Assembly: GCF_900166665.1 (NCBI RefSeq)
Contig: NZ_LT800494.1
Span: 3,740,545-3,804,544, forward strand
Source of the DNA: Cytobacillus gottheilii
GTDB lineage: Bacteria > Bacillota > Bacilli > Bacillales > Cytobacillaceae
DNA: 64,000 nucleotides
Direction: 5' to 3'
Shown: piece by piece, positions 1-64,000 of the stretch
Position numbering within the stretch: position 1 is the stretch's first letter
How the letters are laid out: every line of letters begins with the position of its first letter
The notes under the pieces: model-generated
What the model saw: the letters and a program-made list of their open reading frames with translations, nothing else
Told to the model about the DNA's origin: nothing
The model's database searches: none
Translations under genes and position numbers: made by a program

Positions 1-1
1 A

Positions 2-160
2 AACATACTAAGATTAGTAGCACAGACCAAGGCCATGGTTTGTGCTACTATTTTTATATAGTAGAAGTGAAGGAAGGTCGAACAGCCTCTGGGGCCACAT
101 AAGAGTCCGTATTAAAAACAGACCAACTTCACACCCTTATTTGAATCAGTTTAGTATGTT
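2..160 (+). ncRNA. Candidate IS110 bridge (guide) RNA
   Basis: Bases 2-11 pair perfectly with 151-160, and 12-15 with 144-147, closing an outer stem. Inside it are two hairpins. The first pairs 16-29 with 36-49 (14 bp including one G-U). The second pairs 67-72 with 127-132 and 76-79 with 121-124 around small internal loops, with a 41-base apical region. IS110-family recombinases are known to use a structured RNA from a non-coding end to recognise target and donor DNA. The location and structure fit that role, but the enclosing stem differs from the best-known example, so the assignment is inference. Confidence 0.45.
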
Positions 161-245
161 GGGTCCATAGAGATCGTGTATAAGAAAATGGAATCGGTAA
201 GGCAATGTGAAGACTTCTATGATTGGCTAAAAAGGAGAAGGTTTT

Positions 246-1469
246 ATGCAACATGTCATCGCTTTAGATATAAGTAAAGGCAAAAGTCATTTTGTCATTT
301 ACAACCGTTATAAGCGCTGTGAATTTGAAGGAGAAATACATCATACACGTGCTGATTTTGAACGCCTTCAAAGTCGTATTGAGGAGCTATCTTCTCTCGA
401 TGGGGAACAACCTGAAATCGTGTTTGAAGCAACAGGCGTGTATTCAAAACCGATAGAAAAGTTCCTTTGTGATTACGGTTATACCTATTACCGAATGAAT
501 CCACTAGAAGCGAACTTACAAATGGCTACAATGCGTCGCCATAAAACAGATATCAATGATGCACACGAACTTGCCAAATCACATTTTAAAATGGAACGCG
601 AGAAAACCTATACGCAAGATGAGTATTATGAACAAATGCGTGCAATAACACGGTATTATGATGAAACAGCTGAAGAGATGACCTACTTACGCAGCCGAAT
701 GCATGCAATTTTACAATTATCATTTCCAGAATTGGAACGGCTAATTACACCTAAATCAGCTCTGTTTTTAAATTTTGTCCAGCTGTACCCACATCCGGCA
801 TTATTGTTGGCCCATTCAAAAACAGTCATCAAAAATAACTTAAAGAGGAATACACAAAAGAACTTATCTGCAGAACGTGCTGAGAAAAAAGCCATTGTTT
901 TACTTGAAGCTGCACAACGTTCGTATCCGGCAATTGAATCCAGTGACATTCGCTGTGAGCAGGTAAGAGATTACGCACGTCGGATTGCGGATTTAAAGGA
1001 CAAAAAGGAACAGCTCATTAGACAAATGGCTGAGCTATCTATGAAAAGAAAGGAGTTTAAGATTTTACGTTCTATTCCTGGAATTGGTGACGCAACGGCA
1101 TGCCGATTAATTGGGGAGCTAGGTGATATTAGACGCTTTAAAAACTCGAAGCAAATAAACGCTTATGTTGGGATCGATATCATGCGGTATCAATCTGGGA
1201 ATACACATTATCAAGATCGTATCAATAAGCGAGGGAATAAGAAATTAAGAAAGATTCTTTTCTTTATGATGAAAACAATGCTTATGAGAAAAAAAGTGCC
1301 TAATCATCTCGTTGACTATTACTACAAACTAAAAAAGCAACCTCAAGGTAAGCCCCATAAGGTTGCGATTGTAGCGTGTATGAATAAGTTTTTGAAAGTC
1401 GCATTTCATCTTATTACACACGGCATATTATACGACTATGAGTCCGCACTACCAGCTCAAAAATCGTAA
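246..1469 (+). CDS. IS110-family DEDD transposase/recombinase
   Basis: This 407-residue protein is a site-specific recombinase that moves its own element. The N-terminal RuvC-like DEDD domain shows the four acidic residues: D8 in ALDISKGK, E61 in FEATGVY, and D102 and D105 in KTDINDA. The C-terminal Tnp20 domain (about 270-355) has the SIPGIG helix-hairpin-helix segment and a QSG motif with the conserved serine at about 317. Length is normal for the family and the frame is intact, so the enzyme may be active. Start is ATG, preceded by AAAAGGAGAAGG. The gene stands alone and is not part of the neighbouring yga block. Confidence 0.93.
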   Translation: MQHVIALDISKGKSHFVIYNRYKRCEFEGEIHHTRADFERLQSRIEELSSLDGEQPEIVFEATGVYSKPIEKFLCDYGYTYYRMNPLEANLQMATMRRHKTDINDAHELAKSHFKMEREKTYTQDEYYEQMRAITRYYDETAEEMTYLRSRMHAILQLSFPELERLITPKSALFLNFVQLYPHPALLLAHSKTVIKNNLKRNTQKNLSAERAEKKAIVLLEAAQRSYPAIESSDIRCEQVRDYARRIADLKDKKEQLIRQMAELSMKRKEFKILRSIPGIGDATACRLIGELGDIRRFKNSKQINAYVGIDIMRYQSGNTHYQDRINKRGNKKLRKILFFMMKTMLMRKKVPNHLVDYYYKLKKQPQGKPHKVAIVACMNKFLKVAFHLITHGILYDYESALPAQKS

Positions 1470-1637
1470 GTAAGGATAATTAAACTATAGCACAATGGCC
1501 TTGCGAAAAAAAGTAAACTCGTTAGGTCTTTTTGTCATACACATGATTTATTTACTAGAGGGCTGTCCCCCTGCTAGACAAAAAACATAACCTCGAGCAA
1601 ATAATTTTTAAAAAAACTATTGACTGGAGGTAAGAAA

Positions 1638-1965
1638 GAGGCTGGGACATAAGTATTTAATACAACCACTAAACAAAACAAAACCGAATGATTAGGAAGT
1701 GAATCTTTCTAATCATTCGGTTTTTTTATTTGTTTAACATTTAATTTTTCTAAACATGAGTGAAATGAAGCGGAGGACCCTCGACTCCTGTGGGCAATAG
1801 AGGAAAAGTTGAGACCCCGCAGGAGCTTGCTCCGAGGAGGCTCAGCTTCCTCCCCACGGAAAGCGAGGGGCTGGAGCGCAATGGAACGGGCTTGTGGAAA
1901 CACGCAAACCTTGAAAATGAACATTCGTGTTTTACAAATAGTATTTTCTTTTTGTCCCACCCTCT
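1638..1965 (+). repeat. Dispersed ~330-bp repeat, copy 1
   Basis: The unit starts GAGGCTGGGACATAAG and ends GTCCCACCCTCTT, imperfectly inverted termini. It carries a terminator-like hairpin (stem around ACCGAATGATTAG, 1682-1724, followed by a T run), then a conserved G+C-rich core containing GAGACCCCGCAGGAGCTTGC. Four further copies lie in this window at 3462, 7930, 29584 and 48282. Short frames inside it are by-products of the repeat. It lies between the IS element and ygaE. Confidence 0.85.
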
Positions 1966-2172
1966 TTTTGTTGCCTCTAGTAGTTATGCTGTGATTGTGA
2001 CTACAATATCGCCCCCTTCCTCCTTCTCATGTTTAAACTTTATCCCACTGCATATAAATCCCTTAAATAACAACATCTACCCCAACCAATCCCCAGTCAC
2101 CTAATTAAACCGCTTCCATTAAAAAGGAAATAAATCTTTCGAAATTTAGGCTGTTTTTCTTTCAAAAGTTAC

Positions 2173-2201
2173 TTGAACTTCGTGTATAATCCCTGTATAG
2201 T
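2173..2201 (+). promoter_or_regulatory. Predicted sigma-A promoter for ygaE
   Basis: TTGAAC at 2173-2178 and TATAGT at 2196-2201 are separated by 17 bases, a good vegetative match. It would leave a leader of about 160 bases before ygaE, in which I recognise no riboswitch. Confidence 0.5.
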
Positions 2202-2366
2202 ACATTATTGTTTAATAACCTGGAAAAACGTTTAAAGTAGATAATATGGACATACTTCCTCATTTTTAGAAGTATATATTGGTTAGAGTGAAACATTTTT
2301 TGATGTTATTACGTCAAACAATAGGTATTCATTAAGACTCCTGTATAAGAAAGGAACACATTTTGT

Positions 2367-3458
2367 ATGAAACTTGGCGCCCGCATTTTAAAAACGGGAA
2401 TCGCAATTATTTTGGCTTTATTTTTATCCGAATTATTACAGCTGCCTAACCCTGTATTTGCCGGGATCGCAGCCATTTTTGCTCTGCAGCCTACCATTTA
2501 CAGATCGTATTTATCCATCATTGAGCAAATTCAAGGTAACTCGATTGGCGCTTTTATCGCCGTCATTTTTGTTTTATTATTCGGCAATGATATTTTTATT
2601 ATCGGTTTAGGCGCAATTATTCTCATAACGATTAACTTAAAGCTTCGAATTGAAAATACAATTGCACTATCGCTGGTTACGCTGCTTGCCATTATGGAAT
2701 CACCAGGTGATGATTTTATTCAATTTGCTCTCATCCGTTTTTCTACCATAATGCTTGGTGTCTTTTCAGCCTTTATCATTAATCTTGTATTTTTACCTCC
2801 TAAATATGAAAATAAGCTATATAACCGCATCTCAAACGTTACGGAGGATGTGACTAAGTGGCTTCGACTGACCGTTCGCCGTGCCTCTGAGCATCACACC
2901 TTAAAGTCTGATATTGAAAAAATGCAGGATTCTATCAGCAAATTGGACATGCTCTATGGTATGTATAAAGAAGAAAGAAACTATTTTAAAAATAATGCTC
3001 TTGCGAAGTCACGAAAGCTGGTTATATACAGACAAATGATATCAACCACAAAACGAGCTTTAGAGACACTTAAGAAGCTCCACCGTTTTGATAATGATAT
3101 GGCTGATATTACAGAGGAATTTCAGTATACTCTGCAGCAGCAGCTGGATTGTCTCATTCACTATCATGAACATGTGATGCTGAAGTTTATCGGCAAAGTA
3201 CGTCCACAGGTTTCTTTTGAAGAAGGAGAAGTCACGTTAAACAGACGCGAGCTCTTCCAGGTCTTCATTCAGCAGCAGCGGCAAATGGACACTGATCGCG
3301 ATATTGAAGAATCCATGCTTCCACATACCATGCAGATCGTTTCTGCGTTCATGGATTATCTTGAGCAAGTCGAACATCTTGATATGCTGATTTCAAGCTT
3401 TCAAGCTTATCATAAAGAAGATAACGAAGTATCGATTGAGGAAACAGCAGAAAACTAA
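2367..3458 (+). CDS. ygaE: YgaE-like integral membrane protein (aromatic acid exporter/FUSC-type)
   Basis: The protein has 363 residues. The first ~145 are strongly hydrophobic and form about five or six membrane segments (for example IAIILALFLSELL and FIIGLGAIILITINL). The rest is a hydrophilic, largely helical cytoplasmic region rich in charged residues. This layout is typical of the ArAE_1/FUSC group of putative aromatic-acid exporters. Position next to ygaD and ygaC matches B. subtilis ygaE. The substrate is unknown. The ribosome site AAAGGA is a rather long 12 bases from the ATG. A dispersed repeat begins four bases after the stop and probably supplies the terminator. Confidence 0.8.
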   Translation: MKLGARILKTGIAIILALFLSELLQLPNPVFAGIAAIFALQPTIYRSYLSIIEQIQGNSIGAFIAVIFVLLFGNDIFIIGLGAIILITINLKLRIENTIALSLVTLLAIMESPGDDFIQFALIRFSTIMLGVFSAFIINLVFLPPKYENKLYNRISNVTEDVTKWLRLTVRRASEHHTLKSDIEKMQDSISKLDMLYGMYKEERNYFKNNALAKSRKLVIYRQMISTTKRALETLKKLHRFDNDMADITEEFQYTLQQQLDCLIHYHEHVMLKFIGKVRPQVSFEEGEVTLNRRELFQVFIQQQRQMDTDRDIEESMLPHTMQIVSAFMDYLEQVEHLDMLISSFQAYHKEDNEVSIEETAEN

Positions 3459-3461
3459 TTT

Positions 3462-3787
3462 GAGGCTGGGAGATAAGTATTTAACAGACCCATGGAACCG
3501 AATGGTTAGGAAGTCATCTTTCTAATCATTCGGTTTTTTATTTATGATTATAAAATACATTTTATTAACATGAGTGAAATGGAGCGAAGGACACTCGACT
3601 CCTCTGGGCACAATAGAGGAAAAGCTGAGACCCCGCAGGAGCTTGCTCCGAGGAGGCTCAGCTTTTGATCCCACGAAAAAACAGGGTCTGCAGCGCAGGT
3701 GGAACGGACTTGTTTAAATACCCAAACCAAGATATATTGAATATTCGTGTTTTAGAAGATTAATTTTATTTTGTCCCCTCCTCTTTT
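3462..3787 (+). repeat. Dispersed ~330-bp repeat, copy 2
   Basis: Same family and orientation as the copy at 1638. It starts GAGGCTGGGAGATAAG four bases after the ygaE stop codon and ends GTCCCCTCCTCTTTT. The internal hairpin with ACCGAATG.../...CATTCGGT arms and T run (about 3496-3540) sits where a ygaE terminator is expected. Confidence 0.85.
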
Positions 3788-3861
3788 TTTGAATCAAAAA
3801 AGGACTTTTTCAAATATTTATAGAAATTATGAAATATGCCTTTAAACTAAGGAGTCTACCT

Positions 3862-4128
3862 ATGACAAAACAAATCAATATTTGGTCTTTTATATTTTCA
3901 CTCTGCTTTGTTATTCTCTTTTTTATGATGCCTGGAACTGAATCTATTCTTGGTTTACATCCGCTCTATCTTCTTTTCTTTATTACGATATTCACTTTTA
4001 TATTAAGCTTAATCGGATTTTTAGGGATTCAAAATTGGAAAGGTGCCGTACGGAGTATTGTCTCTGTGGTGTTAACACTGGGATTGATAGCTATTCTTAT
4101 TTTCATATTATTTTTTGGAAGCTTATAG
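3862..4128 (+). CDS. Small membrane protein of unknown function
   Basis: This 88-residue protein is almost entirely hydrophobic, with three predicted membrane segments (about residues 8-27, 34-56 and 62-86). I do not recognise a family. The start is placed at the ATG at 3862 because AAGGAG sits seven bases upstream; an in-frame ATG at 3829 lacks a ribosome site. It lies between a dispersed repeat and a bidirectional terminator, convergent with ygaD. Confidence 0.6.
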   Translation: MTKQINIWSFIFSLCFVILFFMMPGTESILGLHPLYLLFFITIFTFILSLIGFLGIQNWKGAVRSIVSVVLTLGLIAILIFILFFGSL

Positions 4129-4130
4129 AA

Positions 4131-4167
4131 AACGCCTGGAAAACATGATTGTTTCCAGGCGTTTTTT
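4131..4167. terminator. Bidirectional Rho-independent terminator
   Basis: AACGCCTGGAAAC pairs with GTTTCCAGGCGTT around a short loop, with T tracts on both strands. It separates the small membrane gene (+) from ygaD (-) and abuts the ygaD stop codon. Confidence 0.85.
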
Positions 4168-5912
4168 TAATTCTCCAGCTGCTGCACTTGAAAGAGCTTA
4201 TAATAACTTCCTTGTTTTTTCATGAGCTCATCGTGAGAGCCTTCTTCCATGATTTGGCCATGCTCAATTAAAATAATTCGGTCTGCATGGGTAATGGTAG
4301 AAAGGCGGTGTGCCACAATGAAGGTGGTTCGATCTTTTGCCAGGTCCTCTAAAGACTCCTGAATGAGGTGCTCACTTTCTAGGTCCAATGCAGATGTGGC
4401 TTCGTCTAAAATTAGAATCGGCGGGTTTTTCAGGAAGATTCGCGCGATCGCAATCCGCTGTTTTTGTCCTCCTGACAGCTTCACTCCCCGTTCGCCAACT
4501 TTCGTGTCATAGCCTTCTGGAAGACTCATAATAAAATCATGCGCATTGGCTGCTTTAGCGGCCTGAATGACTTCTTCATCTGTTCCCTCTGGTTTCCCTA
4601 GCAGGATATTGGTTTTGACCGATTCGCTGAATAAAATATTATCCTGCAAAACCATGCCAATCTTATCTCTTAAACTTCGTACTTTGAAAGAACGTATATC
4701 TGCCCCATCAAGAAGGATTGTTCCATCTGAAACATCGTAAAAACGCGGAATCAAGCCCACTAAGGATGACTTTCCGCCTCCGCTCATGCCGACAAGGGCG
4801 ACTGTTTCTCCCTTTTGAATATCAAGGTTGATATGTTTTAATACATCTTCCTCATTTTCATTATATTTAAAGCTGACATCCTTGAACTGAATATGGCCGT
4901 TTACTTCCTTGCATTCCACTGCATTTGGCGCATCATCAATATCATATTTTTCATCAAGGAGCTCAAATACACGGTCCATTGAAGCAATTGACTGTGTCAG
5001 TGTAGTCGATGAATTAACAAGTCTTCGCAGTGGTGCGTATAAACGATCAATATAAGCAATGAACGCCATCATAACACCAAGTGAAATATTTCCTTGAATT
5101 ACCTGGTAGCCTGCATAGCCAATGACGAGCAGCGGCGAAATGTCGGTAATTGTGTTCACAACGGCAAAGGCTTTTGCGTTCCATTTTGTATGGTCGATCG
5201 CTTTTTGCAGAAAGTTGCTGTTCTGCCGATCAAAATTCCCTTGCTCATAATCCTCTGTCGCAAAGCTTTTAATGACAGCCATCCCTTGTACCCGCTCATG
5301 CAGATAGCCTTGCACCTCGGCGAGTGCCTGGGAACGTACGCGTGTTAATTTTCGCAGATTGCCGAAAAAGTATTTAACCGAAAAAGCGTAAAATGGAAAT
5401 AAGATCAATGACACGATGGTTAATGTGATATCCATATTAAACATAATAATGACAGCAATAATGATCGTAGACACATCAAGCCAAAGATTCATTAATCCTG
5501 TGACAACAAAGGTTTTCGTCTGCTCCACATCATTGATAACCCTAGAGATGACTTCCCCCGCCCGTGTATTTGCATAATACTTAAAGCTTAGCTTTTGAAT
5601 ATGTACAAACAAGCGGTCACGGATATCGTATAGTATTTTACTGGATACCCATTGCGCAAAATATTGGCGATAATATTCAATTGGCGGCCTTGCCACAACA
5701 AAGATGACAATCATAGCGCCCATCAGCCAAAAAAGTGTACTTGTTTTTTCCGAATCCGCTGCATCACCGCCAATAATATCATCGACGACATATTTGATTA
5801 GAAGCGGAATCATTAAAGGAATGGCAAATTTAATAATTCCAATGATAATCGTTCCGATAATCTGAAGCCGATATGGCTTTACAAATTGCATATATCTTTT
5901 AATACTGTTCAA
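4167..5912 (-). CDS. ygaD: ABC exporter half-transporter YgaD (fused membrane and ATPase domains)
   Basis: The protein has 581 residues. Six membrane helices fill about residues 15-310 (ABC_membrane). A nucleotide-binding domain follows with Walker [10 protein letters not shown], signature LSGGQKQR, Walker B ILILDEAT and the switch histidine in IVAHRLST. This is the lipid/multidrug exporter type that works as a dimer of half-transporters. Substrate is unknown. The start is TTG with GGTGGAGG upstream, and it overlaps the stop codon of a possible 27-residue upstream reading frame. Neighbour order matches B. subtilis ygaD. Confidence 0.9.
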
Positions 5913-5992
5913 GTAGCCTCCACCCTTTCAAGGCCTAAAAAATGCATTAATGCTGCACTAATTTTAAAATGACCTGTTCCTCTTGCTTTCAT
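5909..5992 (-). CDS. Possible 27-residue small protein coupled to ygaD
   Basis: A short frame ([10 protein letters not shown]...ERVEAT) starts at an ATG at 5992 and ends in a TGA that overlaps the TTG start of ygaD (shared TTGA). The ygaD ribosome binding site lies inside its last codons. A weak purine-rich site (GAAGGGAAG) is about 12 bases before the ATG. The overlap suggests translational coupling, but I recognise no family and the frame may be chance. Confidence 0.35.
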
Positions 5993-6103
5993 ACCTAATG
6001 TTTCTTCCCTTCAGTGCAAAAAGAAAACTTGCCACATTGGCAAGCAGGGAAGACAAGCATTAGGCTTCACGTATATTTCTATGCTGCTACATCCTTTAAA
6101 AAG

Positions 6104-6134
6104 GCTAAAACCTGTTGACGATCCGTTCAACAGG
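6104..6134 (-). terminator. Terminator downstream of ygaC
   Basis: On the minus strand CCTGTTGA pairs with TCAACAGG around ACGGATCG, followed by TTTTAGCCTTTTT. It lies about 30 bases past the ygaC stop. Confidence 0.65.
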
Positions 6135-6162
6135 CAACTCTTAGGCATTTTACTCTAAAATC

Positions 6163-6693
6163 CTAGCGTCTGTACGTTAAATAGCGCTCATACCAAATGT
6201 CGATAAAATCCGGTGCAAATGGACCTTTGCGCTGGCGGATCCATTGAATGAGCTTGTCCACATTGGACCACAGTATTTGATCAATCGGAGCAGGGTAATT
6301 CATTTCTTGACGATGACGTTCATATTCGTCTTCATCCAACAAGTTAAAGGTCATATCTGGAAACACCTTAATATCAAGATCATAATCGATATATTTTAAT
6401 GCTTCCTCGTCATATATAAACGGCGAGCTGATATTGCAATAGTAATATACGCCGTCCTCTCTGATCATTCCGATAATATTAAACCAGTATTGGGAATGAA
6501 AATAACAGATTGCCGGTTCTCTCGTTACCCATGTTCTGCCGTCCGATTCTGTTACAATGGTCCGATCATTGCCGCCGATGACAAGATTTTGCGTACCTTT
6601 TAATACCGTTGTTTCCTCCCAGACGCGATGGATGTGCCCATTATGTTTATAGCTGTGTATTTGTATTGGAGATCCTTCTATGGGTACGGCCAT
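6163..6693 (-). CDS. ygaC: YgaC/Ntdp nucleoside tri-/diphosphate phosphatase (DUF402)
   Basis: This 176-residue protein is close to B. subtilis YgaC throughout, with the hallmark segments [37 protein letters not shown] and [12 protein letters not shown]. The DUF402 fold binds metal through aspartates and glutamates in the middle and late parts. Members hydrolyse nucleoside tri- and diphosphates. The start is the ATG at 6693, with AGAAGGGG seven bases upstream; a start 18 bases earlier would add six residues without a ribosome site. Confidence 0.9.
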
Positions 6694-6711
6694 TTTTTCC
6701 CCTTCTTTCAT

Positions 6712-7031
6712 TTCTGGAAGCTTTGAAACCTATAGTCCTCTAGAAGCAAGCAAAACGGCTGCTTTTCTTTTAGACATTGAAGTACCTTATATGAAAATGG
6801 AGCAGCACATCTGCTAAACCGCTGTTCAAATAAAGATATCCGATCTGATCCTTTGAAAAGAATTTTTAATCATTTAAAAATTCTTCTTCACTCCAAACGA
6901 CGAAAGGCTTGCAAAGAACGATTCCTATTTCTTCTTATTATAACGGTTATACGCTCATTTTAAAACAAAAGAACCATTGAAAAGGCTCAATGGTTTAAAT
7001 AATGCGTCTATTTAGCTGTAGATCCTGTCCT
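6712..7031. other. Intergenic region between ygaC and ygaB
   Basis: About 320 bases without a convincing gene. It holds the ygaB terminator (6962-6995) and presumably the ygaC promoter, which I could not place with confidence. Confidence 0.6.
6962..6995 (-). terminator. Terminator downstream of ygaB
   Basis: AACCATTGA (6972-6980) pairs with TCAATGGTT (6987-6995). On the minus strand a T-rich stretch follows. Confidence 0.65.
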
Positions 7032-7286
7032 TTATACAGGAACATTCATGTCCTGATAAGACCGGATTACCTCTTCTGTCTGTGTTTCGAATATCCTATG
7101 AATGGCCTTCAATTCATTTTTCATAATTTTAATTTCATGCTGGATGCTTTCAAGTTCTGTCTCCTGCTGAATCAGCTGCAGCTGCGCCTCAATCTCCTCA
7201 CAACGCTCCAGCTCCCCTTGTAGAAACAATAGCTTATCCATCGTTTTCATCTGTTCTGATACTAAAAGGTTAAACTCACGCACCAT
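7032..7286 (-). CDS. ygaB: YgaB-like coiled-coil protein
   Basis: This 84-residue hydrophilic protein is rich in Glu, Gln, Lys and Leu, with heptad-like spacing from about residue 15 to 72, so probably one long coiled coil. It has no membrane segment or catalytic motif. Similar length and position between ygaC and the gamma-type SASP gene identify it as YgaB. Function is unknown. Confidence 0.75.
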   Translation of the reverse strand: MVREFNLLVSEQMKTMDKLLFLQGELERCEEIEAQLQLIQQETELESIQHEIKIMKNELKAIHRIFETQTEEVIRSYQDMNVPV

Positions 7287-7563
7287 TTGCCACCATCCCT
7301 TTTGTGATCTCTTTATACAAATTCGCGGCAGAACCCCTTTTCCCTTTGACTGATAATGTAGACTTAATGGAAGTTTTGTCGAGGCGTAGCCGAGAGGCTG
7401 TGGGGACTCTTCTTAAAAAATTTAATATCCTAAGCAATTCGCATATGATAAACTCAAAATATCAAAATTTCCCACTAAATGAAGTTGGAAACAAGATAAA
7501 TACAAATGAACTACAAAGCGTTGGATATATTGAAGAAAGTATATTACTTTTAAGGAGGAGAGA

Positions 7564-7905
7564 ATGATCCGAACGAAATTTATAACTATTTTTCTTGTGA
7601 CTTTTGTTGTAGAAGCGGCTTTAACATTTTTCATTGCCACAACATTCTCTGTAAGATTTATTGAGGTCATGTTCTTCACTGGCATAGCTTTTGCTGCGAT
7701 AAGCTTTTACTTTTCAAGCAGCGGCGGAATTATTTCAGATTATAGCTCCTCGCAAGCGAGTGCACAAACAGGGTTCATCCAAAAGAGGGAACCTTTCGTT
7801 TTTAGAAGGGGACCTATTTTCACTTCTTCAATTATTTTTTTCTTCATAGGATTAATATTGTTCATTCTGCTCACTTCAGGGATTATTCCACCTGTTCAAA
7901 ATTGA
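7564..7905 (+). CDS. DUF3899-type small membrane protein
   Basis: The protein has 113 residues with membrane segments at about 5-25, 32-50 and 86-108. Between the second and third is a hydrophilic stretch (SGGIISDYSSSQASAQTG) typical of the DUF3899 family of Bacillus membrane proteins. Start is ATG with AAGGAGGAG directly upstream. It is divergent from ygaB and followed 24 bases later by a dispersed repeat. Role unknown. Confidence 0.7.
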   Translation: MIRTKFITIFLVTFVVEAALTFFIATTFSVRFIEVMFFTGIAFAAISFYFSSSGGIISDYSSSQASAQTGFIQKREPFVFRRGPIFTSSIIFFFIGLILFILLTSGIIPPVQN

Positions 7906-7929
7906 TACCAAATATAGAAGAGGCTGAGA

Positions 7930-8228
7930 CAGAAGAAAATTAATTAATATTCATTATCTTGGTTTGGGTATTTAAACAAGCCCGTCCACCCTGTGCTGCG
8001 GATCCTCATTTTCCGTAAGGAGGAAGCTGAGCCTCCTCGTCGCGCGCCGCTCCTGCGGGTTCTCACCTTTTCCTCTATTGCCCGCAGAAGTCGATTGTCC
8101 TCCGTTCCATTTCACTCATGGTTAGATAAAAATTTTAAAATAACAAATAAAAAACCGGATGATTAGAAAGAGTCGCTTCCTAATCATCCGGTTCAAGATT
8201 GTGTTAAATATTTATGTCTCAGCCTCTT
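7930..8228 (-). repeat. Dispersed ~300-bp repeat, copy 3 (inverted)
   Basis: Reverse orientation relative to copies 1 and 2, bounded by GAGGCTGAGAC and GTCTCAGCCTC. Its hairpin reads CCGGATGATTAG/CTAATCATCCGG where the others have CCGAATG/CATTCGG. Both arms have changed together, so base pairing is conserved. It sits between the convergent DUF3899 gene and oppF and is the only terminator-like structure there. Confidence 0.85.
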
Positions 8229-8297
8229 GTAGACCAATACTTAATTTATATTTAATCCTCCTAAAAGGAACCCATAAGGGACCGCTCCCCCTGGTTT

Positions 8298-9296
8298 CTA
8301 CGAATAGTCATAAGGTCCATCTTCAAGCAGATGGCATGCCGCTTTATGTTCGACCTCATTAAGCGGATGCAGCTTAGGCTCTTCCACCGCACATCGGTCC
8401 ATGGCATATGGGCAGCGGGTGTGGAAGCGGCAGCCAGCTGGCGGGTCAATCGGTGATGGCACATCTCCTTTTAAGATGATTCTCTCTTTCTTTTTCTCTC
8501 CCACATTAATGCTTGGGATCGCAGATAAAAGCGCTCTTGTATAGGGATGCTGAGAGTTTTCGAACAGAGAATCCTTATCCCCAATCTCCACTATTTTACC
8601 GAGATACATGACAATGATGCGGTCGGATATATGGCGGACCACACCTAAGTCATGCGAGATAAATAAATATGTTAGCTGGAATTTTTGCTGAAGCTCTTTT
8701 AATAGGTTTAAGACCTGGGCTTGGATCGATACATCCAGCGCTGACACGGCCTCATCGCAAATCACCAATTTCGGATCGACTGATAAGGCTCGGGCAATTC
8801 CAATCCGCTGCCGCTGCCCGCCGCTAAATTCATGTGGATAACGATCCATTTGATGCGCTCCAATGCCGACGGTTTGCAGGAGATCCTCGACCTTCTGGCG
8901 TCTCTCTTTTCTGGGAACCACATTTTGAATCTCAAGCGCCTCCTCCAGGATTTGCCTCACTGTTTGCCTTGGATTTAAAGAGGCATACGGGTCCTGGAAG
9001 ATAATTTGCAGATCCTTGCGTTTTTTCCTCATCTTCGCCTTGTTTAAATTCAATAAATTTTCTCCATCGAATAAAATATCACCTGAAGTGGGATCATCTA
9101 AACGGAGGATCGCTCTTCCCGTTGTCGATTTCCCACAGCCGGATTCTCCAACCACACTGACTGTTTCTCCTTCATACACGACAAAGCTAATATCATCCAC
9201 AGCCTTAACGTGGTTCACTGTGCCGCCAAACACGCCGCCTTTGATCGGGAAATATTGCTTTAAATGATTGACTTCTAATAGCGCCTTCTTACTCAT
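8298..9296 (-). CDS. Oligopeptide/dipeptide ABC transporter ATPase (OppF-like)
   Basis: The 332-residue ATPase shows Walker [10 protein letters not shown], signature SGGQRQR, Walker [12 protein letters not shown] and a C-terminal oligo_HPY zone with the [14 protein letters not shown] cysteines that can hold a 4Fe-4S cluster in some members. It powers the OppB/OppC permease with its partner ATPase. The start is set at the ATG at 9296, which overlaps the oppD stop by eight bases (ATGAGTAA); a longer frame runs to 9416 inside oppD but has no ribosome site. It is last in the operon. Confidence 0.9.
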
Positions 9297-10314
9297 GAGT
9301 TGACACCGCCTCTGCTTGCTTTTCCCATTTATCGGTATGAATCCAGCAGCGAACTTGATTTCCATCTTCTTTCGTTTCCAATGCTGGCAGGTCGCTATGG
9401 CAAATCTCTCTTGCATGAGGACATCTCGTCACGAATCTGCAGCCAGCCGGCAATTCAAATGGACTTGGCACAGAACCTTTGATAACAGACAGGTCGCCTT
9501 CCACTTTTAGGTCATGCCTTGGAACTGAATTCAGGAGGCCAATGGTATAAGGATGCTTTGGGTCTGTAAAAATGGTTTTGACATCTGCATACTCAACCAC
9601 TTTTCCACAATACATAACAGCGACACGATCACACATTTCAGCCACTACACCAAGATCATGGGTAATAATCATTAAAGAAGTTCCCAATTCTTCCTGCAGC
9701 TTTTTAATTAATTCTAGTATTTGTGCTTGGATGGTTACATCAAGTGCGGTTGTCGGTTCGTCTGCGATTAATAGCTCAGGATTACAGGCAAGGGCAATCG
9801 CGATCATAACACGCTGGCGCATTCCGCCAGATAGTTCAAACGGATACTGCTTAACCCTTTTTTCTGGAGATGGAATTCCTACTAATTTCAGCATCTCCAC
9901 TGCTTTCACCCGTGCTTCTTTGCGGTTAAGCTTTTGATGAATCCGAAGCGACTCTGCAATTTGCTCTCCGCATGTTAAGGTAGGATTTAAGGAAGTCATA
10001 GGCTCCTGAAAGATCATAGATATTTTATTTCCCCTGATATCACGCATTTCTTTCTTTGTTTTATCTAAAAGATTTTCTCCTTTAAAGACAATCTCACCAT
10101 TGACGATTTTTCCAGCAGGCTCTTGAACCAGGCGCATAATGGATAAGGAGGTAATACTTTTTCCTGAACCGGATTCTCCTACGATGCCAATGGTTTTTCC
10201 TTTTTCAATTGAAAAATCTACTCCATCAACGGCTTTTACTTCTCCTTCATCTGTGAAGAAGGAGGTGCAGAGGTTTCGAACTTCCAGGATATTCTCTTGA
10301 TTTGATATAGTCAT
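9289..10314 (-). CDS. Oligopeptide/dipeptide ABC transporter ATPase (OppD-like)
   Basis: The 341-residue partner ATPase has Walker A GESGSGKS, signature LSGGMRQR, Walker [13 protein letters not shown] and a C-terminal cysteine set ([14 protein letters not shown]). The start at 10314 is preceded by AAGGTGAG at five bases; a GTG nine bases earlier is less well placed. It follows oppB by a few bases and overlaps oppF, so the four genes are one transcription unit. Confidence 0.9.
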
Positions 10315-10329
10315 CCTTCTCACCTTCCT

Positions 10330-11253
10330 TTAATTCAGCTCAATTCGTTTATTAATTAAACGATATGTGATATCAACGATAAAGTTCACGACGACAAACA
10401 AGACGGCACATACGAGAATCGTTCCTTGAACCATTGGAAAGTCACGCATCCGGATTGAATCGACAACTAAGCGGCCCAGCCCATTAATAGCAAAAACCGT
10501 TTCCGTGATAACCGCTCCGCCTAGTAATGTGCCAAACTGCAAACCTACGATTGTGACAACTGGAACGAGCGCATTTCTCAAAGCATGTTTGTAAATGACT
10601 ACTCTGTCATGCACGCCTTTCGCATAGGCTGTGCGGATATAATCATTGTCAAGGACCTCAAGCATACTTGAACGTGTCATCCTTGCAATAATGGCTGCTC
10701 CGCCTGTACCGATCGTTAACACAGGAAGCACCATATGTTTCCATGATTCCCAGCCAATCGTTGGGAACCAGCCTAAATTAACAGAGAAGAAATAGATTAG
10801 CATAATTCCGAGCCAGAAATTCGGCATCGACATCCCGAAAAGGGCGACGATCATGAGGGATACATCCGAAAATGAATATTTTCTCGTAGCAGAAATAATC
10901 CCAGCGATTAATCCTAAAATAACCGCTAAAACCGTTCCATACAACGCTAACTCAAATGTAATCCATATACGATTTGTAAATATCTCTTCAGTTACGGCCC
11001 GATCTGTCCGGATAGAGGTACCTAAGTCACCTTGAATAGCGTTTCCGACATAGCGAAAATATTGCTGATAGAGCGGGTCGTTTAAGCCTAAATTCTCCCG
11101 CATTTGTTCTAATTGGGCTTCATCAGCTCTCTCCCCTGCCATTATTTGCGCAGGATCTCCCGGAATCAAATGCATCATAAGAAATACAGCTAACGTCACA
11201 CCGATCATGACAGGAATTGTTTGAAATAGTCTTCTAATAATAAAAACAAACAT
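10330..11253 (-). CDS. Oligopeptide/dipeptide ABC transporter permease (OppB-like)
   Basis: The 307-residue inner-membrane permease has an N-terminal helix (FVFIIRRLFQTIPVMIG), the typical HLIPGDPAQ motif after it, about six helices, and the EAA-loop region around YAKGVHDRVVIYKHALRNAL that contacts the ATPases. Start at the ATG at 11253 with GAAGGAAGGTGAG upstream. Its order and size fit Dpp/Opp/App-type systems; substrate class cannot be decided from the permease. Confidence 0.9.
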   Translation of the reverse strand: MFVFIIRRLFQTIPVMIGVTLAVFLMMHLIPGDPAQIMAGERADEAQLEQMRENLGLNDPLYQQYFRYVGNAIQGDLGTSIRTDRAVTEEIFTNRIWITFELALYGTVLAVILGLIAGIISATRKYSFSDVSLMIVALFGMSMPNFWLGIMLIYFFSVNLGWFPTIGWESWKHMVLPVLTIGTGGAAIIARMTRSSMLEVLDNDYIRTAYAKGVHDRVVIYKHALRNALVPVVTIVGLQFGTLLGGAVITETVFAINGLGRLVVDSIRMRDFPMVQGTILVCAVLFVVVNFIVDITYRLINKRIELN

Positions 11254-11271
11254 AGCTCTCACCTTCCTTCT

Positions 11272-12171
11272 TTATTTTTTTGTTTTAGGATCTAATGCAT
11301 CTCGCAATCCGTCTCCGAATAAATTAAAGCCAACTACGACTACTAAAATAATTAGACCAGGAAATAAACTAATATGTGGTGCTTGAGCCATAAATGAACG
11401 GCCTTGAGCCAGCATCGTTCCCCATTCAGGAGTTGGCGGCTGTGTTCCGAGTCCCAGGAATGATAATGCACTTGCAGTAATGATAGCTGATGCTATGTAT
11501 AAGGTTGATTGAACTATGATAGGTGAGGTAATATTCGGTAAGATATGTTTGAAAATAATTCTAAAATCACTAGCTCCCATGGCGCGAATGGCATCGACAT
11601 ACTCCAGTTTTTTTACACTGAGAGTAGAACCGCGCACAATCCTCGCAAAAGTTGGTACAGCAAAAAAGGCAACGGCAATAATTACATTTGTAGTGCTTGG
11701 ACCTAGAATACTCACAATGGCCAGCGCCAAAAGAATTCCAGGAAACGCCAGAAGAACATCACATATTCTCATAATCAATGAATCTACCCATTTTCCGTAA
11801 TATCCGGAAACGATTCCTAATATGACGCCTACAACTGCTCCTAGCATGGTCGATAGAATTCCCACTGTTAAAGAAATACGAGAACCATATAAAATCCTGC
11901 TAAGTATATCCCGCCCTTTGTCATCATTACCAAACCAGTGGTCCGCAGACGGCGGCGCTAATCTTTTACTCATATCCATTGCAGTAGGATCATAAGGAGA
12001 GATTAGTGGTGCGAGCACTGCCAATATCGCAAAGATCAGTACAACAATCGCCCCTGCAAGAGCTGCTTTATTCTTTGCTAATTTTTTGTAAAACGATGCC
12101 CAAGGAGATGTACTTTTATTGTTTGTTTTAAGAGGAATACTTGTAGATTCTTGTAATTGGGGATGACTCAT
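11272..12171 (-). CDS. Oligopeptide/dipeptide ABC transporter permease (OppC-like)
   Basis: The 299-residue second permease has an N-terminal cytoplasmic extension (about 30 residues), the OppC_N segment around residue 35-85, then the binding-protein-dependent transport domain with the EAA loop AIRAMGASDFRIIFKHILPN. It ends LGDGLRDALDPK-like (NLFGDGLRDALDPKTKK), typical of this family. It is first in the minus-strand operon and divergent from the binding-protein gene across a 289-base intergenic region. Confidence 0.9.
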   Translation of the reverse strand: MSHPQLQESTSIPLKTNNKSTSPWASFYKKLAKNKAALAGAIVVLIFAILAVLAPLISPYDPTAMDMSKRLAPPSADHWFGNDDKGRDILSRILYGSRISLTVGILSTMLGAVVGVILGIVSGYYGKWVDSLIMRICDVLLAFPGILLALAIVSILGPSTTNVIIAVAFFAVPTFARIVRGSTLSVKKLEYVDAIRAMGASDFRIIFKHILPNITSPIIVQSTLYIASAIITASALSFLGLGTQPPTPEWGTMLAQGRSFMAQAPHISLFPGLIILVVVVGFNLFGDGLRDALDPKTKK

Positions 12172-12377
12172 TCATTTCATTCCTTTCCGTTTATTATTCT
12201 TTCAATTCAGTCTTTTTAATAATATATACTATTCCTAATTATTACAATAGTTTTATTATTTTGATTTTATGGTTTTTATATCATATGTTTGCAGTGATTT
12301 AAATAGAAAGCCTTTTAGAAAACTTTCTTATATTCAAATAATATTCAAATAATTCTATATTTTTGTTAAATTTATAG

Positions 12378-12406
12378 TTGTACTTATTGAATTTTTAGAC
12401 TATTAT
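12378..12406 (+). promoter_or_regulatory. Predicted sigma-A promoter for the binding-protein gene
   Basis: TTGTAC (12378-12383) and TATTAT (12401-12406) are 17 bases apart in a very A+T-rich intergenic region. Transcription would begin near 12412. The oppC promoter must lie in the same region on the other strand but I could not place it. Confidence 0.45.
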
Positions 12407-12460
12407 AAAAATGCACATGCCAAGTGTGTGTAAACTTTAACTATTTTTAGGGGGAGTCAA

Positions 12461-14053
12461 ATGAGAATCAAAAAAAATGCCTTTCTAATCTTATTGCTAT
12501 CACTTTTTCTCATGTTAGCGGCATGCAGTACAGGAAGTAACACAGAACCTGAAGACAATAATGATAGTGATGATGAAAATGCTACTGAGAACGAAGAGCC
12601 TAGTACAGATGGCGGCGAATTAGTATTCGTTACCCCATCTGATGCCCCAACTCTAGATCCTCATGGTGTTAATGACACTGCATCCAATACTGCTACTACA
12701 CAAATTTTAGAAAGACTAGTTGATTATAGTGAAGATGGCTCAATCGTTCCATTGCTGGCAACAGAATACGAAGCGATTGATGATACGACTTGGGAATTTA
12801 AATTGCGCGAAGGCGTAAAATTCCATGACGGAACAGACTTCAATGCTGAAGCTGTAAAAATGAATATTGAGAGAATTACCAACCCTGACTTTGCTTCTCC
12901 GAAAGCATTCATTTTGAATGTTATTGAAGAGGTTGTCATTGTAGATGATTACACAGTTCAATTCAAAACAAGTGCGCCTTTTGCTCCACTTCCGGCTCAC
13001 TTAGCTCATAATGCTGGTTCAATCATTGCTCCATCAGCAATCGAAGAAGAAAACAGCGGCGGTAAAAAAGTGGATGAAAATCCAATCGGTACAGGTCCAT
13101 TCAAGCTTTCAAATTGGAACCGCGGTGCTGAAATCGTATTTGAAAAGAACGAAGATTATTGGGGCGAGCCTGCAAAAATCGATACCCTTAAATTCGTAGT
13201 AGTACCTGAACAAGCAACTCGTGTTGCGATGATTGAGACTGGTGAAGCACATGCCATGCTTTTAGGTGCATCTGACGTTTCCCGTGTAGAAGCAATGGAA
13301 AACATTGAAATCGATCGGGTAAAAGGTACACGTATGGACTATGTTGGCTTCAACGTCACAAAAGAACCGTTTAATGATGTTAGAGTTCGTCAGGCAATCA
13401 GCATGGCGATTAACAAAGATGATATTGTAAATGGAATTTTAGATGGTCAGGGGATTCCTGCAGTTGGACCTCTTGCTCCAACAGTTGTAGGAAACTACCA
13501 GGATTTAGAGCCGCTGGGTTATGATGTGGAAGCAGCAAAAGCATTATTAGCTGAAGCTGGATTTGAAGATGGATTTGAAACAACTCTCTATGTTAACGAC
13601 GGAAGCCAGGAGCGTGCAGACATTGCTGAAATGGTTCAAGCTCATTTAGCTCCAATTGGCATTGATGTATCAATCGAGGTTGTTGAGTGGGGTGCATTCC
13701 TAGAGCAAACAGCTGCTGGTGACCACGAAATGTTTATCCTCGGTTGGACAACAGTAACAGCTGACGCAGACTACGGTTTGTATGCGTTATTCCATTCTTC
13801 ACAGTTTGGTTCACCAGGTAACCGTTCTTTCTATAAGAACGAACGTGTTGATGAACTGCTTGATCTTGCACGATCTGAATCAGATACAGATGCACGTAAT
13901 GAAGCTTACAAAGAAATCTCGGAAATTCTTGTAGAAGAAGTGCCAATGGTTTACTTGCAGCATCCTGACTTTGTCCATGCACTTAATGGAATTGAAGGAC
14001 TGTTTGTAAACTTCAGCGGTACTCCATTCTTCCATAATGTATCATTCAAATAA
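12461..14053 (+). CDS. Extracellular peptide-binding lipoprotein of the ABC transporter (SBP_bac_5)
   Basis: The 530-residue lipoprotein has an N-terminal signal with lipobox LAAC (Cys at about 22). A linker of about 35 residues rich in Asp, Glu, Asn and Ser follows, then a family 5 solute-binding domain. Signature segments are APTLDPHG near the start and RVRQAISMAINKDDIV in the middle. It should capture a peptide or related ligand and deliver it to the divergent OppBCDF-like system. Ribosome site AGGGGGAG precedes the ATG. Confidence 0.88.
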   Translation: MRIKKNAFLILLLSLFLMLAACSTGSNTEPEDNNDSDDENATENEEPSTDGGELVFVTPSDAPTLDPHGVNDTASNTATTQILERLVDYSEDGSIVPLLATEYEAIDDTTWEFKLREGVKFHDGTDFNAEAVKMNIERITNPDFASPKAFILNVIEEVVIVDDYTVQFKTSAPFAPLPAHLAHNAGSIIAPSAIEEENSGGKKVDENPIGTGPFKLSNWNRGAEIVFEKNEDYWGEPAKIDTLKFVVVPEQATRVAMIETGEAHAMLLGASDVSRVEAMENIEIDRVKGTRMDYVGFNVTKEPFNDVRVRQAISMAINKDDIVNGILDGQGIPAVGPLAPTVVGNYQDLEPLGYDVEAAKALLAEAGFEDGFETTLYVNDGSQERADIAEMVQAHLAPIGIDVSIEVVEWGAFLEQTAAGDHEMFILGWTTVTADADYGLYALFHSSQFGSPGNRSFYKNERVDELLDLARSESDTDARNEAYKEISEILVEEVPMVYLQHPDFVHALNGIEGLFVNFSGTPFFHNVSFK

Positions 14054-14110
14054 TGCGGGATTCCAAGGGGACAGTTACCTGTCCTCTTGACATCTCGGTC
14101 TCAATTCCAG

Positions 14111-14144
14111 AAAAAAGCACCCTCCGTTGAAAGGGTGCTTTTTT
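14111..14144. terminator. Bidirectional Rho-independent terminator
   Basis: AAAAGCACCCT pairs with AGGGTGCTTTT around CCGTTGA, with A and T runs on both sides. It separates the convergent binding-protein gene and gamma-SASP gene. Confidence 0.85.
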
Positions 14145-14157
14145 CGTTACGTATCAA

Positions 14158-14346
14158 TTATTTGCTGTAGCCAGAGTTTTTACCTTTTTGAGCTTCAGCA
14201 CGTGCGTTACGTTCTTTTACTTCTTGTACGTTAGTTTCAGAAGCGAACTCAGTGCCGTATTGACCTTGACCAGCAGATTGAGCGTTTTGTTGTCTTACTT
14301 CTTGAACGTTCGTACCAGATTGTGTTTTGTTTGGTTGTTTTGCCAT
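14158..14346 (-). CDS. sspE: Gamma-type small acid-soluble spore protein
   Basis: This 62-residue Gln/Asn/Ala-rich protein contains two related segments: TNVQEVRQQNAQS and, after GTEFASE, TNVQEVKERNARAE. The FASE site is the recognition type cut by the germination protease. Gamma SASPs are an amino-acid store in the spore and do not coat DNA. Start at the ATG at 14346 behind GGAGGTGAT. Expression in the forespore under sigma-G is expected from the family but I did not define that promoter. Confidence 0.92.
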   Translation of the reverse strand: MAKQPNKTQSGTNVQEVRQQNAQSAGQGQYGTEFASETNVQEVKERNARAEAQKGKNSGYSK

Positions 14347-14471
14347 TGTAATCACCTCCACGCTCATTAATTTGTCCCCTAGCGCAGAAAAGTATCCAAC
14401 TTTTTTTAGAAAAAAATTAAAATATTTTTAAATGATGATTACAGTATATTTACCAGGCTAAACAGTCATTT

Positions 14472-15260
<789 letters not shown>

Positions 15261-15343
15261 CTATTGCTATCATTTTAGCTTTTCCATGTATAGTTGGCAA
15301 TCTGGATTATAACAATACTCATATAGAGAAGGGAGGAATTTTT

Positions 15344-15568
15344 ATGTACGTAGGCAGAGATATGACCGAGCTTTCCATGATGTCTAAAACTGATTGGAAT
15401 GACAGTGAGCTTGCTTATTTTCACCATTCACTACAGCAAATCACTCCATATTTAAACGCTGAGGGTCATACGATTCAGACGGAAATTATCAAAGAAATTG
15501 AAAGACGCGGAGGCAACGAGCGGAATGAAGCAACATATACGAGCGGCACAAAAATCACTTATGATTAA
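15344..15568 (+). CDS. yfhS: YfhS-like small protein
   Basis: This 74-residue soluble protein (MYVGRDMTELSMMSK...) has no membrane segment or catalytic motif. Position between fabL and mutY and its length fit YfhS of B. subtilis, a protein of unknown role linked to sporulation by context only. Strong ribosome site GGGAGGAA nine bases before the ATG. Confidence 0.65.
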   Translation: MYVGRDMTELSMMSKTDWNDSELAYFHHSLQQITPYLNAEGHTIQTEIIKEIERRGGNERNEATYTSGTKITYD

Positions 15569-15742
15569 GCACCTGATCCCGCTCTGTCAATTTTAATCTA
15601 ACAGCATCCTAAGAGATGAAGTTGCTGCACTTACACATTGTTTTAAAATTTGTTTTCACCTATGCTGAAATTTTTATTAAACCGTAAAAAAAAGGGCTCA
15701 CATTTTGCAGCCCTTTCTTTATGCCTACACTATTGTGTGTGT

Positions 15743-16846
15743 TTATTCTTTTTCAAGCTGATACATACGAAATATCTTTTGATATGGAACTGGAAAAGCA
15801 TATTGCTCTAGTTCTTCTATCGAAACAAATTTTACATTTTGAAGTTCACTGGCAGAGACATCATCAATTGTTCCTGCATATACATTAATATTCCAGATGA
15901 GATGGGAAAACACATGCTCTAATTGTCCGATTGAGCGGTTCAGATGAACAGATGCTAGATAGATTCCGGCAAAGCTATCTTCCAAAAGTGCTTTTTCATC
16001 CACATAGCTTAATGTGCTTTCAATATTCGGAAATTCCCAAAGATTCGCGAGCAGTCCCTTTGAAGGACGCTTCTGAATTAGAATCTCACCCTTGTCATTG
16101 AGAAGGATGGCTGATGCCATTTTCACATGCCGCTGTTTTTTATTTTTTGTTTTGATCGGTAGTTCATGCTGAGTTCCTCCGTGAAAAGCACTGCAATGGT
16201 CTCTGACCGGACAAAGCAAACAGGATGGTGACGTCGGTGTACAAATTAAGGCCCCAAGCTCCATTAAGGCCTGATTAAAATCGGAAGGATTATCATGCGA
16301 AATCAGTTCTCTTACGGCAGCTTCGAAGATCTTTCTTGTGGCCGGTTTTGCAATATCATCCCAAATGGAAAGAATTCTGGAGAAGACACGCATCACATTG
16401 CCATCCACAGCTGGTTCCGGAACACCGTAAGCAATGCTTAGGATTGCCCCTGCAGTATATGGGCCAACTCCTTTTAAGGACGATATTTCCTTTGGTGTAT
16501 TTGGAACAATTCCGTCATACTTTTCATGTACTTCTTTCACGGCACTTTGAAGGTTTCTGGCTCTTGAATAGTAGCCCAGCCCCTCCCATGCTTTTAGTAC
16601 TTGATCTTCTTCCGCCTCTGCTAAATCTTTAACTTGCGGAAAAAGTTCTAAGAATCGATGAAAATATGGGATAACAGTATCAACTCTTGTTTGCTGCAGC
16701 ATGATTTCTGAAACCCATACCTTGTATGGATCCTTATCTTTTCGCCAGGGCAGTTCTCTTTGTTCTTGTTGAAACCAGGAGATTAAGTCTGTTTGAAATT
16801 GCTTGATATCAATGGTTTCTAACGTTTGTACTTCTTGCTTGTCCAA
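15743..16846 (-). CDS. mutY: A/G-specific adenine glycosylase MutY
   Basis: This 367-residue base-excision enzyme removes adenine mispaired with 8-oxoguanine. It shows the catalytic region LQQTRVDTV, the helix-hairpin-helix [12 protein letters not shown] followed by VDGNVMRV with the catalytic Asp, and the 4Fe-4S cysteines spaced C-x6-C-x2-C-x5-C. A C-terminal NUDIX-like domain (about 230-360) reads the 8-oxoG. The start is TTG at 16846 with GGAGGGGG upstream; the longer frame to 16909 lacks a ribosome site. Confidence 0.93.
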
Positions 16847-17154
16847 GTTTTTCCCCCTCCATGATGTTAAAGTAACGTAAATTTGGGAATATAATAGGTA
16901 AGTGTTCATTTTGACTCATACAATCTTATGAAGCTGCTTTTCATTTACACAATATTCTTTTAATAAAAACTAGCCGATTGGCAGGTATTGAAAGGACGCA
17001 GAGAATCCCTAGTATGAGCACTATATCGAGAATTCTTCTGCGCTGCTCATTTATACTATCTGAAAGTATAAAATGAAACTTAACTTTTATAAGGAAATAA
17101 TTACTGCTAAAATGACAGTAGCTGCAATACAACAAGCAAGGAGGTTTTTTCCTC

Positions 17155-18135
17155 TTGGATACTGGAACACATATAGTCATGGGGCTGTCTCTAGGCGGTT
17201 TGGCAACACTTGATCCAGTGGTTGCCGAAAGTTCAGTTACAGCAACAAGCATCATGATTGGTACGATTGTTGGCTCACAGATCCCTGATATTGATACCGT
17301 ATTAAAGCTGAGAAATAATGCTGTATATATACGAAATCACCGCGGCATTACACACTCCATACCGGCAGTTCTCTTATGGCCATTAGTCATTATTGCTGTC
17401 GTATATCCATTTTTTCCAGAGGCCAATTTGCTTCATTTATGGCTTTGGACATTTCTTGCCGTATTCTTGCATGTGTTTGTTGATATTTTTAATTCGTATG
17501 GCACACAGGCCTTAAGGCCCTTCTCCCCAAAATGGGTTGCTCTTGGCACAATCAATACATTTGATCCGTTTATTTTCGGGATTCATGTGGTTGGTTTATT
17601 TATTTGGGCGTTTGGTGCACATCCAGGATACACGTTTTTAGGTATTTACGGCATACTGGTCCTGTATTATATTTATCGATTCGTTGCGCAGCGTCAAGTG
17701 CTGAAGGCAGTTAAAGTTCTTATTCCAGATGCATATGATATCATTATAGCTCCGACGATGAAGATGCACAGCTGGAGAATTGCGGCAATGAACAAGCATC
17801 AATTCTTTGTGGGGCGATCCGAAAATAAACAAATTATCATTCAGGACCAATTCAACCGAGTGCCTGTCCCAGAAACAAAGGTAATTGAAGCAGCCAAACG
17901 AGATGACAATCTTTCAGCCTTTCTTTCCTTTTCACCTGTCTACCGCTGGGAGGTTGATGAATACGATGATTATTATGAGGTACGTTTCATCGATTTGAGA
18001 TACCGCAGCAACGATTATTATCCTTTCGTAGCGGTTGTTCAGCTCGATCTGGACTATAATATCAAAACCTCTTACACAGGCTGGATTTTTAGTGAGGAAA
18101 AGCTTCGAAAAAAATTGGATATTATTCCAAACTAA
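17155..18135 (+). CDS. yfhP: YfhP-like membrane-bound metal-dependent hydrolase (LexA-binding/YdjM-type fold)
   Basis: The 326-residue membrane protein has the YdjM-type histidine and aspartate pattern: GTHIVMG at the start, QIPDIDT near 45, HRGITHS near 64 and HVFVDIFNSYGT near 104. Four or so membrane helices fill the first 190 residues, followed by a soluble C-terminal domain. Start is TTG with AAGGAGG upstream. Context next to mutY matches yfhP of B. subtilis. The substrate is unknown. Confidence 0.85.
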   Translation: MDTGTHIVMGLSLGGLATLDPVVAESSVTATSIMIGTIVGSQIPDIDTVLKLRNNAVYIRNHRGITHSIPAVLLWPLVIIAVVYPFFPEANLLHLWLWTFLAVFLHVFVDIFNSYGTQALRPFSPKWVALGTINTFDPFIFGIHVVGLFIWAFGAHPGYTFLGIYGILVLYYIYRFVAQRQVLKAVKVLIPDAYDIIIAPTMKMHSWRIAAMNKHQFFVGRSENKQIIIQDQFNRVPVPETKVIEAAKRDDNLSAFLSFSPVYRWEVDEYDDYYEVRFIDLRYRSNDYYPFVAVVQLDLDYNIKTSYTGWIFSEEKLRKKLDIIPN

Positions 18136-18140
18136 CGGAT

Positions 18141-18167
18141 AACGAGCCTATTACAGGCTCGTTTTTT
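18141..18167. terminator. Rho-independent terminator after yfhP
   Basis: AACGAGCCT pairs with AGGCTCGTT, followed by TTTTT. It ends yfhP and touches the 3' end of the convergent yfhJ. Confidence 0.85.
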
Positions 18168-18435
18168 AATGCATCTTTTTAGGATCCTCGTTAAGCATAT
18201 CCTTATATTTTGGATTTTGGGCAACAAATTCATGAAGCTTTTCTCCATAGTTTTCAATCCACTGTGCCACTACCTTAGCCGTCATTTCACTTCCCTTGTA
18301 TTCACGGCCGGCCTTTGCATACGTTGTTTCAAAATCATCCCAAAGCAATTCGATCCAAGTTTGAGCCTGTGACGCAGAAATTTGCTGGTTTTTTTCTAAA
18401 AGCAGTTCATATAATCTTTGCTGATATTCATTCAT
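18166..18435 (-). CDS. yfhJ: YfhJ-like WVELL-family protein
   Basis: This 89-residue acidic soluble protein contains AQTWIELLWDDFE, the WVELL motif region, and a conserved WIENYG segment. The family is restricted to Bacillus and relatives and has no known activity. Ribosome site AAAGAGGGA precedes the ATG. Confidence 0.75.
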   Translation of the reverse strand: MNEYQQRLYELLLEKNQQISASQAQTWIELLWDDFETTYAKAGREYKGSEMTAKVVAQWIENYGEKLHEFVAQNPKYKDMLNEDPKKMH

Positions 18436-18546
18436 TAAAAATCCCTCTTTCTAGATCATGATGTTTTTTACGCTGTATCATAAGATGTCTATTTACAAAT
18501 ACTATATCTGATTCACCATATCAGCGATCCGAGGAGGAGAAGCAGG

Positions 18547-18717
18547 ATGCGAAACAAAGCAACTAATTTCCCAAATCAAAATAACAATAAATTTGAAGGT
18601 GAACCGCGCGCAAAGGCTGAATATGCATCAAAACGTGCAGACGGCACCATTAACACCCATCCACAGGAGCGAATGAGAGCTTCAACTAATCGCGACAGTG
18701 ACACACCTGAATATTAA
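18547..18717 (+). CDS. sspK: Small acid-soluble spore protein K
   Basis: This 56-residue protein is rich in Asn, Arg, Lys and Glu and carries the SspK core [19 protein letters not shown] followed by HPQERMRAS. SspK is a minor protein of the spore core made in the forespore. ATG with GAGGAGGAG upstream. Same neighbourhood as in B. subtilis. Confidence 0.92.
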
Positions 18718-18728
18718 AATTACAACCT

Positions 18729-18768
18729 GCTCTCGGAGAGATTAGATTTCTCTCTGGGAGCTTTTTTG
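18729..18768 (+). terminator. Terminator after sspK
   Basis: GCTCTCGGAGAGA pairs with TCTCTCTGGGAGC (two weak pairs), followed by TTTTTTG. Confidence 0.8.
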
Positions 18769-18838
18769 TTTTTGGGCTGCTGGCAGTATTCTCTCACCCC
18801 TTGCCCACTCTAGCTCCCCTACAATCCAAATCCCAAAC

Positions 18839-19168
18839 CTATTCCGTTACCGCTGTTTTCTTCAGCATAGAAATCGGCAGGGCTTCTTCTTCTTTCGTTC
18901 CAGCCAGCCTGTAGCCCCAGGCGAAAACGCCGTTTAAATAATCAATTTTAAAGTATTGGCCTGGGTCTCCTTCGATTTCGTAAATGTCGCCTTTGATAAA
19001 ATCTTTTGGGTCGAGCAGATAGGATTTGGCCATCACCGCTTTACGTTCGAGGACTGCGTATTCATTGACCATACCCATTTGTTCCGCTTTTCGTGCTTTT
19101 TCGTTTAAGCTTGCGATTTCCTGCTGTAATTCGTATGAAGTCAGTTCACTATATCTTTTTTCTGACAT
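18839..19168 (-). CDS. yfhH: YfhH-like protein (DUF1811)
   Basis: This 109-residue protein has an N-terminal helical part (LTSYELQQEIASLNEKARKAEQMG) and a C-terminal SH3-like beta part (about 60-105). Both are typical of the YfhH/DUF1811 family. Function is unknown. Position next to recX matches B. subtilis. Confidence 0.82.
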   Translation of the reverse strand: MSEKRYSELTSYELQQEIASLNEKARKAEQMGMVNEYAVLERKAVMAKSYLLDPKDFIKGDIYEIEGDPGQYFKIDYLNGVFAWGYRLAGTKEEEALPISMLKKTAVTE

Positions 19169-19278
19169 TGTCTATACGCCCCTTTGTTATATTCAGTATA
19201 AGTATAGTAAAAATAGCTCAACAAGCAAACAATTAGATAGGCAGAAGGTTCCCTTAAAACGAGGGAATTACAGGACAC

Positions 19279-20082
19279 TTACTCTTCCTCCCTCAGGACT
19301 TTGTCAATTAAATCAAAAGAAAACCCTTTGCGTGCTAATGCCTGCTTCATTTTTTGTTTGTATTCAAATTCGGGAAGCGCCCTGTATTTCCGGCTTGCTT
19401 TTTCAGCTTGATGCCGTAATGCAGCCAGCTCTTCGTCTTCTTCCTTTTCAGGTGCTGCCGCTGAAATGGCTTCCTGAATTATGTCCGAATAGAACCCTTT
19501 TCTGCTTAACACCTGCTCAAGCTTTTGCTTAGCAATTCTTGTCGATTCCTTCGTATTTTTCCTCATGTTTTTTTCACATAATTTAATCGCTGTTTCTAAC
19601 TCCTGTTCAAAGCTGAATTGCTCTAGCGCTTTCTCCATTAACTCTTCTCTGATTCCCTTTTCCTTTAATTCCATGCGAATCAGGCCTCTGCCTTTATCTG
19701 TTGTATTCATTTGGGTGCGTACAAAGGCAAGGGCGAATTCTTCATCATTCAAAAAACTGTACTGATATAATTTGTGGATGGTTTCTTGGATAATAACTTC
19801 GTCTACTTCTTTTCCTTTTAAAAATGTCCTTACCTCATACTCAGACCTCATCCGCCTCGCCAAGTAGCCGATTGCGTCATTATAGGCTTTGCGGATATCA
19901 TCGTGAAAGCCGATTTCTGAAAGTAAAATATCATCGAGCTCCATTCCTTTTTTAAGTCCATGCTTAATAAGAACGTCTTCATCTACACTGAAGGAATAAG
20001 CCTCTCCGCTCCCATCGTCCGTAAAAATATTATAACGATCCTTGTTTTTCTTTTGGATTGAAATTTTTGTTATTACCGGCAT
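19279..20082 (-). CDS. recX: Recombination regulator RecX
   Basis: The 267-residue helical protein has the tandem RecX three-helix repeats (for example AIGYLARRMRSEYEVRTFL and SRKGFYSDIIQEAI). RecX modulates RecA filament growth on DNA. Length is close to the Bacillus homologue (about 264). It is divergent from yfhF. An N-terminal beta region of about 60 residues precedes the repeats. Confidence 0.9.
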   Translation of the reverse strand: MPVITKISIQKKNKDRYNIFTDDGSGEAYSFSVDEDVLIKHGLKKGMELDDILLSEIGFHDDIRKAYNDAIGYLARRMRSEYEVRTFLKGKEVDEVIIQETIHKLYQYSFLNDEEFALAFVRTQMNTTDKGRGLIRMELKEKGIREELMEKALEQFSFEQELETAIKLCEKNMRKNTKESTRIAKQKLEQVLSRKGFYSDIIQEAISAAAPEKEEDEELAALRHQAEKASRKYRALPEFEYKQKMKQALARKGFSFDLIDKVLREEE

Positions 20083-20194
20083 TTTTCATCACCTCATTAT
20101 GTTTGTAGCATATCAGAAAAGGGTTTTAAGAGGAAAGAGAGAACTATTAAAGATACATACACGGGAAATAATGATGAACGGAAGGGGAAATGAT

Positions 20195-21097
20195 ATGAAA
20201 ATTGCGCTAGCTGGAGGAACTGGATTTGTCGGCAGCTATTTAACAGAAGCCTTAAAGAAGAACGGTCATAAAATTCTCATTCTTACACGGAATAGCCAGA
20301 ATAAAACACCAAAAGATCAAGTGACCTATGTACAATGGCTCAATGATGGCGATACACCGGAAAATCATTTAGAGGGCATTGATGCGTTTATCAACTTAGC
20401 GGGAGAATCGGTTAACAGCGGCAGATGGACAGAGGAGAGAAAACGCAGAATTATTGAAAGCCGGACGCAATCCGCAGATGAGGTGAATCGTATTTTACAT
20501 AACTTAATGGAGCCTCCAAAGGTCGTCATTCAAGCAAGTGCAATCGGCTATTATGGCACCTCTGATTCAAAGTTTTTTACAGAAGAAGTCTCAGCGTCGG
20601 GTTCTGATTTTCTAGCGGAAACAGTCTATAAATGGGAACAATCTGCCCGTGAAGGCAAGCTTCCTGATAGCCGCTTGGTGTTTACCCGCTTTGGCATCAT
20701 TCTCTCCAAGGCTGGTGGCGCACTGCCGAAAATGGCTCTTCCTTATCAGCTTTTTGCCGGCGGGAAATTGGGCAAAGGTGTTCAGTGGATGTCTTGGATT
20801 CATATAGAGGATGTGGTCAAAGCCTTTTTATTTTGCCTGGAAAATAAAAATATCGAGGGTCCTGTCAATTTTACCGCTCCAAATCCTGTGCAAATGAGTG
20901 AATTTGGCAAAACACTAGGAGCTGTCCTGCATAAACCCCATTGGCTCCCATTGCCTGCTTTTGCGATGAAAATGATGTTAGGTGAAATGAGCATGCTTAT
21001 GCTTGAAGGCCAGCATGTAACACCGAAAAAACTATTATCATCCGGCTATTCCTTTTCATACCCTCATTTAAAGAACGCATTAGAAGATATTTATTAA
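20195..21097 (+). CDS. yfhF: YfhF/SulA-like TIGR01777 epimerase-family protein
   Basis: This 300-residue Rossmann-fold protein of the extended SDR type has ALAGGTGFVGSYL at the N-terminus, INLAGESVNSGRWTEERK (the TIGR01777 signature) and ASAIGYYGTS. A C-terminal DUF1731 domain lies at about 250-298. Named YfhF in B. subtilis; true substrate unknown. The start at 20195 follows AAGGGGAAAT; the longer frame back to 20042 overlaps recX and has no support. Confidence 0.85.
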   Translation: MKIALAGGTGFVGSYLTEALKKNGHKILILTRNSQNKTPKDQVTYVQWLNDGDTPENHLEGIDAFINLAGESVNSGRWTEERKRRIIESRTQSADEVNRILHNLMEPPKVVIQASAIGYYGTSDSKFFTEEVSASGSDFLAETVYKWEQSAREGKLPDSRLVFTRFGIILSKAGGALPKMALPYQLFAGGKLGKGVQWMSWIHIEDVVKAFLFCLENKNIEGPVNFTAPNPVQMSEFGKTLGAVLHKPHWLPLPAFAMKMMLGEMSMLMLEGQHVTPKKLLSSGYSFSYPHLKNALEDIY

Positions 21098-21172
21098 CCT
21101 CCCAATGTATGAACAGCTCCAAAGTAGGGAAAATTGCTAATGCTTCTTAATTTTTGAAAGGGTGTGTATGAA

Positions 21173-21301
21173 ATGGCAGGAGAGAAAAAACGCAAGGATA
21201 AAACAAAAAGCACATTGTCCAGCATGCAGGAAGTTACATATAGCCGGGAATTCAAAATGGCAGATCGAGCTGGCGGCTATACCGACAGCCGTAAACATTA
21301 A
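21173..21301 (+). CDS. yfhE: YfhE-like small protein
   Basis: This 42-residue basic protein contains SSMQEVTYSREFKMADRAGG, the segment typical of the YfhE family. It has no known activity. GAAAGGGTG lies upstream. It follows yfhF closely and may share its transcript. Confidence 0.78.
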   Translation: MAGEKKRKDKTKSTLSSMQEVTYSREFKMADRAGGYTDSRKH

Positions 21302-21304
21302 TTA

Positions 21305-21482
21305 AGAAAAGCGGAAGGCACTTGCCCAAATTAAGGAACGCAGACTAATACCGCCACGTCCTGTGGCAACTTCTGCACAACTCACATCCTGTGAGCCCCA
21401 AGCTTAAGACAAGATGGCTAGAAGGTTGTTCTTTAACCTTCTGGACAGATTGGCTTAAGACCTCGAGGGGCTAGGCGCTACT
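21305..21482. repeat. Structured intergenic element (Bacillaceae-type repeat)
   Basis: The stretch starts near AAAGCGGAAGGCACTTG and ends near CGAGGGGCTAGGCGCT. It contains successive hairpins: CCAC/GTGG around GTCCT, CTCACA/TGTGAG, and AGAAGGTT/AACCTTCT, the last enclosed by GCTTAAGAC-type arms (CTTAAG at both sides). No coding potential. The edges resemble a short repeat common in Bacillaceae genomes, from memory; only one copy is in this window. Confidence 0.5.
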
Positions 21483-21516
21483 CTTAGTTTAAATTTTTCA
21501 TCCTTTTATATCATAT

Positions 21517-21592
21517 AAAAGCGACTCTTGAGCAAGCTATATGTACGGAACACTGCTTCCGTACTTCAGCCTGCTGATGAGCGCTTTTTTAT
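21517..21592 (+). terminator. Long structured terminator-like element
   Basis: AAAAGCG at the left pairs with CGCTTTT at the right. Inside is a strong hairpin, GTACGGAA/TTCCGTAC, and weaker pairing between AGCAAGC and GCCTGCT. A T run follows. It could terminate yfhFE transcription or be the 3' end of a small RNA. Confidence 0.5.
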
Positions 21593-21634
21593 TTTAAAAA
21601 AATCGTCACATTCAGCCATTGAGAGGGGATTTCT

Positions 21635-21817
21635 ATGGGACGCTTAGGCAATCAGCATCATAATTCGAAAGCAAAAGCAAAGCTGCCGCAAACACCTAAA
21701 AACTTAAAAAATTCTCCGAATGAAGAGTATGCTGGAGAACTGACAGATCAAGCCGAGCTTGAAGTCATTGCTAGAGCAAACGCTGCTAATCAGCGTATAA
21801 CAAGAAGATCTGACTGA
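21635..21817 (+). CDS. yfhD: YfhD-like small protein
   Basis: The 60-residue hydrophilic protein has the YfhD-family ending (GELTDQAELEVIARANAANQR). It starts at an ATG behind GAGAGGGGA. No known activity; the position beside yfhE matches B. subtilis. Confidence 0.78.
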   Translation: MGRLGNQHHNSKAKAKLPQTPKNLKNSPNEEYAGELTDQAELEVIARANAANQRITRRSD

Positions 21818-21824
21818 TAAAAAT

Positions 21825-21855
21825 GACCCCTGGAGATCCAGGGGCCCTTTTTTTA
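21825..21855 (+). terminator. Terminator after yfhD
   Basis: CCCCTGGA pairs with TCCAGGGG, followed by CCC and seven Ts. Confidence 0.85.
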
Positions 21856-21886
21856 TACCTTCGTCTATTACTGCAGGCCTAGAAAT

Positions 21887-23731
21887 TTAGGAAGTTACAT
21901 GCTCCCCAACTGTGGACATGCCTTGATTAAGCTCAAAATAAAAGCCTTTTTCCTTCATTAATTGATCATGTGTTCCTTTTTCCGTAATCCTGCCGTCTTG
22001 CAGAACGAAGATTTTGTCTGCCTGGCGGATGGTATTTAAGCGGTGGGCAATCACGAAGCTTGTTCTTCCCACCATCAGCTTCTGCAATGCTTCCTGAATT
22101 TTCAGCTCGGTCACGGTGTCTATGCTGCTTGTTGCTTCATCTAATATTAAGATCGATGGATTTGCCAGAAAAGCTCTGGCAATGGAAAGCAGCTGCCTCT
22201 GTCCCTGACTAATTCCGCTGCCATCCTGGTTTAAGACGGTTTCATATTTCTTCGGAAGCTTCATGATAAAGGAATGAGCATTGGCCAGTTTAGCCGCTTC
22301 CTTCACTTCCTCATCCGTCCCATCCAATCTCCCATAGCGGATATTATCCATGACTGTGCCTTGAAATAAAAAAGGATCCTGAAGCACAAAACCCATATGC
22401 TCCCGCATGCTTTCTTTTTTAATTTTGCTGATATCTTTTCCATCTAGATAGATCTTGCCTGCATTCACTTCATAAAAGCGGGAAAGCAAATTAATGATGG
22501 TCGTTTTCCCTGCCCCAGTTGGGCCAACAAAGGCTGCCGTTTCGCCAGGCATTACCGAGATTGAAATGTCCTTAAGCGTCTTGCCTCCTTCTTCATATTC
22601 AAATGAAACATGTTCAAAAACCACTTCGCCCTCGATTGAACTTAACTCTTCAAGAGTCTCATCGTTTTTGTACTCTTCCTGTTCATCTAAAATATCGAAT
22701 ACCCTCTCCGCTCCAGCAATCGCTGAGAGAAGTGTATTGAATTGGTTGGCGAGATCGTTTAATGGCCTTGTAAACTGGCGGGAGTATTCTGTGAAGATAA
22801 CAATTGTACCGATTGAAACCCAGCCATTGATTGCAAGTATTCCTCCTACCCCTGCAATGATGGCAAAAGACAGGTTATTCAGTCCATTCATAAGCTTTGG
22901 AATAAATCCGGAATACGTCTGTGCCCAAAAGCCAGCAGTGCGGAGCTTTTCACCTTTTTCTAAGAATTCATTGATTACCTTCTCTTCTTGTGAAAAAGCT
23001 TTAACAATCCGCTGACCAGAAATTGTTTCTTCAATATACCCATTTAATTCCCCAAGATTTTTCTGCTGCTCCTTAAATAACTTGCCTGTTCGATTCGTAA
23101 TCCACTTCATCCCAAAAAACATGAGCGGAACAATCGTCAGGGTCAAAAGAGTCAGCAGCGGGCTCATCCAAAGCATGACCCCAAGTGTGCCTGCAAGGGT
23201 TAAAACACTGGATATAATTTGGATCACAGAGCTATTTAAGGTCGAGCTAATATTTTCAATATCATTTGTCACTCTGCTCATCAATTCCCCGTGCTGTCTT
23301 TTATCAAAGAAAGGAATCGGCAGCTTTTGCAGATGCTCAAACAAATTCGTTCGTAAGCTAAAAACAGTTTTCTGCGCAATGCCAATCATCCAATAGTTCT
23401 GATACCAGGTCGACAAAGAAAACAGCAGATATATGATTCCTAACATCACTAATAGGGTCAGGAAGTTTGCACTAGCATCCTCTACAATATAATGATCAAT
23501 GACATAGCCGATTAAATAAGGTCCCAGCAAGCCCATTGCCGAACTGACAATCACCATAATGACAACCCAAATTAATAGACTTTTATTGACAGCCAAGTAC
23601 TTCCAGAGCCTCTTTAAGGTTTCTTTATAGTTGCCTGGTTTTGCTTTTTTTTGAGCATCGGTTTGATTGGATTGCTTTGAAAAATTTGATTTATCATATC
23701 GGAAAGGCGTTAACAGATCTTTTTTAAGCAT
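21887..23731 (-). CDS. ABC exporter half-transporter, YfiC-like
   Basis: This 614-residue fused exporter subunit has about 50 N-terminal residues, six membrane helices (about 55-330), then an ATPase domain with Walker A GPTGAGKTT, a modified signature ISQGQRQ in place of LSGGQ, Walker B ILILDEAT and IAHRLNT. The start at 23731 overlaps the stop of the upstream partner gene by eight bases, so the pair is translated together as a heterodimer. In such pairs one ATP site is often degenerate. Confidence 0.88.
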   Translation of the reverse strand: MLKKDLLTPFRYDKSNFSKQSNQTDAQKKAKPGNYKETLKRLWKYLAVNKSLLIWVVIMVIVSSAMGLLGPYLIGYVIDHYIVEDASANFLTLLVMLGIIYLLFSLSTWYQNYWMIGIAQKTVFSLRTNLFEHLQKLPIPFFDKRQHGELMSRVTNDIENISSTLNSSVIQIISSVLTLAGTLGVMLWMSPLLTLLTLTIVPLMFFGMKWITNRTGKLFKEQQKNLGELNGYIEETISGQRIVKAFSQEEKVINEFLEKGEKLRTAGFWAQTYSGFIPKLMNGLNNLSFAIIAGVGGILAINGWVSIGTIVIFTEYSRQFTRPLNDLANQFNTLLSAIAGAERVFDILDEQEEYKNDETLEELSSIEGEVVFEHVSFEYEEGGKTLKDISISVMPGETAAFVGPTGAGKTTIINLLSRFYEVNAGKIYLDGKDISKIKKESMREHMGFVLQDPFLFQGTVMDNIRYGRLDGTDEEVKEAAKLANAHSFIMKLPKKYETVLNQDGSGISQGQRQLLSIARAFLANPSILILDEATSSIDTVTELKIQEALQKLMVGRTSFVIAHRLNTIRQADKIFVLQDGRITEKGTHDQLMKEKGFYFELNQGMSTVGEHVTS

Positions 23732-25454
23732 AGCTCCGATCCTCTCCTCCTGTCTGCGACTCATAAATATTTCGATAAAGGTCGGACTTGTTCAATAAGT
23801 CTTCATGGCTGCCTTCAGCAATTAGATTTCCTTCCATTAATAGAAAAATATGATCGGCTTCCATCGCTGTATTGATTTTTTGTGTGATAATAAACGTGGT
23901 GCAATCATAGTGCTTGATTGCCTCTAACAGCTTTGCTTCTGTTTTCATGTCAAGAGCGCTGGTACTGTCATCGAGCAGCAGAATTTTCGGCTTGCGCACT
24001 AAAGCTCTCGCAATGGTTAAACGCTGTTTCTGTCCGCCAGATAAGTTGATTCCTTTTTGACCAAGCTTTGTTTCATATTGATACGGAAGCTTTTCAATCG
24101 TGTCATGAATTTGGGCATTTTTCGCTGCAAGGGTGATTTCCTCCATGGTGGCATCTTCTTTCCCCCAGGCGATATTGTCTCTGACACTGCCGCTAAACAA
24201 AAGAGCGTCCTGAGGCACATACCCAATTTTCTTCCTAAGATCTTCAAGCTTCATTTCCTTTACATTTTGACCGTCAATCAGCACTTCTCCGCTGCTTGCT
24301 TCATATAAACGGGGAATAAGCTGAAACAACGAGGTTTTTCCAGAGCCAGTTGCTCCTAATAAAGCTACTGTCTGCCTGCTGTGAATAGTGAAATTAATAT
24401 TTTCTAGTACATGTTTATCTGTTTCAGGATATTTAAAAGACACTTGTTTGAATTGAATTTTTCCGTTTGTTACGGTTTGATTTTGATCTGCTGCAAGCTT
24501 ATCGATCAAATCAGCATCTGTTTCAAGCACTTCAGCAATCCGTTTCGAGGATGCTCTTGCACGTGAAAATGCCATAATGATAAACGAAAGCATTGAAAAA
24601 GCCGAGGTTACTCTCATGGCGTAATTGACCACAGCAACAACTTCACCGACCTGAACTTCACCTGTATTTACCTGAATGCTGCCAAACCATAAAACAGCGA
24701 TAATTGCACCATTCATGATCAAGAGCAGAATTGGCATTGTCACTTCCATTAATCGCAATGCTTTTGTCGTTTTTTCCTTCAGTTCATCATTTGCTTTTGT
24801 AAACCGTTTGACTTCATAGCTTCTGCGGATCAAAGCTTTAATGACACGAATGCCCGTTAGGTTTTCCCTCATGACACTATTTACTCCGTCCAGTTTCTTT
24901 TGAACAGATTGAAACAGTGCCCCTCCTTTTCTCATCACCCATACAAGGAAGAAAAACAGAAATGGAATTACAACCGATAGGATCAGAGCGAGTTGAAAGT
25001 TGACCACAAATGCCATGACCAGACTGCCGACTATCAGAAGCGGCGCCCTCATCATGATGCGCAAGCCCATAAAAATCGTGTTCTGCAGCTGGGTAATATC
25101 ATTGGTCATTCTTGTTATAAGCGATGATGTCGGAAAAAGGTTGAAATTCGCATACGAAAAGGACTGTATTTTCTTAAATAAACTCGTGCGCACATCAAAG
25201 CCAAAGCTCTGGCTGACGTGTGCTGCGTAAAAAGAATTTATAATTCCAGATGCAAATGCCAGCATAGAAATCGCAATCAGAATTGTCCCCCACACCGTAA
25301 TAACATGTAAATCCTGCACTAATATGCCATCATCAATAATTTTGGCCATAATAAGCGGCTGCAGCAGTTCAGCAGCCAATTCGGTCAGCATCAGCACAAT
25401 AGCAACAGCAGCCGCCAGCCGATACGGTTTTAAAAATCCAGCAATCTTCTTCAT
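23724..25454 (-). CDS. ABC exporter half-transporter, YfiB-like
   Basis: The 576-residue partner has six membrane helices (about 12-300) and an ATPase domain with Walker A GATGSGKTS, signature LSGGQKQR and Walker B ILLLDDSTSALD. Here the catalytic Glu after Walker B is replaced by Asp-Ser, and the switch residue is Q (FIITQKIN) in place of His. This is the usual degenerate half of a heterodimeric multidrug exporter. The start at 25454 follows AGGGGG; the frame upstream to 25523 lacks a ribosome site. Confidence 0.9.
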   Translation of the reverse strand: MKKIAGFLKPYRLAAAVAIVLMLTELAAELLQPLIMAKIIDDGILVQDLHVITVWGTILIAISMLAFASGIINSFYAAHVSQSFGFDVRTSLFKKIQSFSYANFNLFPTSSLITRMTNDITQLQNTIFMGLRIMMRAPLLIVGSLVMAFVVNFQLALILSVVIPFLFFFLVWVMRKGGALFQSVQKKLDGVNSVMRENLTGIRVIKALIRRSYEVKRFTKANDELKEKTTKALRLMEVTMPILLLIMNGAIIAVLWFGSIQVNTGEVQVGEVVAVVNYAMRVTSAFSMLSFIIMAFSRARASSKRIAEVLETDADLIDKLAADQNQTVTNGKIQFKQVSFKYPETDKHVLENINFTIHSRQTVALLGATGSGKTSLFQLIPRLYEASSGEVLIDGQNVKEMKLEDLRKKIGYVPQDALLFSGSVRDNIAWGKEDATMEEITLAAKNAQIHDTIEKLPYQYETKLGQKGINLSGGQKQRLTIARALVRKPKILLLDDSTSALDMKTEAKLLEAIKHYDCTTFIITQKINTAMEADHIFLLMEGNLIAEGSHEDLLNKSDLYRNIYESQTGGEDRSYA

Positions 25455-25654
25455 TAAATGCCCCCTACTTCTTGTTGCAAATTCTTTCGAAAAACTAAAT
25501 ATTATAGTGTATTTTTTTATCATATAACCTTTTACACAATTTTTAAATAATTTTGACGGATTTTTGTTGTTTTTTTGTGAAATGCAGATTGGGAAAAGTG
25601 GGATTAGCTAGTTGGTTCGCTGTAGGTCAGGCTCAGCAACTGTTTTTAGGGTGT

Positions 25655-26230
25655 TACTTTTAGTTTTAACTACCCAGTTCTCCCTTTTCTTGAGACTTCG
25701 GGTGTTTAAATCTGGGTTTAACTACCCTGCTCTCTCTTTTCATGAGACTTCGGGGGTTCAAATTGAATTTTAACTACTCAACTCTCCCTTTTCATGGGAC
25801 TTCAATCGTTTAAATTGGGTTTTAACTACCCAATTCTCTCTTTTCATGAGACTTCGGGGGTTTAAACCGGGTTTTAACTACCCTACTCTCCCTTTTCATG
25901 AGACTTCGGGTGTTCAAATTGAATTTTAACTACTCAACTCTCCCTTTTCATGGGACTTCGATCGTTTAAATTGGGTTTTAACTACCCAATTCTCTCTTTT
26001 CATGAGACTTCGATCGTTTAAATTGGATTTTAACTACCCTACTCTCTCTTTTCTTGAGACTTCGGGGGTTTAAATTGGATTTTAACTACTCAGCTCTCCC
26101 TTTTCATGAGACTTCGATCGTTTAAATTAGATTTTAAACTACCCAGCTCACCCTTTCCAAAAGACTTCGGGGGTTTAAATTGGTTTTTAACTACTCAGCT
26201 CTCTCATTCCCCCGACTTCGGGCTTAACCT
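25655..26230. repeat. Tandem array A: about 11 units of 52 bp
   Basis: AACTAC recurs at 25668, 25720, 25772, 25824, 25876, 25928, 25980, 26032 and 26084 exactly every 52 bases, then at 26137 and 26189 after a one-base insertion. Each unit has GAGACTTCGGGGGTTTAAA-like and CTCTCCCTTTTCATG-like parts. Around the AACTAC boundary are inverted repeats, perfect in two places (AATTGGGT/ACCCAATT). Units repeat in a higher-order pattern of three (unit 2 resembles 5, unit 3 resembles 6, unit 4 resembles 7). No plausible gene runs through it. Confidence 0.92.
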
Positions 26231-26568
26231 TGATAACAATCTCTAAGCCGGTGGATCCTGCTTCTCTTAAAGGCTAATTCTATGATTAAAACCTATGCGC
26301 CAGTTTATTATTTTTTACATCTTTCAATAATCTATTTACCACTCTAAAGGTGTCATTATTCCTAGTGAATGATTATCTGCACTAATCATCACCTTTAATG
26401 AATATCTAAATGTAAAAAAACACCATCTCAAAGAAACTCCTTTATAAATGACAAAACTTTTGCATACACGCTACAATTACAGTAGTCTTAATGTATGCAA
26501 ACATCATCTGATCATGAATGGTGTTACAATAAAAACGAATGATAAATAAAAAAGGATGGTATGACACG
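26231..26568. other. Intergenic region upstream of the squalene/phytoene synthase gene
   Basis: About 340 A+T-rich bases with no gene that I can support. A promoter for the downstream gene must lie here but no box pair is clear. Confidence 0.55.
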
Positions 26569-27387
26569 GTGAAAAGTAGTAATCATCTACATACGGAAGC
26601 AACCGAAGTCTTAAAAGAAACAAGCAGAACCTTCTTTATTCCTATTAGCCTGCTGCCGGAAGGGTTAAAGGAAGGTGTTGGTTCAGCCTATTTATGTATG
26701 AGGGCAATCGATGAAATTGAAGATGATCCTGAGATGGAGAGCAGTCTAAAAATGCAGCTTCTTTCTTCGATCAGTACCATTCTTAAAGAAGCTGATCCTC
26801 GCGAAAAGCTAACTGAACTATTAGAGCCATATCAACACCTTTTACCCGAAGTAACCAACCGGATCGCTGACTGGGTTACGTATTGTCCTGAAGGCATTCG
26901 AAGAGAAGTTCTTGACTCTACTTCAATCATGGCAGAGGGGATGGCAAAGTGGGTAGAAAAGGAATGGAAGATTACCAACGAGGAAGAACTCGATGATTAT
27001 ACCTTTACGGTGGCAGGGCTAGTTGGTGTCATGCTGACGGATATTTGGAAATGGTATGATGGCACAAATGCTGATAAAAACCTTGGCATCGCTTTCGGCA
27101 GAGGGTTGCAGGCCGTTAACATTCTCCGCAACTATAAGGAAGACGAAACGCGCGGTGTCAGCTTTTTTCCGGAAGGCTGGAATCTTGATGAGATGTTTGC
27201 CTATGCACAGCGCAATCTTGATTTAGCAGACCTTTATATTAAAGATATCGACAATACAACCATCCTGCATTTCTGCAAAATTCCATTAACACTTGCACAT
27301 GGAACACTGCAGGCATTAATGGAAGGGAAAGAAAAAATGAGCAGAAACGACGTGGAAGACGCTGTTAATAAAGTCGTTGGGAAATAA
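26569..27387 (+). CDS. Squalene/phytoene synthase-family prenyltransferase
   Basis: The 272-residue trans-isoprenyl diphosphate synthase (head-to-head) family protein has the two aspartate-rich motifs: RAIDEIEDD near 45 and NILRNYKEDETRG near 180. These bind the diphosphates through magnesium. Members make squalene or phytoene; the B. subtilis relative YisP acts as a farnesyl diphosphate phosphatase instead, so the product is uncertain. The start is GTG at 26569, with AAAGGATGG nine bases upstream; an ATG 30 bases earlier has no site. A squalene-hopene cyclase lies 6 kb downstream. Confidence 0.85.
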   Translation: MKSSNHLHTEATEVLKETSRTFFIPISLLPEGLKEGVGSAYLCMRAIDEIEDDPEMESSLKMQLLSSISTILKEADPREKLTELLEPYQHLLPEVTNRIADWVTYCPEGIRREVLDSTSIMAEGMAKWVEKEWKITNEEELDDYTFTVAGLVGVMLTDIWKWYDGTNADKNLGIAFGRGLQAVNILRNYKEDETRGVSFFPEGWNLDEMFAYAQRNLDLADLYIKDIDNTTILHFCKIPLTLAHGTLQALMEGKEKMSRNDVEDAVNKVVGK

Positions 27388-27402
27388 GAAAAACCATCTG
27401 AG

Positions 27403-27425
27403 TCTAGGTCATACCTAGGCTTTTC
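27403..27425 (+). terminator. Weak terminator after the prenyltransferase gene
   Basis: CTAGGT pairs with ACCTAG around CATA, followed by GGCTTTTCC. Confidence 0.45.
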
Positions 27426-27435
27426 CCCATTTTGT

Positions 27436-27942
27436 TTACTGAATAAGAACCATGGTTCTTATTCCGCTCTCAGCGATCATAACTTCCTGCAGAGAAGCAG
27501 TAGTTCCCTTATCAACCTCGATGACAAAGGCTCTCGGTGAAGCAACATCATCACACGTGTCTTCATTAGTATCTACAGTAATAGCGAGCGTGTTTTGTTC
27601 ATCACTAATATTCTCTATATGATAAGGACAGCTGGATTCATGCAGCCCAACAAATATGACATTCTTTGATTCAAAATCCACTTTGGGAATCTTCTTCTCA
27701 AAATCAAACAAATTCCAGAACTGCTCAAATTCAACTGAGTTATAAGCAGCTTTAACTAAATACTGAAAAGCAGGAGGTTCCTCCCTTTCAAAAGCGATCT
27801 CATGAAAGTTAGCAGGAAGTGTTTTCTCGGTTGTGGCGAGTTTGTAATTGATTTGAGGAGCTTCTAATGTTTCACTTTCATCCTCTGTACTGCATCCGAT
27901 CAAAAAAAATCCACATAGCGCAAGAAAAAGTATTTTAATCAA
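27436..27942 (-). CDS. Lipoprotein of unknown function
   Basis: This 168-residue protein has an N-terminal signal (KILFLALCGFFLIGC) with the lipobox Cys at about 17, followed by an acidic linker. The rest is soluble and has three cysteines, including SSCPYH and EDTCDD, which could form a disulfide outside the cell. I recognise no family. The start is TTG with GGGGAG upstream. It converges with the prenyltransferase gene. Confidence 0.6.
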   Translation of the reverse strand: MIKILFLALCGFFLIGCSTEDESETLEAPQINYKLATTEKTLPANFHEIAFEREEPPAFQYLVKAAYNSVEFEQFWNLFDFEKKIPKVDFESKNVIFVGLHESSCPYHIENISDEQNTLAITVDTNEDTCDDVASPRAFVIEVDKGTTASLQEVMIAESGIRTMVLIQ

Positions 27943-28111
27943 ATTTTATCAGACTCCCCTCACCCACTCACTATACAGGACGAAATTCAAATTTAAAAAG
28001 TTTCTTCCGCCTGAAAATTTTATCACCTAAACGCTTTAAAGTGTTGTATAATATGGCAAATGATTTAAAATTCATAATCTTATATCATTAACGAAGGAAG
28101 GGAGAAATCTT

Positions 28112-29575
28112 ATGGATTATAGCTTAATTGTCTCTATTACTGTTTATATGGCAGGGATGGTCGGGATTGGAATCTGGGCTTATAAAAAAACTTCCAATCT
28201 ATCAGATTACATGCTGGGGGGACGTACACTTGGACCTGCGGTTACCGCGCTAAGTGCTGGGGCTTCAGATATGAGCGGCTGGCTGATGATGGGACTGCCT
28301 GGCGCAATGTATGCCGGCGGTCTAAGTGCTTCTTGGATTGCCATTGGCCTTACATTGGGAGCCTGGGCAAACTGGATTTATGTTGCTCCGCGCCTGCGTA
28401 CTTACACAGAGATTGCTAATGATTCTATTACAATTCCAGGCTATCTTGAAAACCGCTTTAAAGATCGGTCAAGGCTGCTTCGCCTTATTTCTGGTTTCGT
28501 TATTTTAATCTTTTTTACTTTTTATGTTTCATCGGGCATGGTCTCAGGCGGAGTCCTATTCCAAAGTATCTTTGGGCTGGAATACCACACAGGATTGTGG
28601 ATTGTTTCTGCTGTTGTTATTGCCTATACACTTTTTGGCGGATTTTTAGCAGTAAGCTGGACGGACTTTATTCAAGGCATTATCATGGTTCTTGCACTTA
28701 TTTTAGTTCCGCTCGTTACGATTTTTCATATCGGCGGCATAGGACCTGCGGTGGAGATTCCCCGTGAAATCAACCCTGATCTTCTGAATATCTTCACAGG
28801 CACAAGCGTTCTTGGAATTATCTCTCTTTTCGCTTGGGGACTTGGGTATTTTGGTCAGCCGCATATCATCGTACGCTTTATGGCCATTTCGTCAGTAAAA
28901 GAAATCAAAAAGGCCAAAAACATTGGAATGGGCTGGATGATTTTCTCGATCATTGGAGCCATGTTTACTGGGTTTCTCGGCATCACCTACTTTTCACAAG
29001 CAGGCCAAACGCTCGATGACCCTGAAACAGTATTTATTACATTAGGCGAAATTCTTTTTCATCCGATTATTACAGGTTTCCTGATCGCCGCAATTTTAGC
29101 TGCCATCATGAGCACGATTTCTTCACAGCTTTTAGTTACATCCAGTTCATTAACGGAAGATATTTATAAAACCTTTTTCCGCCGCGAGGCAAATGATAAG
29201 GAGCTTGTCTTGATTGGGCGCTTATCAGTGCTAGTTGTCGCAATCATTGCTCTTTTCATCTCCTGGGAAAAAAATGAGACGATCCTTGACTTAGTCGGCT
29301 ATGCATGGGCAGGCTTTGGTTCATCCTTTGGGCCTCTTATTCTCCTAAGCCTCTACTGGAAAAGGATGACGTCAGCTGGCGCGCTTGCCGGAATGATTGT
29401 CGGTGCCGCTACCGTTATTATTTGGTCAATAGCAGATCTATCTGATTTCTTATATGAAATGATTCCAGGATTCGCTGCTAGCTTGCTGGCAGTTGTGATT
29501 GTAAGTATGCTTACAGCTAAACCATCAATAGAAGTTGAAAAAGAGTTTGATGAATTTGAGGAAGCGTTGAAATAA
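28112..29575 (+). CDS. putP: Sodium/proline symporter PutP
   Basis: The 487-residue membrane transporter of the solute:sodium symporter family has about 13 helices. Diagnostic segments are YMLGGRTLGPAVTALSAGASDMSGWLMMGLPG near residue 35-65 and the sodium-site region around AIMSTISSQLLV near 330. It imports proline with sodium for nutrition or osmoprotection. Ribosome site AAGGAAGGGAG. A TATAAT at 28047-28052 may be its -10 box. A proline dehydrogenase gene is in the same window but far away (43164). A dispersed repeat follows the stop by eight bases. Confidence 0.92.
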   Translation: MDYSLIVSITVYMAGMVGIGIWAYKKTSNLSDYMLGGRTLGPAVTALSAGASDMSGWLMMGLPGAMYAGGLSASWIAIGLTLGAWANWIYVAPRLRTYTEIANDSITIPGYLENRFKDRSRLLRLISGFVILIFFTFYVSSGMVSGGVLFQSIFGLEYHTGLWIVSAVVIAYTLFGGFLAVSWTDFIQGIIMVLALILVPLVTIFHIGGIGPAVEIPREINPDLLNIFTGTSVLGIISLFAWGLGYFGQPHIIVRFMAISSVKEIKKAKNIGMGWMIFSIIGAMFTGFLGITYFSQAGQTLDDPETVFITLGEILFHPIITGFLIAAILAAIMSTISSQLLVTSSSLTEDIYKTFFRREANDKELVLIGRLSVLVVAIIALFISWEKNETILDLVGYAWAGFGSSFGPLILLSLYWKRMTSAGALAGMIVGAATVIIWSIADLSDFLYEMIPGFAASLLAVVIVSMLTAKPSIEVEKEFDEFEEALK

Positions 29576-29583
29576 TACAGGGA

Positions 29584-29907
29584 GAGGCTGGGACATTAGT
29601 ATTTAACACTCTCATATAACCGAATGGTTAGGAAGTCATCTTTCTAATCATTCGGTTTTTTTATGATTATTAAATATATTTTATTAACATGAGTGAAATG
29701 GAGCGGAGGACACTCGACTCCTGTGGGCAATAGAGGAAAAGATGAGACCCCGCAGGAGCTTGCTCTGAGGAGGCTCAGCTTCCTCCCCACGGAAAGCAAG
29801 GGTCCGCAGCGCAGGTGGAAAGGGCCCATTTACCAGCATAATCCATGCTAAGATTATTCGTATATTCGTATTTTGAAAAGAAAATTTAGTTTTGATCCAG
29901 TCTCTTT
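29584..29907 (+). repeat. Dispersed ~325-bp repeat, copy 4
   Basis: Same orientation as copies 1 and 2. It begins GAGGCTGGGACATTAG eight bases after the putP stop, carries the ACCGAATGGTTAG hairpin and T run (about 29618-29662), then the G+C-rich core. The right end is more diverged (ATCCAGTCTCTTT). It probably supplies the putP terminator. Confidence 0.85.
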
Positions 29908-30000
29908 CTATTGAGGGAAATATTTCGACAACTCCATTACCTTTTATTGTATTTAATGTTAAAATTAATAAAAAGAGAGAATAGATTAGGGGGAGTTTTT

Positions 30001-30540
30001 CTGAAAAAAATAGTATCTATCAGTCTGCTGAGTCTTTTTTTCCTGACAGGCTGTCAATTCCTAAATATTAGTATTGGCGCACTAGACACAACTAACTTAA
30101 AAGACATTACTGAAGAGCAGCAGGGCAATTCACCGATCACTTACGAAGCAGCTACTGTAGAAGAAGGCCTCGATGCTCTTCCATTCGACATGACCTTACC
30201 GGAAGAACTGCCATTTGAAGCAGAACCCTATATGCCTCCTGTGATCAATGATCTGAACGGTGATGGCAAAATGATCATCGCTGATTTCGGAGCACGCTCT
30301 GCAAATGAAAATGAAGAAATCCTCTTAAGAGTAAAAGTGGATTATCCTGTTTCAGACAGCAGTTATCCCAATTATGAAGAAGTGGAACTGAAAAAAGGTG
30401 TAACAGGCTATTACCTAAAAAGCGCACTATCTTTCCAAATCGACGATGTCGCCTTTACTGTGGTATATATGAATGATGATATTCCTGTGGAACAGCATGG
30501 AGAGGAAATCATCGCAATCGCTAATCAGATGATTGAATAG
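30001..30540 (+). CDS. Lipoprotein of unknown function, probable CTG start
   Basis: The 179-residue protein has a signal peptide KKIVSISLLSLFFLTGC with the lipobox Cys at about 17. The mature part is acidic; about residues 50-175 alternate charged and hydrophobic segments and resemble no family I recognise. The best ribosome site (AGGGGGAG) is five bases before CTG at 30001, which gives a normal-length signal peptide. Using TTG at 29911 or ATG at 29959 would put extra charged residues before it without a ribosome site. Confidence 0.6.
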   Translation: MKKIVSISLLSLFFLTGCQFLNISIGALDTTNLKDITEEQQGNSPITYEAATVEEGLDALPFDMTLPEELPFEAEPYMPPVINDLNGDGKMIIADFGARSANENEEILLRVKVDYPVSDSSYPNYEEVELKKGVTGYYLKSALSFQIDDVAFTVVYMNDDIPVEQHGEEIIAIANQMIE

Positions 30541-30609
30541 ATTGGGAGATCACAAGGGAGTTTGGAGTTATACTTCAAACTTCTCATCTCGTAAGTATTT
30601 ATTACCCAA

Positions 30610-30647
30610 AAATATAAAAAGGTCAAAGAGAAACACCCTCTGACCTT
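30610..30647 (-). terminator. Terminator downstream of the alpha-glucosidase gene
   Basis: AAGGTCA (30619-30625) pairs with TGACCTT (30641-30647); on the minus strand TTTTTATATTTTT follows. Confidence 0.6.
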
Positions 30648-30690
30648 CAAATTTAATTCTTTTATCATAAAATAATAGACTAACAACCAG

Positions 30691-30740
30691 GATATCCGCC
30701 GTTATTTTGATTTATCCGCCGTCAAAAAATTTTATCCGCC
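30691..30740. repeat. Three short direct repeats with 20-base spacing
   Basis: TATCCGCC occurs at 30693, 30713 and 30733, exactly 20 bases apart, between the alpha-glucosidase stop and its terminator. Confidence 0.6.
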
Positions 30741-30754
30741 ATTCTATAAAATCA

Positions 30755-32416
30755 CTACAAAGAATAAACAATTCCTTCATAAGGAGACAGCTTTCCATTT
30801 TCCCTGGCATCCTCATTTGCAATCAAAACAGATGCATCTCCAATGAACCGCAGTATCTCCTCATCCTCAATCACTAGCTCATGATCCGAGAAGTTACAGA
30901 GAACCAACAACTGCTGATTTCCTTCTATACGCTTATAGGCAAAAATATGAGGATGCTCCCTCAGCAGCAATTCAAATTTTCCTGTTGTTATAATGTCATG
31001 TTTTTTCCTCAGTTGAATCAGGTTTTGATAATAGTAGAAGATTGAATTTTCATCATTTAAAGCCTGCTCTGCATTGATGTCGGTGTAGACCGGATTAGCC
31101 TTGATCCATGGTGTGCCTGTTGTAAAGCCGCCGTTTTCCTCGGTGTTCCATTGCATCGGCGTTCTGGCATTATCTCTGCCTTTTTTATAGATAGCCGCCA
31201 TTAATTGCTCATGATCCCAGCCTTGCTGTTTGCGGTCATCATACATATTAAGCAATTCAATATCACGGTAATCCTCTAATTTATCAAAACGGACATTGGT
31301 CATCCCTATTTCTTCACCTTGATAAATGTACGGAGTTCCCTGCAGCATATGCAGACAGGTGGCAAGCATTTTGGCTGACTTGACACGATATTCCCCATCA
31401 TTCCCAAAGCGTGATACAATGCGCGGCTGGTCATGGTTATTCCAATACAAGCTGTTCCAGCCGACACCATGCAGAGATGTCTGCCATTTTTCTAAGTTTT
31501 CTTTTAAATCCTGAAGATGTAAATCGGTAAAACTCCACTTGTCCCCATTTTTACTGTCTAAGTCCATATGTTCAAACGTAAACACCATATTCAGCTCGTG
31601 ATTTTCTGGATTTGTGTAAATTTTTGCGTCTTCTGGAGCCGCACCCGGCATTTCGCCGACTGTTAACACATCATATTTGGAGAGGACCTTCTTATTCATT
31701 TCGCGTAGGTATTCATGAATTCTCGGCCCGTTAATATAATGCTGCCCGCCGTTTCCATAAGCATCACCTGGATTTTTTTCACCTTCTGGGAAATCTGGAT
31801 CCTTTGATATAAAATTAATGACATCCATTCTAAATCCATCAATGCCTTTATCCAGCCAAAATTTCATCATGCTATAAACATCTTCTCGTAAGCTAGTATT
31901 TTCCCAATTTAGATCCGGCTGTTTTTTAGCAAAAATGTGAAGATAATATTGCCCGGTTTCCTCATCCAATGTCCATGCCGATCCGCCAAAGGTTGAACCC
32001 CAATTTGTCGGGGGCTCTCCATTATCCTTTCCATCTCTCCATATGTAATAATCGCGATAATCACTGTCCTTACTTTGCTTTGATTGCACAAACCACTGAT
32101 GCTCATCCGACGTATGGTTCACAACCAAGTCCATCACTAGCTTTAACTCTCTCTTATGCATTTCTTCCAGCAGCTGTTCAAAATCTGCCATCGTTCCATA
32201 CTGATGAAAAATCTCCTGATAATCTCGAATATCATAGCCATTATCTTCTTGCGGAGAATCATAGATCGGTGAAAGCCAGATGACATCTACGCCAAGCTTC
32301 TTTAAATAATCAAGTTTGCTGATGATGCCTTGAATATCCCCGACTCCATCTCCATTGCTGTCCATAAAGCTTTTCGGGTAAATTTGATAAACTACACTTT
32401 TTTTCCACCATTCCAT
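30755..32416 (-). CDS. Oligo-1,6-glucosidase / alpha-glucosidase (GH13)
   Basis: The 553-residue cytoplasmic GH13 enzyme has a (beta/alpha)8 barrel with region I DLVVNHTS, region II GFRMDVINF carrying the nucleophile Asp, the acid/base Glu in LTVGEMPG, and the late NHDQPR. The Val after the nucleophile is the residue seen in oligo-1,6-glucosidases (alpha-1,6 preference); alpha-1,4 enzymes usually have Thr. It would hydrolyse isomaltose-type oligosaccharides. No signal peptide. A palindromic operator-like site lies upstream, but no linked sugar transporter. Confidence 0.88.
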   Translation of the reverse strand: MEWWKKSVVYQIYPKSFMDSNGDGVGDIQGIISKLDYLKKLGVDVIWLSPIYDSPQEDNGYDIRDYQEIFHQYGTMADFEQLLEEMHKRELKLVMDLVVNHTSDEHQWFVQSKQSKDSDYRDYYIWRDGKDNGEPPTNWGSTFGGSAWTLDEETGQYYLHIFAKKQPDLNWENTSLREDVYSMMKFWLDKGIDGFRMDVINFISKDPDFPEGEKNPGDAYGNGGQHYINGPRIHEYLREMNKKVLSKYDVLTVGEMPGAAPEDAKIYTNPENHELNMVFTFEHMDLDSKNGDKWSFTDLHLQDLKENLEKWQTSLHGVGWNSLYWNNHDQPRIVSRFGNDGEYRVKSAKMLATCLHMLQGTPYIYQGEEIGMTNVRFDKLEDYRDIELLNMYDDRKQQGWDHEQLMAAIYKKGRDNARTPMQWNTEENGGFTTGTPWIKANPVYTDINAEQALNDENSIFYYYQNLIQLRKKHDIITTGKFELLLREHPHIFAYKRIEGNQQLLVLCNFSDHELVIEDEEILRFIGDASVLIANEDARENGKLSPYEGIVYSL

Positions 32417-32486
32417 TACGAATCACCTTATTCTATATAATTTAATGTAAACGCTCTCCTCATTATCCACAAAAACAATGAAAAGA

Positions 32487-32498
32487 GCAAACGTTTGC
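32487..32498. promoter_or_regulatory. Palindromic LacI/CcpA-type operator candidate
   Basis: GCAAACGTTTGC is a perfect 12-base palindrome with the central CG typical of LacI-family sites. A half-site-like TGTAAACGCT lies 30 bases closer to the alpha-glucosidase start. The flanks do not match the CcpA consensus fully, so a local sugar regulator is also possible. Confidence 0.4.
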
Positions 32499-32517
32499 AC
32501 AAAATTATTTTCAAATC

Positions 32518-33657
32518 TCAAGTAAAGATGGATATTACTTTTTTTGCAAGAGCTGCAAGCTCTAATCCCTCTAACGACTGACAATAATCAGCTTCAATTC
32601 TTCCGTTTCCTGCAACCTCTTCTTCTTTCATTAAATATAAAATTCGCCAATCTTTACACCACTCTTCTGCCTGTGCTGGTTCATGGTCAAGCGTATCCCA
32701 TACTGCTAAAAGCTGCGGACTATATAAACGACTGCTGGCGACTTTCAAATGACATCCTTGAAGCTTGGCTGTATAAGCAGAACCTGGCACTTTGTCTTGT
32801 ATATCACTAAAGAGATGTGACCAATAATCCTTTCGTGAGCCTGTATGCTGGTTTGCAGCTGCCCATTGCTCCGCTTGATTTCTTTCAGCGCTAAAAAGAA
32901 TCTGGTACAGTTTTTTCCCAAATCGTATCCGTGCCTCCACATGCTGGAATTGATGAACAGTATCCCCTTTTAACGAAACATTTCCATCCTGCATGTATGG
33001 AAAAAGAATGTGATTAAATGCCAAATAATCCTGCAGTTTAAACTCCAATGTATCTACAACATTCTTTTGAAAGACCGCATTATTCATCACTCTGTTTTGG
33101 ATATAATTCTGTTCATTGATGATTAACCCATGTGTTAAGACCACGACATCTTTACTTTGCAGATAATGATTCCAAATCACCTCCATAAAAGCTGAAACAT
33201 GAAAATCAGCTAATAAATGGAACCTATTTTTACGTGTTCTTTTCCATTCTCTATAAAGCAGAAGCTGCGGATATGCATCCTGGAAAATCAGCCAGTTTCC
33301 TCTTTCTAAGAAGTTAAAAAAGGCTTTTTGTTCTTCTCCGTTTAAAATTCTGGATAGAAACTCACCGCGTAAATCGGTCATGTTCCAGCCTGCATTTCTT
33401 GAAACCATATGTGCCAAGAAGGACCAATGAATCTCCGGACATTCCTGGTAGTAATCGTAGTAGGCCTGCGTTCTTGTCACATTATTTTTATTTAATCTGA
33501 TTGTCTCAGCTTTAATTTTAGCTATAAGTTCTTCGTCCTCGGCTGAATACACTTTCACACTCTGCTTCTCTTTCAGCACTTTTTTCAATTCTTTTTTGAG
33601 CGGCTGCAGTTTAGGGGGCAATCTCAGTTGTTTTAGCACTTTTGAAAGTACGTCCAT
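32518..33657 (-). CDS. YppC-like protein (DUF2515)
   Basis: This 379-residue soluble protein begins with a basic leucine-rich helix (about 1-40) and continues with the DUF2515 region, including NNVTRTQAYYDYYQECPEIHWSFLAHMVSRNAGWNMTDL. The family is found in Bacillus and has no known activity. It is divergent from squalene-hopene cyclase, with 83 bases between the starts. Start ATG behind AAGGAGG. Confidence 0.75.
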   Translation of the reverse strand: MDVLSKVLKQLRLPPKLQPLKKELKKVLKEKQSVKVYSAEDEELIAKIKAETIRLNKNNVTRTQAYYDYYQECPEIHWSFLAHMVSRNAGWNMTDLRGEFLSRILNGEEQKAFFNFLERGNWLIFQDAYPQLLLYREWKRTRKNRFHLLADFHVSAFMEVIWNHYLQSKDVVVLTHGLIINEQNYIQNRVMNNAVFQKNVVDTLEFKLQDYLAFNHILFPYMQDGNVSLKGDTVHQFQHVEARIRFGKKLYQILFSAERNQAEQWAAANQHTGSRKDYWSHLFSDIQDKVPGSAYTAKLQGCHLKVASSRLYSPQLLAVWDTLDHEPAQAEEWCKDWRILYLMKEEEVAGNGRIEADYCQSLEGLELAALAKKVISIFT

Positions 33658-33740
33658 GCTTCAGCCTCCTTATCTTTGTGAATGGTGTTTCCCTCTTCAG
33701 AATATGTATTATGGAAGATTGTTTCGAGGAGGTTTAGAAG

Positions 33741-35618
33741 ATGAACATTACTCAGTCTATTGATCACTTGATCACACGTCTAAAACAGGATCAAACAGAA
33801 CAGGGTTCATGGGAATATCCATTCGAGACGGGGATTACGACAGATGCCTATATGATCATTTTATTAAGGTCATTAGAAATTGATGATGAACAATTGATTG
33901 AAGAATTAGCACAACGGATTATGAGCAGACAGGAACAAAACGGAGCTTGGAAGCTTTTTCACGATGAGCTTGACGGAAATATCTCGGCAACGATTGACTC
34001 CTATTACGCCCTTCTTTACTCACGCTATTATCAGAAAAATGATGCGCGCCTTCGTGCAGCCAGAAGATTTATCTTAAACAACGGAGGAATGGAAAAAGCG
34101 AATATGTTCACGAAAATGATGCTTACCTTGACAGGGCAGCAGCGCTGGCCAGCTTTTTTTCCGCTTCCCATTGAATTTATTCTTTTGCCGTCATCCTTTC
34201 CGATCAACTTTTACAGTCTCTCCGTTTATGGCCGCTCTAACATTGCACCCATCATGATCTTAGCTGATAAAAGATTCCGGCTAAAAACCAAAAATCGCCC
34301 CGACCTCCGTGAACTGTATGGAAACCGCGATGATGCTTTTTTCAGCTGGTCCCGCTCAAATGAATGGCAGCAGGTTTTTTCTGCTATCAAAAACAGCCTC
34401 ACCTATCTTGCCGGCCTGCCCGCCCAATTGCACAGTATGGCAGTTAACCAGACAAAGCAGTATATCCTTGGCCGAATGGAAGAGGACGGAACATTTTACA
34501 GCTATTTCAGTTCCACTTTCTTTATGATCTATGCGATGATCGCGCTTGGACATTCTAAGCACGATCCTATTGTCCAAAATGCCATCAATGGTTTGAAATC
34601 CATGAAAACAGCCATTAAAGGAACCACCCATATGCAATATACGACCGCTTCCATTTGGAATACAAGCTTAATCAGCCATGCCCTACAAGAAGCAGGCGTT
34701 TCTTCCGGCGACCCCATGATCGCGAAAGCAAATAATTTTTTACTCCAAAAACAGCATCGCAAATATGGCGATTGGGCGGTGCATAATCCTCAAAGTCTGC
34801 CTGGCGGCTGGGGCTTTTCAAACATTAACACCATTAACCCTGATGTGGATGACAGCACGGCCACTCTTCGTGCCATTACAGTGGACGCATCAAATCATAG
34901 CTCTGTCTTATATGCATGGGACAAAGGCACAAATTGGGTTACCTCGATGCAAAATGATGATGGCGGCTGGCCGGCTTTCGAAAAAAATACGGACAGCAGA
35001 TTTTTCTCCTTTTTGCCGATTGAAAAAGGTGAATTTATTCTTACCGATCCTTCCAGTGCTGATTTGACCGGAAGAACGCTTGAATACTTGGGACAATATA
35101 CAAATATGGGGAAAACCTTAGCACCAATGAAGGATGGTATCCGCTGGCTTGTCTCAAATCAGGAAAGCAATGGTTCGTGGTATGGCAGATGGGGAATTTG
35201 TTATATATACGGCACCTGGTCAGCTTTAACAGGATTAGCAGCAGCAGCCGTTCCTCCAAAGCATAAAGCAATTGAAAAAGGCAAAAGCTGGCTCAAAAAA
35301 ATTCAAAATGCTGATGGAGGCTGGGGAGAGTCATGTAAAAGCGATTCTAACATGATCTACACTCCGCTAGGAACAAGCACATTAACACATACAGCCTGGG
35401 CAGCCGACGCACTGATTTCCATCTCAGACCACCCAACCCTTGAAATTAAAAAGGCAATTTCCTTTCTAATTCAAAACATAGATCAAGATGATTGGACAAC
35501 AGATTATCCGCACGGCCAAGGAATGGCTGGAGAATTATATATTCATTATCATAGCTATCGTTATATATTTCCGCTGCTCGCACTTGCTCATTATAAAAAT
35601 AAATGGGGTGAATCATAA
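33741..35618 (+). CDS. sqhC: Squalene-hopene/sporulenol cyclase
   Basis: The 625-residue class II triterpene cyclase folds squalene or a related C30/C35 polyprene into a polycyclic product. It has the catalytic DVDD of NPDVDDSTATLRA near residue 375 and several QW repeats (QNDDGGWPAFE, QNADGGWGESC, QESNGSWYGRWG). The family includes B. subtilis SqhC (about 632 residues), which makes sporulenol from tetraprenyl curcumene. Which product is made here cannot be told from motifs. GGAGG precedes the ATG. Confidence 0.92.
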   Translation: MNITQSIDHLITRLKQDQTEQGSWEYPFETGITTDAYMIILLRSLEIDDEQLIEELAQRIMSRQEQNGAWKLFHDELDGNISATIDSYYALLYSRYYQKNDARLRAARRFILNNGGMEKANMFTKMMLTLTGQQRWPAFFPLPIEFILLPSSFPINFYSLSVYGRSNIAPIMILADKRFRLKTKNRPDLRELYGNRDDAFFSWSRSNEWQQVFSAIKNSLTYLAGLPAQLHSMAVNQTKQYILGRMEEDGTFYSYFSSTFFMIYAMIALGHSKHDPIVQNAINGLKSMKTAIKGTTHMQYTTASIWNTSLISHALQEAGVSSGDPMIAKANNFLLQKQHRKYGDWAVHNPQSLPGGWGFSNINTINPDVDDSTATLRAITVDASNHSSVLYAWDKGTNWVTSMQNDDGGWPAFEKNTDSRFFSFLPIEKGEFILTDPSSADLTGRTLEYLGQYTNMGKTLAPMKDGIRWLVSNQESNGSWYGRWGICYIYGTWSALTGLAAAAVPPKHKAIEKGKSWLKKIQNADGGWGESCKSDSNMIYTPLGTSTLTHTAWAADALISISDHPTLEIKKAISFLIQNIDQDDWTTDYPHGQGMAGELYIHYHSYRYIFPLLALAHYKNKWGES

Positions 35619-35624
35619 CAATTC

Positions 35625-35652
35625 GATCCAGCAGCTGCTGGATCTTTTTTTA
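35625..35652 (+). terminator. Terminator after squalene-hopene cyclase
   Basis: GATCCAGCAGCTGCTGGATC is a perfect 20-base palindrome followed by TTTTTTT. Confidence 0.85.
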
Positions 35653-35733
35653 AAAAAGCGTATTCATATCTGCTGAGAAAATGGACAATCTAGTAGGTAA
35701 ATGCTGTTTCATTTGTACTATGAGGTGATGTTT

Positions 35734-36249
35734 ATGAATGATAAAAAGGTTCTGCATATCATTACTGCTATAAGCATGGCAGGCTGGTCCCTGCTATTTC
35801 GCAAGAAAGGAGATACGAAGGATTGGTTTTTAATTTACTTTATCAAGTCTCTAATTTCAACGCTCATTGACATTCCTGTTGTCAAAAGAAAATACGTGCG
35901 CTATCCTATTCGATATTTTCCGAAAGTATTTCAGTCCAATATTGTTTTCTTATATATTATCTTTCCGTTATTATGTGTGAGTTACAACCAGTTCACATAC
36001 AAAATGAAGCCTTTAAAAACACTCTTCAGCGTGTTACTGTTCAGCATTCCCATGACACTGATTGAAGGAGTACTTGAAAAGAAAACACGGCTGGTAAAGT
36101 ATAATAAGGGTTGGAATGCTCTCTTTACATTTCTCACGCTCACTGGTACGTTCTGGATTGTGCGACTGTGTATTGGTGTCATCCGATTGCTTGATCAAAA
36201 GCTTAACAGTAATTCAGCAACCCCGGGCGAAAAAGAGCAGGGCGCATGA
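35734..36249 (+). CDS. CBO0543-type membrane protein
   Basis: This 171-residue membrane protein has about four helices; the segments WSLLFRKK, FIKSLISTLIDIPVV and RLVKYNKGWNALFTF resemble the CBO0543 family seen in Bacillus and Clostridium. Function is unknown. Start at the ATG at 35734 with GAGGTGATG upstream; the earlier ATG at 35701 has no site. Confidence 0.68.
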   Translation: MNDKKVLHIITAISMAGWSLLFRKKGDTKDWFLIYFIKSLISTLIDIPVVKRKYVRYPIRYFPKVFQSNIVFLYIIFPLLCVSYNQFTYKMKPLKTLFSVLLFSIPMTLIEGVLEKKTRLVKYNKGWNALFTFLTLTGTFWIVRLCIGVIRLLDQKLNSNSATPGEKEQGA

Positions 36250-36262
36250 TAGATCGCCCTGC
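36229..36262 (-). terminator. Terminator downstream of purU
   Basis: GCAGGGCG pairs with CGCCCTGC; on the minus strand TCTTTTTCG follows. The stem overlaps the last codons of the convergent membrane-protein gene. Confidence 0.65.
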
Positions 36263-36271
36263 CGCACGTGA

Positions 36272-37171
36272 TCAATTAAAAATGATCGTTTTATTTCCAT
36301 GTACAATCACCCGGTCCTCCAGGTGCCATTTAACGGCACGAGCTAGAACATTGCGTTCAATACTTCTTCCTGTCCTTTTCAAATCATCCGCATGGTCGCG
36401 ATGATCCACCCGTATAATATCCTGCTCAATAATTGGTCCTTCATCTAATTCATTTGTTACATAATGCGAAGTCGCTCCAATAATTTTCACGCCGCGCTGA
36501 TACGCCCGGTCATATGGGCGTGCGCCAACAAACGCCGGCAGGAAGGAATGATGAATATTAATAATATTAAAGGGGTGAGCTTCCACAAAATCGGGAGACA
36601 AAATTTGCATATACCGCGCTAATATAATGGTCTCCACTTTATAGTCCAGCAAGAGCTGTAGCTGTTTCTCTTCCGCTTGCCGTTTGTTGTCTTTGCTCAT
36701 CGGGATATGAACAAAAGGAATGCTAAACGATTCTACCAATTCTTTTGCTGCAGTATGGTTGCTTACGACAAGCGAAATGTCTGTGATTAATTCACCGCTT
36801 TCCCATTCCCATAAAAGCTCGCGCAAACAATGCAGTTCCTTTGAAACGAATATTGCTGTATTTTTGAGCTCGGAAACAAATGTCATCTTCCACTCCATCG
36901 AAAAGTTTTTTGCAATCTTAGTAAAATCCTCTTGTAATAAGCTCTTTTTCTCCTGCAAATCTTGACACTCAAATTCAATGCGGATAAAAAACGATCCGCC
37001 CTCTGGATTCGTGGAGAATTGATTCGATTCCATAATATTTGCTCCATTTTCAAATAAAAACTGCGAGACAGCAGCCACAATTCCCGGCTGATCCGGACAT
37101 TGAATTAGCAGCCTGCCCCGGTTTTTCATCTTCGTTTTGAACGATTGGAACTGATTTGAACTTGTATGCAT
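36272..37171 (-). CDS. purU: Formyltetrahydrofolate deformylase PurU
   Basis: The 299-residue enzyme hydrolyses 10-formyl-THF to THF and formate, balancing one-carbon pools. An N-terminal ACT domain (about 20-95, RLLIQCPDQPGIVAAVS) precedes a formyltransferase-fold domain with the catalytic Asn-His-Asp set in IINIHHSFLPAF and TNELDEGPIIEQD. Length equals the Bacillus family norm (about 300). AGGTGGTGG precedes the ATG. Confidence 0.92.
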   Translation of the reverse strand: MHTSSNQFQSFKTKMKNRGRLLIQCPDQPGIVAAVSQFLFENGANIMESNQFSTNPEGGSFFIRIEFECQDLQEKKSLLQEDFTKIAKNFSMEWKMTFVSELKNTAIFVSKELHCLRELLWEWESGELITDISLVVSNHTAAKELVESFSIPFVHIPMSKDNKRQAEEKQLQLLLDYKVETIILARYMQILSPDFVEAHPFNIINIHHSFLPAFVGARPYDRAYQRGVKIIGATSHYVTNELDEGPIIEQDIIRVDHRDHADDLKRTGRSIERNVLARAVKWHLEDRVIVHGNKTIIFN

Positions 37172-37728
37172 CTGAAACCACCACCTGCCTAAAAGGATAT
37201 GGTGTATTATAGCAAATTTGACAGAGATAAAATGTGAATTTTTTAACTTTTCTTTGTATTCGTGCGGGAGGCTGCACTAGAATATAAGACTGGATGGCGG
37301 TTTTAAACTTGATTTAGGGAGATAGTCGTTGATTTTATACCCTTGTTGCGGACTTTCTCTTTCAATTTCGGGATTCCTATCATGTTTTAGGGACTTTCCT
37401 ATCAATTTCCTATCATAATTCCGGGATTTCCTATCAAACCGCCATTCTAGAAGGTAATGTGACCTTTCGAGCATGAGTCTATCGTCCGAAGGCAAGATCC
37501 ATAGCCATACAGAAAAAAGTAGCAGTTTCTCCTTATATTCTCATAAAGATATGACTATTGTGGTATTTTGACGAATCTCATCGAAATTCGGCAGTATCCA
37601 GTGTATAATAAAATAGGTTTAGTGACATGCTTTAGTAATTACTGCAAGGTACATACTATGCCCGCTATGTTCAGTTACACATAATGACAGATTGATAGAT
37701 GCATTTTTCATTTTTAGGAGGAATTAAT
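37172..37728. other. Intergenic region with degenerate short repeats
   Basis: About 550 bases without a supported gene. From 37345 to 37440 motifs of the type GGGA(C/T)TTCCTATCA recur irregularly four times. Further right, TCGAAA and TATAAT (about 37603) with 17 bases between form a possible promoter for the gene at 37729. Confidence 0.5.
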
Positions 37729-38106
37729 ATGGGTTGGGTAATCGCACTTTTATTTGGTGCAGCCGCTGTGCTGCTCGTACTATCTTTTATCAAGGCGAGA
37801 AAAACAGCTGCAAGTACGGATCAGCAGATCGATCAGCTATCATTTTCACTAATGGATGAAATCCATCAATTAAAACAGCAAATTCGTAATCTTGAACTTG
37901 ACAGCGAAATTGTGGATACGGAAGCTGGCATTACTGCAGAAGAAAAAGAACGTAAGGTTACACTAAGAGAAATGCTGGAGATGCATCGCCGCGGCTATTC
38001 ATTTGAAAGCATTGCAATGAAAATGAAGCTTTCGCCTACTGAGGTACAAGAAGTTCTTGCTCCTTATATGAAACAACAGGATGAAAGGAGTAAGGTTGCT
38101 CAATGA
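37729..38106 (+). CDS. Anchored helix-turn-helix-like protein of unknown function
   Basis: This 125-residue protein has one N-terminal membrane helix (VIALLFGAAAVLLVLSFI), a coiled-coil-like linker (about 33-65) and a C-terminal part (LREMLEMHRRGYSFESIAMKMKLSPTEVQEVL) that looks like a sigma-70 region 4 / Hin-type helix-turn-helix. I do not know a named family. ATG at 37729 behind AGGAGG. Its stop overlaps the next start (ATGA), so the two are coupled. Confidence 0.65.
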   Translation: MGWVIALLFGAAAVLLVLSFIKARKTAASTDQQIDQLSFSLMDEIHQLKQQIRNLELDSEIVDTEAGITAEEKERKVTLREMLEMHRRGYSFESIAMKMKLSPTEVQEVLAPYMKQQDERSKVAQ

Positions 38107-38606
38107 CAGCTGGTACAATGCGCAGTTTTGCAGCAGGCCTTTTGGCAGCTGCCACTTTAGTCGCCATCGTTTATTTCCTTAGTCCTAGTGAAGCTAAAAC
38201 GACAGAAGCAAAAGAAATGCAAGAAGAAGCAAAGGCTTTAACAGAAGATGAAATGAAAGCAGCGTTAACTGATCAAGATTATGTGATCCTTACTGAGGAT
38301 GAATGGAGCAAGCAGCTTGCTGATGCAAAAGCATCTGCTGAACCTGAAAAAACAGAAGAGCCTGCGAAAGAAGATGAAACGGAAACGGCTGAAAAAGTTG
38401 TATACCGCACGATGCTGACTGTTACTTCGGGAATGACCAGCATTGATGTCGGTGATGCACTGGAGAGAGCGAACGTCATCGAAAACGCTAACGACTTCTT
38501 TAAAGAAGTTGAAAACCGCGGCTTATCCAACGAATTACGCCCCGGCACCTTTGAAGTTGAGAGCGGCATGACCATGGATGAATTGGTTTCGGTTATCTTT
38601 AACTAA
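38103..38606 (+). CDS. Membrane-anchored YceG/MltG-like protein lacking the catalytic domain
   Basis: The 167-residue protein has one N-terminal membrane helix, an acidic linker (about 35-95, rich in Glu, Lys and Ala), then a C-terminal 65-residue part (TVTSGMTSIDVGDALERANVIEN...LRPGTFEVESGMTMDEL) like the LysM-like N-terminal subdomain of the endolytic transglycosylase MltG. The catalytic region of MltG is absent. It may bind or recruit at the cell wall. Overlaps the upstream gene by four bases. Confidence 0.65.
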   Translation: MTAGTMRSFAAGLLAAATLVAIVYFLSPSEAKTTEAKEMQEEAKALTEDEMKAALTDQDYVILTEDEWSKQLADAKASAEPEKTEEPAKEDETETAEKVVYRTMLTVTSGMTSIDVGDALERANVIENANDFFKEVENRGLSNELRPGTFEVESGMTMDELVSVIFN

Positions 38607-38610
38607 TAGG

Positions 38611-38644
38611 AAAAATACAGCGAGTAATCGCTGTATTTTTTTGT
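38611..38644 (+). terminator. Terminator after the YceG-like gene
   Basis: AAATACAGCGA pairs with TCGCTGTATTT around GTAA, followed by a T run. Confidence 0.85.
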
Positions 38645-38664
38645 GTGTATTTCTATAGTAAAAT

Positions 38665-39114
38665 TTACTCTATAAATGCAACTAGTTTTAGATCCACCTC
38701 ATCTATGCACTTAATTTTCTGCTGACCGTCCCATAGTGTAATTGCATCTGTCTCTACATTTTCTCGAAATGGCTGAAGATTTTCTAGTACAGTAAAATAG
38801 ACAGGATTATATTTGATTTCATTACTTGTATTGTTCTTTACTTTTAACAAACCTCTAAATTCTAAATCGTCCACTATCTGGCCAGTTTCTTCATATAGTT
38901 CACGTATTGCACACTCTTTTGGTGTTTCACCATTTTCCCGCTTTCCTGCTGGGAATTCCCATTGTTTTCTGAAAGTGTTATAACATAGCAAATACTTATT
39001 GTTGCTTTTGACAACAGCATAGGACCCAGCCAATCGAGGGTATTCCGAAACTTCTGCTTCATTTATATCTAGGAATTCAAGAAATTCAAATCCATTATTT
39101 TTGGTGTAACTCAT
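38665..39114 (-). CDS. NUDIX hydrolase
   Basis: The 149-residue NUDIX protein has the box GKRENGETPKECAIRELYEETGQI (the REx2Ex3 core RELYEETG is intact). It hydrolyses a nucleoside diphosphate linked to another group, but the substrate is not predictable. The ATG at 39114 is chosen because GGTGGTGAG is just upstream; the ATG nine codons earlier is not supported. Confidence 0.85.
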   Translation of the reverse strand: MSYTKNNGFEFLEFLDINEAEVSEYPRLAGSYAVVKSNNKYLLCYNTFRKQWEFPAGKRENGETPKECAIRELYEETGQIVDDLEFRGLLKVKNNTSNEIKYNPVYFTVLENLQPFRENVETDAITLWDGQQKIKCIDEVDLKLVAFIE

Positions 39115-39168
39115 TTGCTCACCACCAATACCTAATTTCAAAGTGAAAGAAATACAATAGTCATCTTA

Positions 39169-39347
39169 TCAACATTTATATTCTATTTCTATAAACTTAA
39201 AAACACTTCCATTCGTTTTCTGCATAAATGTCTTATTTCCCTCCAGATCTTCTTTATCAGCTTCCAAATCATAAAATGAATATAAACTATCATAACGCTA
39301 AGTCAATGTAATATCTTCAGCTTGTTCTTGTGTAAATACAATAATTT
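39169..39347 (-). pseudogene. Possible gene remnant
   Basis: On the minus strand a frame reads VFTQEQAEDITLT, then a stop (39298-39300), then RYDSLYSFYDLEADKEDLEG... to a stop at 39169. The composition looks protein-like, with many charged residues and few rare codons, but there is no ribosome site or recognised family. It may be a decayed gene. Confidence 0.25.
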
Positions 39348-39452
39348 TTTAATCTATATTCCCACACCACCATACTGAGATAGTTCTATATATTGCTTTA
39401 TATTCCTGCACCGCTTTTTTGTTTTAGTTTTGTTTTACAAGAAATTAGATCA

Positions 39453-39480
39453 AATCAAAAAGGCAGCCTATCCAGCTGCC
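39453..39480 (-). terminator. Terminator downstream of hemY
   Basis: GGCAGC (39462-39467) pairs with GCTGCC (39475-39480); on the minus strand TTTTTGATTT follows. Confidence 0.7.
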
Positions 39481-39489
39481 TCCCTCGCT

Positions 39490-40878
39490 TCACGCCAACT
39501 CTGTTATAACCTTCTTCGCAGTCTTCTCCCCATTTTCAATACAATCCGGCAAGCTTACCCCATAATAGGAGCAGCCGGCAAGTTCGATGCCTGGATAGAT
39601 GTCGGCAAGTTTTTGTTCTAGGCTGGTTACTGTTTCTTTATGGTCAATTAAATAATTTGGCATGCTGTTCTCCCAGCGGGTAATTTCGCTGATGGCTGGT
39701 GCAGCATCAATTCCTAATGCTTTTTCCACATCGGTTAAAGCTGTTTGCAGCAGCTCTTCTTCTGTCATCTTTTCAATAGAAGCATAATTGGTCAAGCTGC
39801 TTTTATAAAAAAGGCGCAGTAAAAGGTTTCCGCTCTTAGACGTATGAGACCATTTTCGACTGGACCATGTGCATGCATTGCATGTTAATTCGTCTGGATC
39901 TGCTGATATGAAGCCCGTTCCATCAGCAGGCAAGACGCTGTCACGCACTTCAAAGCCAAGGTAGACACTTATTAAAGAGCTGGACTTTAATTGCTGAAAG
40001 CTATCCTGCAGCTCCTGGTCAGCAAGCATGTTTTCAGCAGCTTTGTGTGGAATGCTTAAAATGATATGATCCGCAATAATCTCTTCTCCATTTGTAAAGG
40101 TAACCTTGTACTGGCCATCCTGCTTTTCGATTCGCTCTGCCTTGCTATTCATAAGGAGCTGTACATCCTCCATACGGTCTGTATAGGCAACGATAAGTGT
40201 ATCCAGTCCATTTTTAAATGATAAGAAACGTTTTTGTCCGCTGCTTTGATACATTTCAAGATTTGCTTCAAAGCCTTTAATAATACTGCCAAATTCATTT
40301 TTATATTTGAGCACACTCGGCAAGGTAGCTGAAATCGTCAATTGATTCAGATCACCAGAATACACACCAGATAGTACCGGAGCAATTTGCTTTTCCACAA
40401 GCTCTTTTCCGAAAAAGTGCTCTAGAAATTCTCCAATTGAATCTTCTTCTGTAAAGTGTTCATTTTTTGTATAAAAATCCTTTAAAGCGGCAATCTTTCC
40501 CTCCGCTGAAACAAGTGTGCTCTCAGCCAATGCCTCAATCGTTCCAGGAATTCCAAAGACCGAGTTGGAAGGGATTGGATGAAGCTGGCCATCTGAGTAA
40601 ATATAAGACTTGCCTGATGCGTTGTATACTACTTCTTCTTCAAGCTCCAAGTCTTTCATAAAAGACATGGAATGAGTTTTACGTGTAACGATTGAATCTG
40701 CACCAGACTCCATAAGAAATCCATCTTGTTTAACAGAACGGATTTTCCCGCCCAGGTGATCTGCTCCTTCTGCAAGGATTAGTTTCACATTTGATTTATT
40801 TTCTTTTTTCCACTTTTGCAGTTCATACATGGCAGCCATTCCCGTAATGCCGCCGCCGATGACTAATACTGTTTTCAC
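39490..40878 (-). CDS. hemY: Coproporphyrinogen III oxidase (HemY-type, FAD)
   Basis: This 462-residue flavoprotein of the protoporphyrinogen oxidase family uses oxygen to make coproporphyrin III in the Gram-positive heme route. The FAD-binding VIGGGITGMAA is at the N-terminus, GGKIRSV follows near 45, and the C-terminus has ELAGCSYYGVSLPDCI. The start is GTG at 40878 with GAGGTG eight bases upstream; a GTG three codons earlier overlaps that site. It stands alone here, away from other heme genes. Confidence 0.9.
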   Translation of the reverse strand: MKTVLVIGGGITGMAAMYELQKWKKENKSNVKLILAEGADHLGGKIRSVKQDGFLMESGADSIVTRKTHSMSFMKDLELEEEVVYNASGKSYIYSDGQLHPIPSNSVFGIPGTIEALAESTLVSAEGKIAALKDFYTKNEHFTEEDSIGEFLEHFFGKELVEKQIAPVLSGVYSGDLNQLTISATLPSVLKYKNEFGSIIKGFEANLEMYQSSGQKRFLSFKNGLDTLIVAYTDRMEDVQLLMNSKAERIEKQDGQYKVTFTNGEEIIADHIILSIPHKAAENMLADQELQDSFQQLKSSSLISVYLGFEVRDSVLPADGTGFISADPDELTCNACTWSSRKWSHTSKSGNLLLRLFYKSSLTNYASIEKMTEEELLQTALTDVEKALGIDAAPAISEITRWENSMPNYLIDHKETVTSLEQKLADIYPGIELAGCSYYGVSLPDCIENGEKTAKKVITELA

Positions 40879-41120
40879 AATGTACACCTCAGTTATCTAT
40901 CATTTAGATCTATATAGAGTGTAACATATATTGATTAGATCTCTTTTATGCATGATTGCGAAAGTTTGAGGATTATGTGACAGATTATGTTTCAAAAGAG
41001 ACTTTTTGCAGGTGATTTTATGTGGGAATAGTTAAGAAAAAACTCTCAATTGCTTTTCCCTATAAAACACCTTAAAATTAGATCGTACACGATTTAATTT
41101 TACGTTAGGGAGGAAATAAA

Positions 41121-41597
41121 ATGAGCACCATACATGATTTTCAAGTAAAAATGACAAATGGCAATGAAAAATCATTAGATGAGTATAAAGGTAAGGTTCT
41201 GCTGATCGTGAATACAGCAAGCAAATGCGGGCTAACTCCTCAATTCGAAGGTCTGCAAGGTTTGTATGATAAATACAAGGATCAAGGCTTAGAAATATTA
41301 GGCTTTCCTTGTGATCAGTTCAATAATCAGGAGTTTGATAATATTGAAGAAACGACACAATTTTGCCAGCTCAATTATGGTGTGACCTTCCCGATGTTTG
41401 GAAAAATTGACGTGAATGGAGCAAATGCAGATCCGTTATTTTCCTACTTAAAAGAACAGAAAAAAGGCGTTTTATCGAAAAATATTAAATGGAACTTTAC
41501 GAAATTCCTTGTAGATCGCAATGGCCAGGTCATTGAACGGTATGCACCTACTACGGAGCCGGGTAAAATTGAAGATGATATAACCAAACTATTATAA
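41121..41597 (+). CDS. bsaA: Glutathione peroxidase-family thiol peroxidase
   Basis: This 158-residue thioredoxin-fold peroxidase has the Cys form of the active site ([12 protein letters not shown], peroxidatic Cys about 36), with Gln in [11 protein letters not shown] and Trp in KWNFTKFLV completing the catalytic set. The second Cys in FPCDQF is the usual resolving Cys of thioredoxin-dependent members. It reduces hydroperoxides. GGAGG precedes the ATG. Confidence 0.92.
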
Positions 41598-41608
41598 TTA
41601 ATATTCAT

Positions 41609-41647
41609 AGACCTTCATATGAGCGATCGATATGAAAGGTCTTTTTT
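41609..41647 (+). terminator. Terminator after the peroxidase gene
   Basis: AGACCTTCATAT pairs with ATATGAAAGGTCT around GAGCGATCG, followed by TTTTT. Confidence 0.85.
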
Positions 41648-41655
41648 ATCGGCTG

Positions 41656-41770
41656 ATTTCGCAAATATTGTTGCTTTTACATTAATGTACAAAGATTTCC
41701 ACTTCAGAATACTCGCTTCAGGCGGGGCGGGAGCTGAGCCTCGCACTCTTACGTTTCAATCAAACAGACA
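41656..41770. repeat. Degenerate relic related to Bacillaceae G+C-rich intergenic repeats
   Basis: The part CGCTTCAGGCGGGGCGGGAG followed by CTGAGCCTCGCAC matches the style of the core of the dispersed repeats (GAGGCTCAGCTTCCTCCCC reversed), but the termini and hairpin are missing. It looks like a truncated, decayed copy of a related family. Confidence 0.35.
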
Positions 41771-41833
41771 TATAACTAAATGCCCCTTTGAAAAGTGATT
41801 ATTAAAACAACAACCGCTAAGAAAAGAACCTTA

Positions 41834-41872
41834 TAAAAAAGAAGTACCGCTTTTATCAAGCAGCACTTCTTC
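41834..41872 (-). terminator. Terminator downstream of the BASS transporter
   Basis: AAGAAGT pairs with ACTTCTT with partial pairing inside; on the minus strand TTTTTTAT follows. Confidence 0.7.
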
Positions 41873-41876
41873 CACT

Positions 41877-42869
41877 CTATCCTATTGGCGTATGTTTCAC
41901 AGCCTGTTCTGTGTGATCAACTCCAGCCTTTTCCTTCTGTTCCACAACCGGTTTTTTCGCCCAGTATGTAGCCAAAATTGGACCTGAAATATTATGCCAA
42001 ACCGCTCCTAAAGCACTCGGAATAGCAGCGACCGGACCAAAATGTGCAGTAGCAAGTGTAACCCCAAGCCCTGAGTTTTGCATACCTACTTCAAGTGCAA
42101 TGGCCCGGCGTTTGCTTTCATCAAGACCGCACAATCGAGCTGCAAAGTATCCCAGCAGTAAACCTGCACCGTTGTGAAGCATAACTGCGACAAAAACAAG
42201 CACTCCTGTTTGTGCAAGTCTTTCAGCATTACCTGATACAACGGCTGAAACGATAATCATAATAGCAGCAACAGAAATCAATGGCAGGACACCGATACTC
42301 TTCTCTACTGTTTTTGGGAAAAGTTTTCGAATCAATAATCCTAACGCTATCGGTACAATAATAACTTGAACAATCGATAAAAACATAGCAGCTGCGTCAA
42401 CCGGCATCCATTGACCAGCCAATAATAATAAAATAATCGGCGTAACCAAAGGTGCGAGCAATGTTGACAATGACGTCATTGCAATTGATAATGGCACATT
42501 ACCTTTTGCTAAAAAGACCATTACGTTTGAAGCCGTTCCTCCTGGTACAGAGCCAAGAAGTACAAGTCCTGCCGCAAGTTCAGCTGGTAAGTTCAATGCT
42601 GTTGCGATTAGAAAAGCAATAAGCGGCATGATGGTAAATTGTCCAATAAACCCAATTAAAACGGGAAAAGGATTGGTAGCAATCATTTTAAAGTCTACAG
42701 GCTTTAACGTTAAGCCCATTCCAAACATTACTACACCTAGAAGAATTGTCACATAGCCTCCCAGCTGCTGGAATGGTTCTGGCACTAGAAAAGCAATAAC
42801 CGCAATAACTATCACCCATACGGCAAAAAATTTACCTGCGATTGAGCTGATGGTTTCTAATAGTTTCAT
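41877..42869 (-). CDS. Bile acid:sodium symporter (BASS) family transporter
   Basis: The 330-residue membrane protein has about nine or ten helices. Characteristic segments are GVVMFGMGLTLKPVDF near 50, LLGSVPGGTASNVMVFLAKGN near 105-125 and ALEVGMQNSGLGVTLA near 260, the two crossing helices that bind sodium in ASBT homologues. It should import an organic anion with sodium. Bacterial members carry pantoate, keto acids or similar; the substrate here is unknown. B. subtilis YocS is the nearest named relative. Confidence 0.85.
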   Translation of the reverse strand: MKLLETISSIAGKFFAVWVIVIAVIAFLVPEPFQQLGGYVTILLGVVMFGMGLTLKPVDFKMIATNPFPVLIGFIGQFTIMPLIAFLIATALNLPAELAAGLVLLGSVPGGTASNVMVFLAKGNVPLSIAMTSLSTLLAPLVTPIILLLLAGQWMPVDAAAMFLSIVQVIIVPIALGLLIRKLFPKTVEKSIGVLPLISVAAIMIIVSAVVSGNAERLAQTGVLVFVAVMLHNGAGLLLGYFAARLCGLDESKRRAIALEVGMQNSGLGVTLATAHFGPVAAIPSALGAVWHNISGPILATYWAKKPVVEQKEKAGVDHTEQAVKHTPIG

Positions 42870-43124
42870 TATAATAACCCCTGTTCTTTTACTTTTAGTA
42901 TTTTCTTAATTAAATACAGTAATCTCCTCACCCATTAAATAGGGTTCTTACTTCTGAATAATCTCATCACATTTAAAAATATCACTCATATGGATACCGC
43001 CCCTTAAATATTTTAATATTCATTCTACTAAAGAATCTGAATAATTAAAACAATAAATTTTATTTTTTGTCAGAAAATCTTCCACTTTGCTTGCAATCTA
43101 TTCCTTATATCCTTTGAGAAGATA

Positions 43125-43156
43125 TAAAAAAGCCTGCTCGTTTTCAACGAACAGGC
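43125..43156 (-). terminator. Terminator downstream of proline dehydrogenase
   Basis: GCCTGCTCGTT pairs with AACGAACAGGC around TTC; on the minus strand TTTTTTATATC follows. Confidence 0.85.
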
Positions 43157-43163
43157 GATCGAT

Positions 43164-44141
43164 TTATTTATTTCTTCTCTTCGTAAGTCTGCCAAGCAAA
43201 AAGGCTCCTGCAGCCACACCAATAAATGTATTCGTTTTCTTTGTAAATACTTGTTTAGCCACAAGATTTAAGTTTTGCGGTCGTTCAGCTAATCTACGCA
43301 TAAAATATCCATACCAGTCATGGCCGAAAGGAACATATGTGCAGAAGTTATAACCCTCGCTGGCAAGCTCCAGCTGCATATCTTTTCTAAAGCCATACAG
43401 CATCTGGAATTCGAATTTATCATTCGGAATCTGATGCTCTTTAACAAACTGCTTCACATGATTAATCACCCGATGGTCATGTGTTGCGATGGAAGTGAAT
43501 TTGCCATTTAGCAGATGCCACTCAATCAGCTGAATATAATGTTTATCTATTTCTTCCTTTGTTTGGTATGCAACATCTGCGGGCTCTTTATACGCTCCCT
43601 TTACAATGCGCAAACGGTAATTTTTATATTTTTCAATATCATCATCAGCTCTAAAGAAATACGCTTGAATCACTGTTCCAAGATTGTCGTATTCTTTTGA
43701 AAGCTCATCGAGCATATCGAATGAAGGCTGCAATCTTTTGTAGTCTTCCATATCGATATTGATGAAGATGCCATATTGATAAGCCCGAGCTGCAATTTCT
43801 CTCAGGTTCTCTAAGCAAAAAGAGTAATCAATATCAAGGCCCAGCTGGGACGGCTTTAAAGAGATATGCGCATCTGCTTGATGTTCATGAATGGCTTCAA
43901 TCACTTCAAGAATTTGATTTTTTGCTTCTGCAGCTTCACTTTTTTCAAATACAAATTCGCCAAGATTATCTACAGTACAAGAAATCCCCTTCGCATTAAG
44001 CTCTTTAATACTCTTAATCGCTTCGGTTAAGTTAGTGCCTGCAACAACACTTTGAGCACCCAATTTTAACCCATATTTTTTCGCCGTATTATTTAAGAAT
44101 TGATTTTGGGAAAGGCCAATAAACACATCTTTTAACACCAT
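43164..44141 (-). CDS. Proline dehydrogenase
   Basis: The 325-residue FAD enzyme (monofunctional PRODH, TIM-barrel type) oxidises proline to pyrroline-5-carboxylate. Diagnostic features are the INIDMEDYKR segment, RLRIVKGAYKEP with the conserved Lys, THDHRVINHV and the C-terminal YGFRKDMQ...YVPFGHDWYGYFMRRLAERPQN, whose Arg-Arg pair binds the proline carboxylate. The P5C dehydrogenase partner is not in the window. About 25 C-terminal residues are basic and hydrophobic. Faces the riboswitch divergently. Confidence 0.92.
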   Translation of the reverse strand: MVLKDVFIGLSQNQFLNNTAKKYGLKLGAQSVVAGTNLTEAIKSIKELNAKGISCTVDNLGEFVFEKSEAAEAKNQILEVIEAIHEHQADAHISLKPSQLGLDIDYSFCLENLREIAARAYQYGIFINIDMEDYKRLQPSFDMLDELSKEYDNLGTVIQAYFFRADDDIEKYKNYRLRIVKGAYKEPADVAYQTKEEIDKHYIQLIEWHLLNGKFTSIATHDHRVINHVKQFVKEHQIPNDKFEFQMLYGFRKDMQLELASEGYNFCTYVPFGHDWYGYFMRRLAERPQNLNLVAKQVFTKKTNTFIGVAAGAFLLGRLTKRRNK

Positions 44142-44327
44142 AGCGATTACTCCTATTCATATAAAATTTACAAAATAAATTATAGCATATTTTTTTAATT
44201 TAGCCTGTTTTTCGAATATTTCAACCATCAAATTTATACAAAAGGTGACAAAAACCAACAAAGTATAAGAATCTTATTTATGTATACCCTCCCTTTTGCT
44301 TCGTAACAACATCCTTACACATTCATA

Positions 44328-44356
44328 TTCACTTTTTCAGCGTTCAAAGCTATAAT
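44328..44356 (+). promoter_or_regulatory. Predicted promoter of the riboswitch transcript
   Basis: TTCACT (44328-44333) and TATAAT (44351-44356) are 17 bases apart. Transcription would start near 44363, just ahead of the aptamer. Confidence 0.55.
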
Positions 44357-44377
44357 TTTTCTTAAATAATTTTAACT

Positions 44378-44472
44378 CCAAAGGGGAGTAGCTAACAGTT
44401 TCGTCGTCAATACGTGATGATTTTCATCACCGGCTAAACTGGCAACAAAATGTTTTTTGCGAGACCTTTGCC
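44378..44472 (+). ncRNA. yybP-ykoY (Mn2+) riboswitch aptamer
   Basis: The consensus elements are all present in order: CAAAGGGGAGTAGC at the 5' side, GTCGTCAATACGTGATG with its hairpin (GTGATG/CATCAC), CCGGC, GGCAACA, and GCGAGACCTTTGCC at the 3' side, which closes the P1 helix. This class senses Mn2+ and usually controls manganese exporters (MntP, TerC/YkoY or P-type ATPases). None of these lies downstream here. Confidence 0.9.
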
Positions 44473-44536
44473 ATAGCTGGTAAAGGATAACTTATAACAA
44501 TAAAACCTTTACCAGTCTTGGTAAAGGTTTTTTTTA
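44473..44536 (+). terminator. Riboswitch expression platform with Rho-independent terminator
   Basis: CCTTTACCAG (44506-44515) pairs with TTGGTAAAGG (44518-44527), followed by eight Ts. The segment TGGTAAAGG (44478-44486) can pair either back with CCTTTGCCA of P1 or forward with CCTTTACCA of the terminator. When Mn2+ holds P1 together, the second choice would block the terminator, giving an ON switch. This is read from pairing only. Confidence 0.85.
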
Positions 44537-44890
44537 TTAGCATTCTACTATATTTTCGGCTTTAACTATTTAAGAGGGGAACTGCGATCTAACATATATG
44601 TCTGCCTCATTCATGATTAAAAAATATGGAGCAGCAGGTATTCGTTAAACATAACACGTATTCAGCTTTTCATCTTGTCACTTTCATTGTGACCGTTAAA
44701 CTTTACACGATTTCATCTCTTACATTGGAAAAACATAACCCTCCAAGAACGTTAACCTTTTATAATGCCGCTTTTGAAGATAAAACGGAAATTAAGGATG
44801 CTTCATTAACAACAAGCATGATAGATAAGAACAAATATAAAGCAAGGACAGAGTTGACACACTTTAGATCTTCGACTTTTTTAAACCACA
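44537..44890. other. Region downstream of the riboswitch with no recognisable gene
   Basis: A frame of 103 codons (44626-44937) has no ribosome site and no recognised family. A 16-codon frame (44598-44648) begins 17 bases after AGAGGGGA. Nothing resembles TerC, MntP or a P-type ATPase in any frame. Confidence 0.6.
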
Positions 44891-44929
44891 GAAAAGGGTC
44901 CAAGGCATTTGCCTCAGACCCTTTTCTTT
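44891..44929. terminator. Bidirectional terminator
   Basis: GAAAAGGGTC pairs with GACCCTTTTC, with AGGCA/TGCCT pairing inside. It ends the BCCT transporter gene (-) and would also stop riboswitch transcripts (+). Confidence 0.85.
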
Positions 44930-44931
44930 CT

Positions 44932-46554
44932 TTATGACACGGTAGCACTATCTTCACTCAATTTATTTGATTTCTGCTTTTTCTCTTTTACACCCTTGGC
45001 CTCTTTTGCTTCTTTAGCCTCTTTTTTGGCTGTGCTTGCATTTTTCACTACTGCTTCTTGTTTATAATCAGCTCTCATTACTTTGAATATTGAGAAATTC
45101 ATCAGCAAGAGTATGATAACAAATGGCAATGCAGCAATGATGGAAGCTGTCTGCAATCCAGACAGTCCGCTTGCAAGAAGCAAAATTAATGAAATTCCAC
45201 TCATAAGAACACCCCAAACAATTCTGATGCGAAGTGGAGGATTGAGTGAGCCCCCAGTCGACATACTGCTCAAAATAAAGACGGCTGAATCAGCAGATGT
45301 GATCAAGAATGTAAAGATTAATAGAAGCACCAATACGGAAACAATTTCTGTAAATGGCAAGCCTGCTAATGTGGCGAACAAGGCACTAGTAATGTCATTG
45401 TTCACGGCAGCTGCGATTGTACCGCCTTCAAATAAATCCATATGAAGAGCCGTTCCGCCGAACACAGCGATCCACAGTAAAGCAATGGCTGGCGGTGCGA
45501 CCATTACACCTAGAATAAATTCGCGAATGGTACGGCCTCTTGAAACCCTAGCTACAAAGGCTCCAACAAATGGTGCCCATGCAATTGCCCATGCCCAGTA
45601 AAACACAGTCCAGTCATAAACCCAGTTTCCGCCGCTATAAGGATTTAGTCTGAGACTATAAGAAATGAAGTTAGTAATATAATCCCCAATTCCCACAACT
45701 AGAGTGTCTAAAATGAACACTGTGGGACCTGTAATAAATACAAACATCATAAACACAAGAGCTGCACCTAAGTTGAAGTTACTTAACCAGCGGATTCCTT
45801 TATCTAATCCTGTTGTAGCAGATAATAGATATAAGCCTGTTAGAATAAGCATGATGATAATCAGCGTCCATGGCGACTCTGCAAGTCCGAAAGTGGATGT
45901 AACTCCTCCATCAATTTGCATAACCCCTAAGCCGATGGAAGTTGCCACACCTAACACCGTTGCAACAATGGCAAGAATATCAACAAGTCTCTTGGTTGGC
46001 TTTTCATGTTTCCCTTTTCCAATAATAGGGGAAAGTGTTGTAGATACCATTCCGTCTTTGCCCTTTTTAAATTGGAAATACGCCATTGCAAGACCTACAA
46101 TTCCAAAGACGGTCCATTGACTAATTCCATAGTGGAAAAAAGAGTAGCCCATCGCAATTCTTCCAGCCTCAGTAGACTGCGGCTCTACATCTGCAAATGG
46201 AGGTGCGAAGAAATGCGACATAGGTTCCCCGATTCCATAGAATACGAGAGCTACACCGAAACCGGCAGAAAACAGCATACCAATCCAAGTAAACAGCGGA
46301 TATTGTGGTTTTTCATCTTTACCGCCCAGGCGAACTGATCCGTATTTACTAAATATTAAGTAAATTAAAAAGATCGCAAAAATGAAGATCGCCCCTAAAT
46401 AAAGCCAGCCAAAGTTATGCGTGGTAAATTGTAGGGCTGTGTTTGCTACATTTGCAAACGCCGTTGGCATGAACGCACCTGCCAATACTAAACTTGCTAT
46501 AATAACCGCCGATGCGTAAAAAACAATATTTAATTTTTTCTTTTGAGAATTCAT
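44932..46554 (-). CDS. BCCT-family betaine/choline/carnitine transporter (OpuD-like)
   Basis: The 540-residue transporter has 12 membrane helices. The BCCT signature is seen as DWTVFYWAWAIAWAPFVGAFVARVSRGRT near residue 320, together with the Gly-rich MQIDGGVTSTFG near 195. It imports quaternary ammonium compounds with sodium for osmoprotection. The last 45 residues are hydrophilic and Lys/Glu/Ala-rich (KEAKEAKEAKGVKEKK), the kind of tail linked to osmosensing in BetP. No other osmolyte gene is adjacent. Confidence 0.9.
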   Translation of the reverse strand: MNSQKKKLNIVFYASAVIIASLVLAGAFMPTAFANVANTALQFTTHNFGWLYLGAIFIFAIFLIYLIFSKYGSVRLGGKDEKPQYPLFTWIGMLFSAGFGVALVFYGIGEPMSHFFAPPFADVEPQSTEAGRIAMGYSFFHYGISQWTVFGIVGLAMAYFQFKKGKDGMVSTTLSPIIGKGKHEKPTKRLVDILAIVATVLGVATSIGLGVMQIDGGVTSTFGLAESPWTLIIIMLILTGLYLLSATTGLDKGIRWLSNFNLGAALVFMMFVFITGPTVFILDTLVVGIGDYITNFISYSLRLNPYSGGNWVYDWTVFYWAWAIAWAPFVGAFVARVSRGRTIREFILGVMVAPPAIALLWIAVFGGTALHMDLFEGGTIAAAVNNDITSALFATLAGLPFTEIVSVLVLLLIFTFLITSADSAVFILSSMSTGGSLNPPLRIRIVWGVLMSGISLILLLASGLSGLQTASIIAALPFVIILLLMNFSIFKVMRADYKQEAVVKNASTAKKEAKEAKEAKGVKEKKQKSNKLSEDSATVS

Positions 46555-47046
46555 TGATTCTTCCTTTCAACTCGTTTTAGTACGAAGGGAAAGAACTTTG
46601 GTAATTTTATAAAATAGAAGTAAATTGCGAAGTGAATCGAAGCGAATGAAACTAGAGTTTAGTGTAAGATAGAAATTTCGCCGTAAAGAATTAATTTTCA
46701 TATCTTCATAATCTCTTTGTGTACTGCATTCTTTATCTGCAAGAGACAGATCCCCTTCTTCAGTACACTATTACGAATATATGAAAAACAATTCCATTTC
46801 CAATTTGTTCTGCTATCCTCCTTCCTTGTATATCAACTTATCATACCTAAAAAACAATATCAACCGCTCAGGCTGCTGAAGAAAATAGACAGCCCATGGT
46901 TCCCCCTTACAACTAAAGGGATTAGCCATACCCTTCTTTTCCCTAAATAAAATAATATTAAACCTTTGTTTCTAAATTTATAAAATGATTTTTATAGTTT
47001 GCTCTTACAGATGACAAATGGCTGGCAAAAGCCAGCCACACCATGA
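46555..47046. other. Intergenic region upstream of the BCCT gene
   Basis: About 490 A+T-rich bases without a supported gene. A short GGCTGGC/GCCAGCC hairpin near 47020-47037 may end the Gly/Tyr-rich gene on the minus strand. Confidence 0.5.
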
Positions 47047-47235
47047 TCAATAATAGTAATATGGCGGATAAAAAGGTCGATAACCAGGATAACCGCCAAA
47101 ACCAGGTGTAAGAAGTGCACCTGCTGCCAGTCCTCCAACAAATCCACCTAGAAATGGCCCGCCAAAGCCATATCCGAATGGTCTTCTGCCAAATCCTCCA
47201 TATCCAAATCCATAAGGTCTTCTCATTCCATACAT
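47047..47235 (-). CDS. Gly/Tyr/Pro-rich small protein
   Basis: This 62-residue protein is built of Gly, Phe, Tyr, Arg and Pro (YGFGYGGFGRRPFGYGFGG-type stretches), with a short hydrophobic middle (GGFVGGLAAGALL) and a tail PFYPPYYYY. Such composition is common in Bacillus spore-coat or surface proteins, but no family assignment is possible. GGGGGGCC precedes the ATG. Confidence 0.6.
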   Translation of the reverse strand: MYGMRRPYGFGYGGFGRRPFGYGFGGPFLGGFVGGLAAGALLTPGFGGYPGYRPFYPPYYYY

Positions 47236-47605
47236 GTTAAAAGGCCCCCCTATAATAGTTAATTGGCTTTGCGCAATGCTAGCCCTTCTCTTTTTTTATG
47301 CACTGGACAATAATTTATAGATTTTCGCGTGTAGATGCAGAAGAGAACTGAAACAAAACTGCTTTTATGCATAGCCAATTTATAAGATAAAATATGCGGG
47401 ACATTCGTTTATGCTTAAGACAGTTGCCTATATCTGTTAAAAAAAGAAGGAAAATGCTGATCTTTGAATTAAGTTTTCCTCACCACGAAAGCTGCCAAGA
47501 ACGTTTCTTATGCGTACTGTTTGTTTCATTGGTCAGTAACTGAAGTAGGAATAACCTTATCAATCGACATTATTCCCTAGGAAATAAAGGGATTGAACAA
47601 TGTTT
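47236..47605. other. Intergenic region
   Basis: About 370 bases; I see no gene, strong repeat or clear promoter. Confidence 0.5.
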
Positions 47606-47980
47606 TCATATTTTTTTAGAATATATGACAAACGATGAAAAGACAGTACAAATCATTAATGTAGCCAAAATATGAAGCATTTGCAATGCACTAACTTCAA
47701 GCCAGCCAAGCTGTAAGCTGAACTGGAAGAGAATCAAATAGAGCATAATGGCCAAAAATGATGCAAACATTCCCTTCTGCTTAATCAGTTTTACTCTTTC
47801 ATCATTTTCTTTAAATTGCGGAAATAAGTAGCTTAAACAAAAGGACATATAAGCCATGGCAAGAAGGATATAGGTTATGGATATGGGTGCAGAGTCAGCC
47901 ATAATTCCGGCAAATCCTACAAATCCCCCTATAATTGTGAAGAATATTCCCATGACAAAGTAAGTTTTCCGTGATTCCAT
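47606..47980 (-). CDS. Membrane protein partnered with an XRE regulator
   Basis: The 124-residue protein has four membrane segments (about 9-27, 32-50, 69-87 and 97-118). Its ATG overlaps the TAA of the upstream regulator gene by one base, so they are co-translated. Pairs of a short XRE regulator and a small membrane protein are common in Firmicutes; function unknown. Confidence 0.7.
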   Translation of the reverse strand: MESRKTYFVMGIFFTIIGGFVGFAGIMADSAPISITYILLAMAYMSFCLSYLFPQFKENDERVKLIKQKGMFASFLAIMLYLILFQFSLQLGWLEVSALQMLHILATLMICTVFSSFVIYSKKI

Positions 47981-48198
47981 TATTCATCCTCCTTTTTTAG
48001 GTTGCTTCCTTCATAAATAAATACATGCTCAATGGTTGTTTCAAAAGCAGACGCAATTTCAAAAGCCAGCGGCAAAGAAGGAAAATATTTTCCTTTTTCA
48101 ATTGATATAATGGTCTGCCGCGACACCCCAAGCTTGGCTGCAAGTCGCTCTTGCGAATAACCAAACGTTTTCCGTAACTCAGGCAATCGATTTTTCAC
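47980..48198 (-). CDS. XRE-family transcriptional regulator
   Basis: This 72-residue single-domain helix-turn-helix protein reads KNRLPELRKTFGYSQERLAAKLGVSRQTIISIEKG, a typical Cro/C1 DNA-binding fold, with FETTIEHVF and a short charged tail. The start is GTG at 48198 with AGAGGTGATG upstream; an ATG five codons earlier includes that site. Likely autoregulates the pair with the downstream membrane gene. Confidence 0.82.
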   Translation of the reverse strand: MKNRLPELRKTFGYSQERLAAKLGVSRQTIISIEKGKYFPSLPLAFEIASAFETTIEHVFIYEGSNLKKEDE

Positions 48199-48281
48199 TT
48201 CATCACCTCTCATTATTTCTAATTTATAGTAAAGGGAGCTTCACGTCAAGTTTCCTTTACTATCGATGTATACAAAAGACA

Positions 48282-48588
48282 GAGGCTGGGAAAAAACAGA
48301 AATACTATTTCTATAACACGAATGTTCATTGGCGTGGTTTGCGTGTTTATACAAGGCGGTTCCATTGCGATGCAGATACTGTTTTTCCGTGGGATCAAAA
48401 AGATGAGCCTCCTCGAAGCAAGGCCCTGCGGGGTTTACCCTTTCATCTATTGCCCACAGGAGTCAAGTGTCCTCCGCTCCACTTCACTCATGTTTAGAAA
48501 TATTAAAAAAATAAAAAACCGAATAATTAGAAAGAGTCACTTCCTAATCATTCGGTTCTATGATTGTGTTAAATACTTATGTCCCAGC
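48282..48588 (-). repeat. Dispersed ~305-bp repeat, copy 5 (inverted)
   Basis: Reverse orientation, bounded by GAGGCTGGGA and GTCCCAGC. One hairpin arm has CCGAATAATTAG where others have CCGAATGATTAG; on the minus-strand RNA this keeps a U-G pair. It lies 29 bases past the stop of the KduD-like gene and could end the uronate operon. Confidence 0.85.
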
Positions 48589-48616
48589 TGCCGTTTTATT
48601 TTTTACTACGAGACGT

Positions 48617-49381
48617 TTATCTTCCCATCCAGCCGCCGTCTACAACTAATACATGACCATTTACATACTCAGATGCTTTGGATGATAAAAAGACAGCCGC
48701 TCCAGCAAGGTCATCTGCTTCTCCCCAGCGACCTGCCGGAATCCGATCTAATATGGATTTATTGCGCTGCTCATCGTTTCGGATGGCTTCTGTGTTGTTT
48801 GTTTCAATATACCCTGGTGCAATCGCATTGACTTGAACGCCTTTACCAGCCCACTCATTTGCTAGAGCCTTCGTTAATCCAACAACAGCATGCTTACTTG
48901 CTGTATAGGCTGGTACGAAAATACCGCCCTGGAAGGATAATAGAGACGCAATATTGATGATTTTTCCTGATCCTCTTTCCACCATTCCTTTTCCAATTTC
49001 CTGAGAAAGCACAAAAATGGAATTCACGTTTACGTCGATGACACGCATCCATTCTTGCTCATTGAAATCAACCGCTGGTTCACGGTAAATAACACCCGCA
49101 TTGTTGACTAAAATATCAATCTCATACTTTTCCATGATCGGTTTAAGTTTTTCCCGAATGGTTTCAACTTGGCTTAAATCGATTAAGATCGTATCATACG
49201 TTCCGCCAATTTCCTCGATCTTTTCCTGTGTTTCCTGTAAATTATCACGATGACCCAATAGCAGAACATGCGCTCCTGCCGCTGCCAATCCAACTGAAAT
49301 TGCTTGCCCAATTCCTGTTCTTGCTCCTGTTACTAATGCCGTCTTACCTTTTAATGAAAAGTAATCCAAATGAAATGCCAT
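48617..49381 (-). CDS. kduD: 2-dehydro-3-deoxy-D-gluconate 5-dehydrogenase (KduD-like SDR)
   Basis: The 254-residue SDR has TGARTGIGQAI at the cofactor loop, NNAGVIYREPAVDF, the catalytic YTASKHAVVG and the ending SEYVNGHVLVVDGGWMGR, all typical of KduD. It reduces 2,5-diketo-3-deoxygluconate (from KduI) to 2-keto-3-deoxygluconate. It is the last gene of the minus-strand uronate cluster; a dispersed repeat with hairpin follows. Confidence 0.85.
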   Translation of the reverse strand: MAFHLDYFSLKGKTALVTGARTGIGQAISVGLAAAGAHVLLLGHRDNLQETQEKIEEIGGTYDTILIDLSQVETIREKLKPIMEKYEIDILVNNAGVIYREPAVDFNEQEWMRVIDVNVNSIFVLSQEIGKGMVERGSGKIINIASLLSFQGGIFVPAYTASKHAVVGLTKALANEWAGKGVQVNAIAPGYIETNNTEAIRNDEQRNKSILDRIPAGRWGEADDLAGAAVFLSSKASEYVNGHVLVVDGGWMGR

Positions 49382-49511
49382 CCTGCATCCTCCGTTCGTT
49401 TTATAAGGGTTTTTTCATTTTCTCAACTTATTAATAGTGAAAAATGTTCATACTTTGTTTCTAAGTATCCAAGATTACTAACTTATCTGTCTTACTCTGA
49501 TAAGATTGGTG

Positions 49512-49572
49512 AAAACCTCTTCAGGGTGTTCCAGCTCAGCTGCTGAAGTCTTTATCTGAAGAGGCTTTTTCC
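49512..49572. terminator. Hairpin terminator between the two SDR genes
   Basis: CCTCTTCAG (49516-49524) pairs with CTGAAGAGG (49557-49565), with CAGCTC/GCTG-type pairing inside and T-rich flanks on both sides. It could give partial termination before kduD. Confidence 0.7.
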
Positions 49573-49603
49573 CACCATACCAAAGAAACTCTATAGTAGC
49601 GTT

Positions 49604-50359
49604 TTAACGTCCTAGCCAGCCGCCATCTACCGCTAATGTATAGCCGTGAATATAATCAGAGGCATCAGATGCTAAAAAGATTGCAGCTCCTCGCATATCC
49701 TGTCCATTTCCCCATCTTTGCGCTGGTATTCTTTCAAGAATTTGTCTGCTTCTTGTTGGGTCTTCAATTAAGGCTGTATTCATTTCTGTCGCCATATAGC
49801 CTGGAGCGATGCAATTGACATTCACTCCTTGCCCAGCCCACTCATTTGCCAGTGATTTCGTGAATTGCATGACAGCTCCTTTGCTTGCTGCATATGCGGG
49901 AACCGTTAAGCCCCCTTGAAAGGATAATAATGAAGCAATATTAATGATTTTCCCTTTTCCTCTTTCAAGCATATGCTTTCCGACTGTCTGGCACAAATAA
50001 AATACAGCATTTGCATTGATATCCATGACAAAGTCCCAATCTTCTTTTGGAAAATCGACAGCACGATGGCGTTTTTGTACGCCTGCATTATTGACTAATA
50101 TATCAATTTTGCCCATTTGATCGATAATCTGATCAATCAACGAAGCATAACCATCTACATTGCGAATATCATAGTTGATGCCTAATGCTTTAACACCTTG
50201 AAGACGGATTTCTTCTAACACTTCTTCGGTTACATTTCTGGCTACCACTACTACATCTGCACCGGCACTGGCAAGACCTAACGCCATCTCTTTCCCAAGA
50301 CCGCGATTACCGCCTGTTATTACTGCTACTTTTCCTGTTAAATCAAATAAGTTACTCAT
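49604..50359 (-). CDS. KduD/gluconate 5-dehydrogenase-like SDR
   Basis: This 251-residue SDR has TGGNRGLGKEM, NNAGVQKRHRAVDF, catalytic YAASKGAVMQ and C-terminal SDYIHGYTLAVDGGWLGR. It is clearly related to the KduD-like gene downstream, so this is a duplicated function or an enzyme for a related keto-sugar acid. Ribosome site AGAAAGGA. It lies 69 bases after the zinc dehydrogenase gene and is probably on the same transcript. Confidence 0.8.
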   Translation of the reverse strand: MSNLFDLTGKVAVITGGNRGLGKEMALGLASAGADVVVVARNVTEEVLEEIRLQGVKALGINYDIRNVDGYASLIDQIIDQMGKIDILVNNAGVQKRHRAVDFPKEDWDFVMDINANAVFYLCQTVGKHMLERGKGKIINIASLLSFQGGLTVPAYAASKGAVMQFTKSLANEWAGQGVNVNCIAPGYMATEMNTALIEDPTRSRQILERIPAQRWGNGQDMRGAAIFLASDASDYIHGYTLAVDGGWLGR

Positions 50360-50428
50360 CTTTTATTCCTTTCTAAAAGGCAAATGTTGATTCACTTTAA
50401 GCTTGTCTTCCTTTATTTCTAGAAAACG

Positions 50429-51430
50429 TTAAAAAGTATACATTACTTTTACTGCGTTTGTCCCTGTTGTCAGCAGTTCAAAGCCTTTTTCGGCTTCTTC
50501 TGGCGGAAGTACATGTGTAATCATTTTTTCGAAGCTGCTTTGTGAATGTAATAGGTCAATCGCAATCTCAAAATCTCTCGGAGTATATACACGAACAAAT
50601 TGAATGGAAAGCTCTTTAAACATTCCCTGCAGAAGGTTGACTGCAGCTGGTTTCTTATAAGCTGCAACAATGATAATATTACCTCTCACCTTTACAAGCT
50701 CTGTCAGCTGAGTCAATACAGATGGATGACCTGCGCAATCAAAAACAAAATCAGCACCTAATCCGTTTGTCTTCTCTAAAACAACACTGTTAACATCCTC
50801 ATTCAGCGGATTGACACTAACAAATCCAAGCTCTTTCGCCATGGCAAGACGGTGTTCATTCGTTTCAGCAACGATAATATCCGTTGCGCCCAAGCTTCGT
50901 AACACAAGTGCCACACATAATCCAATTGTTCCGGCACCAAATACAACTACTCGATCGCCAGGCACGTAACCGCCTTGCCGAACCGCATGAACCGCAACAG
51001 CAACTGGTTCTGCCAGAGCACCTGCTTCTAAGCTCATATCATCCGGCAAAGGAATGATGCTGTCTATTGGGGCAGCTACATATTCGGCCATTCCGCCGTC
51101 ACAATCAATGCCAATCAGCTTTAGAGACTCACACACATGAGGCTGGCCTGTTAAACAAGGACCACATTTGCCGCAGCTTAACAGAGGATTGACTGTCACT
51201 TTTGTTCCGGCTTCTAATGCAGGGTGTCCTTCAAGGACAGTTCCAGAGAATTCATGACCCATAATTAACGGAGCTGCTGCCCTCGGATGTGTTCCTGCAA
51301 AGATGTTTAAATCTGTTCCACAAATGCCTACATGGGACGTTTTAATGAGCGCCCAGCCATCTGGAAGCTTCGGCATTTCTGCTTCTTTGAAGGCTACGTG
51401 TTCCGCTCCTTCGTAAAAAATAGCTTTCAT
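50429..51430 (-). CDS. Zinc-dependent sugar/polyol alcohol dehydrogenase
   Basis: The 333-residue medium-chain dehydrogenase has catalytic zinc ligands in GICGTDLN and GHEFSGTV, the four structural-zinc cysteines (CGKCGPC...HVC near 90-105) and the Rossmann motif VFGAGTIGLC near 168. It oxidises a secondary alcohol of a sugar acid or polyol with NAD. Context in the kdu cluster suggests a uronate or aldonate substrate. GGAGGG precedes the ATG. Confidence 0.82.
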   Translation of the reverse strand: MKAIFYEGAEHVAFKEAEMPKLPDGWALIKTSHVGICGTDLNIFAGTHPRAAAPLIMGHEFSGTVLEGHPALEAGTKVTVNPLLSCGKCGPCLTGQPHVCESLKLIGIDCDGGMAEYVAAPIDSIIPLPDDMSLEAGALAEPVAVAVHAVRQGGYVPGDRVVVFGAGTIGLCVALVLRSLGATDIIVAETNEHRLAMAKELGFVSVNPLNEDVNSVVLEKTNGLGADFVFDCAGHPSVLTQLTELVKVRGNIIIVAAYKKPAAVNLLQGMFKELSIQFVRVYTPRDFEIAIDLLHSQSSFEKMITHVLPPEEAEKGFELLTTGTNAVKVMYTF

Positions 51431-51490
51431 GATAAATCCCTCCGGTGCAATAAATAAATACTTTTTTCGAATTACCGCTTTTACTGACCT

Positions 51491-51544
51491 TATAAAAACA
51501 GGTACAGTCCCGTTTCCACGCTACATGTACCTGTCTACTTTTTT
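51491..51544 (-). terminator. Terminator after dctM
   Basis: ACAGGTACA (51498-51506) pairs with TGTACCTGT (51536-51544), followed on the minus strand by TTTTATAAGG. It divides the cluster into kduI-dctM and adh-kduD parts, allowing different expression. Confidence 0.75.
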
Positions 51545-51545
51545 A

Positions 51546-52856
51546 TTAATTTCCTGTTAGGTTAAATAATTCTGGTACAAATAGAGATAGTTCCGGAATG
51601 TACGTAACAAGCAGAAGCACTAAAATCGTTACTAAGAAAAACGGCATTAATGGCCTTACTACATTCTCAATTCGCAGTCCAGCTACCTTTGTCCCCACGA
51701 ATAATACTGGTCCAACAGGCGGTGTAATGGTACCAATCGATAAGTTGAATACGATCATAATGCCAAAGTGCACAGGATCGATTCCAAAGCTTGTTGCGAT
51801 TGGCAGGAAGATCGGTGTAAAGATTAGAACTGCTGGTGTTGGATCCATGAACGTTCCAACGATTAGAAGCACCAGGTTCATGATGAGCAAAATAACAAAC
51901 ATGTTATCTGAAATGCTCAGCAATGTATCTGCAATTATGCCGGGAATATTGGTGAAAGCCATCACCCATGACATAATGGAAGAAACACCAATTAAGAAAA
52001 TAACGATAGACGTTGTTTTTGCAGAATCTAATAGAATTCCAGGCAGATCCTTAATTTTAATCGTTCTGTAAATGAAGGAAAGCAGCAGAGAGTATACAAC
52101 AGCGATTGCAGAGCCTTCTGTTGCTGTAAACACGCCTCCAATTATTCCTCCAATGACAATCACAATTAACAAAAGACTCGGAATCGCATCTAAAAAGACT
52201 TTTAATGCGACCGCAAAACTAACTTTGTCATCGCCTTTATACCCATACTTTTTAGCCAAAATGAACGCAACAACCATACAAGCCAGACCCCATAGAAGTC
52301 CCGGCACATAGCCTGCCATGAACAGAGCAGCAATCGATGTTCCACCGCTTACAAGGGAGTATACGATCAATGTATTACTTGGCGGGATTAGCATCCCTGT
52401 TGGCGCGGAAGCAATATTTACTGCCGCACTAAACTCTTGATTATATCCTTCTTTTTTCTGTAGCGGACCCATCGTCCCTCCAACTGCTGCAGCAGAAGCA
52501 ACCGCTGAACCGCTGATTGAGCCGAACATCATATTCGCTACAATATTGGTATGTGCTAAAGAACCAGGCAAACGGCCGCTCAGTACTTTAGCACAATTAA
52601 CCAGTCTCGTTGCAATTCCGCCGTTATTCATAATTACACCGGCAAGAATAAAAAACGGAATCGCAAGCAATGTAAATGAGTTCATTCCAGTAAACATTCT
52701 TTGCGCTGAGGTCAAAAGACCATTATTAAAGTCAATGATAGAGAACATCGCCAAGGCAGATGCTACTCCTACACTAATACTAATTGGTGCACCAATAATT
52801 AATAAGAATGCCACGCCAGCAAATAGTATCAGTGCCGCTTGAACAGCAATATCCAT
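51546..52856 (-). CDS. TRAP transporter large permease (DctM-like)
   Basis: The 436-residue membrane protein has about 12 helices of the DctM/ion-transporter superfamily, with IPFFILAGVIMNNGG near 65, GSISGSAVASAAAVGGTMGP near 112 and PVGPVLFVGTKVAG near 382. It imports an organic acid with sodium, together with the DctP and DctQ proteins encoded just upstream. In this setting the likely cargo is an unsaturated or keto uronate. Confidence 0.9.
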   Translation of the reverse strand: MDIAVQAALILFAGVAFLLIIGAPISISVGVASALAMFSIIDFNNGLLTSAQRMFTGMNSFTLLAIPFFILAGVIMNNGGIATRLVNCAKVLSGRLPGSLAHTNIVANMMFGSISGSAVASAAAVGGTMGPLQKKEGYNQEFSAAVNIASAPTGMLIPPSNTLIVYSLVSGGTSIAALFMAGYVPGLLWGLACMVVAFILAKKYGYKGDDKVSFAVALKVFLDAIPSLLLIVIVIGGIIGGVFTATEGSAIAVVYSLLLSFIYRTIKIKDLPGILLDSAKTTSIVIFLIGVSSIMSWVMAFTNIPGIIADTLLSISDNMFVILLIMNLVLLIVGTFMDPTPAVLIFTPIFLPIATSFGIDPVHFGIMIVFNLSIGTITPPVGPVLFVGTKVAGLRIENVVRPLMPFFLVTILVLLLVTYIPELSLFVPELFNLTGN

Positions 52857-52881
52857 ATTATCTACTTCCTTTCAGCCTTCC

Positions 52882-53364
52882 CTATTGCTCTAGTGGTTTC
52901 TTATTTTTAATAATCAGGTACATGTTATAGATGCAGTAAAAAATAATAAATAATCCGCTAAGCGGAATGGCCGCATATAAATAACCTACTGGAATTTGCA
53001 GCGCACCGGATAATTGTGTCCAAGCTAAACTTGTTGCTGCATATCCGCCTTGTACAAGAATCAGGGCTGCGAAAAGGATTACTACTAACTCGATAAACAG
53101 CTCAACACCCATTTTGATTCCGGTTGGAAATTTATCTTTTACAAATTCAATAGCCATATGTCCTCTTTCACCAAATACATAGGCAGCTCCAAACAAAACA
53201 AGCCAAACGAAGCAATATTTCGCTAATTCTTCTGAAATGACACTCGGATCGTCAAAGACGAACCGAGTGATAACTTGCCAAGTTACTAGCAATACAAGGA
53301 AAGCGAAAAGAATGATGCAGACACTTCCAAGGATTTTGTCTAAAATTGTTTTTATGAGTTTCAT
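52882..53364 (-). CDS. TRAP transporter small permease (DctQ-like)
   Basis: This 160-residue protein has four membrane helices and the DctQ landmark VTWQVITRFVFDDPSVISEELAKYCFVWLVLFGAA. It pairs with DctM. GGAGTGA precedes the ATG; it lies between dctP and dctM with short gaps. Confidence 0.9.
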   Translation of the reverse strand: MKLIKTILDKILGSVCIILFAFLVLLVTWQVITRFVFDDPSVISEELAKYCFVWLVLFGAAYVFGERGHMAIEFVKDKFPTGIKMGVELFIELVVILFAALILVQGGYAATSLAWTQLSGALQIPVGYLYAAIPLSGLFIIFYCIYNMYLIIKNKKPLEQ

Positions 53365-53380
53365 AAAATCACTCCAGCTC

Positions 53381-54418
53381 TTATTCAGCTACTTCTCTAA
53401 CTTTTTCATATAAAGCTTTTGCGCTGTCTGAGCTTAACTTTTCATCAATAACCGGTTGAACGGCATCTTGGAAAACTTTTATATCTAATTCGTTAAATTC
53501 AGCACCTGCTTCTTCAGCAGCTTTTTTCGCAGCTTCTACATCTGCATCCCAAAGCTCAACTTCACGATCTACTGCTTTTGCCAATTCTTCTTTAAAGATG
53601 TTTTGATGCTCTTCAGACATGCCGTTTAATAAATCAGTGTTAATGATCAAATAGTCAGGAATCATTAAATGCTGTGTATAAGAGTAGTATGGCGCGATTT
53701 CAACATGCTTTAAATTAGAGTAAATTAACTCGTTATTTTCTCCGCCATCAATAACGCCTGATTGAATCGCTGTGTACACTTCACCTTGACCCATTGGTGT
53801 ACCTGTTCCACCCATATTTTCCATCATCTTAATGTTTGTATCACTTTCGATTATACGGATCTTCAGTCCAGCTAAATCTTCTGGTGTGTTAATTGGCTTT
53901 TCACTGTTATAAACGTTACGGACACCGCCATGGAAACCTGCTACTACAGTCATGCCTTGGTCTTCAACTGACGTATATAAGTCACCTACAATATCCTGGT
54001 TATTTAACACAGACATTTGGTGATCTTTTGAATCAAAAACATATGGCAAGTTGAATACAACAAACTCTTCATTGAAGTTTTCCATTAAGCTTCCTGCAAC
54101 AATGGACATGCCGATTGTCCCGGATTGAACAAGCTCCATTGTTTCACGCTGTGCACCTAAAAGTTCGTTTGGATACATTTTAATTTCATATGCACCGTCT
54201 GTTAATTCTTTGAATTTCTCACCGAACTCTTCCATTGCTTTGTACTGTGGATGGTTTTCAGGCTGGTTAAAAGCTACTTTAATTTCTTGCGCTGATCCGC
54301 TTCCGCCTGATCCTCCATCTGAAGTTTCTCCTGAAGAACTAGAACCGCCGCAAGCTGCTAACATTGTTGCAAAGAAAACGGTTACAATGATAGCGAAAGT
54401 TTTAAAAGTCTTTTTCAT
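53381..54418 (-). CDS. TRAP transporter substrate-binding lipoprotein (DctP-like)
   Basis: The 345-residue extracellular binding protein has a signal peptide with lipobox LAAC (Cys at about 23), a Gly/Ser-rich linker, then the DctP fold. The signature IRIIESDTNIKMMENMGGTGTPM with the conserved Arg binds the carboxylate, and YTAIQSGVIDGGENN follows. Start at the ATG at 54418 with TAGGAG upstream. The Arg supports an acidic sugar ligand. Confidence 0.9.
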   Translation of the reverse strand: MKKTFKTFAIIVTVFFATMLAACGGSSSSGETSDGGSGGSGSAQEIKVAFNQPENHPQYKAMEEFGEKFKELTDGAYEIKMYPNELLGAQRETMELVQSGTIGMSIVAGSLMENFNEEFVVFNLPYVFDSKDHQMSVLNNQDIVGDLYTSVEDQGMTVVAGFHGGVRNVYNSEKPINTPEDLAGLKIRIIESDTNIKMMENMGGTGTPMGQGEVYTAIQSGVIDGGENNELIYSNLKHVEIAPYYSYTQHLMIPDYLIINTDLLNGMSEEHQNIFKEELAKAVDREVELWDADVEAAKKAAEEAGAEFNELDIKVFQDAVQPVIDEKLSSDSAKALYEKVREVAE

Positions 54419-54429
54419 ATCGTCCACTC

Positions 54430-55413
54430 CTACTCGTTTATAAGGTTATGAATCTCATTTATTGGGTAGTGCACATGTTCACCTTTCAAAAAACGTACTG
54501 CTTCTTCTGCTACTTTTCGTTTTAATTCCATCGCAGCTTGTTCAGAGTACCAAGCCATATGCGGAGTACATAAAAAATTCTCGTGTTTGAATAACGGCGA
54601 GTCCTCGGACAGAGGCTCTTTTTCAGCAACGTCGACAGCCGCACCAGCAATCCAACCTTCTGTAAGGGCAGTATCAAGGGCCTCTTCATTCACAATTCCA
54701 CCGCGTGATACATTTACCAGATAACCAGTTTTTTTCATTTTTCTCAGCTGTTCTTCATCTATTAAGTTATAAGCTGATTCGAGCGGACAGTGAATGGAAA
54801 CAACATCCGATTGCTCCAGCAATTCATCTAATTCCACAAGCTTCATTCCGTCTGGCAGTTTTCTAGATTGATTGTTTTTATATTTGGAATCGCATACAAT
54901 CACTGAGCAGCCAAGGGCCTGCACTTTTCGTGCAAAGGAAGTACCGATTCTGCCTAATCCAATCACTCCAACCGTTTGTTCGCTATGACGGTATATGGGA
55001 ATGCTTTTCTGATAATCCCAAATGCCGTCCCTTACCAGCTGATTCATATGCGTGATTTTTCGGGTAAGAGCGAGCATGAGTGCTAATGCATGATCGGCTA
55101 CCTCATTGGTGCCGTAATCAGGAACATTGCATACTTGAACTCCATATTTATCTGCTGCATCCAGGTCAACATTATTCACTCCAACACCATAGCGGATAAC
55201 CAGCTTCAAATCTGGCAAATTCGCCATTACTTTTTCGGTAATAGGTGCATATTGATTGAGAAAAACAGAAGCTCCCTGGCAATGAGCAATGACATCATCT
55301 TCTGTTTTACAGTCCAAGTGTTCAAAAGTGAATGATTCATTTTGAAAAATATTTGTTTCTATATCAATATTTTCATGGTCGCAATCTGTAATGATAATTC
55401 TGGGCTTTGTCAT
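54430..55413 (-). CDS. 2-hydroxyacid dehydrogenase (C-terminal-binding-protein type)
   Basis: This 327-residue NAD-dependent D-2-hydroxyacid dehydrogenase has VIGLGRIGTSFARK at the cofactor loop, the catalytic Arg in NVSRGGIV, Glu in DVAEKEPL and His in TPHMAWYSE. Related to phosphoglycerate and glyoxylate reductases. Its substrate in the uronate cluster is not known; a keto-acid intermediate is plausible. Start at the ATG at 55413 behind GAAGGAGG. Confidence 0.85.
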   Translation of the reverse strand: MTKPRIIITDCDHENIDIETNIFQNESFTFEHLDCKTEDDVIAHCQGASVFLNQYAPITEKVMANLPDLKLVIRYGVGVNNVDLDAADKYGVQVCNVPDYGTNEVADHALALMLALTRKITHMNQLVRDGIWDYQKSIPIYRHSEQTVGVIGLGRIGTSFARKVQALGCSVIVCDSKYKNNQSRKLPDGMKLVELDELLEQSDVVSIHCPLESAYNLIDEEQLRKMKKTGYLVNVSRGGIVNEEALDTALTEGWIAGAAVDVAEKEPLSEDSPLFKHENFLCTPHMAWYSEQAAMELKRKVAEEAVRFLKGEHVHYPINEIHNLINE

Positions 55414-55460
55414 GTCAGCCTCCTTCAAGCATTAAAAGTAGATTGGAAGGATTTGTGCTA

Positions 55461-56291
55461 TTAACGCAAATCCTTCATTGCTACATGATCCATATCGTCG
55501 AAATCCTGGTTTTCTCCGCACATTCCCCAGATAAAGGTATAATTGCGCGTGCCAATTCCAGAGTGAATGGACCAGCTTGGTGATAATACGGCTTGCTCGT
55601 TGCTCATGACAATATGTCTAGTTTCATGCGGCTGCCCCATTAAGTGAAATACGCGTGTGTCTTCTTCCATATTAAAATAGAAATATACTTCCATTCTGCG
55701 TTCATGTGTATGAGAAGGCATTGTGTTCCAGCCGCTTCCTTCCTCAAGAACGGTCATACCCATACTTAATTGGCAGGATTCCAGCACATCTGGATGAATG
55801 AACTGATGAATGGTTCTCTTATTCATAGAAGAATCTTCACCAAGCGGACGTGCGATCGCTTTCTCTAAATCTACTTTTACAGTTGGATATGTCTTATGTG
55901 CTGGACATGAATTGATATAGAACTTTGCAGGCTGATTTGCATCATTTGATTGAAATACAACCTCTTTTGTTCCTCTTCCAATATAGATTCCTTCTCTGTT
56001 GTTGATCGGATATTCTTGGCCGTCTAAGACAATTTTTCCGTCTCCGCCAATATTGATAACGCCCATTTCACGTCGCTCAAGGAAATACTCAGCCGCCAGT
56101 TCTTTTCCAGCGTCTAATGTCAGCGCTTTCTCTACTGGCATTGCTCCTCCATAAATAATGCGATCCACATGGCTGTATGCTAACTCAATTTCATTTTCTT
56201 TAAATACAGTTTCCATAAGAAATTCATTACGAAGTTTTTCAGTTGTATAGTGTTTGACATCATCTGGATGGTGAGCATAATGAATTTTCAT
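55461..56291 (-). CDS. kduI: 5-dehydro-4-deoxy-D-glucuronate isomerase KduI
   Basis: The 276-residue cupin isomerase converts 5-keto-4-deoxyuronate, released from unsaturated glycosaminoglycan or pectin fragments, to 2,5-diketo-3-deoxygluconate. It has the [15 protein letters not shown] start, [10 protein letters not shown], and the metal-binding [16 protein letters not shown] with MGQPHETRH. First gene of the minus-strand cluster and divergent from the IclR gene. GAGGGGGA precedes the ATG. Confidence 0.95.
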
Positions 56292-56328
56292 TTTTAAAAA
56301 TTCCCCCTCTGAAATACTAAATCGATTT

Positions 56329-56342
56329 CGTAAGCGATATCA
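56329..56342 (-). promoter_or_regulatory. Catabolite-responsive element (CcpA) candidate
   Basis: CGTAAGCGATATCA fits the cre consensus at 13 of 14 positions (first base C for T). It lies downstream of the kduI promoter, where bound CcpA would block transcription. Confidence 0.5.
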
Positions 56343-56419
56343 TTTTCTTTAAAACTACCTGTACAAATCTTCTTACGTTTTAAGGTGTTCCACAATATAG
56401 AATCATGTTCTATAATTTC

Positions 56420-56447
56420 ATTATAAATGATATTTGATGAATTTCAA
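56420..56447 (-). promoter_or_regulatory. Predicted sigma-A promoter of the kdu operon
   Basis: On the minus strand TTGAAA (56447-56442) and TATAAT (56425-56420) have a 16-base spacer. The leader to kduI would be about 120 bases. Confidence 0.55.
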
Positions 56448-56629
56448 TAAAAAAGTTTTCTTTTAAGTCAAAAAAATGAAAGGGGATACAAGATTATTTT
56501 TCCATAGTTTACAAACCTATTTGATTTTACTATGATTAATGTGTCAACCTGCCGTGAATATCAAAACTAAAAAAGTTATCTAGATATGATCTTTGATCTG
56601 TCTTCGTTCGTTAACGATGGAGGGAAATT

Positions 56630-57391
56630 ATGGCGAATGTACAATCACTGGAACGCGCTCTTACCTTGCTGAATGTTTTATCCGAATATCCAAACGGAAT
56701 TCAAATCACACGTTTATCTGAACAAGTCGGTCTTTCAAAAAGCACGGTTCACCGACTTCTATCAACTCTAATCGACATGAATTATGTGATTAAAGATGTC
56801 GAGACAGATAAATATAAAATTGGATACCAAGTTATTTATATATCAAGAAATGTTTTAAATAATATTGACCTGATTCCTATATCAAAGCCTTTTCTCAAAA
56901 AACTCTCTTCTGATGTAAATGAAACGATCCATTTATGCATGGAGGATAAAGGTGAAGTCGTCTATATTGATAAAATTGAAAGCAATCAGACGATTCGCAT
57001 GTACTCTCGAATTGGGAGCAGAGCACCGATGTATTGCACGGGTGTTGGAAAGGTTTTGCTCTCTGGTAAAAATGAGTTGCAGTTTGAGGAAGTTGCAGCA
57101 AAGACGGATTTTATTACCAGGACAGAAAATACGATCCGCTCCCGCGAGGAGTTAAAACGCGAAGTGGAAACAATCAGAGGTCAGGGCTATGCATTAGATA
57201 ATATTGAAAACGAAGAAGGCATTCGCTGTATTGCCGCTCCGATTTATGATTATACGGGTAAAATTATAGCAAGCTTCAGCATTTCGGGACCAAGCAGCCG
57301 GATTACAATGGAACGAATTAACGAGGAACTTAAGCACAAAATACAAGAAACATCGATGAATATTTCAAAACAGCTTGGTTACCGGATCTAA
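56630..57391 (+). CDS. IclR-family transcriptional regulator (KdgR-like)
   Basis: The 253-residue regulator has an N-terminal winged helix-turn-helix (SLERALTLLNVLSEYPNGIQITRLSEQVGLSKSTVHRLLSTL) and a C-terminal effector domain (about 75-250, with RSREELKREVETIRGQGYALDNIENEEGIRCIAAPI). In this family a uronate breakdown product often releases the repressor. Divergent position opposite kduI makes it the likely cluster regulator. Confidence 0.9.
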   Translation: MANVQSLERALTLLNVLSEYPNGIQITRLSEQVGLSKSTVHRLLSTLIDMNYVIKDVETDKYKIGYQVIYISRNVLNNIDLIPISKPFLKKLSSDVNETIHLCMEDKGEVVYIDKIESNQTIRMYSRIGSRAPMYCTGVGKVLLSGKNELQFEEVAAKTDFITRTENTIRSREELKREVETIRGQGYALDNIENEEGIRCIAAPIYDYTGKIIASFSISGPSSRITMERINEELKHKIQETSMNISKQLGYRI

Positions 57392-57415
57392 CTTATTTTT
57401 AAGATTTCGTAAAAT

Positions 57416-57455
57416 AAACATCTCCTTTCACTTTGTGATTGGAGATGTTTTGTTA
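57416..57455 (+). terminator. Terminator after the IclR gene
   Basis: AACATCTCC pairs with GGAGATGTT, followed by TTGTTATTTTG. Confidence 0.75.
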
Positions 57456-57619
57456 TTTTGAAATAGAATCTACGCCGTCAAGCTTCACCGTAGCTAAGCA
57501 TAACAGCTGATCTCACACTTCACCATCAGAGATCCTTGGGCTGGAAGGTTATGTCTTGTTCTTATATTTGCATTAATAGGTGAGTTCTAGATCATTGTTT
57601 CCTATGATGGAAGCTATGG

Positions 57620-58090
57620 ACTATTGTGTTTGTTTCTCCTGTTTTCACGACTCCTTTTTCCAGATACTAGGCTTTTGTGTCTCCTTTTTTCTGTTTTTAC
57701 GACTTTTTTCCATTTACTGGACTTTTGTGTCTCGTTTCTTCTGTTTTCACAACATTATTTTCCAGTTATTAGACTTTCATGTCTTGTTTTTTCTGTTTTC
57801 ACGATACTGTTTTCCAGTTATTGGACTTTTGTGTCTCGTTTCTTCTGTTTTCACGACACTGTTTTCCAGTTATTGGACTTTCGTGTCTCGTTTCTCCTGT
57901 TTCCACGACTCTTTTTTCCAGTTACTGGACTTTCGTGTCTCGTTTCTCTCGTTTTCGCGACACTGTTTTCCATTTACTGGACTTTCGTGTCTCGTTTCTC
58001 TCTTTTTTACGACTGTATTTTCCATTTATTGAATTACCACATCTTCTTTATCCTTTTTTCACGACACTGTTGTCCAGTTACTATTTAAGC
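57620..58090. repeat. Tandem array B: about 9 units of 52 bp
   Basis: Units starting TTTTCACGAC recur at about 57645, 57693, 57743, 57795, 57847, 57899, 57951, 58003 and 58055; most steps are 52 bases. A unit reads CACGACACTG, then TTTTCCAGTTA(C/T)TGGAC, then TTTCGTGTCTCGTTTCT. TCCAGTTACTGGA is palindromic, and CGACAC can pair with GTGTC-TCG further on. Because 52 is not divisible by three, open frames appear in all three frames; none is a credible gene. Confidence 0.92.
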
Positions 58091-58166
58091 GCATTGTTCG
58101 CTAGTTTTATTCTAATTGGATAAAATTAAACTAAGCAGTTTTTCTAAAAGTTAGGAGGCTTTAGTT

Positions 58167-58460
58167 ATGAATAAAGAAATCTTTTTAAACGGCACGTCTA
58201 TTAATGTTAAAGGCTTGAAGCACGACGTTGCAGGAAGTCTTCATAAAATCACCGTTGTCTTTGATGTGAATAGTGAGGAATATCATGACATCGCTGTATT
58301 ATTATATGAGAAAAACTTTGAAGTTTCCGTACCTTCCTTACAATTGGCTTTCTCGGGAGAAATCGTACACTACTACACCTCGCTTACAAACCTATATGAA
58401 AAAGGAAATGTCGGAGAGTATACGGTAACCTTTCTTGAAAAGGAACGAGAGACACAATGA
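58167..58460 (+). CDS. ykvR: YkvR-like protein (DUF3219)
   Basis: The 97-residue soluble protein is mostly beta-strand by composition, beginning NKEIFLNGTSINVKGLKHDV and containing KITVVFDVNSEEYHDI, which matches the DUF3219 family (YkvR). Function unknown. GGAGG precedes the ATG. Its stop overlaps the ATG of the LLM oxidoreductase gene by four bases. Confidence 0.72.
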   Translation: MNKEIFLNGTSINVKGLKHDVAGSLHKITVVFDVNSEEYHDIAVLLYEKNFEVSVPSLQLAFSGEIVHYYTSLTNLYEKGNVGEYTVTFLEKERETQ

Positions 58461-59458
58461 AGCTAAGCATCTTGGATCAATCGCCTATTTCAGCGGACCA
58501 AACGGCAAAAGAGGCACTTGAAGCTTCCTTGAAGCTTGCCCAGCACGGAGAAAAATATGGTTATTCCCGCTACTGGATTGCGGAGCATCATGATTTAAAC
58601 GGACTAGCCTGCCCCGCACCGGAAATTATGCTGAGTTATATTGGTGCACAAACGAATACCATTCGGATTGGATCCGGTGCCGTGCTTTTACCCTACTATA
58701 AACCTTATAAGGTTGCGGAGGTTTTTAATATGCTTGCCACATTGTTTCCAGACCGCATCGATATCGGGCTTGGCCGGGCTCCCGGCGGTTCCGCTGAAGC
58801 AAGCCAGGCACTATCTGATCATTTCTTAAAAGGCGTATGGTCCTTTCCTGACTCAATTGATGACCTTTTGCATTTTCTGCAAAATGATTTCCCCGAAGAT
58901 CATTCCTTTGCCAAAGTAAAAGCAGCACCTATACCTGATCAGACACCACACCCGTGGCTGCTGGGCACAAGCAAAAAAAGCGCTATACTTGCCGGTGAAA
59001 AAGGCATATCATATGTATTCGGCCATTTTATGAGTGACAAGAATGGTCCTGCAATTGTGGAGCAGTATCGGGATGTTTACAGCAAAACTCCACACAAAGA
59101 AAAACCTTATGTCATTATAGCGGCAACTGTGTTTTGCGCTGAGACAACGGAAAAAGCTGAAGAAATTGCTTTAAGTTCTTTAATCTGGTCGATGCAGAGA
59201 GAAAAGAAAGAGGGAAATCAAGGAGTACCAAGCATAGAAAATGCGAAAAATACCCGGCTCTCTTTTGAAGAAAAAACAAAGCTCGAAGCTATGAAGGAGA
59301 AGATCATTTTCGGGAATCCTGCTGAAGTTAAGCGGAGGCTTGACCTATTGCAAAAGCAATATCATGCTGATGAGCTTATGATTGTGACGATTACATATGA
59401 TCCTACTGATAAATACGAGTCTTATCGGTTAATAGCCCAGGAATATGAAAAGTTTTAA
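58457..59458 (+). CDS. LLM-class flavin-dependent oxidoreductase (MsnO8 type)
   Basis: This 333-residue luciferase-like monooxygenase fold protein has KLSILDQSPI at the N-terminus, YSRYWIAEHHDLNGLACPAPEI near 40 and RIDIGLGRAPGG near 100, the hallmark of the MsnO8 group, which includes many uncharacterised Bacillus enzymes. It uses FMNH2 and oxygen on an unknown substrate. It is translationally coupled to the DUF3219 gene and ends at a terminator shared with the opposing sulfatase-activating operon. Confidence 0.87.
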   Translation: MKLSILDQSPISADQTAKEALEASLKLAQHGEKYGYSRYWIAEHHDLNGLACPAPEIMLSYIGAQTNTIRIGSGAVLLPYYKPYKVAEVFNMLATLFPDRIDIGLGRAPGGSAEASQALSDHFLKGVWSFPDSIDDLLHFLQNDFPEDHSFAKVKAAPIPDQTPHPWLLGTSKKSAILAGEKGISYVFGHFMSDKNGPAIVEQYRDVYSKTPHKEKPYVIIAATVFCAETTEKAEEIALSSLIWSMQREKKEGNQGVPSIENAKNTRLSFEEKTKLEAMKEKIIFGNPAEVKRRLDLLQKQYHADELMIVTITYDPTDKYESYRLIAQEYEKF

Positions 59459-59489
59459 TTCACTGTTTGCAGGCTGTATATTAAATAGC

Positions 59490-59522
59490 AGAGGCATCTA
59501 CGCTTGTAGATGCCTCTTTTAT
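59490..59522. terminator. Bidirectional terminator
   Basis: GAGGCATCTAC pairs with GTAGATGCCTC around GCTT, with T and A runs. It separates the LLM gene (+) from the sulfatase operon (-). Confidence 0.88.
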
Positions 59523-59526
59523 CCTC

Positions 59527-60480
59527 TTAAACATCAGCTGCACAGCGGAATCCTACATTGCCTGAAGAGCTGTCTTCTGTATTCGAACTCCGGGCTGCCA
59601 CTCTGTAGCGATTACAGTATGAATCATGACATAAATAGGAACCGCCTCGCATTGTTCTTGGTGATTCTGGCATCTGCATATTGGTGTTAGAATCATCTTT
59701 TTTAGAACGATCAAACCAATTTGCACACCATTCCCAGACGTTTCCTGCCATATTGTGCAAACCATATCCATTTGCCGGAAAAGCATGAACAGGTGCTGTT
59801 CCTAAATAGCCATCTTCTTCTGTATTTTTCACCGGAAACTGACCTTGCCAAATATTGCAGTAATGCTCACCATTTGGCTGTAAGGTATCTCCCCATGGAT
59901 ACCTCTTCTGAACAAGCCCGCCTCTTGCGGCAAATTCCCACTCTTCTTCTGTCAGCAGTCTTTTTCCAGCCCACTTGCAATAAGCCTGAGCGTCATTCCA
60001 GGAAACATGCACAACAGGATGATCCATTCGGTCTTCAATTGAAGAATTAGGACCTTCTGGATGCTGCCAATTGGCTCCATGTACAACACGCCACCATGGG
60101 GTTTGTACCGGTGCCTGTGTGACTTTGGCAGCTGTTTCCTCAGATATTAGCAGATGAAAAACAAAAGACCAGCCGAATTTGTCGGCATCTGTCTGATAGT
60201 TTGTCGAGTTAATAAATTCTTGAAACTCGCGGTTTGTGACGGTATATGGATCAATATAAAAAGGAGCAACCTTTACTTCCCGGATCGGTCCTTCCTTGTC
60301 AAACGGATTGGCGTCATCATCCTCCGTTCCCATTAAAAAGGTGCCGCCTTCAAGGTAAACCATATTCTCTCTATCCTCCGGCTTCAATTGCGTCTCAAAA
60401 TTTTGTTCATTTTCTAAAACAGTATTATTCACAGAAATAGACGATCTGGATGCTGAACAGCAGCTTTTCTGGTTGTCCAT
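59527..60480 (-). CDS. Formylglycine-generating enzyme (sulfatase activator)
   Basis: The 317-residue FGE (SUMF1 family) converts the active-site Cys of sulfatases to formylglycine using oxygen and copper. It has MVYLEGGTFLMGTED, HPVVHVSWNDAQAYCKWAGKRLLTEEEWEFAARGG and the C-terminal RGGSYLCHDSYCNRYR with both catalytic cysteines (about 284 and 289, five apart as in the human enzyme). The first ~35 residues are variable and start with a CC pair (SCCSAS). No signal peptide, so it acts in the cytoplasm on its neighbour, the Cys-type sulfatase. Confidence 0.93.
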   Translation of the reverse strand: MDNQKSCCSASRSSISVNNTVLENEQNFETQLKPEDRENMVYLEGGTFLMGTEDDDANPFDKEGPIREVKVAPFYIDPYTVTNREFQEFINSTNYQTDADKFGWSFVFHLLISEETAAKVTQAPVQTPWWRVVHGANWQHPEGPNSSIEDRMDHPVVHVSWNDAQAYCKWAGKRLLTEEEWEFAARGGLVQKRYPWGDTLQPNGEHYCNIWQGQFPVKNTEEDGYLGTAPVHAFPANGYGLHNMAGNVWEWCANWFDRSKKDDSNTNMQMPESPRTMRGGSYLCHDSYCNRYRVAARSSNTEDSSSGNVGFRCAADV

Positions 60481-60553
60481 TGGATCACTCCTTTAGTAAA
60501 TCTCACACTTATCATTTTCCCATTCGGGCAGGAGTTTTACAAAATTTCAGCAC

Positions 60554-61291
60554 TCAATAATAGAGTGGCATTTTATTTTCATACTTATTAATTTTATTAG
60601 TAAACCTTAATGTAGTCAGGTGTGGTCGCGTAATGGCACTTCCAACCACGACTGCATAGGCACCCAAATATAAACTTTCGATCGCCTCTTCAGGTGTATT
60701 AATTTTCCCTTCCATTAGCACGAGTCCTTTTCCCTCACATGCACGTACAATTTTAGCCAGCATTTCAAAGTCAGGACTATCAATTGACTTCGGGTTATCA
60801 TTGAATCGATACAGAGTTGGAGCCACCATATGAGCCCCTTGCTCTAGTGCGGTGACAGCTTCTTGTTCATTGCGGATATCAGCTAAAATGATGGTTTCAG
60901 GATATTTTTGTTTGATTTTTTCAATTAGGAGATATGCTTTTTCACCATCTGCATTGATTCGGTCTGTTGCATCAATCGCCACAATATCGGCACCTGCGCT
61001 TATAACTTCATCAACAGCTTCCATGTTTGGAGTGATAAAAACAGAACTATTCTCTGAATGCTGCTTCCACAGACCAATTATAGGAAGGTCTGTGATTTGA
61101 CGGACCTCGCTGATTTGTTCCGGAGTATTAAGACGAAGGCCTGCTGCTCCTCCCCATATCGCAGACTTAGCCATCCCGGTAATAATGCCTGGCATATACA
61201 TTGGGTCGTCCTTTTTTGCCTGACATGAAACAATAAGACCATTTTTTAATTGCTGGATCATTTTCTGCTGTTTCTCATTATAAGATTGCAT
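60554..61291 (-). CDS. nanE: N-acetylmannosamine-6-phosphate 2-epimerase NanE
   Basis: The 245-residue TIM-barrel epimerase interconverts ManNAc-6-P and GlcNAc-6-P. The LKNGLIVSCQAKKDDPMY, GIITGMAKSAIWGGAAGLRLN, LPIIGLWK and ILADIRNEQEA segments are diagnostic, with the catalytic Lys in the LWK region and Glu in VLMEGKINTPEEA. Start at the ATG at 61291 with GAGGAGG upstream; the longer frame to 61321 has no advantage. In this operon it may act on a product of the PTS and sulfatase. Confidence 0.92.
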   Translation of the reverse strand: MQSYNEKQQKMIQQLKNGLIVSCQAKKDDPMYMPGIITGMAKSAIWGGAAGLRLNTPEQISEVRQITDLPIIGLWKQHSENSSVFITPNMEAVDEVISAGADIVAIDATDRINADGEKAYLLIEKIKQKYPETIILADIRNEQEAVTALEQGAHMVAPTLYRFNDNPKSIDSPDFEMLAKIVRACEGKGLVLMEGKINTPEEAIESLYLGAYAVVVGSAITRPHLTTLRFTNKINKYENKMPLYY

Positions 61292-61373
61292 TAGACCATT
61301 ACCTCCTCTATTTAGATACATAATGGAAAAATCCCGCTTACTCAGAAGAATAAGCGAGAGTTACCCAGCACTT

Positions 61374-61850
61374 TTATTTTGTTAGTTCAATAATCTTTTC
61401 CTGCTGTGCTTCTACTTTTTCATTTGGATTGTTTACTTTGCAGGCTTCCCCGCTTGTAAAAATCATAATAATATCTGTTGAAGGAACAAGATCTTTAATT
61501 GAATCAAAATCGACCGTTAATAATAGGTCACCTTGCTTCACTTTTTGTCCATCTTGGATATGAGAAGTGAATCCTTTTCCCTCTAAATTTACGGTATCCA
61601 CACCAACATGAATAAGAATCTCTTTTCCATCCTCTGTCTTTAATCCTACCGCATGATTTGTTTTAAAAACAAAATCAACCACAGCATCTACAGGAGAGAA
61701 TACTTGCGAAGCACTCGGTGCAATAGCAAAGCCATCACCCATGATTTTTTGTGAAAAAGTTTCATCGTTTACTTGTTCAATCGATTTAATCGTCCCTGCA
61801 GCAGGGCTAACAAAACCATCTTTTTTCTTTTTATTAAAAAGTCCAAACAT
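61374..61850 (-). CDS. PTS glucose-type EIIA component
   Basis: The 158-residue cytosolic phosphocarrier of the glucose superfamily reads VSPAAGTIKSIEQVNDETFSQKIMGDGFAIAPS, and ILIHVGVDTVNLEGKGF carries the phosphorylated His (about 90). It passes phosphate from HPr to the EIIB domain at the end of this window. Start at the ATG at 61850 with GGTGAG upstream; the GTG at 61859 is an alternative. It overlaps the sulfatase stop region. Confidence 0.9.
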   Translation of the reverse strand: MFGLFNKKKKDGFVSPAAGTIKSIEQVNDETFSQKIMGDGFAIAPSASQVFSPVDAVVDFVFKTNHAVGLKTEDGKEILIHVGVDTVNLEGKGFTSHIQDGQKVKQGDLLLTVDFDSIKDLVPSTDIIMIFTSGEACKVNNPNEKVEAQQEKIIELTK

Positions 61851-61851
61851 G

Positions 61852-63234
61852 TTACTCACCAGCCTTTAAATAATCATTAGGATCTTTCGAGCTAGGGTTA
61901 TACGTTTCAGCACGGTTAACCTTCCAGCCTTCTTTTGTTTTAAAATGACCAGATAGAATCGGATCATTTGTTTCAACTTGATGTTCATGCAGTTTCTGGC
62001 GCATTTCTTCAAGCGTTGTTGCGTATCGCTCATCACCGGCCAAATTATTTCTTTCGCCTGGATCGTATAATAAATCATATAATCCTTCATGAGGCTTAAC
62101 AGCTTCTTCTAAACCATTTTCATGAAATAATGTTTTCGTTGGTGAATTGTCAATATTTGTACGGTTAATTTTCAAATAGTTTTCATCATAATATTTAATA
62201 TACTTATACCTTTTCGTGCGGATGCTTCTCGCAGGCTCATAGGACGTGTGATAGTTGATTTCAGCAAAGATCTCGTCTCTCACCTCATGATCCATCACTT
62301 TAAACATCTCTGCAAAAGAAACACCCTGCAGATAAGATGGCTTTTCAATCTCCAGCAATTCACATAATGTAGGGAAGATATCTACCTGCGATACAAGACC
62401 TTCTACTTCCTCACCAATCATATTGCTTCCAGGAACACGCATGATCAATGAAACACCAATTCCAGTATCATAAAGCGTACATTTGCCGAATGGGAAAGCT
62501 AAACCATGGTCCGTCGTGAAAATAATAATGGAATTGTCATATAACCCTTCTTCTTTTAAGGCATCAATCACGATTTTGAATGATTCGTTTGCCCAAGTAG
62601 CAGAGTTAAGGTATCCAGCGTAGTCTTCACGAATTCTCTTATCATCCGACATTGGGTATGGAGGCATTACATACTTTGGATCAAACTCCGGATAATCCTC
62701 GTGTGCTTCTTCAGGAAATTTGCGATGTGTCGCAAACATTCCATAAGATAAAAAGAAAGGCTGATCCTTATCTGTCTGCTGCAGCCAGTCACGAACTTGA
62801 TTTGCGTTTTCATAATCCCACTTCACAAGCTCCTGTTCAGTTAGACCAGAATTATCAGCCGTAATATCCTGGTCATATCCAATCATTTTTGCCCCATTTT
62901 TATGATCTGTATAGCTGCCAGCCTCATGCTGAATACCACATAGCACAGTATGATAATCTTGCTTCTTTAAGAAATTTACTAAATGCTGATTATAATCATG
63001 AAGCTGGAATCCACGCTGAGACAATCCATACATCCCGTTGCTATGCGGGTACATTCCAGTCAGAAGTCCTGACCGGCTTGGTGAACAAGTTGGCCCTACA
63101 CAATAGGCCTGTCTAAAAATGGTTGCTTCTTCCGCAAACTGCTGCAGTGCAGGAGTCGGAACATCATAACCATATGGACTAAGAACTTTTCCGCTATCAT
63201 GAGTGTGTATATAGATTACATTCTTTTTCATCAT
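61852..63234 (-). CDS. Cys-type sulfatase resembling heparan N-sulfatase (sulfamidase)
   Basis: This 460-residue alkaline phosphatase-fold sulfatase has the modification motif TCSPSRSGLLTG, whose Cys50 would become formylglycine, and the second segment SNGMYGLSQRGFQLHDYN, a pattern close to human SGSH. The metal-binding aspartates are in IHTHDSG and FTTDHGLAF. It has no signal peptide, so it works in the cytoplasm; most characterised sulfatases are exported. Substrate is inferred as an N- or O-sulfated amino sugar delivered by the adjacent PTS. Confidence 0.88.
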   Translation of the reverse strand: MMKKNVIYIHTHDSGKVLSPYGYDVPTPALQQFAEEATIFRQAYCVGPTCSPSRSGLLTGMYPHSNGMYGLSQRGFQLHDYNQHLVNFLKKQDYHTVLCGIQHEAGSYTDHKNGAKMIGYDQDITADNSGLTEQELVKWDYENANQVRDWLQQTDKDQPFFLSYGMFATHRKFPEEAHEDYPEFDPKYVMPPYPMSDDKRIREDYAGYLNSATWANESFKIVIDALKEEGLYDNSIIIFTTDHGLAFPFGKCTLYDTGIGVSLIMRVPGSNMIGEEVEGLVSQVDIFPTLCELLEIEKPSYLQGVSFAEMFKVMDHEVRDEIFAEINYHTSYEPARSIRTKRYKYIKYYDENYLKINRTNIDNSPTKTLFHENGLEEAVKPHEGLYDLLYDPGERNNLAGDERYATTLEEMRQKLHEHQVETNDPILSGHFKTKEGWKVNRAETYNPSSKDPNDYLKAGE

Positions 63235-63294
63235 AAAACTCCTTTTAAGATAATGGCAAAGGCCCTATCAAAAATCGATAGAGCACTTCCCCTA

Positions 63295-64000
63295 TTACAA
63301 ATGTTTAATATTATTTTGTTCGATATAATCATCTACTTCACCGCGGATAATATTTACCTTTGGTCCATAGATTACTTGGATCGCCTTACCTCTGACAACT
63401 GTGTTCATGGCGCCAGTCTGCTTTAATGCCTTTGCATCAATCTTATCTGGCTTCACCACAGTTACTCTTAACCTTGTTGCGCAGTTATCAATTTCAGTAA
63501 TGTTATCAAAACCGCCAAGCCCTTCAATGATTAATTTGGCTTTGCCGTCTTCAGCTACAACTACATGACCTTGTTCTTCTTCTGTCACCTCGTCATCGTC
63601 ACGGCCAGGTGTTTTTGCATTTAGCTTAATTATCAAGAACTTAAAGACAAAATAGTAAACCGCTATAACCGGAATGGCTAAAAGAATAACCCAAAGGTAA
63701 TTCGTTTTATCGTTGCCTTGGAATACTCCGAATAGGAGGAATTCAACTAGTCCTGCTGAGAAAGTTGAACCAATTGTAATATTGGCAATGCTCGCTACGA
63801 CAAAACTTAGAGCAAACAGAATTGCTTCTGCTGCGAAAAGAAGTGGTGAAGCGAATAATAGAGCGAATGAAATTGGCTCTGTAACACCTGTAACAAATGC
63901 TGTTAAACCTACGGATAATAAGAAACCAGCTGTTGCTTTTCTTTTTGGTCCTTTAGGAATTGCATGATACATGGCAAGAACAATACCAATCATTCCGAAC
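63295..64000 (-). CDS. PTS EIIBC component, glucose/N-acetylglucosamine type (5' end outside window)
   Basis: Only the C-terminal 235 or so residues are in the window. They comprise the last EIIC helices (VTGVTEPISFALLFASPLLF is the conserved segment), a linker, and an EIIB domain with IDNCATRLRVTV, whose Cys is phosphorylated. It transports and phosphorylates a hexose or amino sugar. The frame is open to base 64000, so the gene continues beyond the window. It is first of the visible sulfatase operon. Confidence 0.9.
   Translation of the reverse strand, partial: FGMIGIVLAMYHAIPKGPKRKATAGFLLSVGLTAFVTGVTEPISFALLFASPLLFAAEAILFALSFVVASIANITIGSTFSAGLVEFLLFGVFQGNDKTNYLWVILLAIPVIAVYYFVFKFLIIKLNAKTPGRDDDEVTEEEQGHVVVAEDGKAKLIIEGLGGFDNITEIDNCATRLRVTVVKPDKIDAKALKQTGAMNTVVRGKAIQVIYGPKVNIIRGEVDDYIEQNNIKHL

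Follow-up and report, generated by a model that had tools for sequence, protein, structure and literature searches.

A PTS-linked sulfatase operon with a divergent NanE, possibly a catabolic module for C2-sulfated monosaccharides

Five co-directional minus-strand genes at one end of the window (the whole 64,000-nucleotide stretch of DNA analyzed) encode PTS EIIBC, an S1-type sulfatase, PTS EIIA, a NanE-family protein and a formylglycine-generating enzyme (FGE), as the earlier note on this DNA had described (Table 1). We put the probability at roughly one half that they form a module for a C2-sulfated monosaccharide, which would be imported by the PTS, desulfated inside the cell and epimerized at C2 by NanE. 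The open reading frames match the Pfam/NCBIfam families Sulfatase and SGSH_C (sulfatase), NanE/PRK01130, FGE-sulfatase, PTS_EIIA_1, and PTS_EIIC with PTS_EIIB (EIIBC). From EIIBC to FGE the intergenic gaps measure 60, 1, 82 and 73 nt, the EIIA ATG lying 1 nt past the sulfatase stop, and a GntR/UTRA regulator precedes EIIBC beyond the window end. Scanning returned 14 terminator-like sites against 5.0 expected; the stem between EIIA and NanE may possibly serve attenuation, and the stem 3' of the FGE gene is a possible operon end. The promoter scan gave 16 sites against 24.5 expected, no excess over chance. A candidate operator motif, TGTATTRACA, was found upstream of EIIBC in six of eight loci (absent in G953 and G777), and is suggestive only, since four of the six loci come from two pairs of closely related genomes and the sequences scored are those from which the motif was chosen.

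Table 1. Positions of the operon genes, adjoining stems and the neighboring cluster.
Feature	Position	Strand	Details
PTS EIIBC, glucose superfamily, C-terminal part	63295..64000	-	gene runs on past the window end to 64872; full length 525 aa
Predicted cytoplasmic S1-type sulfatase, S1_8/SGSH-like, 460 aa	61852..63234	-	Cys50 in CSPSR
PTS EIIA, glucose type, 158 aa	61374..61850	-	Pfam/NCBIfam families
Terminator-like stem between EIIA and NanE	61332..61359	-	12 pairs then TTTTT; consensus scan only
Divergent NanE (amino-sugar-phosphate 2-epimerase family), 245 aa	60554..61291	-	catalytic residues kept, TLYRFN loop
FGE (formylglycine-generating enzyme), 317 aa	59527..60480	-	Cys284/Cys289; FGE-sulfatase family
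12-pair stem 3' of the FGE gene	59490..59517	-	passes the scan rule on both strands; poor minus-strand T tail
Unsaturated-uronate cluster	48617..57391		two KduD, Zn-dehydrogenase, TRAP transporter, 2-hydroxyacid dehydrogenase, KduI

The order GntR-EIIBC-sulfatase-EIIA-NanE-FGE is shared by the window genome and five further genomes (C. gottheilii, Shouchella clausii, S. tritolerans, and G117 and G120 from the window's family, in the last two of which NanE and FGE are separated by one or two additional genes), and because of this recurrence it is not attributable to chance. Within the window's family, a close sulfatase (at least 70%) occurs in 4 of 193 genomes, window genome included, and exactly the same four carry a close NanE (at least 74%). 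In the phylum sample, NanE matches at E<=1e-60 were confined to 2 of 398 genomes, the window genome and G953 (where NanE lies on a separate 3.4 kb contig), both of which have the sulfatase. The variant NanE described below accompanies the sulfatase in seven of the eight genomes whose aligned sulfatase is at least 51% identical. The missing one, G777, has a sulfatase relative (52%) adjoining a mannose-family PTS and gave zero NanE matches, and NanE is therefore not obligatory. No further close sulfatase (E<=1e-90) was detected in the families of G953 (1 of 13 genomes) and G777 (1 of 28), nor any close one in 20 plasmid records, where the best match reached 39% identity. Sulfate handling genes are found at several loci, with a SulP permease within the G117 operon and TauE adjoining the loci of G120, G362 and S. 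clausii. Overall, this is a rare, Bacillus-type operon that has probably spread between species.

The PTS glucose superfamily set is complete, comprising EIIC, EIIB with its phospho-cysteine (Cys464) and a separate EIIA, and family membership supports the uptake with phosphorylation proposed in the earlier note. The best NCBIfam model for EIIBC is GlcB (462 bits, below the cut-off of 591.8) and its nearest solved chains are glucose-specific EIICB; as to sugar specificity, the NCBIfam models GlcB, MalX and Nag all scored below cut-off. FGE matches the solved structure 6s07 at 385 bits and carries both catalytic cysteines, as had been noted, in the motif CHDSYC, in line with its family match. 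The earlier idea of an intracellular sulfatase paired with a dedicated activator is supported. The motifs earlier read in the sulfatase, TCSPSRSG (containing Cys50) and SNGMYGL, are both present. In the predicted fold, residues 5-11 already form the first core strand, so that a signal peptide would not fit ahead of it; the enzyme is thus predicted to be cytoplasmic, in agreement with the earlier note, and an exported sulfatase was ruled out on the same ground.

Sulfamidase resemblance, another earlier claim, was borne out at the level of fold: the best eight Foldseek matches among solved structures were SGSH chains (TM about 0.8), S1_8A came next, and the SGSH_C domain scored 72 bits (cut-off 29.3). 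By sequence, the best match among solved relatives was the lambda-carrageenan sulfatase S1_8A, and an S1_11-type galactose-6-sulfatase (223 bits; up to TM 0.72 in fold) scored above SGSH (209 bits); the S1_8/SGSH-like label reflects the nearest solved relatives (S1_8A, SGSH), with S1_11 members close. A grouping with choline or aryl sulfatases, which the earlier note had named as contrary evidence, was not found: the NCBIfam models scored 111 and 134 bits, far under their cut-offs of 433 and 481, and with SGSH as the nearest fold this identity was rejected.

Alignment with SGSH (4MHX/4MIV), which shares the CSPSR motif, showed that six of nine conserved site residues (Asp31, Asp32, Cys70, Arg74, Lys123, His125, His181, Asp273, Asn274) are kept, as Asp13, Cys50, Arg54, His103, His170 and Asp242. 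In contrast, Asp31, Lys123 and Asn274 are replaced by His12, Ile101 and His243, placing His12/His243 in the metal site where SGSH has Asp31/Asn274. His329 aligns with His368 of SGSH, a substrate contact. SGSH Arg282 has been tied to N-sulfate binding (Sidhu et al. 2014), whereas the operon sulfatase has Lys251 at this position, the O-sulfatase state, as do all aligned relatives (Lys in 19/19). With 4 of the 11 positions named in the SGSH paper differing (Asp31, Lys123, Asn274, Arg282), homology cannot tell C2 or N specificity. Substrates of the characterized S1_8 members in the literature consulted are Gal2S, Xyl2S and GlcNS, and the subfamily includes 2-O-sulfatases; since these enzymes cut C2 sulfate whether N- or O-linked, the relationship would suit an N- or an O-sulfatase. 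The earlier description as heparan N-sulfatase-like hence stands for the overall fold but not for all active-site residues, and N-sulfatase activity specifically was not sustained. S1_8A, a galactose-2-sulfate sulfatase that acts on the monosaccharide (PMC12549532), has the same Asp-His metal pair and Lys at the SGSH-282 position. Unlike the operon sulfatase, it belongs to a marine polysaccharide pathway, lacks equivalents of His103 and His329, and is an exported enzyme, as it was cloned without its predicted signal peptide (PMC12549532).

A 6-phosphorylated substrate would be expected for the operon sulfatase, unlike SGSH or, compared by description, the P. heparinus S1_8 GlcNS sulfatase Phep_2826. 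Inhibition of the P. heparinus enzyme by 6-O-sulfation calls for caution about such a substrate. Only positions K156 and K172 are basic in all eight close PTS-linked sulfatases and in none of four close unlinked ones; among four more distant PTS-linked enzymes, K156 is basic in one and K172 in none, leaving these residues as weak candidates for 6-phosphate binding.

The earlier note had remarked that NanE fits the route poorly, and NanE turned out to be divergent. It passes the PRK01130 NanE subfamily model (241.6 bits, cut-off 189) and, like sialic acid NanE of S. aureus and C. perfringens, retains all six catalytic residues (Gln23, Arg52, Lys75, Asp137, Glu193 and Arg221, corresponding to S. 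aureus Gln11, Arg40, Lys63, Asp124, Glu180 and Arg208; PMC8482478). It differs from these enzymes in having a sulfatase as partner gene, with no sialic acid gene among the operon genes of the six loci with this order, and in the loop contacting the N-acetyl group, which reads TL[YS]RF[ND] (TLYRFN or TLSRFD) in place of TLxGYT. The substitutions are Gly to Arg, Tyr to Phe, and Thr to Asn or Asp; in ordinary NanE the loop Tyr contacts the N-acetyl methyl. The TL[YS]RF loop was present in 7/7 sulfatase-linked genomes and in 0/36 other NanEs aligned. This change could be drift.

Taken together, the operon would serve the catabolism of a sulfated monosaccharide. EIIBC and EIIA would import the sugar and phosphorylate it at C6, FGE would convert Cys50 of the sulfatase into formylglycine, and the sulfatase would desulfate the sugar-6-phosphate intracellularly. 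The sulfate is most likely on C2, as an N-sulfate or 2-O-sulfate, because characterized S1_8 relatives act there. The variant NanE would act on the same carbon, interconverting C2 epimers of a hexose(amine)-6-phosphate with an anionic C2 substituent; this step would probably precede desulfation, allowing the sulfatase to be supplied from both epimers. We infer that both enzymes share a C2-sulfated hexose-6-phosphate. An N-sulfated substrate would yield GlcN-6-P, handled by NagB, and a 2-O-sulfated one hexose-6-phosphate, with the released sulfate exported or reused. The exit into amino-sugar phosphate metabolism foreseen in the earlier note agrees with the presence of nagA and nagB in all seven genomes tested. 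That the route has a C2-sulfated hexose- or hexosamine-6-phosphate as its intermediate and that the NanE variant is a new N-sulfo (or 2-O-sulfo) sugar-6-phosphate 2-epimerase, its loop Arg binding the sulfate, is a tentative proposal from sequence comparison to which we give well under even odds.

In a simpler scheme, close to the route of the earlier note, GlcNS would enter by the PTS as GlcNS-6-P, a true N-sulfatase would release GlcN-6-P for NagB, and NanE would be a passenger or contribute a side activity while keeping its normal ManNAc-6-P activity. The human sulfamidase fold, the SGSH_C score, the alignment of His329, nagB and the nearby unsaturated-uronate cluster, expected with heparin disaccharide use, would all suit this scheme, but Lys251, Ile101 and the His12/His243 pair depart from the N-sulfatase site, and NanE is unlikely to be a passenger because it recurs in seven of eight genomes with a specific loop change, so that we regard the scheme as unlikely. 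We also doubt that the substrate is an N-acetylated hexosamine with C3 or C4 O-sulfate (e.g., sulfated ManNAc), from which the sulfatase would make ManNAc-6-P for conversion by NanE to GlcNAc-6-P and onward by NagA and NagB. The intact NanE residues and subfamily score, nagA with nagB, and the O-sulfatase state of Lys251 are in its favor; however, all aligned NanEs that are linked to the sulfatase have a changed acetamide-contacting loop, S1_8 relatives act at C2, and sulfated ManNAc is not known to us as a common natural sugar.

Import of a sulfated disaccharide (e.g., an unsaturated heparin disaccharide), desulfated inside and cleaved by a hydrolase encoded elsewhere, appears very improbable. 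Its support comes from the KduI/KduD cluster and from a review (PMC9067506) describing how hyaluronan disaccharides are taken up by a PTS and how, in Proteus vulgaris, a chondroitin sulfate operon combines lyases, putative PTS genes, a putative sulfatase and an unsaturated glucuronyl hydrolase. That operon follows a disaccharide route with lyases, and its description in the text consulted mentions neither NanE nor FGE. Against this reading, the operon genes at the six loci with this order include neither a glycoside hydrolase nor a lyase. The uronate cluster, with a KdgR-like IclR on its opposite strand, is context outside the operon and was recognized next to it in two genomes only, that of the window and that of C. 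gottheilii.

The earlier statement that no pathway with exactly this gene set had been described held for the exact set in the literature searched, but a similar pneumococcal set was published in 2012, the accessory island SPH1922-SPH1930 (McAllister et al. 2012, PMC3283741; Bidossi et al. 2012, PMC3302838), which was the only PTS, sulfatase and NanE-like set among the matches listed. Like the operon, the island combines a PTS, a sulfatase, a sulfatase-modifying factor and a TIM-barrel protein with NanE among its HHpred hits; it also has a TauE exporter and a regulator. Unlike the operon, its PTS is of the Lac family and its regulator of ROK/MarR type, and its barrel protein, compared here by published description, was named ComA-family phospho-3-sulfolactate synthase or phosphonomutase-like rather than NanE. 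The island was inactive on 4-methylumbelliferyl sulfate and its substrate was left open in 2012. The idea of a PTS, sulfatase, activator and NanE-like barrel was thus already published, and the NanE loop variant looks to be the new part.

If the preferred reading of a C2-sulfated monosaccharide module is true, it would add cytoplasmic, PTS-coupled desulfation of sulfated monosaccharides in Gram-positive bacteria to the Bacteroidetes heparin pathways in the literature consulted, whose sulfatases are periplasmic, and would account for the role of NanE in such a gene set. On the more tentative proposal of a new 2-epimerase, C2-sulfated sugars of gluco as well as manno configuration could be used by a single module, because desulfation and epimerization would take place at one carbon. 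The operon, with one transporter, sulfatase, activator and epimerase, would offer a compact test system, in harmless hosts, for the substrate of PTS-linked sulfatases.

All five operon genes lie on the minus strand and their families agree with their names, each backed by family searches, which bore out the co-directional operon proposed in the earlier note. The complete EIIBC is 525 aa long, with part of it outside the window, where it is preceded by a GntR/UTRA regulator, and the gaps between genes from EIIBC to the formylglycine-generating enzyme (FGE) measure 60, 1, 82 and 73 nt. Upstream of EIIBC, consensus scans placed a promoter-like site (11/12 matches); EIIA and NanE are separated by a terminator-like stem, and a 12-pair stem lies 3' of FGE. 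Overall, terminator-like sites were above chance (14 vs 5.0) and promoter-like sites were not (16 vs 24.5).

Coordinates of the operon genes and further features (window positions, unless a locus or contig prefix is given)
Feature	Position	Strand	Basis or remark
EIIBC (PTS)	63295 to beyond 64000	minus	family searches
Sulfatase	61852-63234	minus	family searches
EIIA (PTS)	61374-61850	minus	family searches
NanE	60554-61291	minus	family searches
FGE	59527-60480	minus	family searches
Unsaturated-uronate cluster: KduD x2, Zn-dehydrogenase, TRAP transporter genes, 2-hydroxyacid dehydrogenase, KduI	48617-57391		KdgR-like IclR regulator on opposite strand
Tandem array, 52-base unit	57617-58083		about 8 copies, 81% matches; between KdgR-like gene and next gene
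Repeat frames resembling the 52-base array	L091:459-761; L021:15133-15561		by eye
nagA and nagB, adjacent to each other	C4:276435-278292		away from operon
SulP-type sulfate permease with STAS domain	L033:13275-14996		G117 operon
513 aa protein, weak DUF3604 match	L090:271-1809		adjoins variant NanE of G953
Sister set: GntR, SIS-like, mannose-type PTS, NanE, SIS-like	L121, L122, L123, L124		three family genomes, two copies in G106; by eye from frames

Sulfatase relatives were counted at E<=1e-40 with the window genome included in every count. Matches occurred in 7 of 193 family genomes (four at 70% or more, three at 34-36%), in 6/398 genomes of a class sample, in 9/398 of a phylum sample and in 2 of the 61 genomes of the genus to which G117, a genome carrying a relative, belongs. 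A scan of genome contigs returned four loci, in another Cytobacillus gottheilii record (96%), Shouchella tritolerans (84%), S. clausii (83%) and a Pirellulaceae MAG (23%). Relatives were also seen in 20 plasmid records; 15 of these, at 31-39% identity, are haloarchaeal by genus name.

The order GntR-EIIBC-sulfatase-EIIA-NanE-FGE is shared by six loci (window, C. gottheilii, S. tritolerans, S. clausii, G117 and G120). The last two have a radical SAM/SPASM protein, probably an anaerobic sulfatase-maturating enzyme, inserted between NanE and FGE, and in G117 the SulP-type permease lies between this protein and FGE. Genome G953 has the order EIIBC-EIIA-sulfatase-radical SAM protein, with NanE on a separate short contig, and in G777 a 52% sulfatase lies with a PTS of the mannose family, a search for NanE in this genome finding no match. 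More distant loci (L035, L036, L037 and L039; sulfatase 32-36%) each contain a PTS EII, with EIIBC at 49-50% in three of them. Altogether, 12 of the 21 neighbourhoods examined were PTS-linked; no PTS was recognised in the remaining nine, for most of whose neighbours the comparison was limited to the proteins of the operon itself. Three loci (S. clausii, G120 and G362) are adjoined by TauE family proteins. At L045, a 48% sulfatase relative is accompanied by a sigma-54 activator, a SIS protein, a KDPG-type aldolase and a phosphotriesterase-family protein, a possible further sulfated-sugar route. Between the window genome and S. clausii, identity is 75-90% for the operon proteins, whereas it is 54% and 56% for nagA and nagB, which together with the patchy distribution points to spread by horizontal transfer.

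The earlier note proposed looking past position 64000 for nagA/nagB or further sulfatases; frames upstream of the GntR/UTRA regulator look unrelated when inspected by eye, so neither was seen near the operon. Five other Sulfatase-family matches in the window genome are frames of 619-676 aa, which we take from their length to be LtaS-type. On the other side, the uronate cluster begins 2.1 kb past the FGE gene; the tandem repeat and two frames, of 333 aa and 97 aa, lie between them. Its KduI scored 460 bits (cut-off 250) and both KduD exceeded a curated KduD cut-off; the KdgR-like regulator fell under the cut-off of its model. Such clusters handle the uronate part when glycosaminoglycans or pectin are broken down. 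Within the available flanks, only two of the six loci, those of the window genome and C. gottheilii, were recognised to have the cluster next to the operon, and it thus weakly favors a heparin-type sugar source.

The sulfatase had been described as heparan N-sulfatase-like, and the nearest fold is indeed that of human sulfamidase (SGSH), which filled ranks 1-8 among structure matches to the AlphaFold model (mean pLDDT 86; TM 0.79-0.81, normalised by query), followed by the lambda-carrageenan sulfatase S1_8A (TM 0.72-0.74). By sequence, the best solved relatives were S1_8A (2.6e-33), S1_11-type enzymes and SGSH (3.1e-29), and a 19-sequence profile scored 245 bits for S1_8A, 223 for exo-L-galactose-6-sulfatase and 209 for SGSH. 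The profile alignment was used to locate the SGSH positions that Sidhu et al. 2014 (PMC4014121) name: seven of 11 are kept (Asp32, Cys70, Arg74, His125, His181, Asp273 and His368, respectively Asp13, Cys50, Arg54, His103, His170, Asp242 and His329 here) and four are changed (Asp31 to His12, Lys123 to Ile101, Asn274 to His243, Arg282 to Lys251). His12, His243 and Lys251 are invariant in 19/19 aligned sequences, and position 101 is hydrophobic in all 19. Because Sidhu et al. tie Arg282 to N-sulfate binding, its replacement by Lys251 speaks against a classical N-sulfatase. Like the window sulfatase, S1_8A has the Asp-His pair and the lysine. S1_8 members work on C2, with Gal2S, Xyl2S and N-sulfoglucosamine (GlcNS) as substrates (PMC12549532), and the P. 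heparinus S1_8 GlcNS sulfatase is inhibited by O6 sulfation (PMC10154612), which calls for caution regarding a 6-phosphorylated substrate.

The six polar active-site residues of S. aureus NanE (Gln11, Arg40, Lys63, Asp124, Glu180 and Arg208; PMC8482478) all align with identical residues in the operon NanE. Tyr149, which in S. aureus packs against the acetamide methyl (PMC8482478), lies in a loop that reads TLYRFN in six genomes with the linked NanE (the variant of genomes carrying a close sulfatase), TLSRFD in G953 and TLxGYT in 36/36 other NanEs aligned; these 36 are the ones with available loci, and the family listing contains more matches. For this alignment, six of 52 loci were dropped (no match at E<=1e-20), leaving 46 plus the window, or 11 rows of the linked type (six genomes, duplicates included) and 36 others, seven of them second NanE copies in linked genomes; the S. 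tritolerans loop was taken from a separate alignment. No second NanE was found in the window genome. Close NanE occurred in 4/193 family genomes, exactly those with the close sulfatase, and any NanE match (E<=1e-40) in 85/193.

A sister group at 45-47% (G106, G139 and G144) has Trp74, Lys195 and His223 in common with the variant. It adjoins a mannose-type PTS and SIS-like proteins (frames inspected by eye), and its loci, L121-L124, make up a second PTS-linked NanE group. Since this group retains GYT and no sulfatase match was found at its loci, the loop arginine, Arg161 in the window enzyme, tracks the sulfatase rather than merely the wider NanE clade. We infer from sequence that the altered loop may accommodate an anionic C2 substituent; counting against altered specificity, the variant scores above cut-off with the subfamily model for ordinary NanE. 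The NanE structure model, built on 7 sequences, has a mean pLDDT of 82.

The earlier note knew of no described pathway with exactly this gene set. A pneumococcal island published in 2012 is similar by description (McAllister et al. 2012, PMC3283741; Bidossi et al. 2012, PMC3302838): alongside a PTS and TauE it encodes a sulfatase with its modifying factor, and a barrel protein for which HHpred gave NanE-like hits. For Proteus, PTS genes together with a sulfatase are mentioned in connection with chondroitin sulfate (PMC9067506). Among the literature matches listed, from which subscription papers are mostly absent, there was no other description of the exact set or of sulfated sugar phosphates as intermediates. 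The kind of operon is thus already known and this variant of it is new, its new testable element being the NanE loop.
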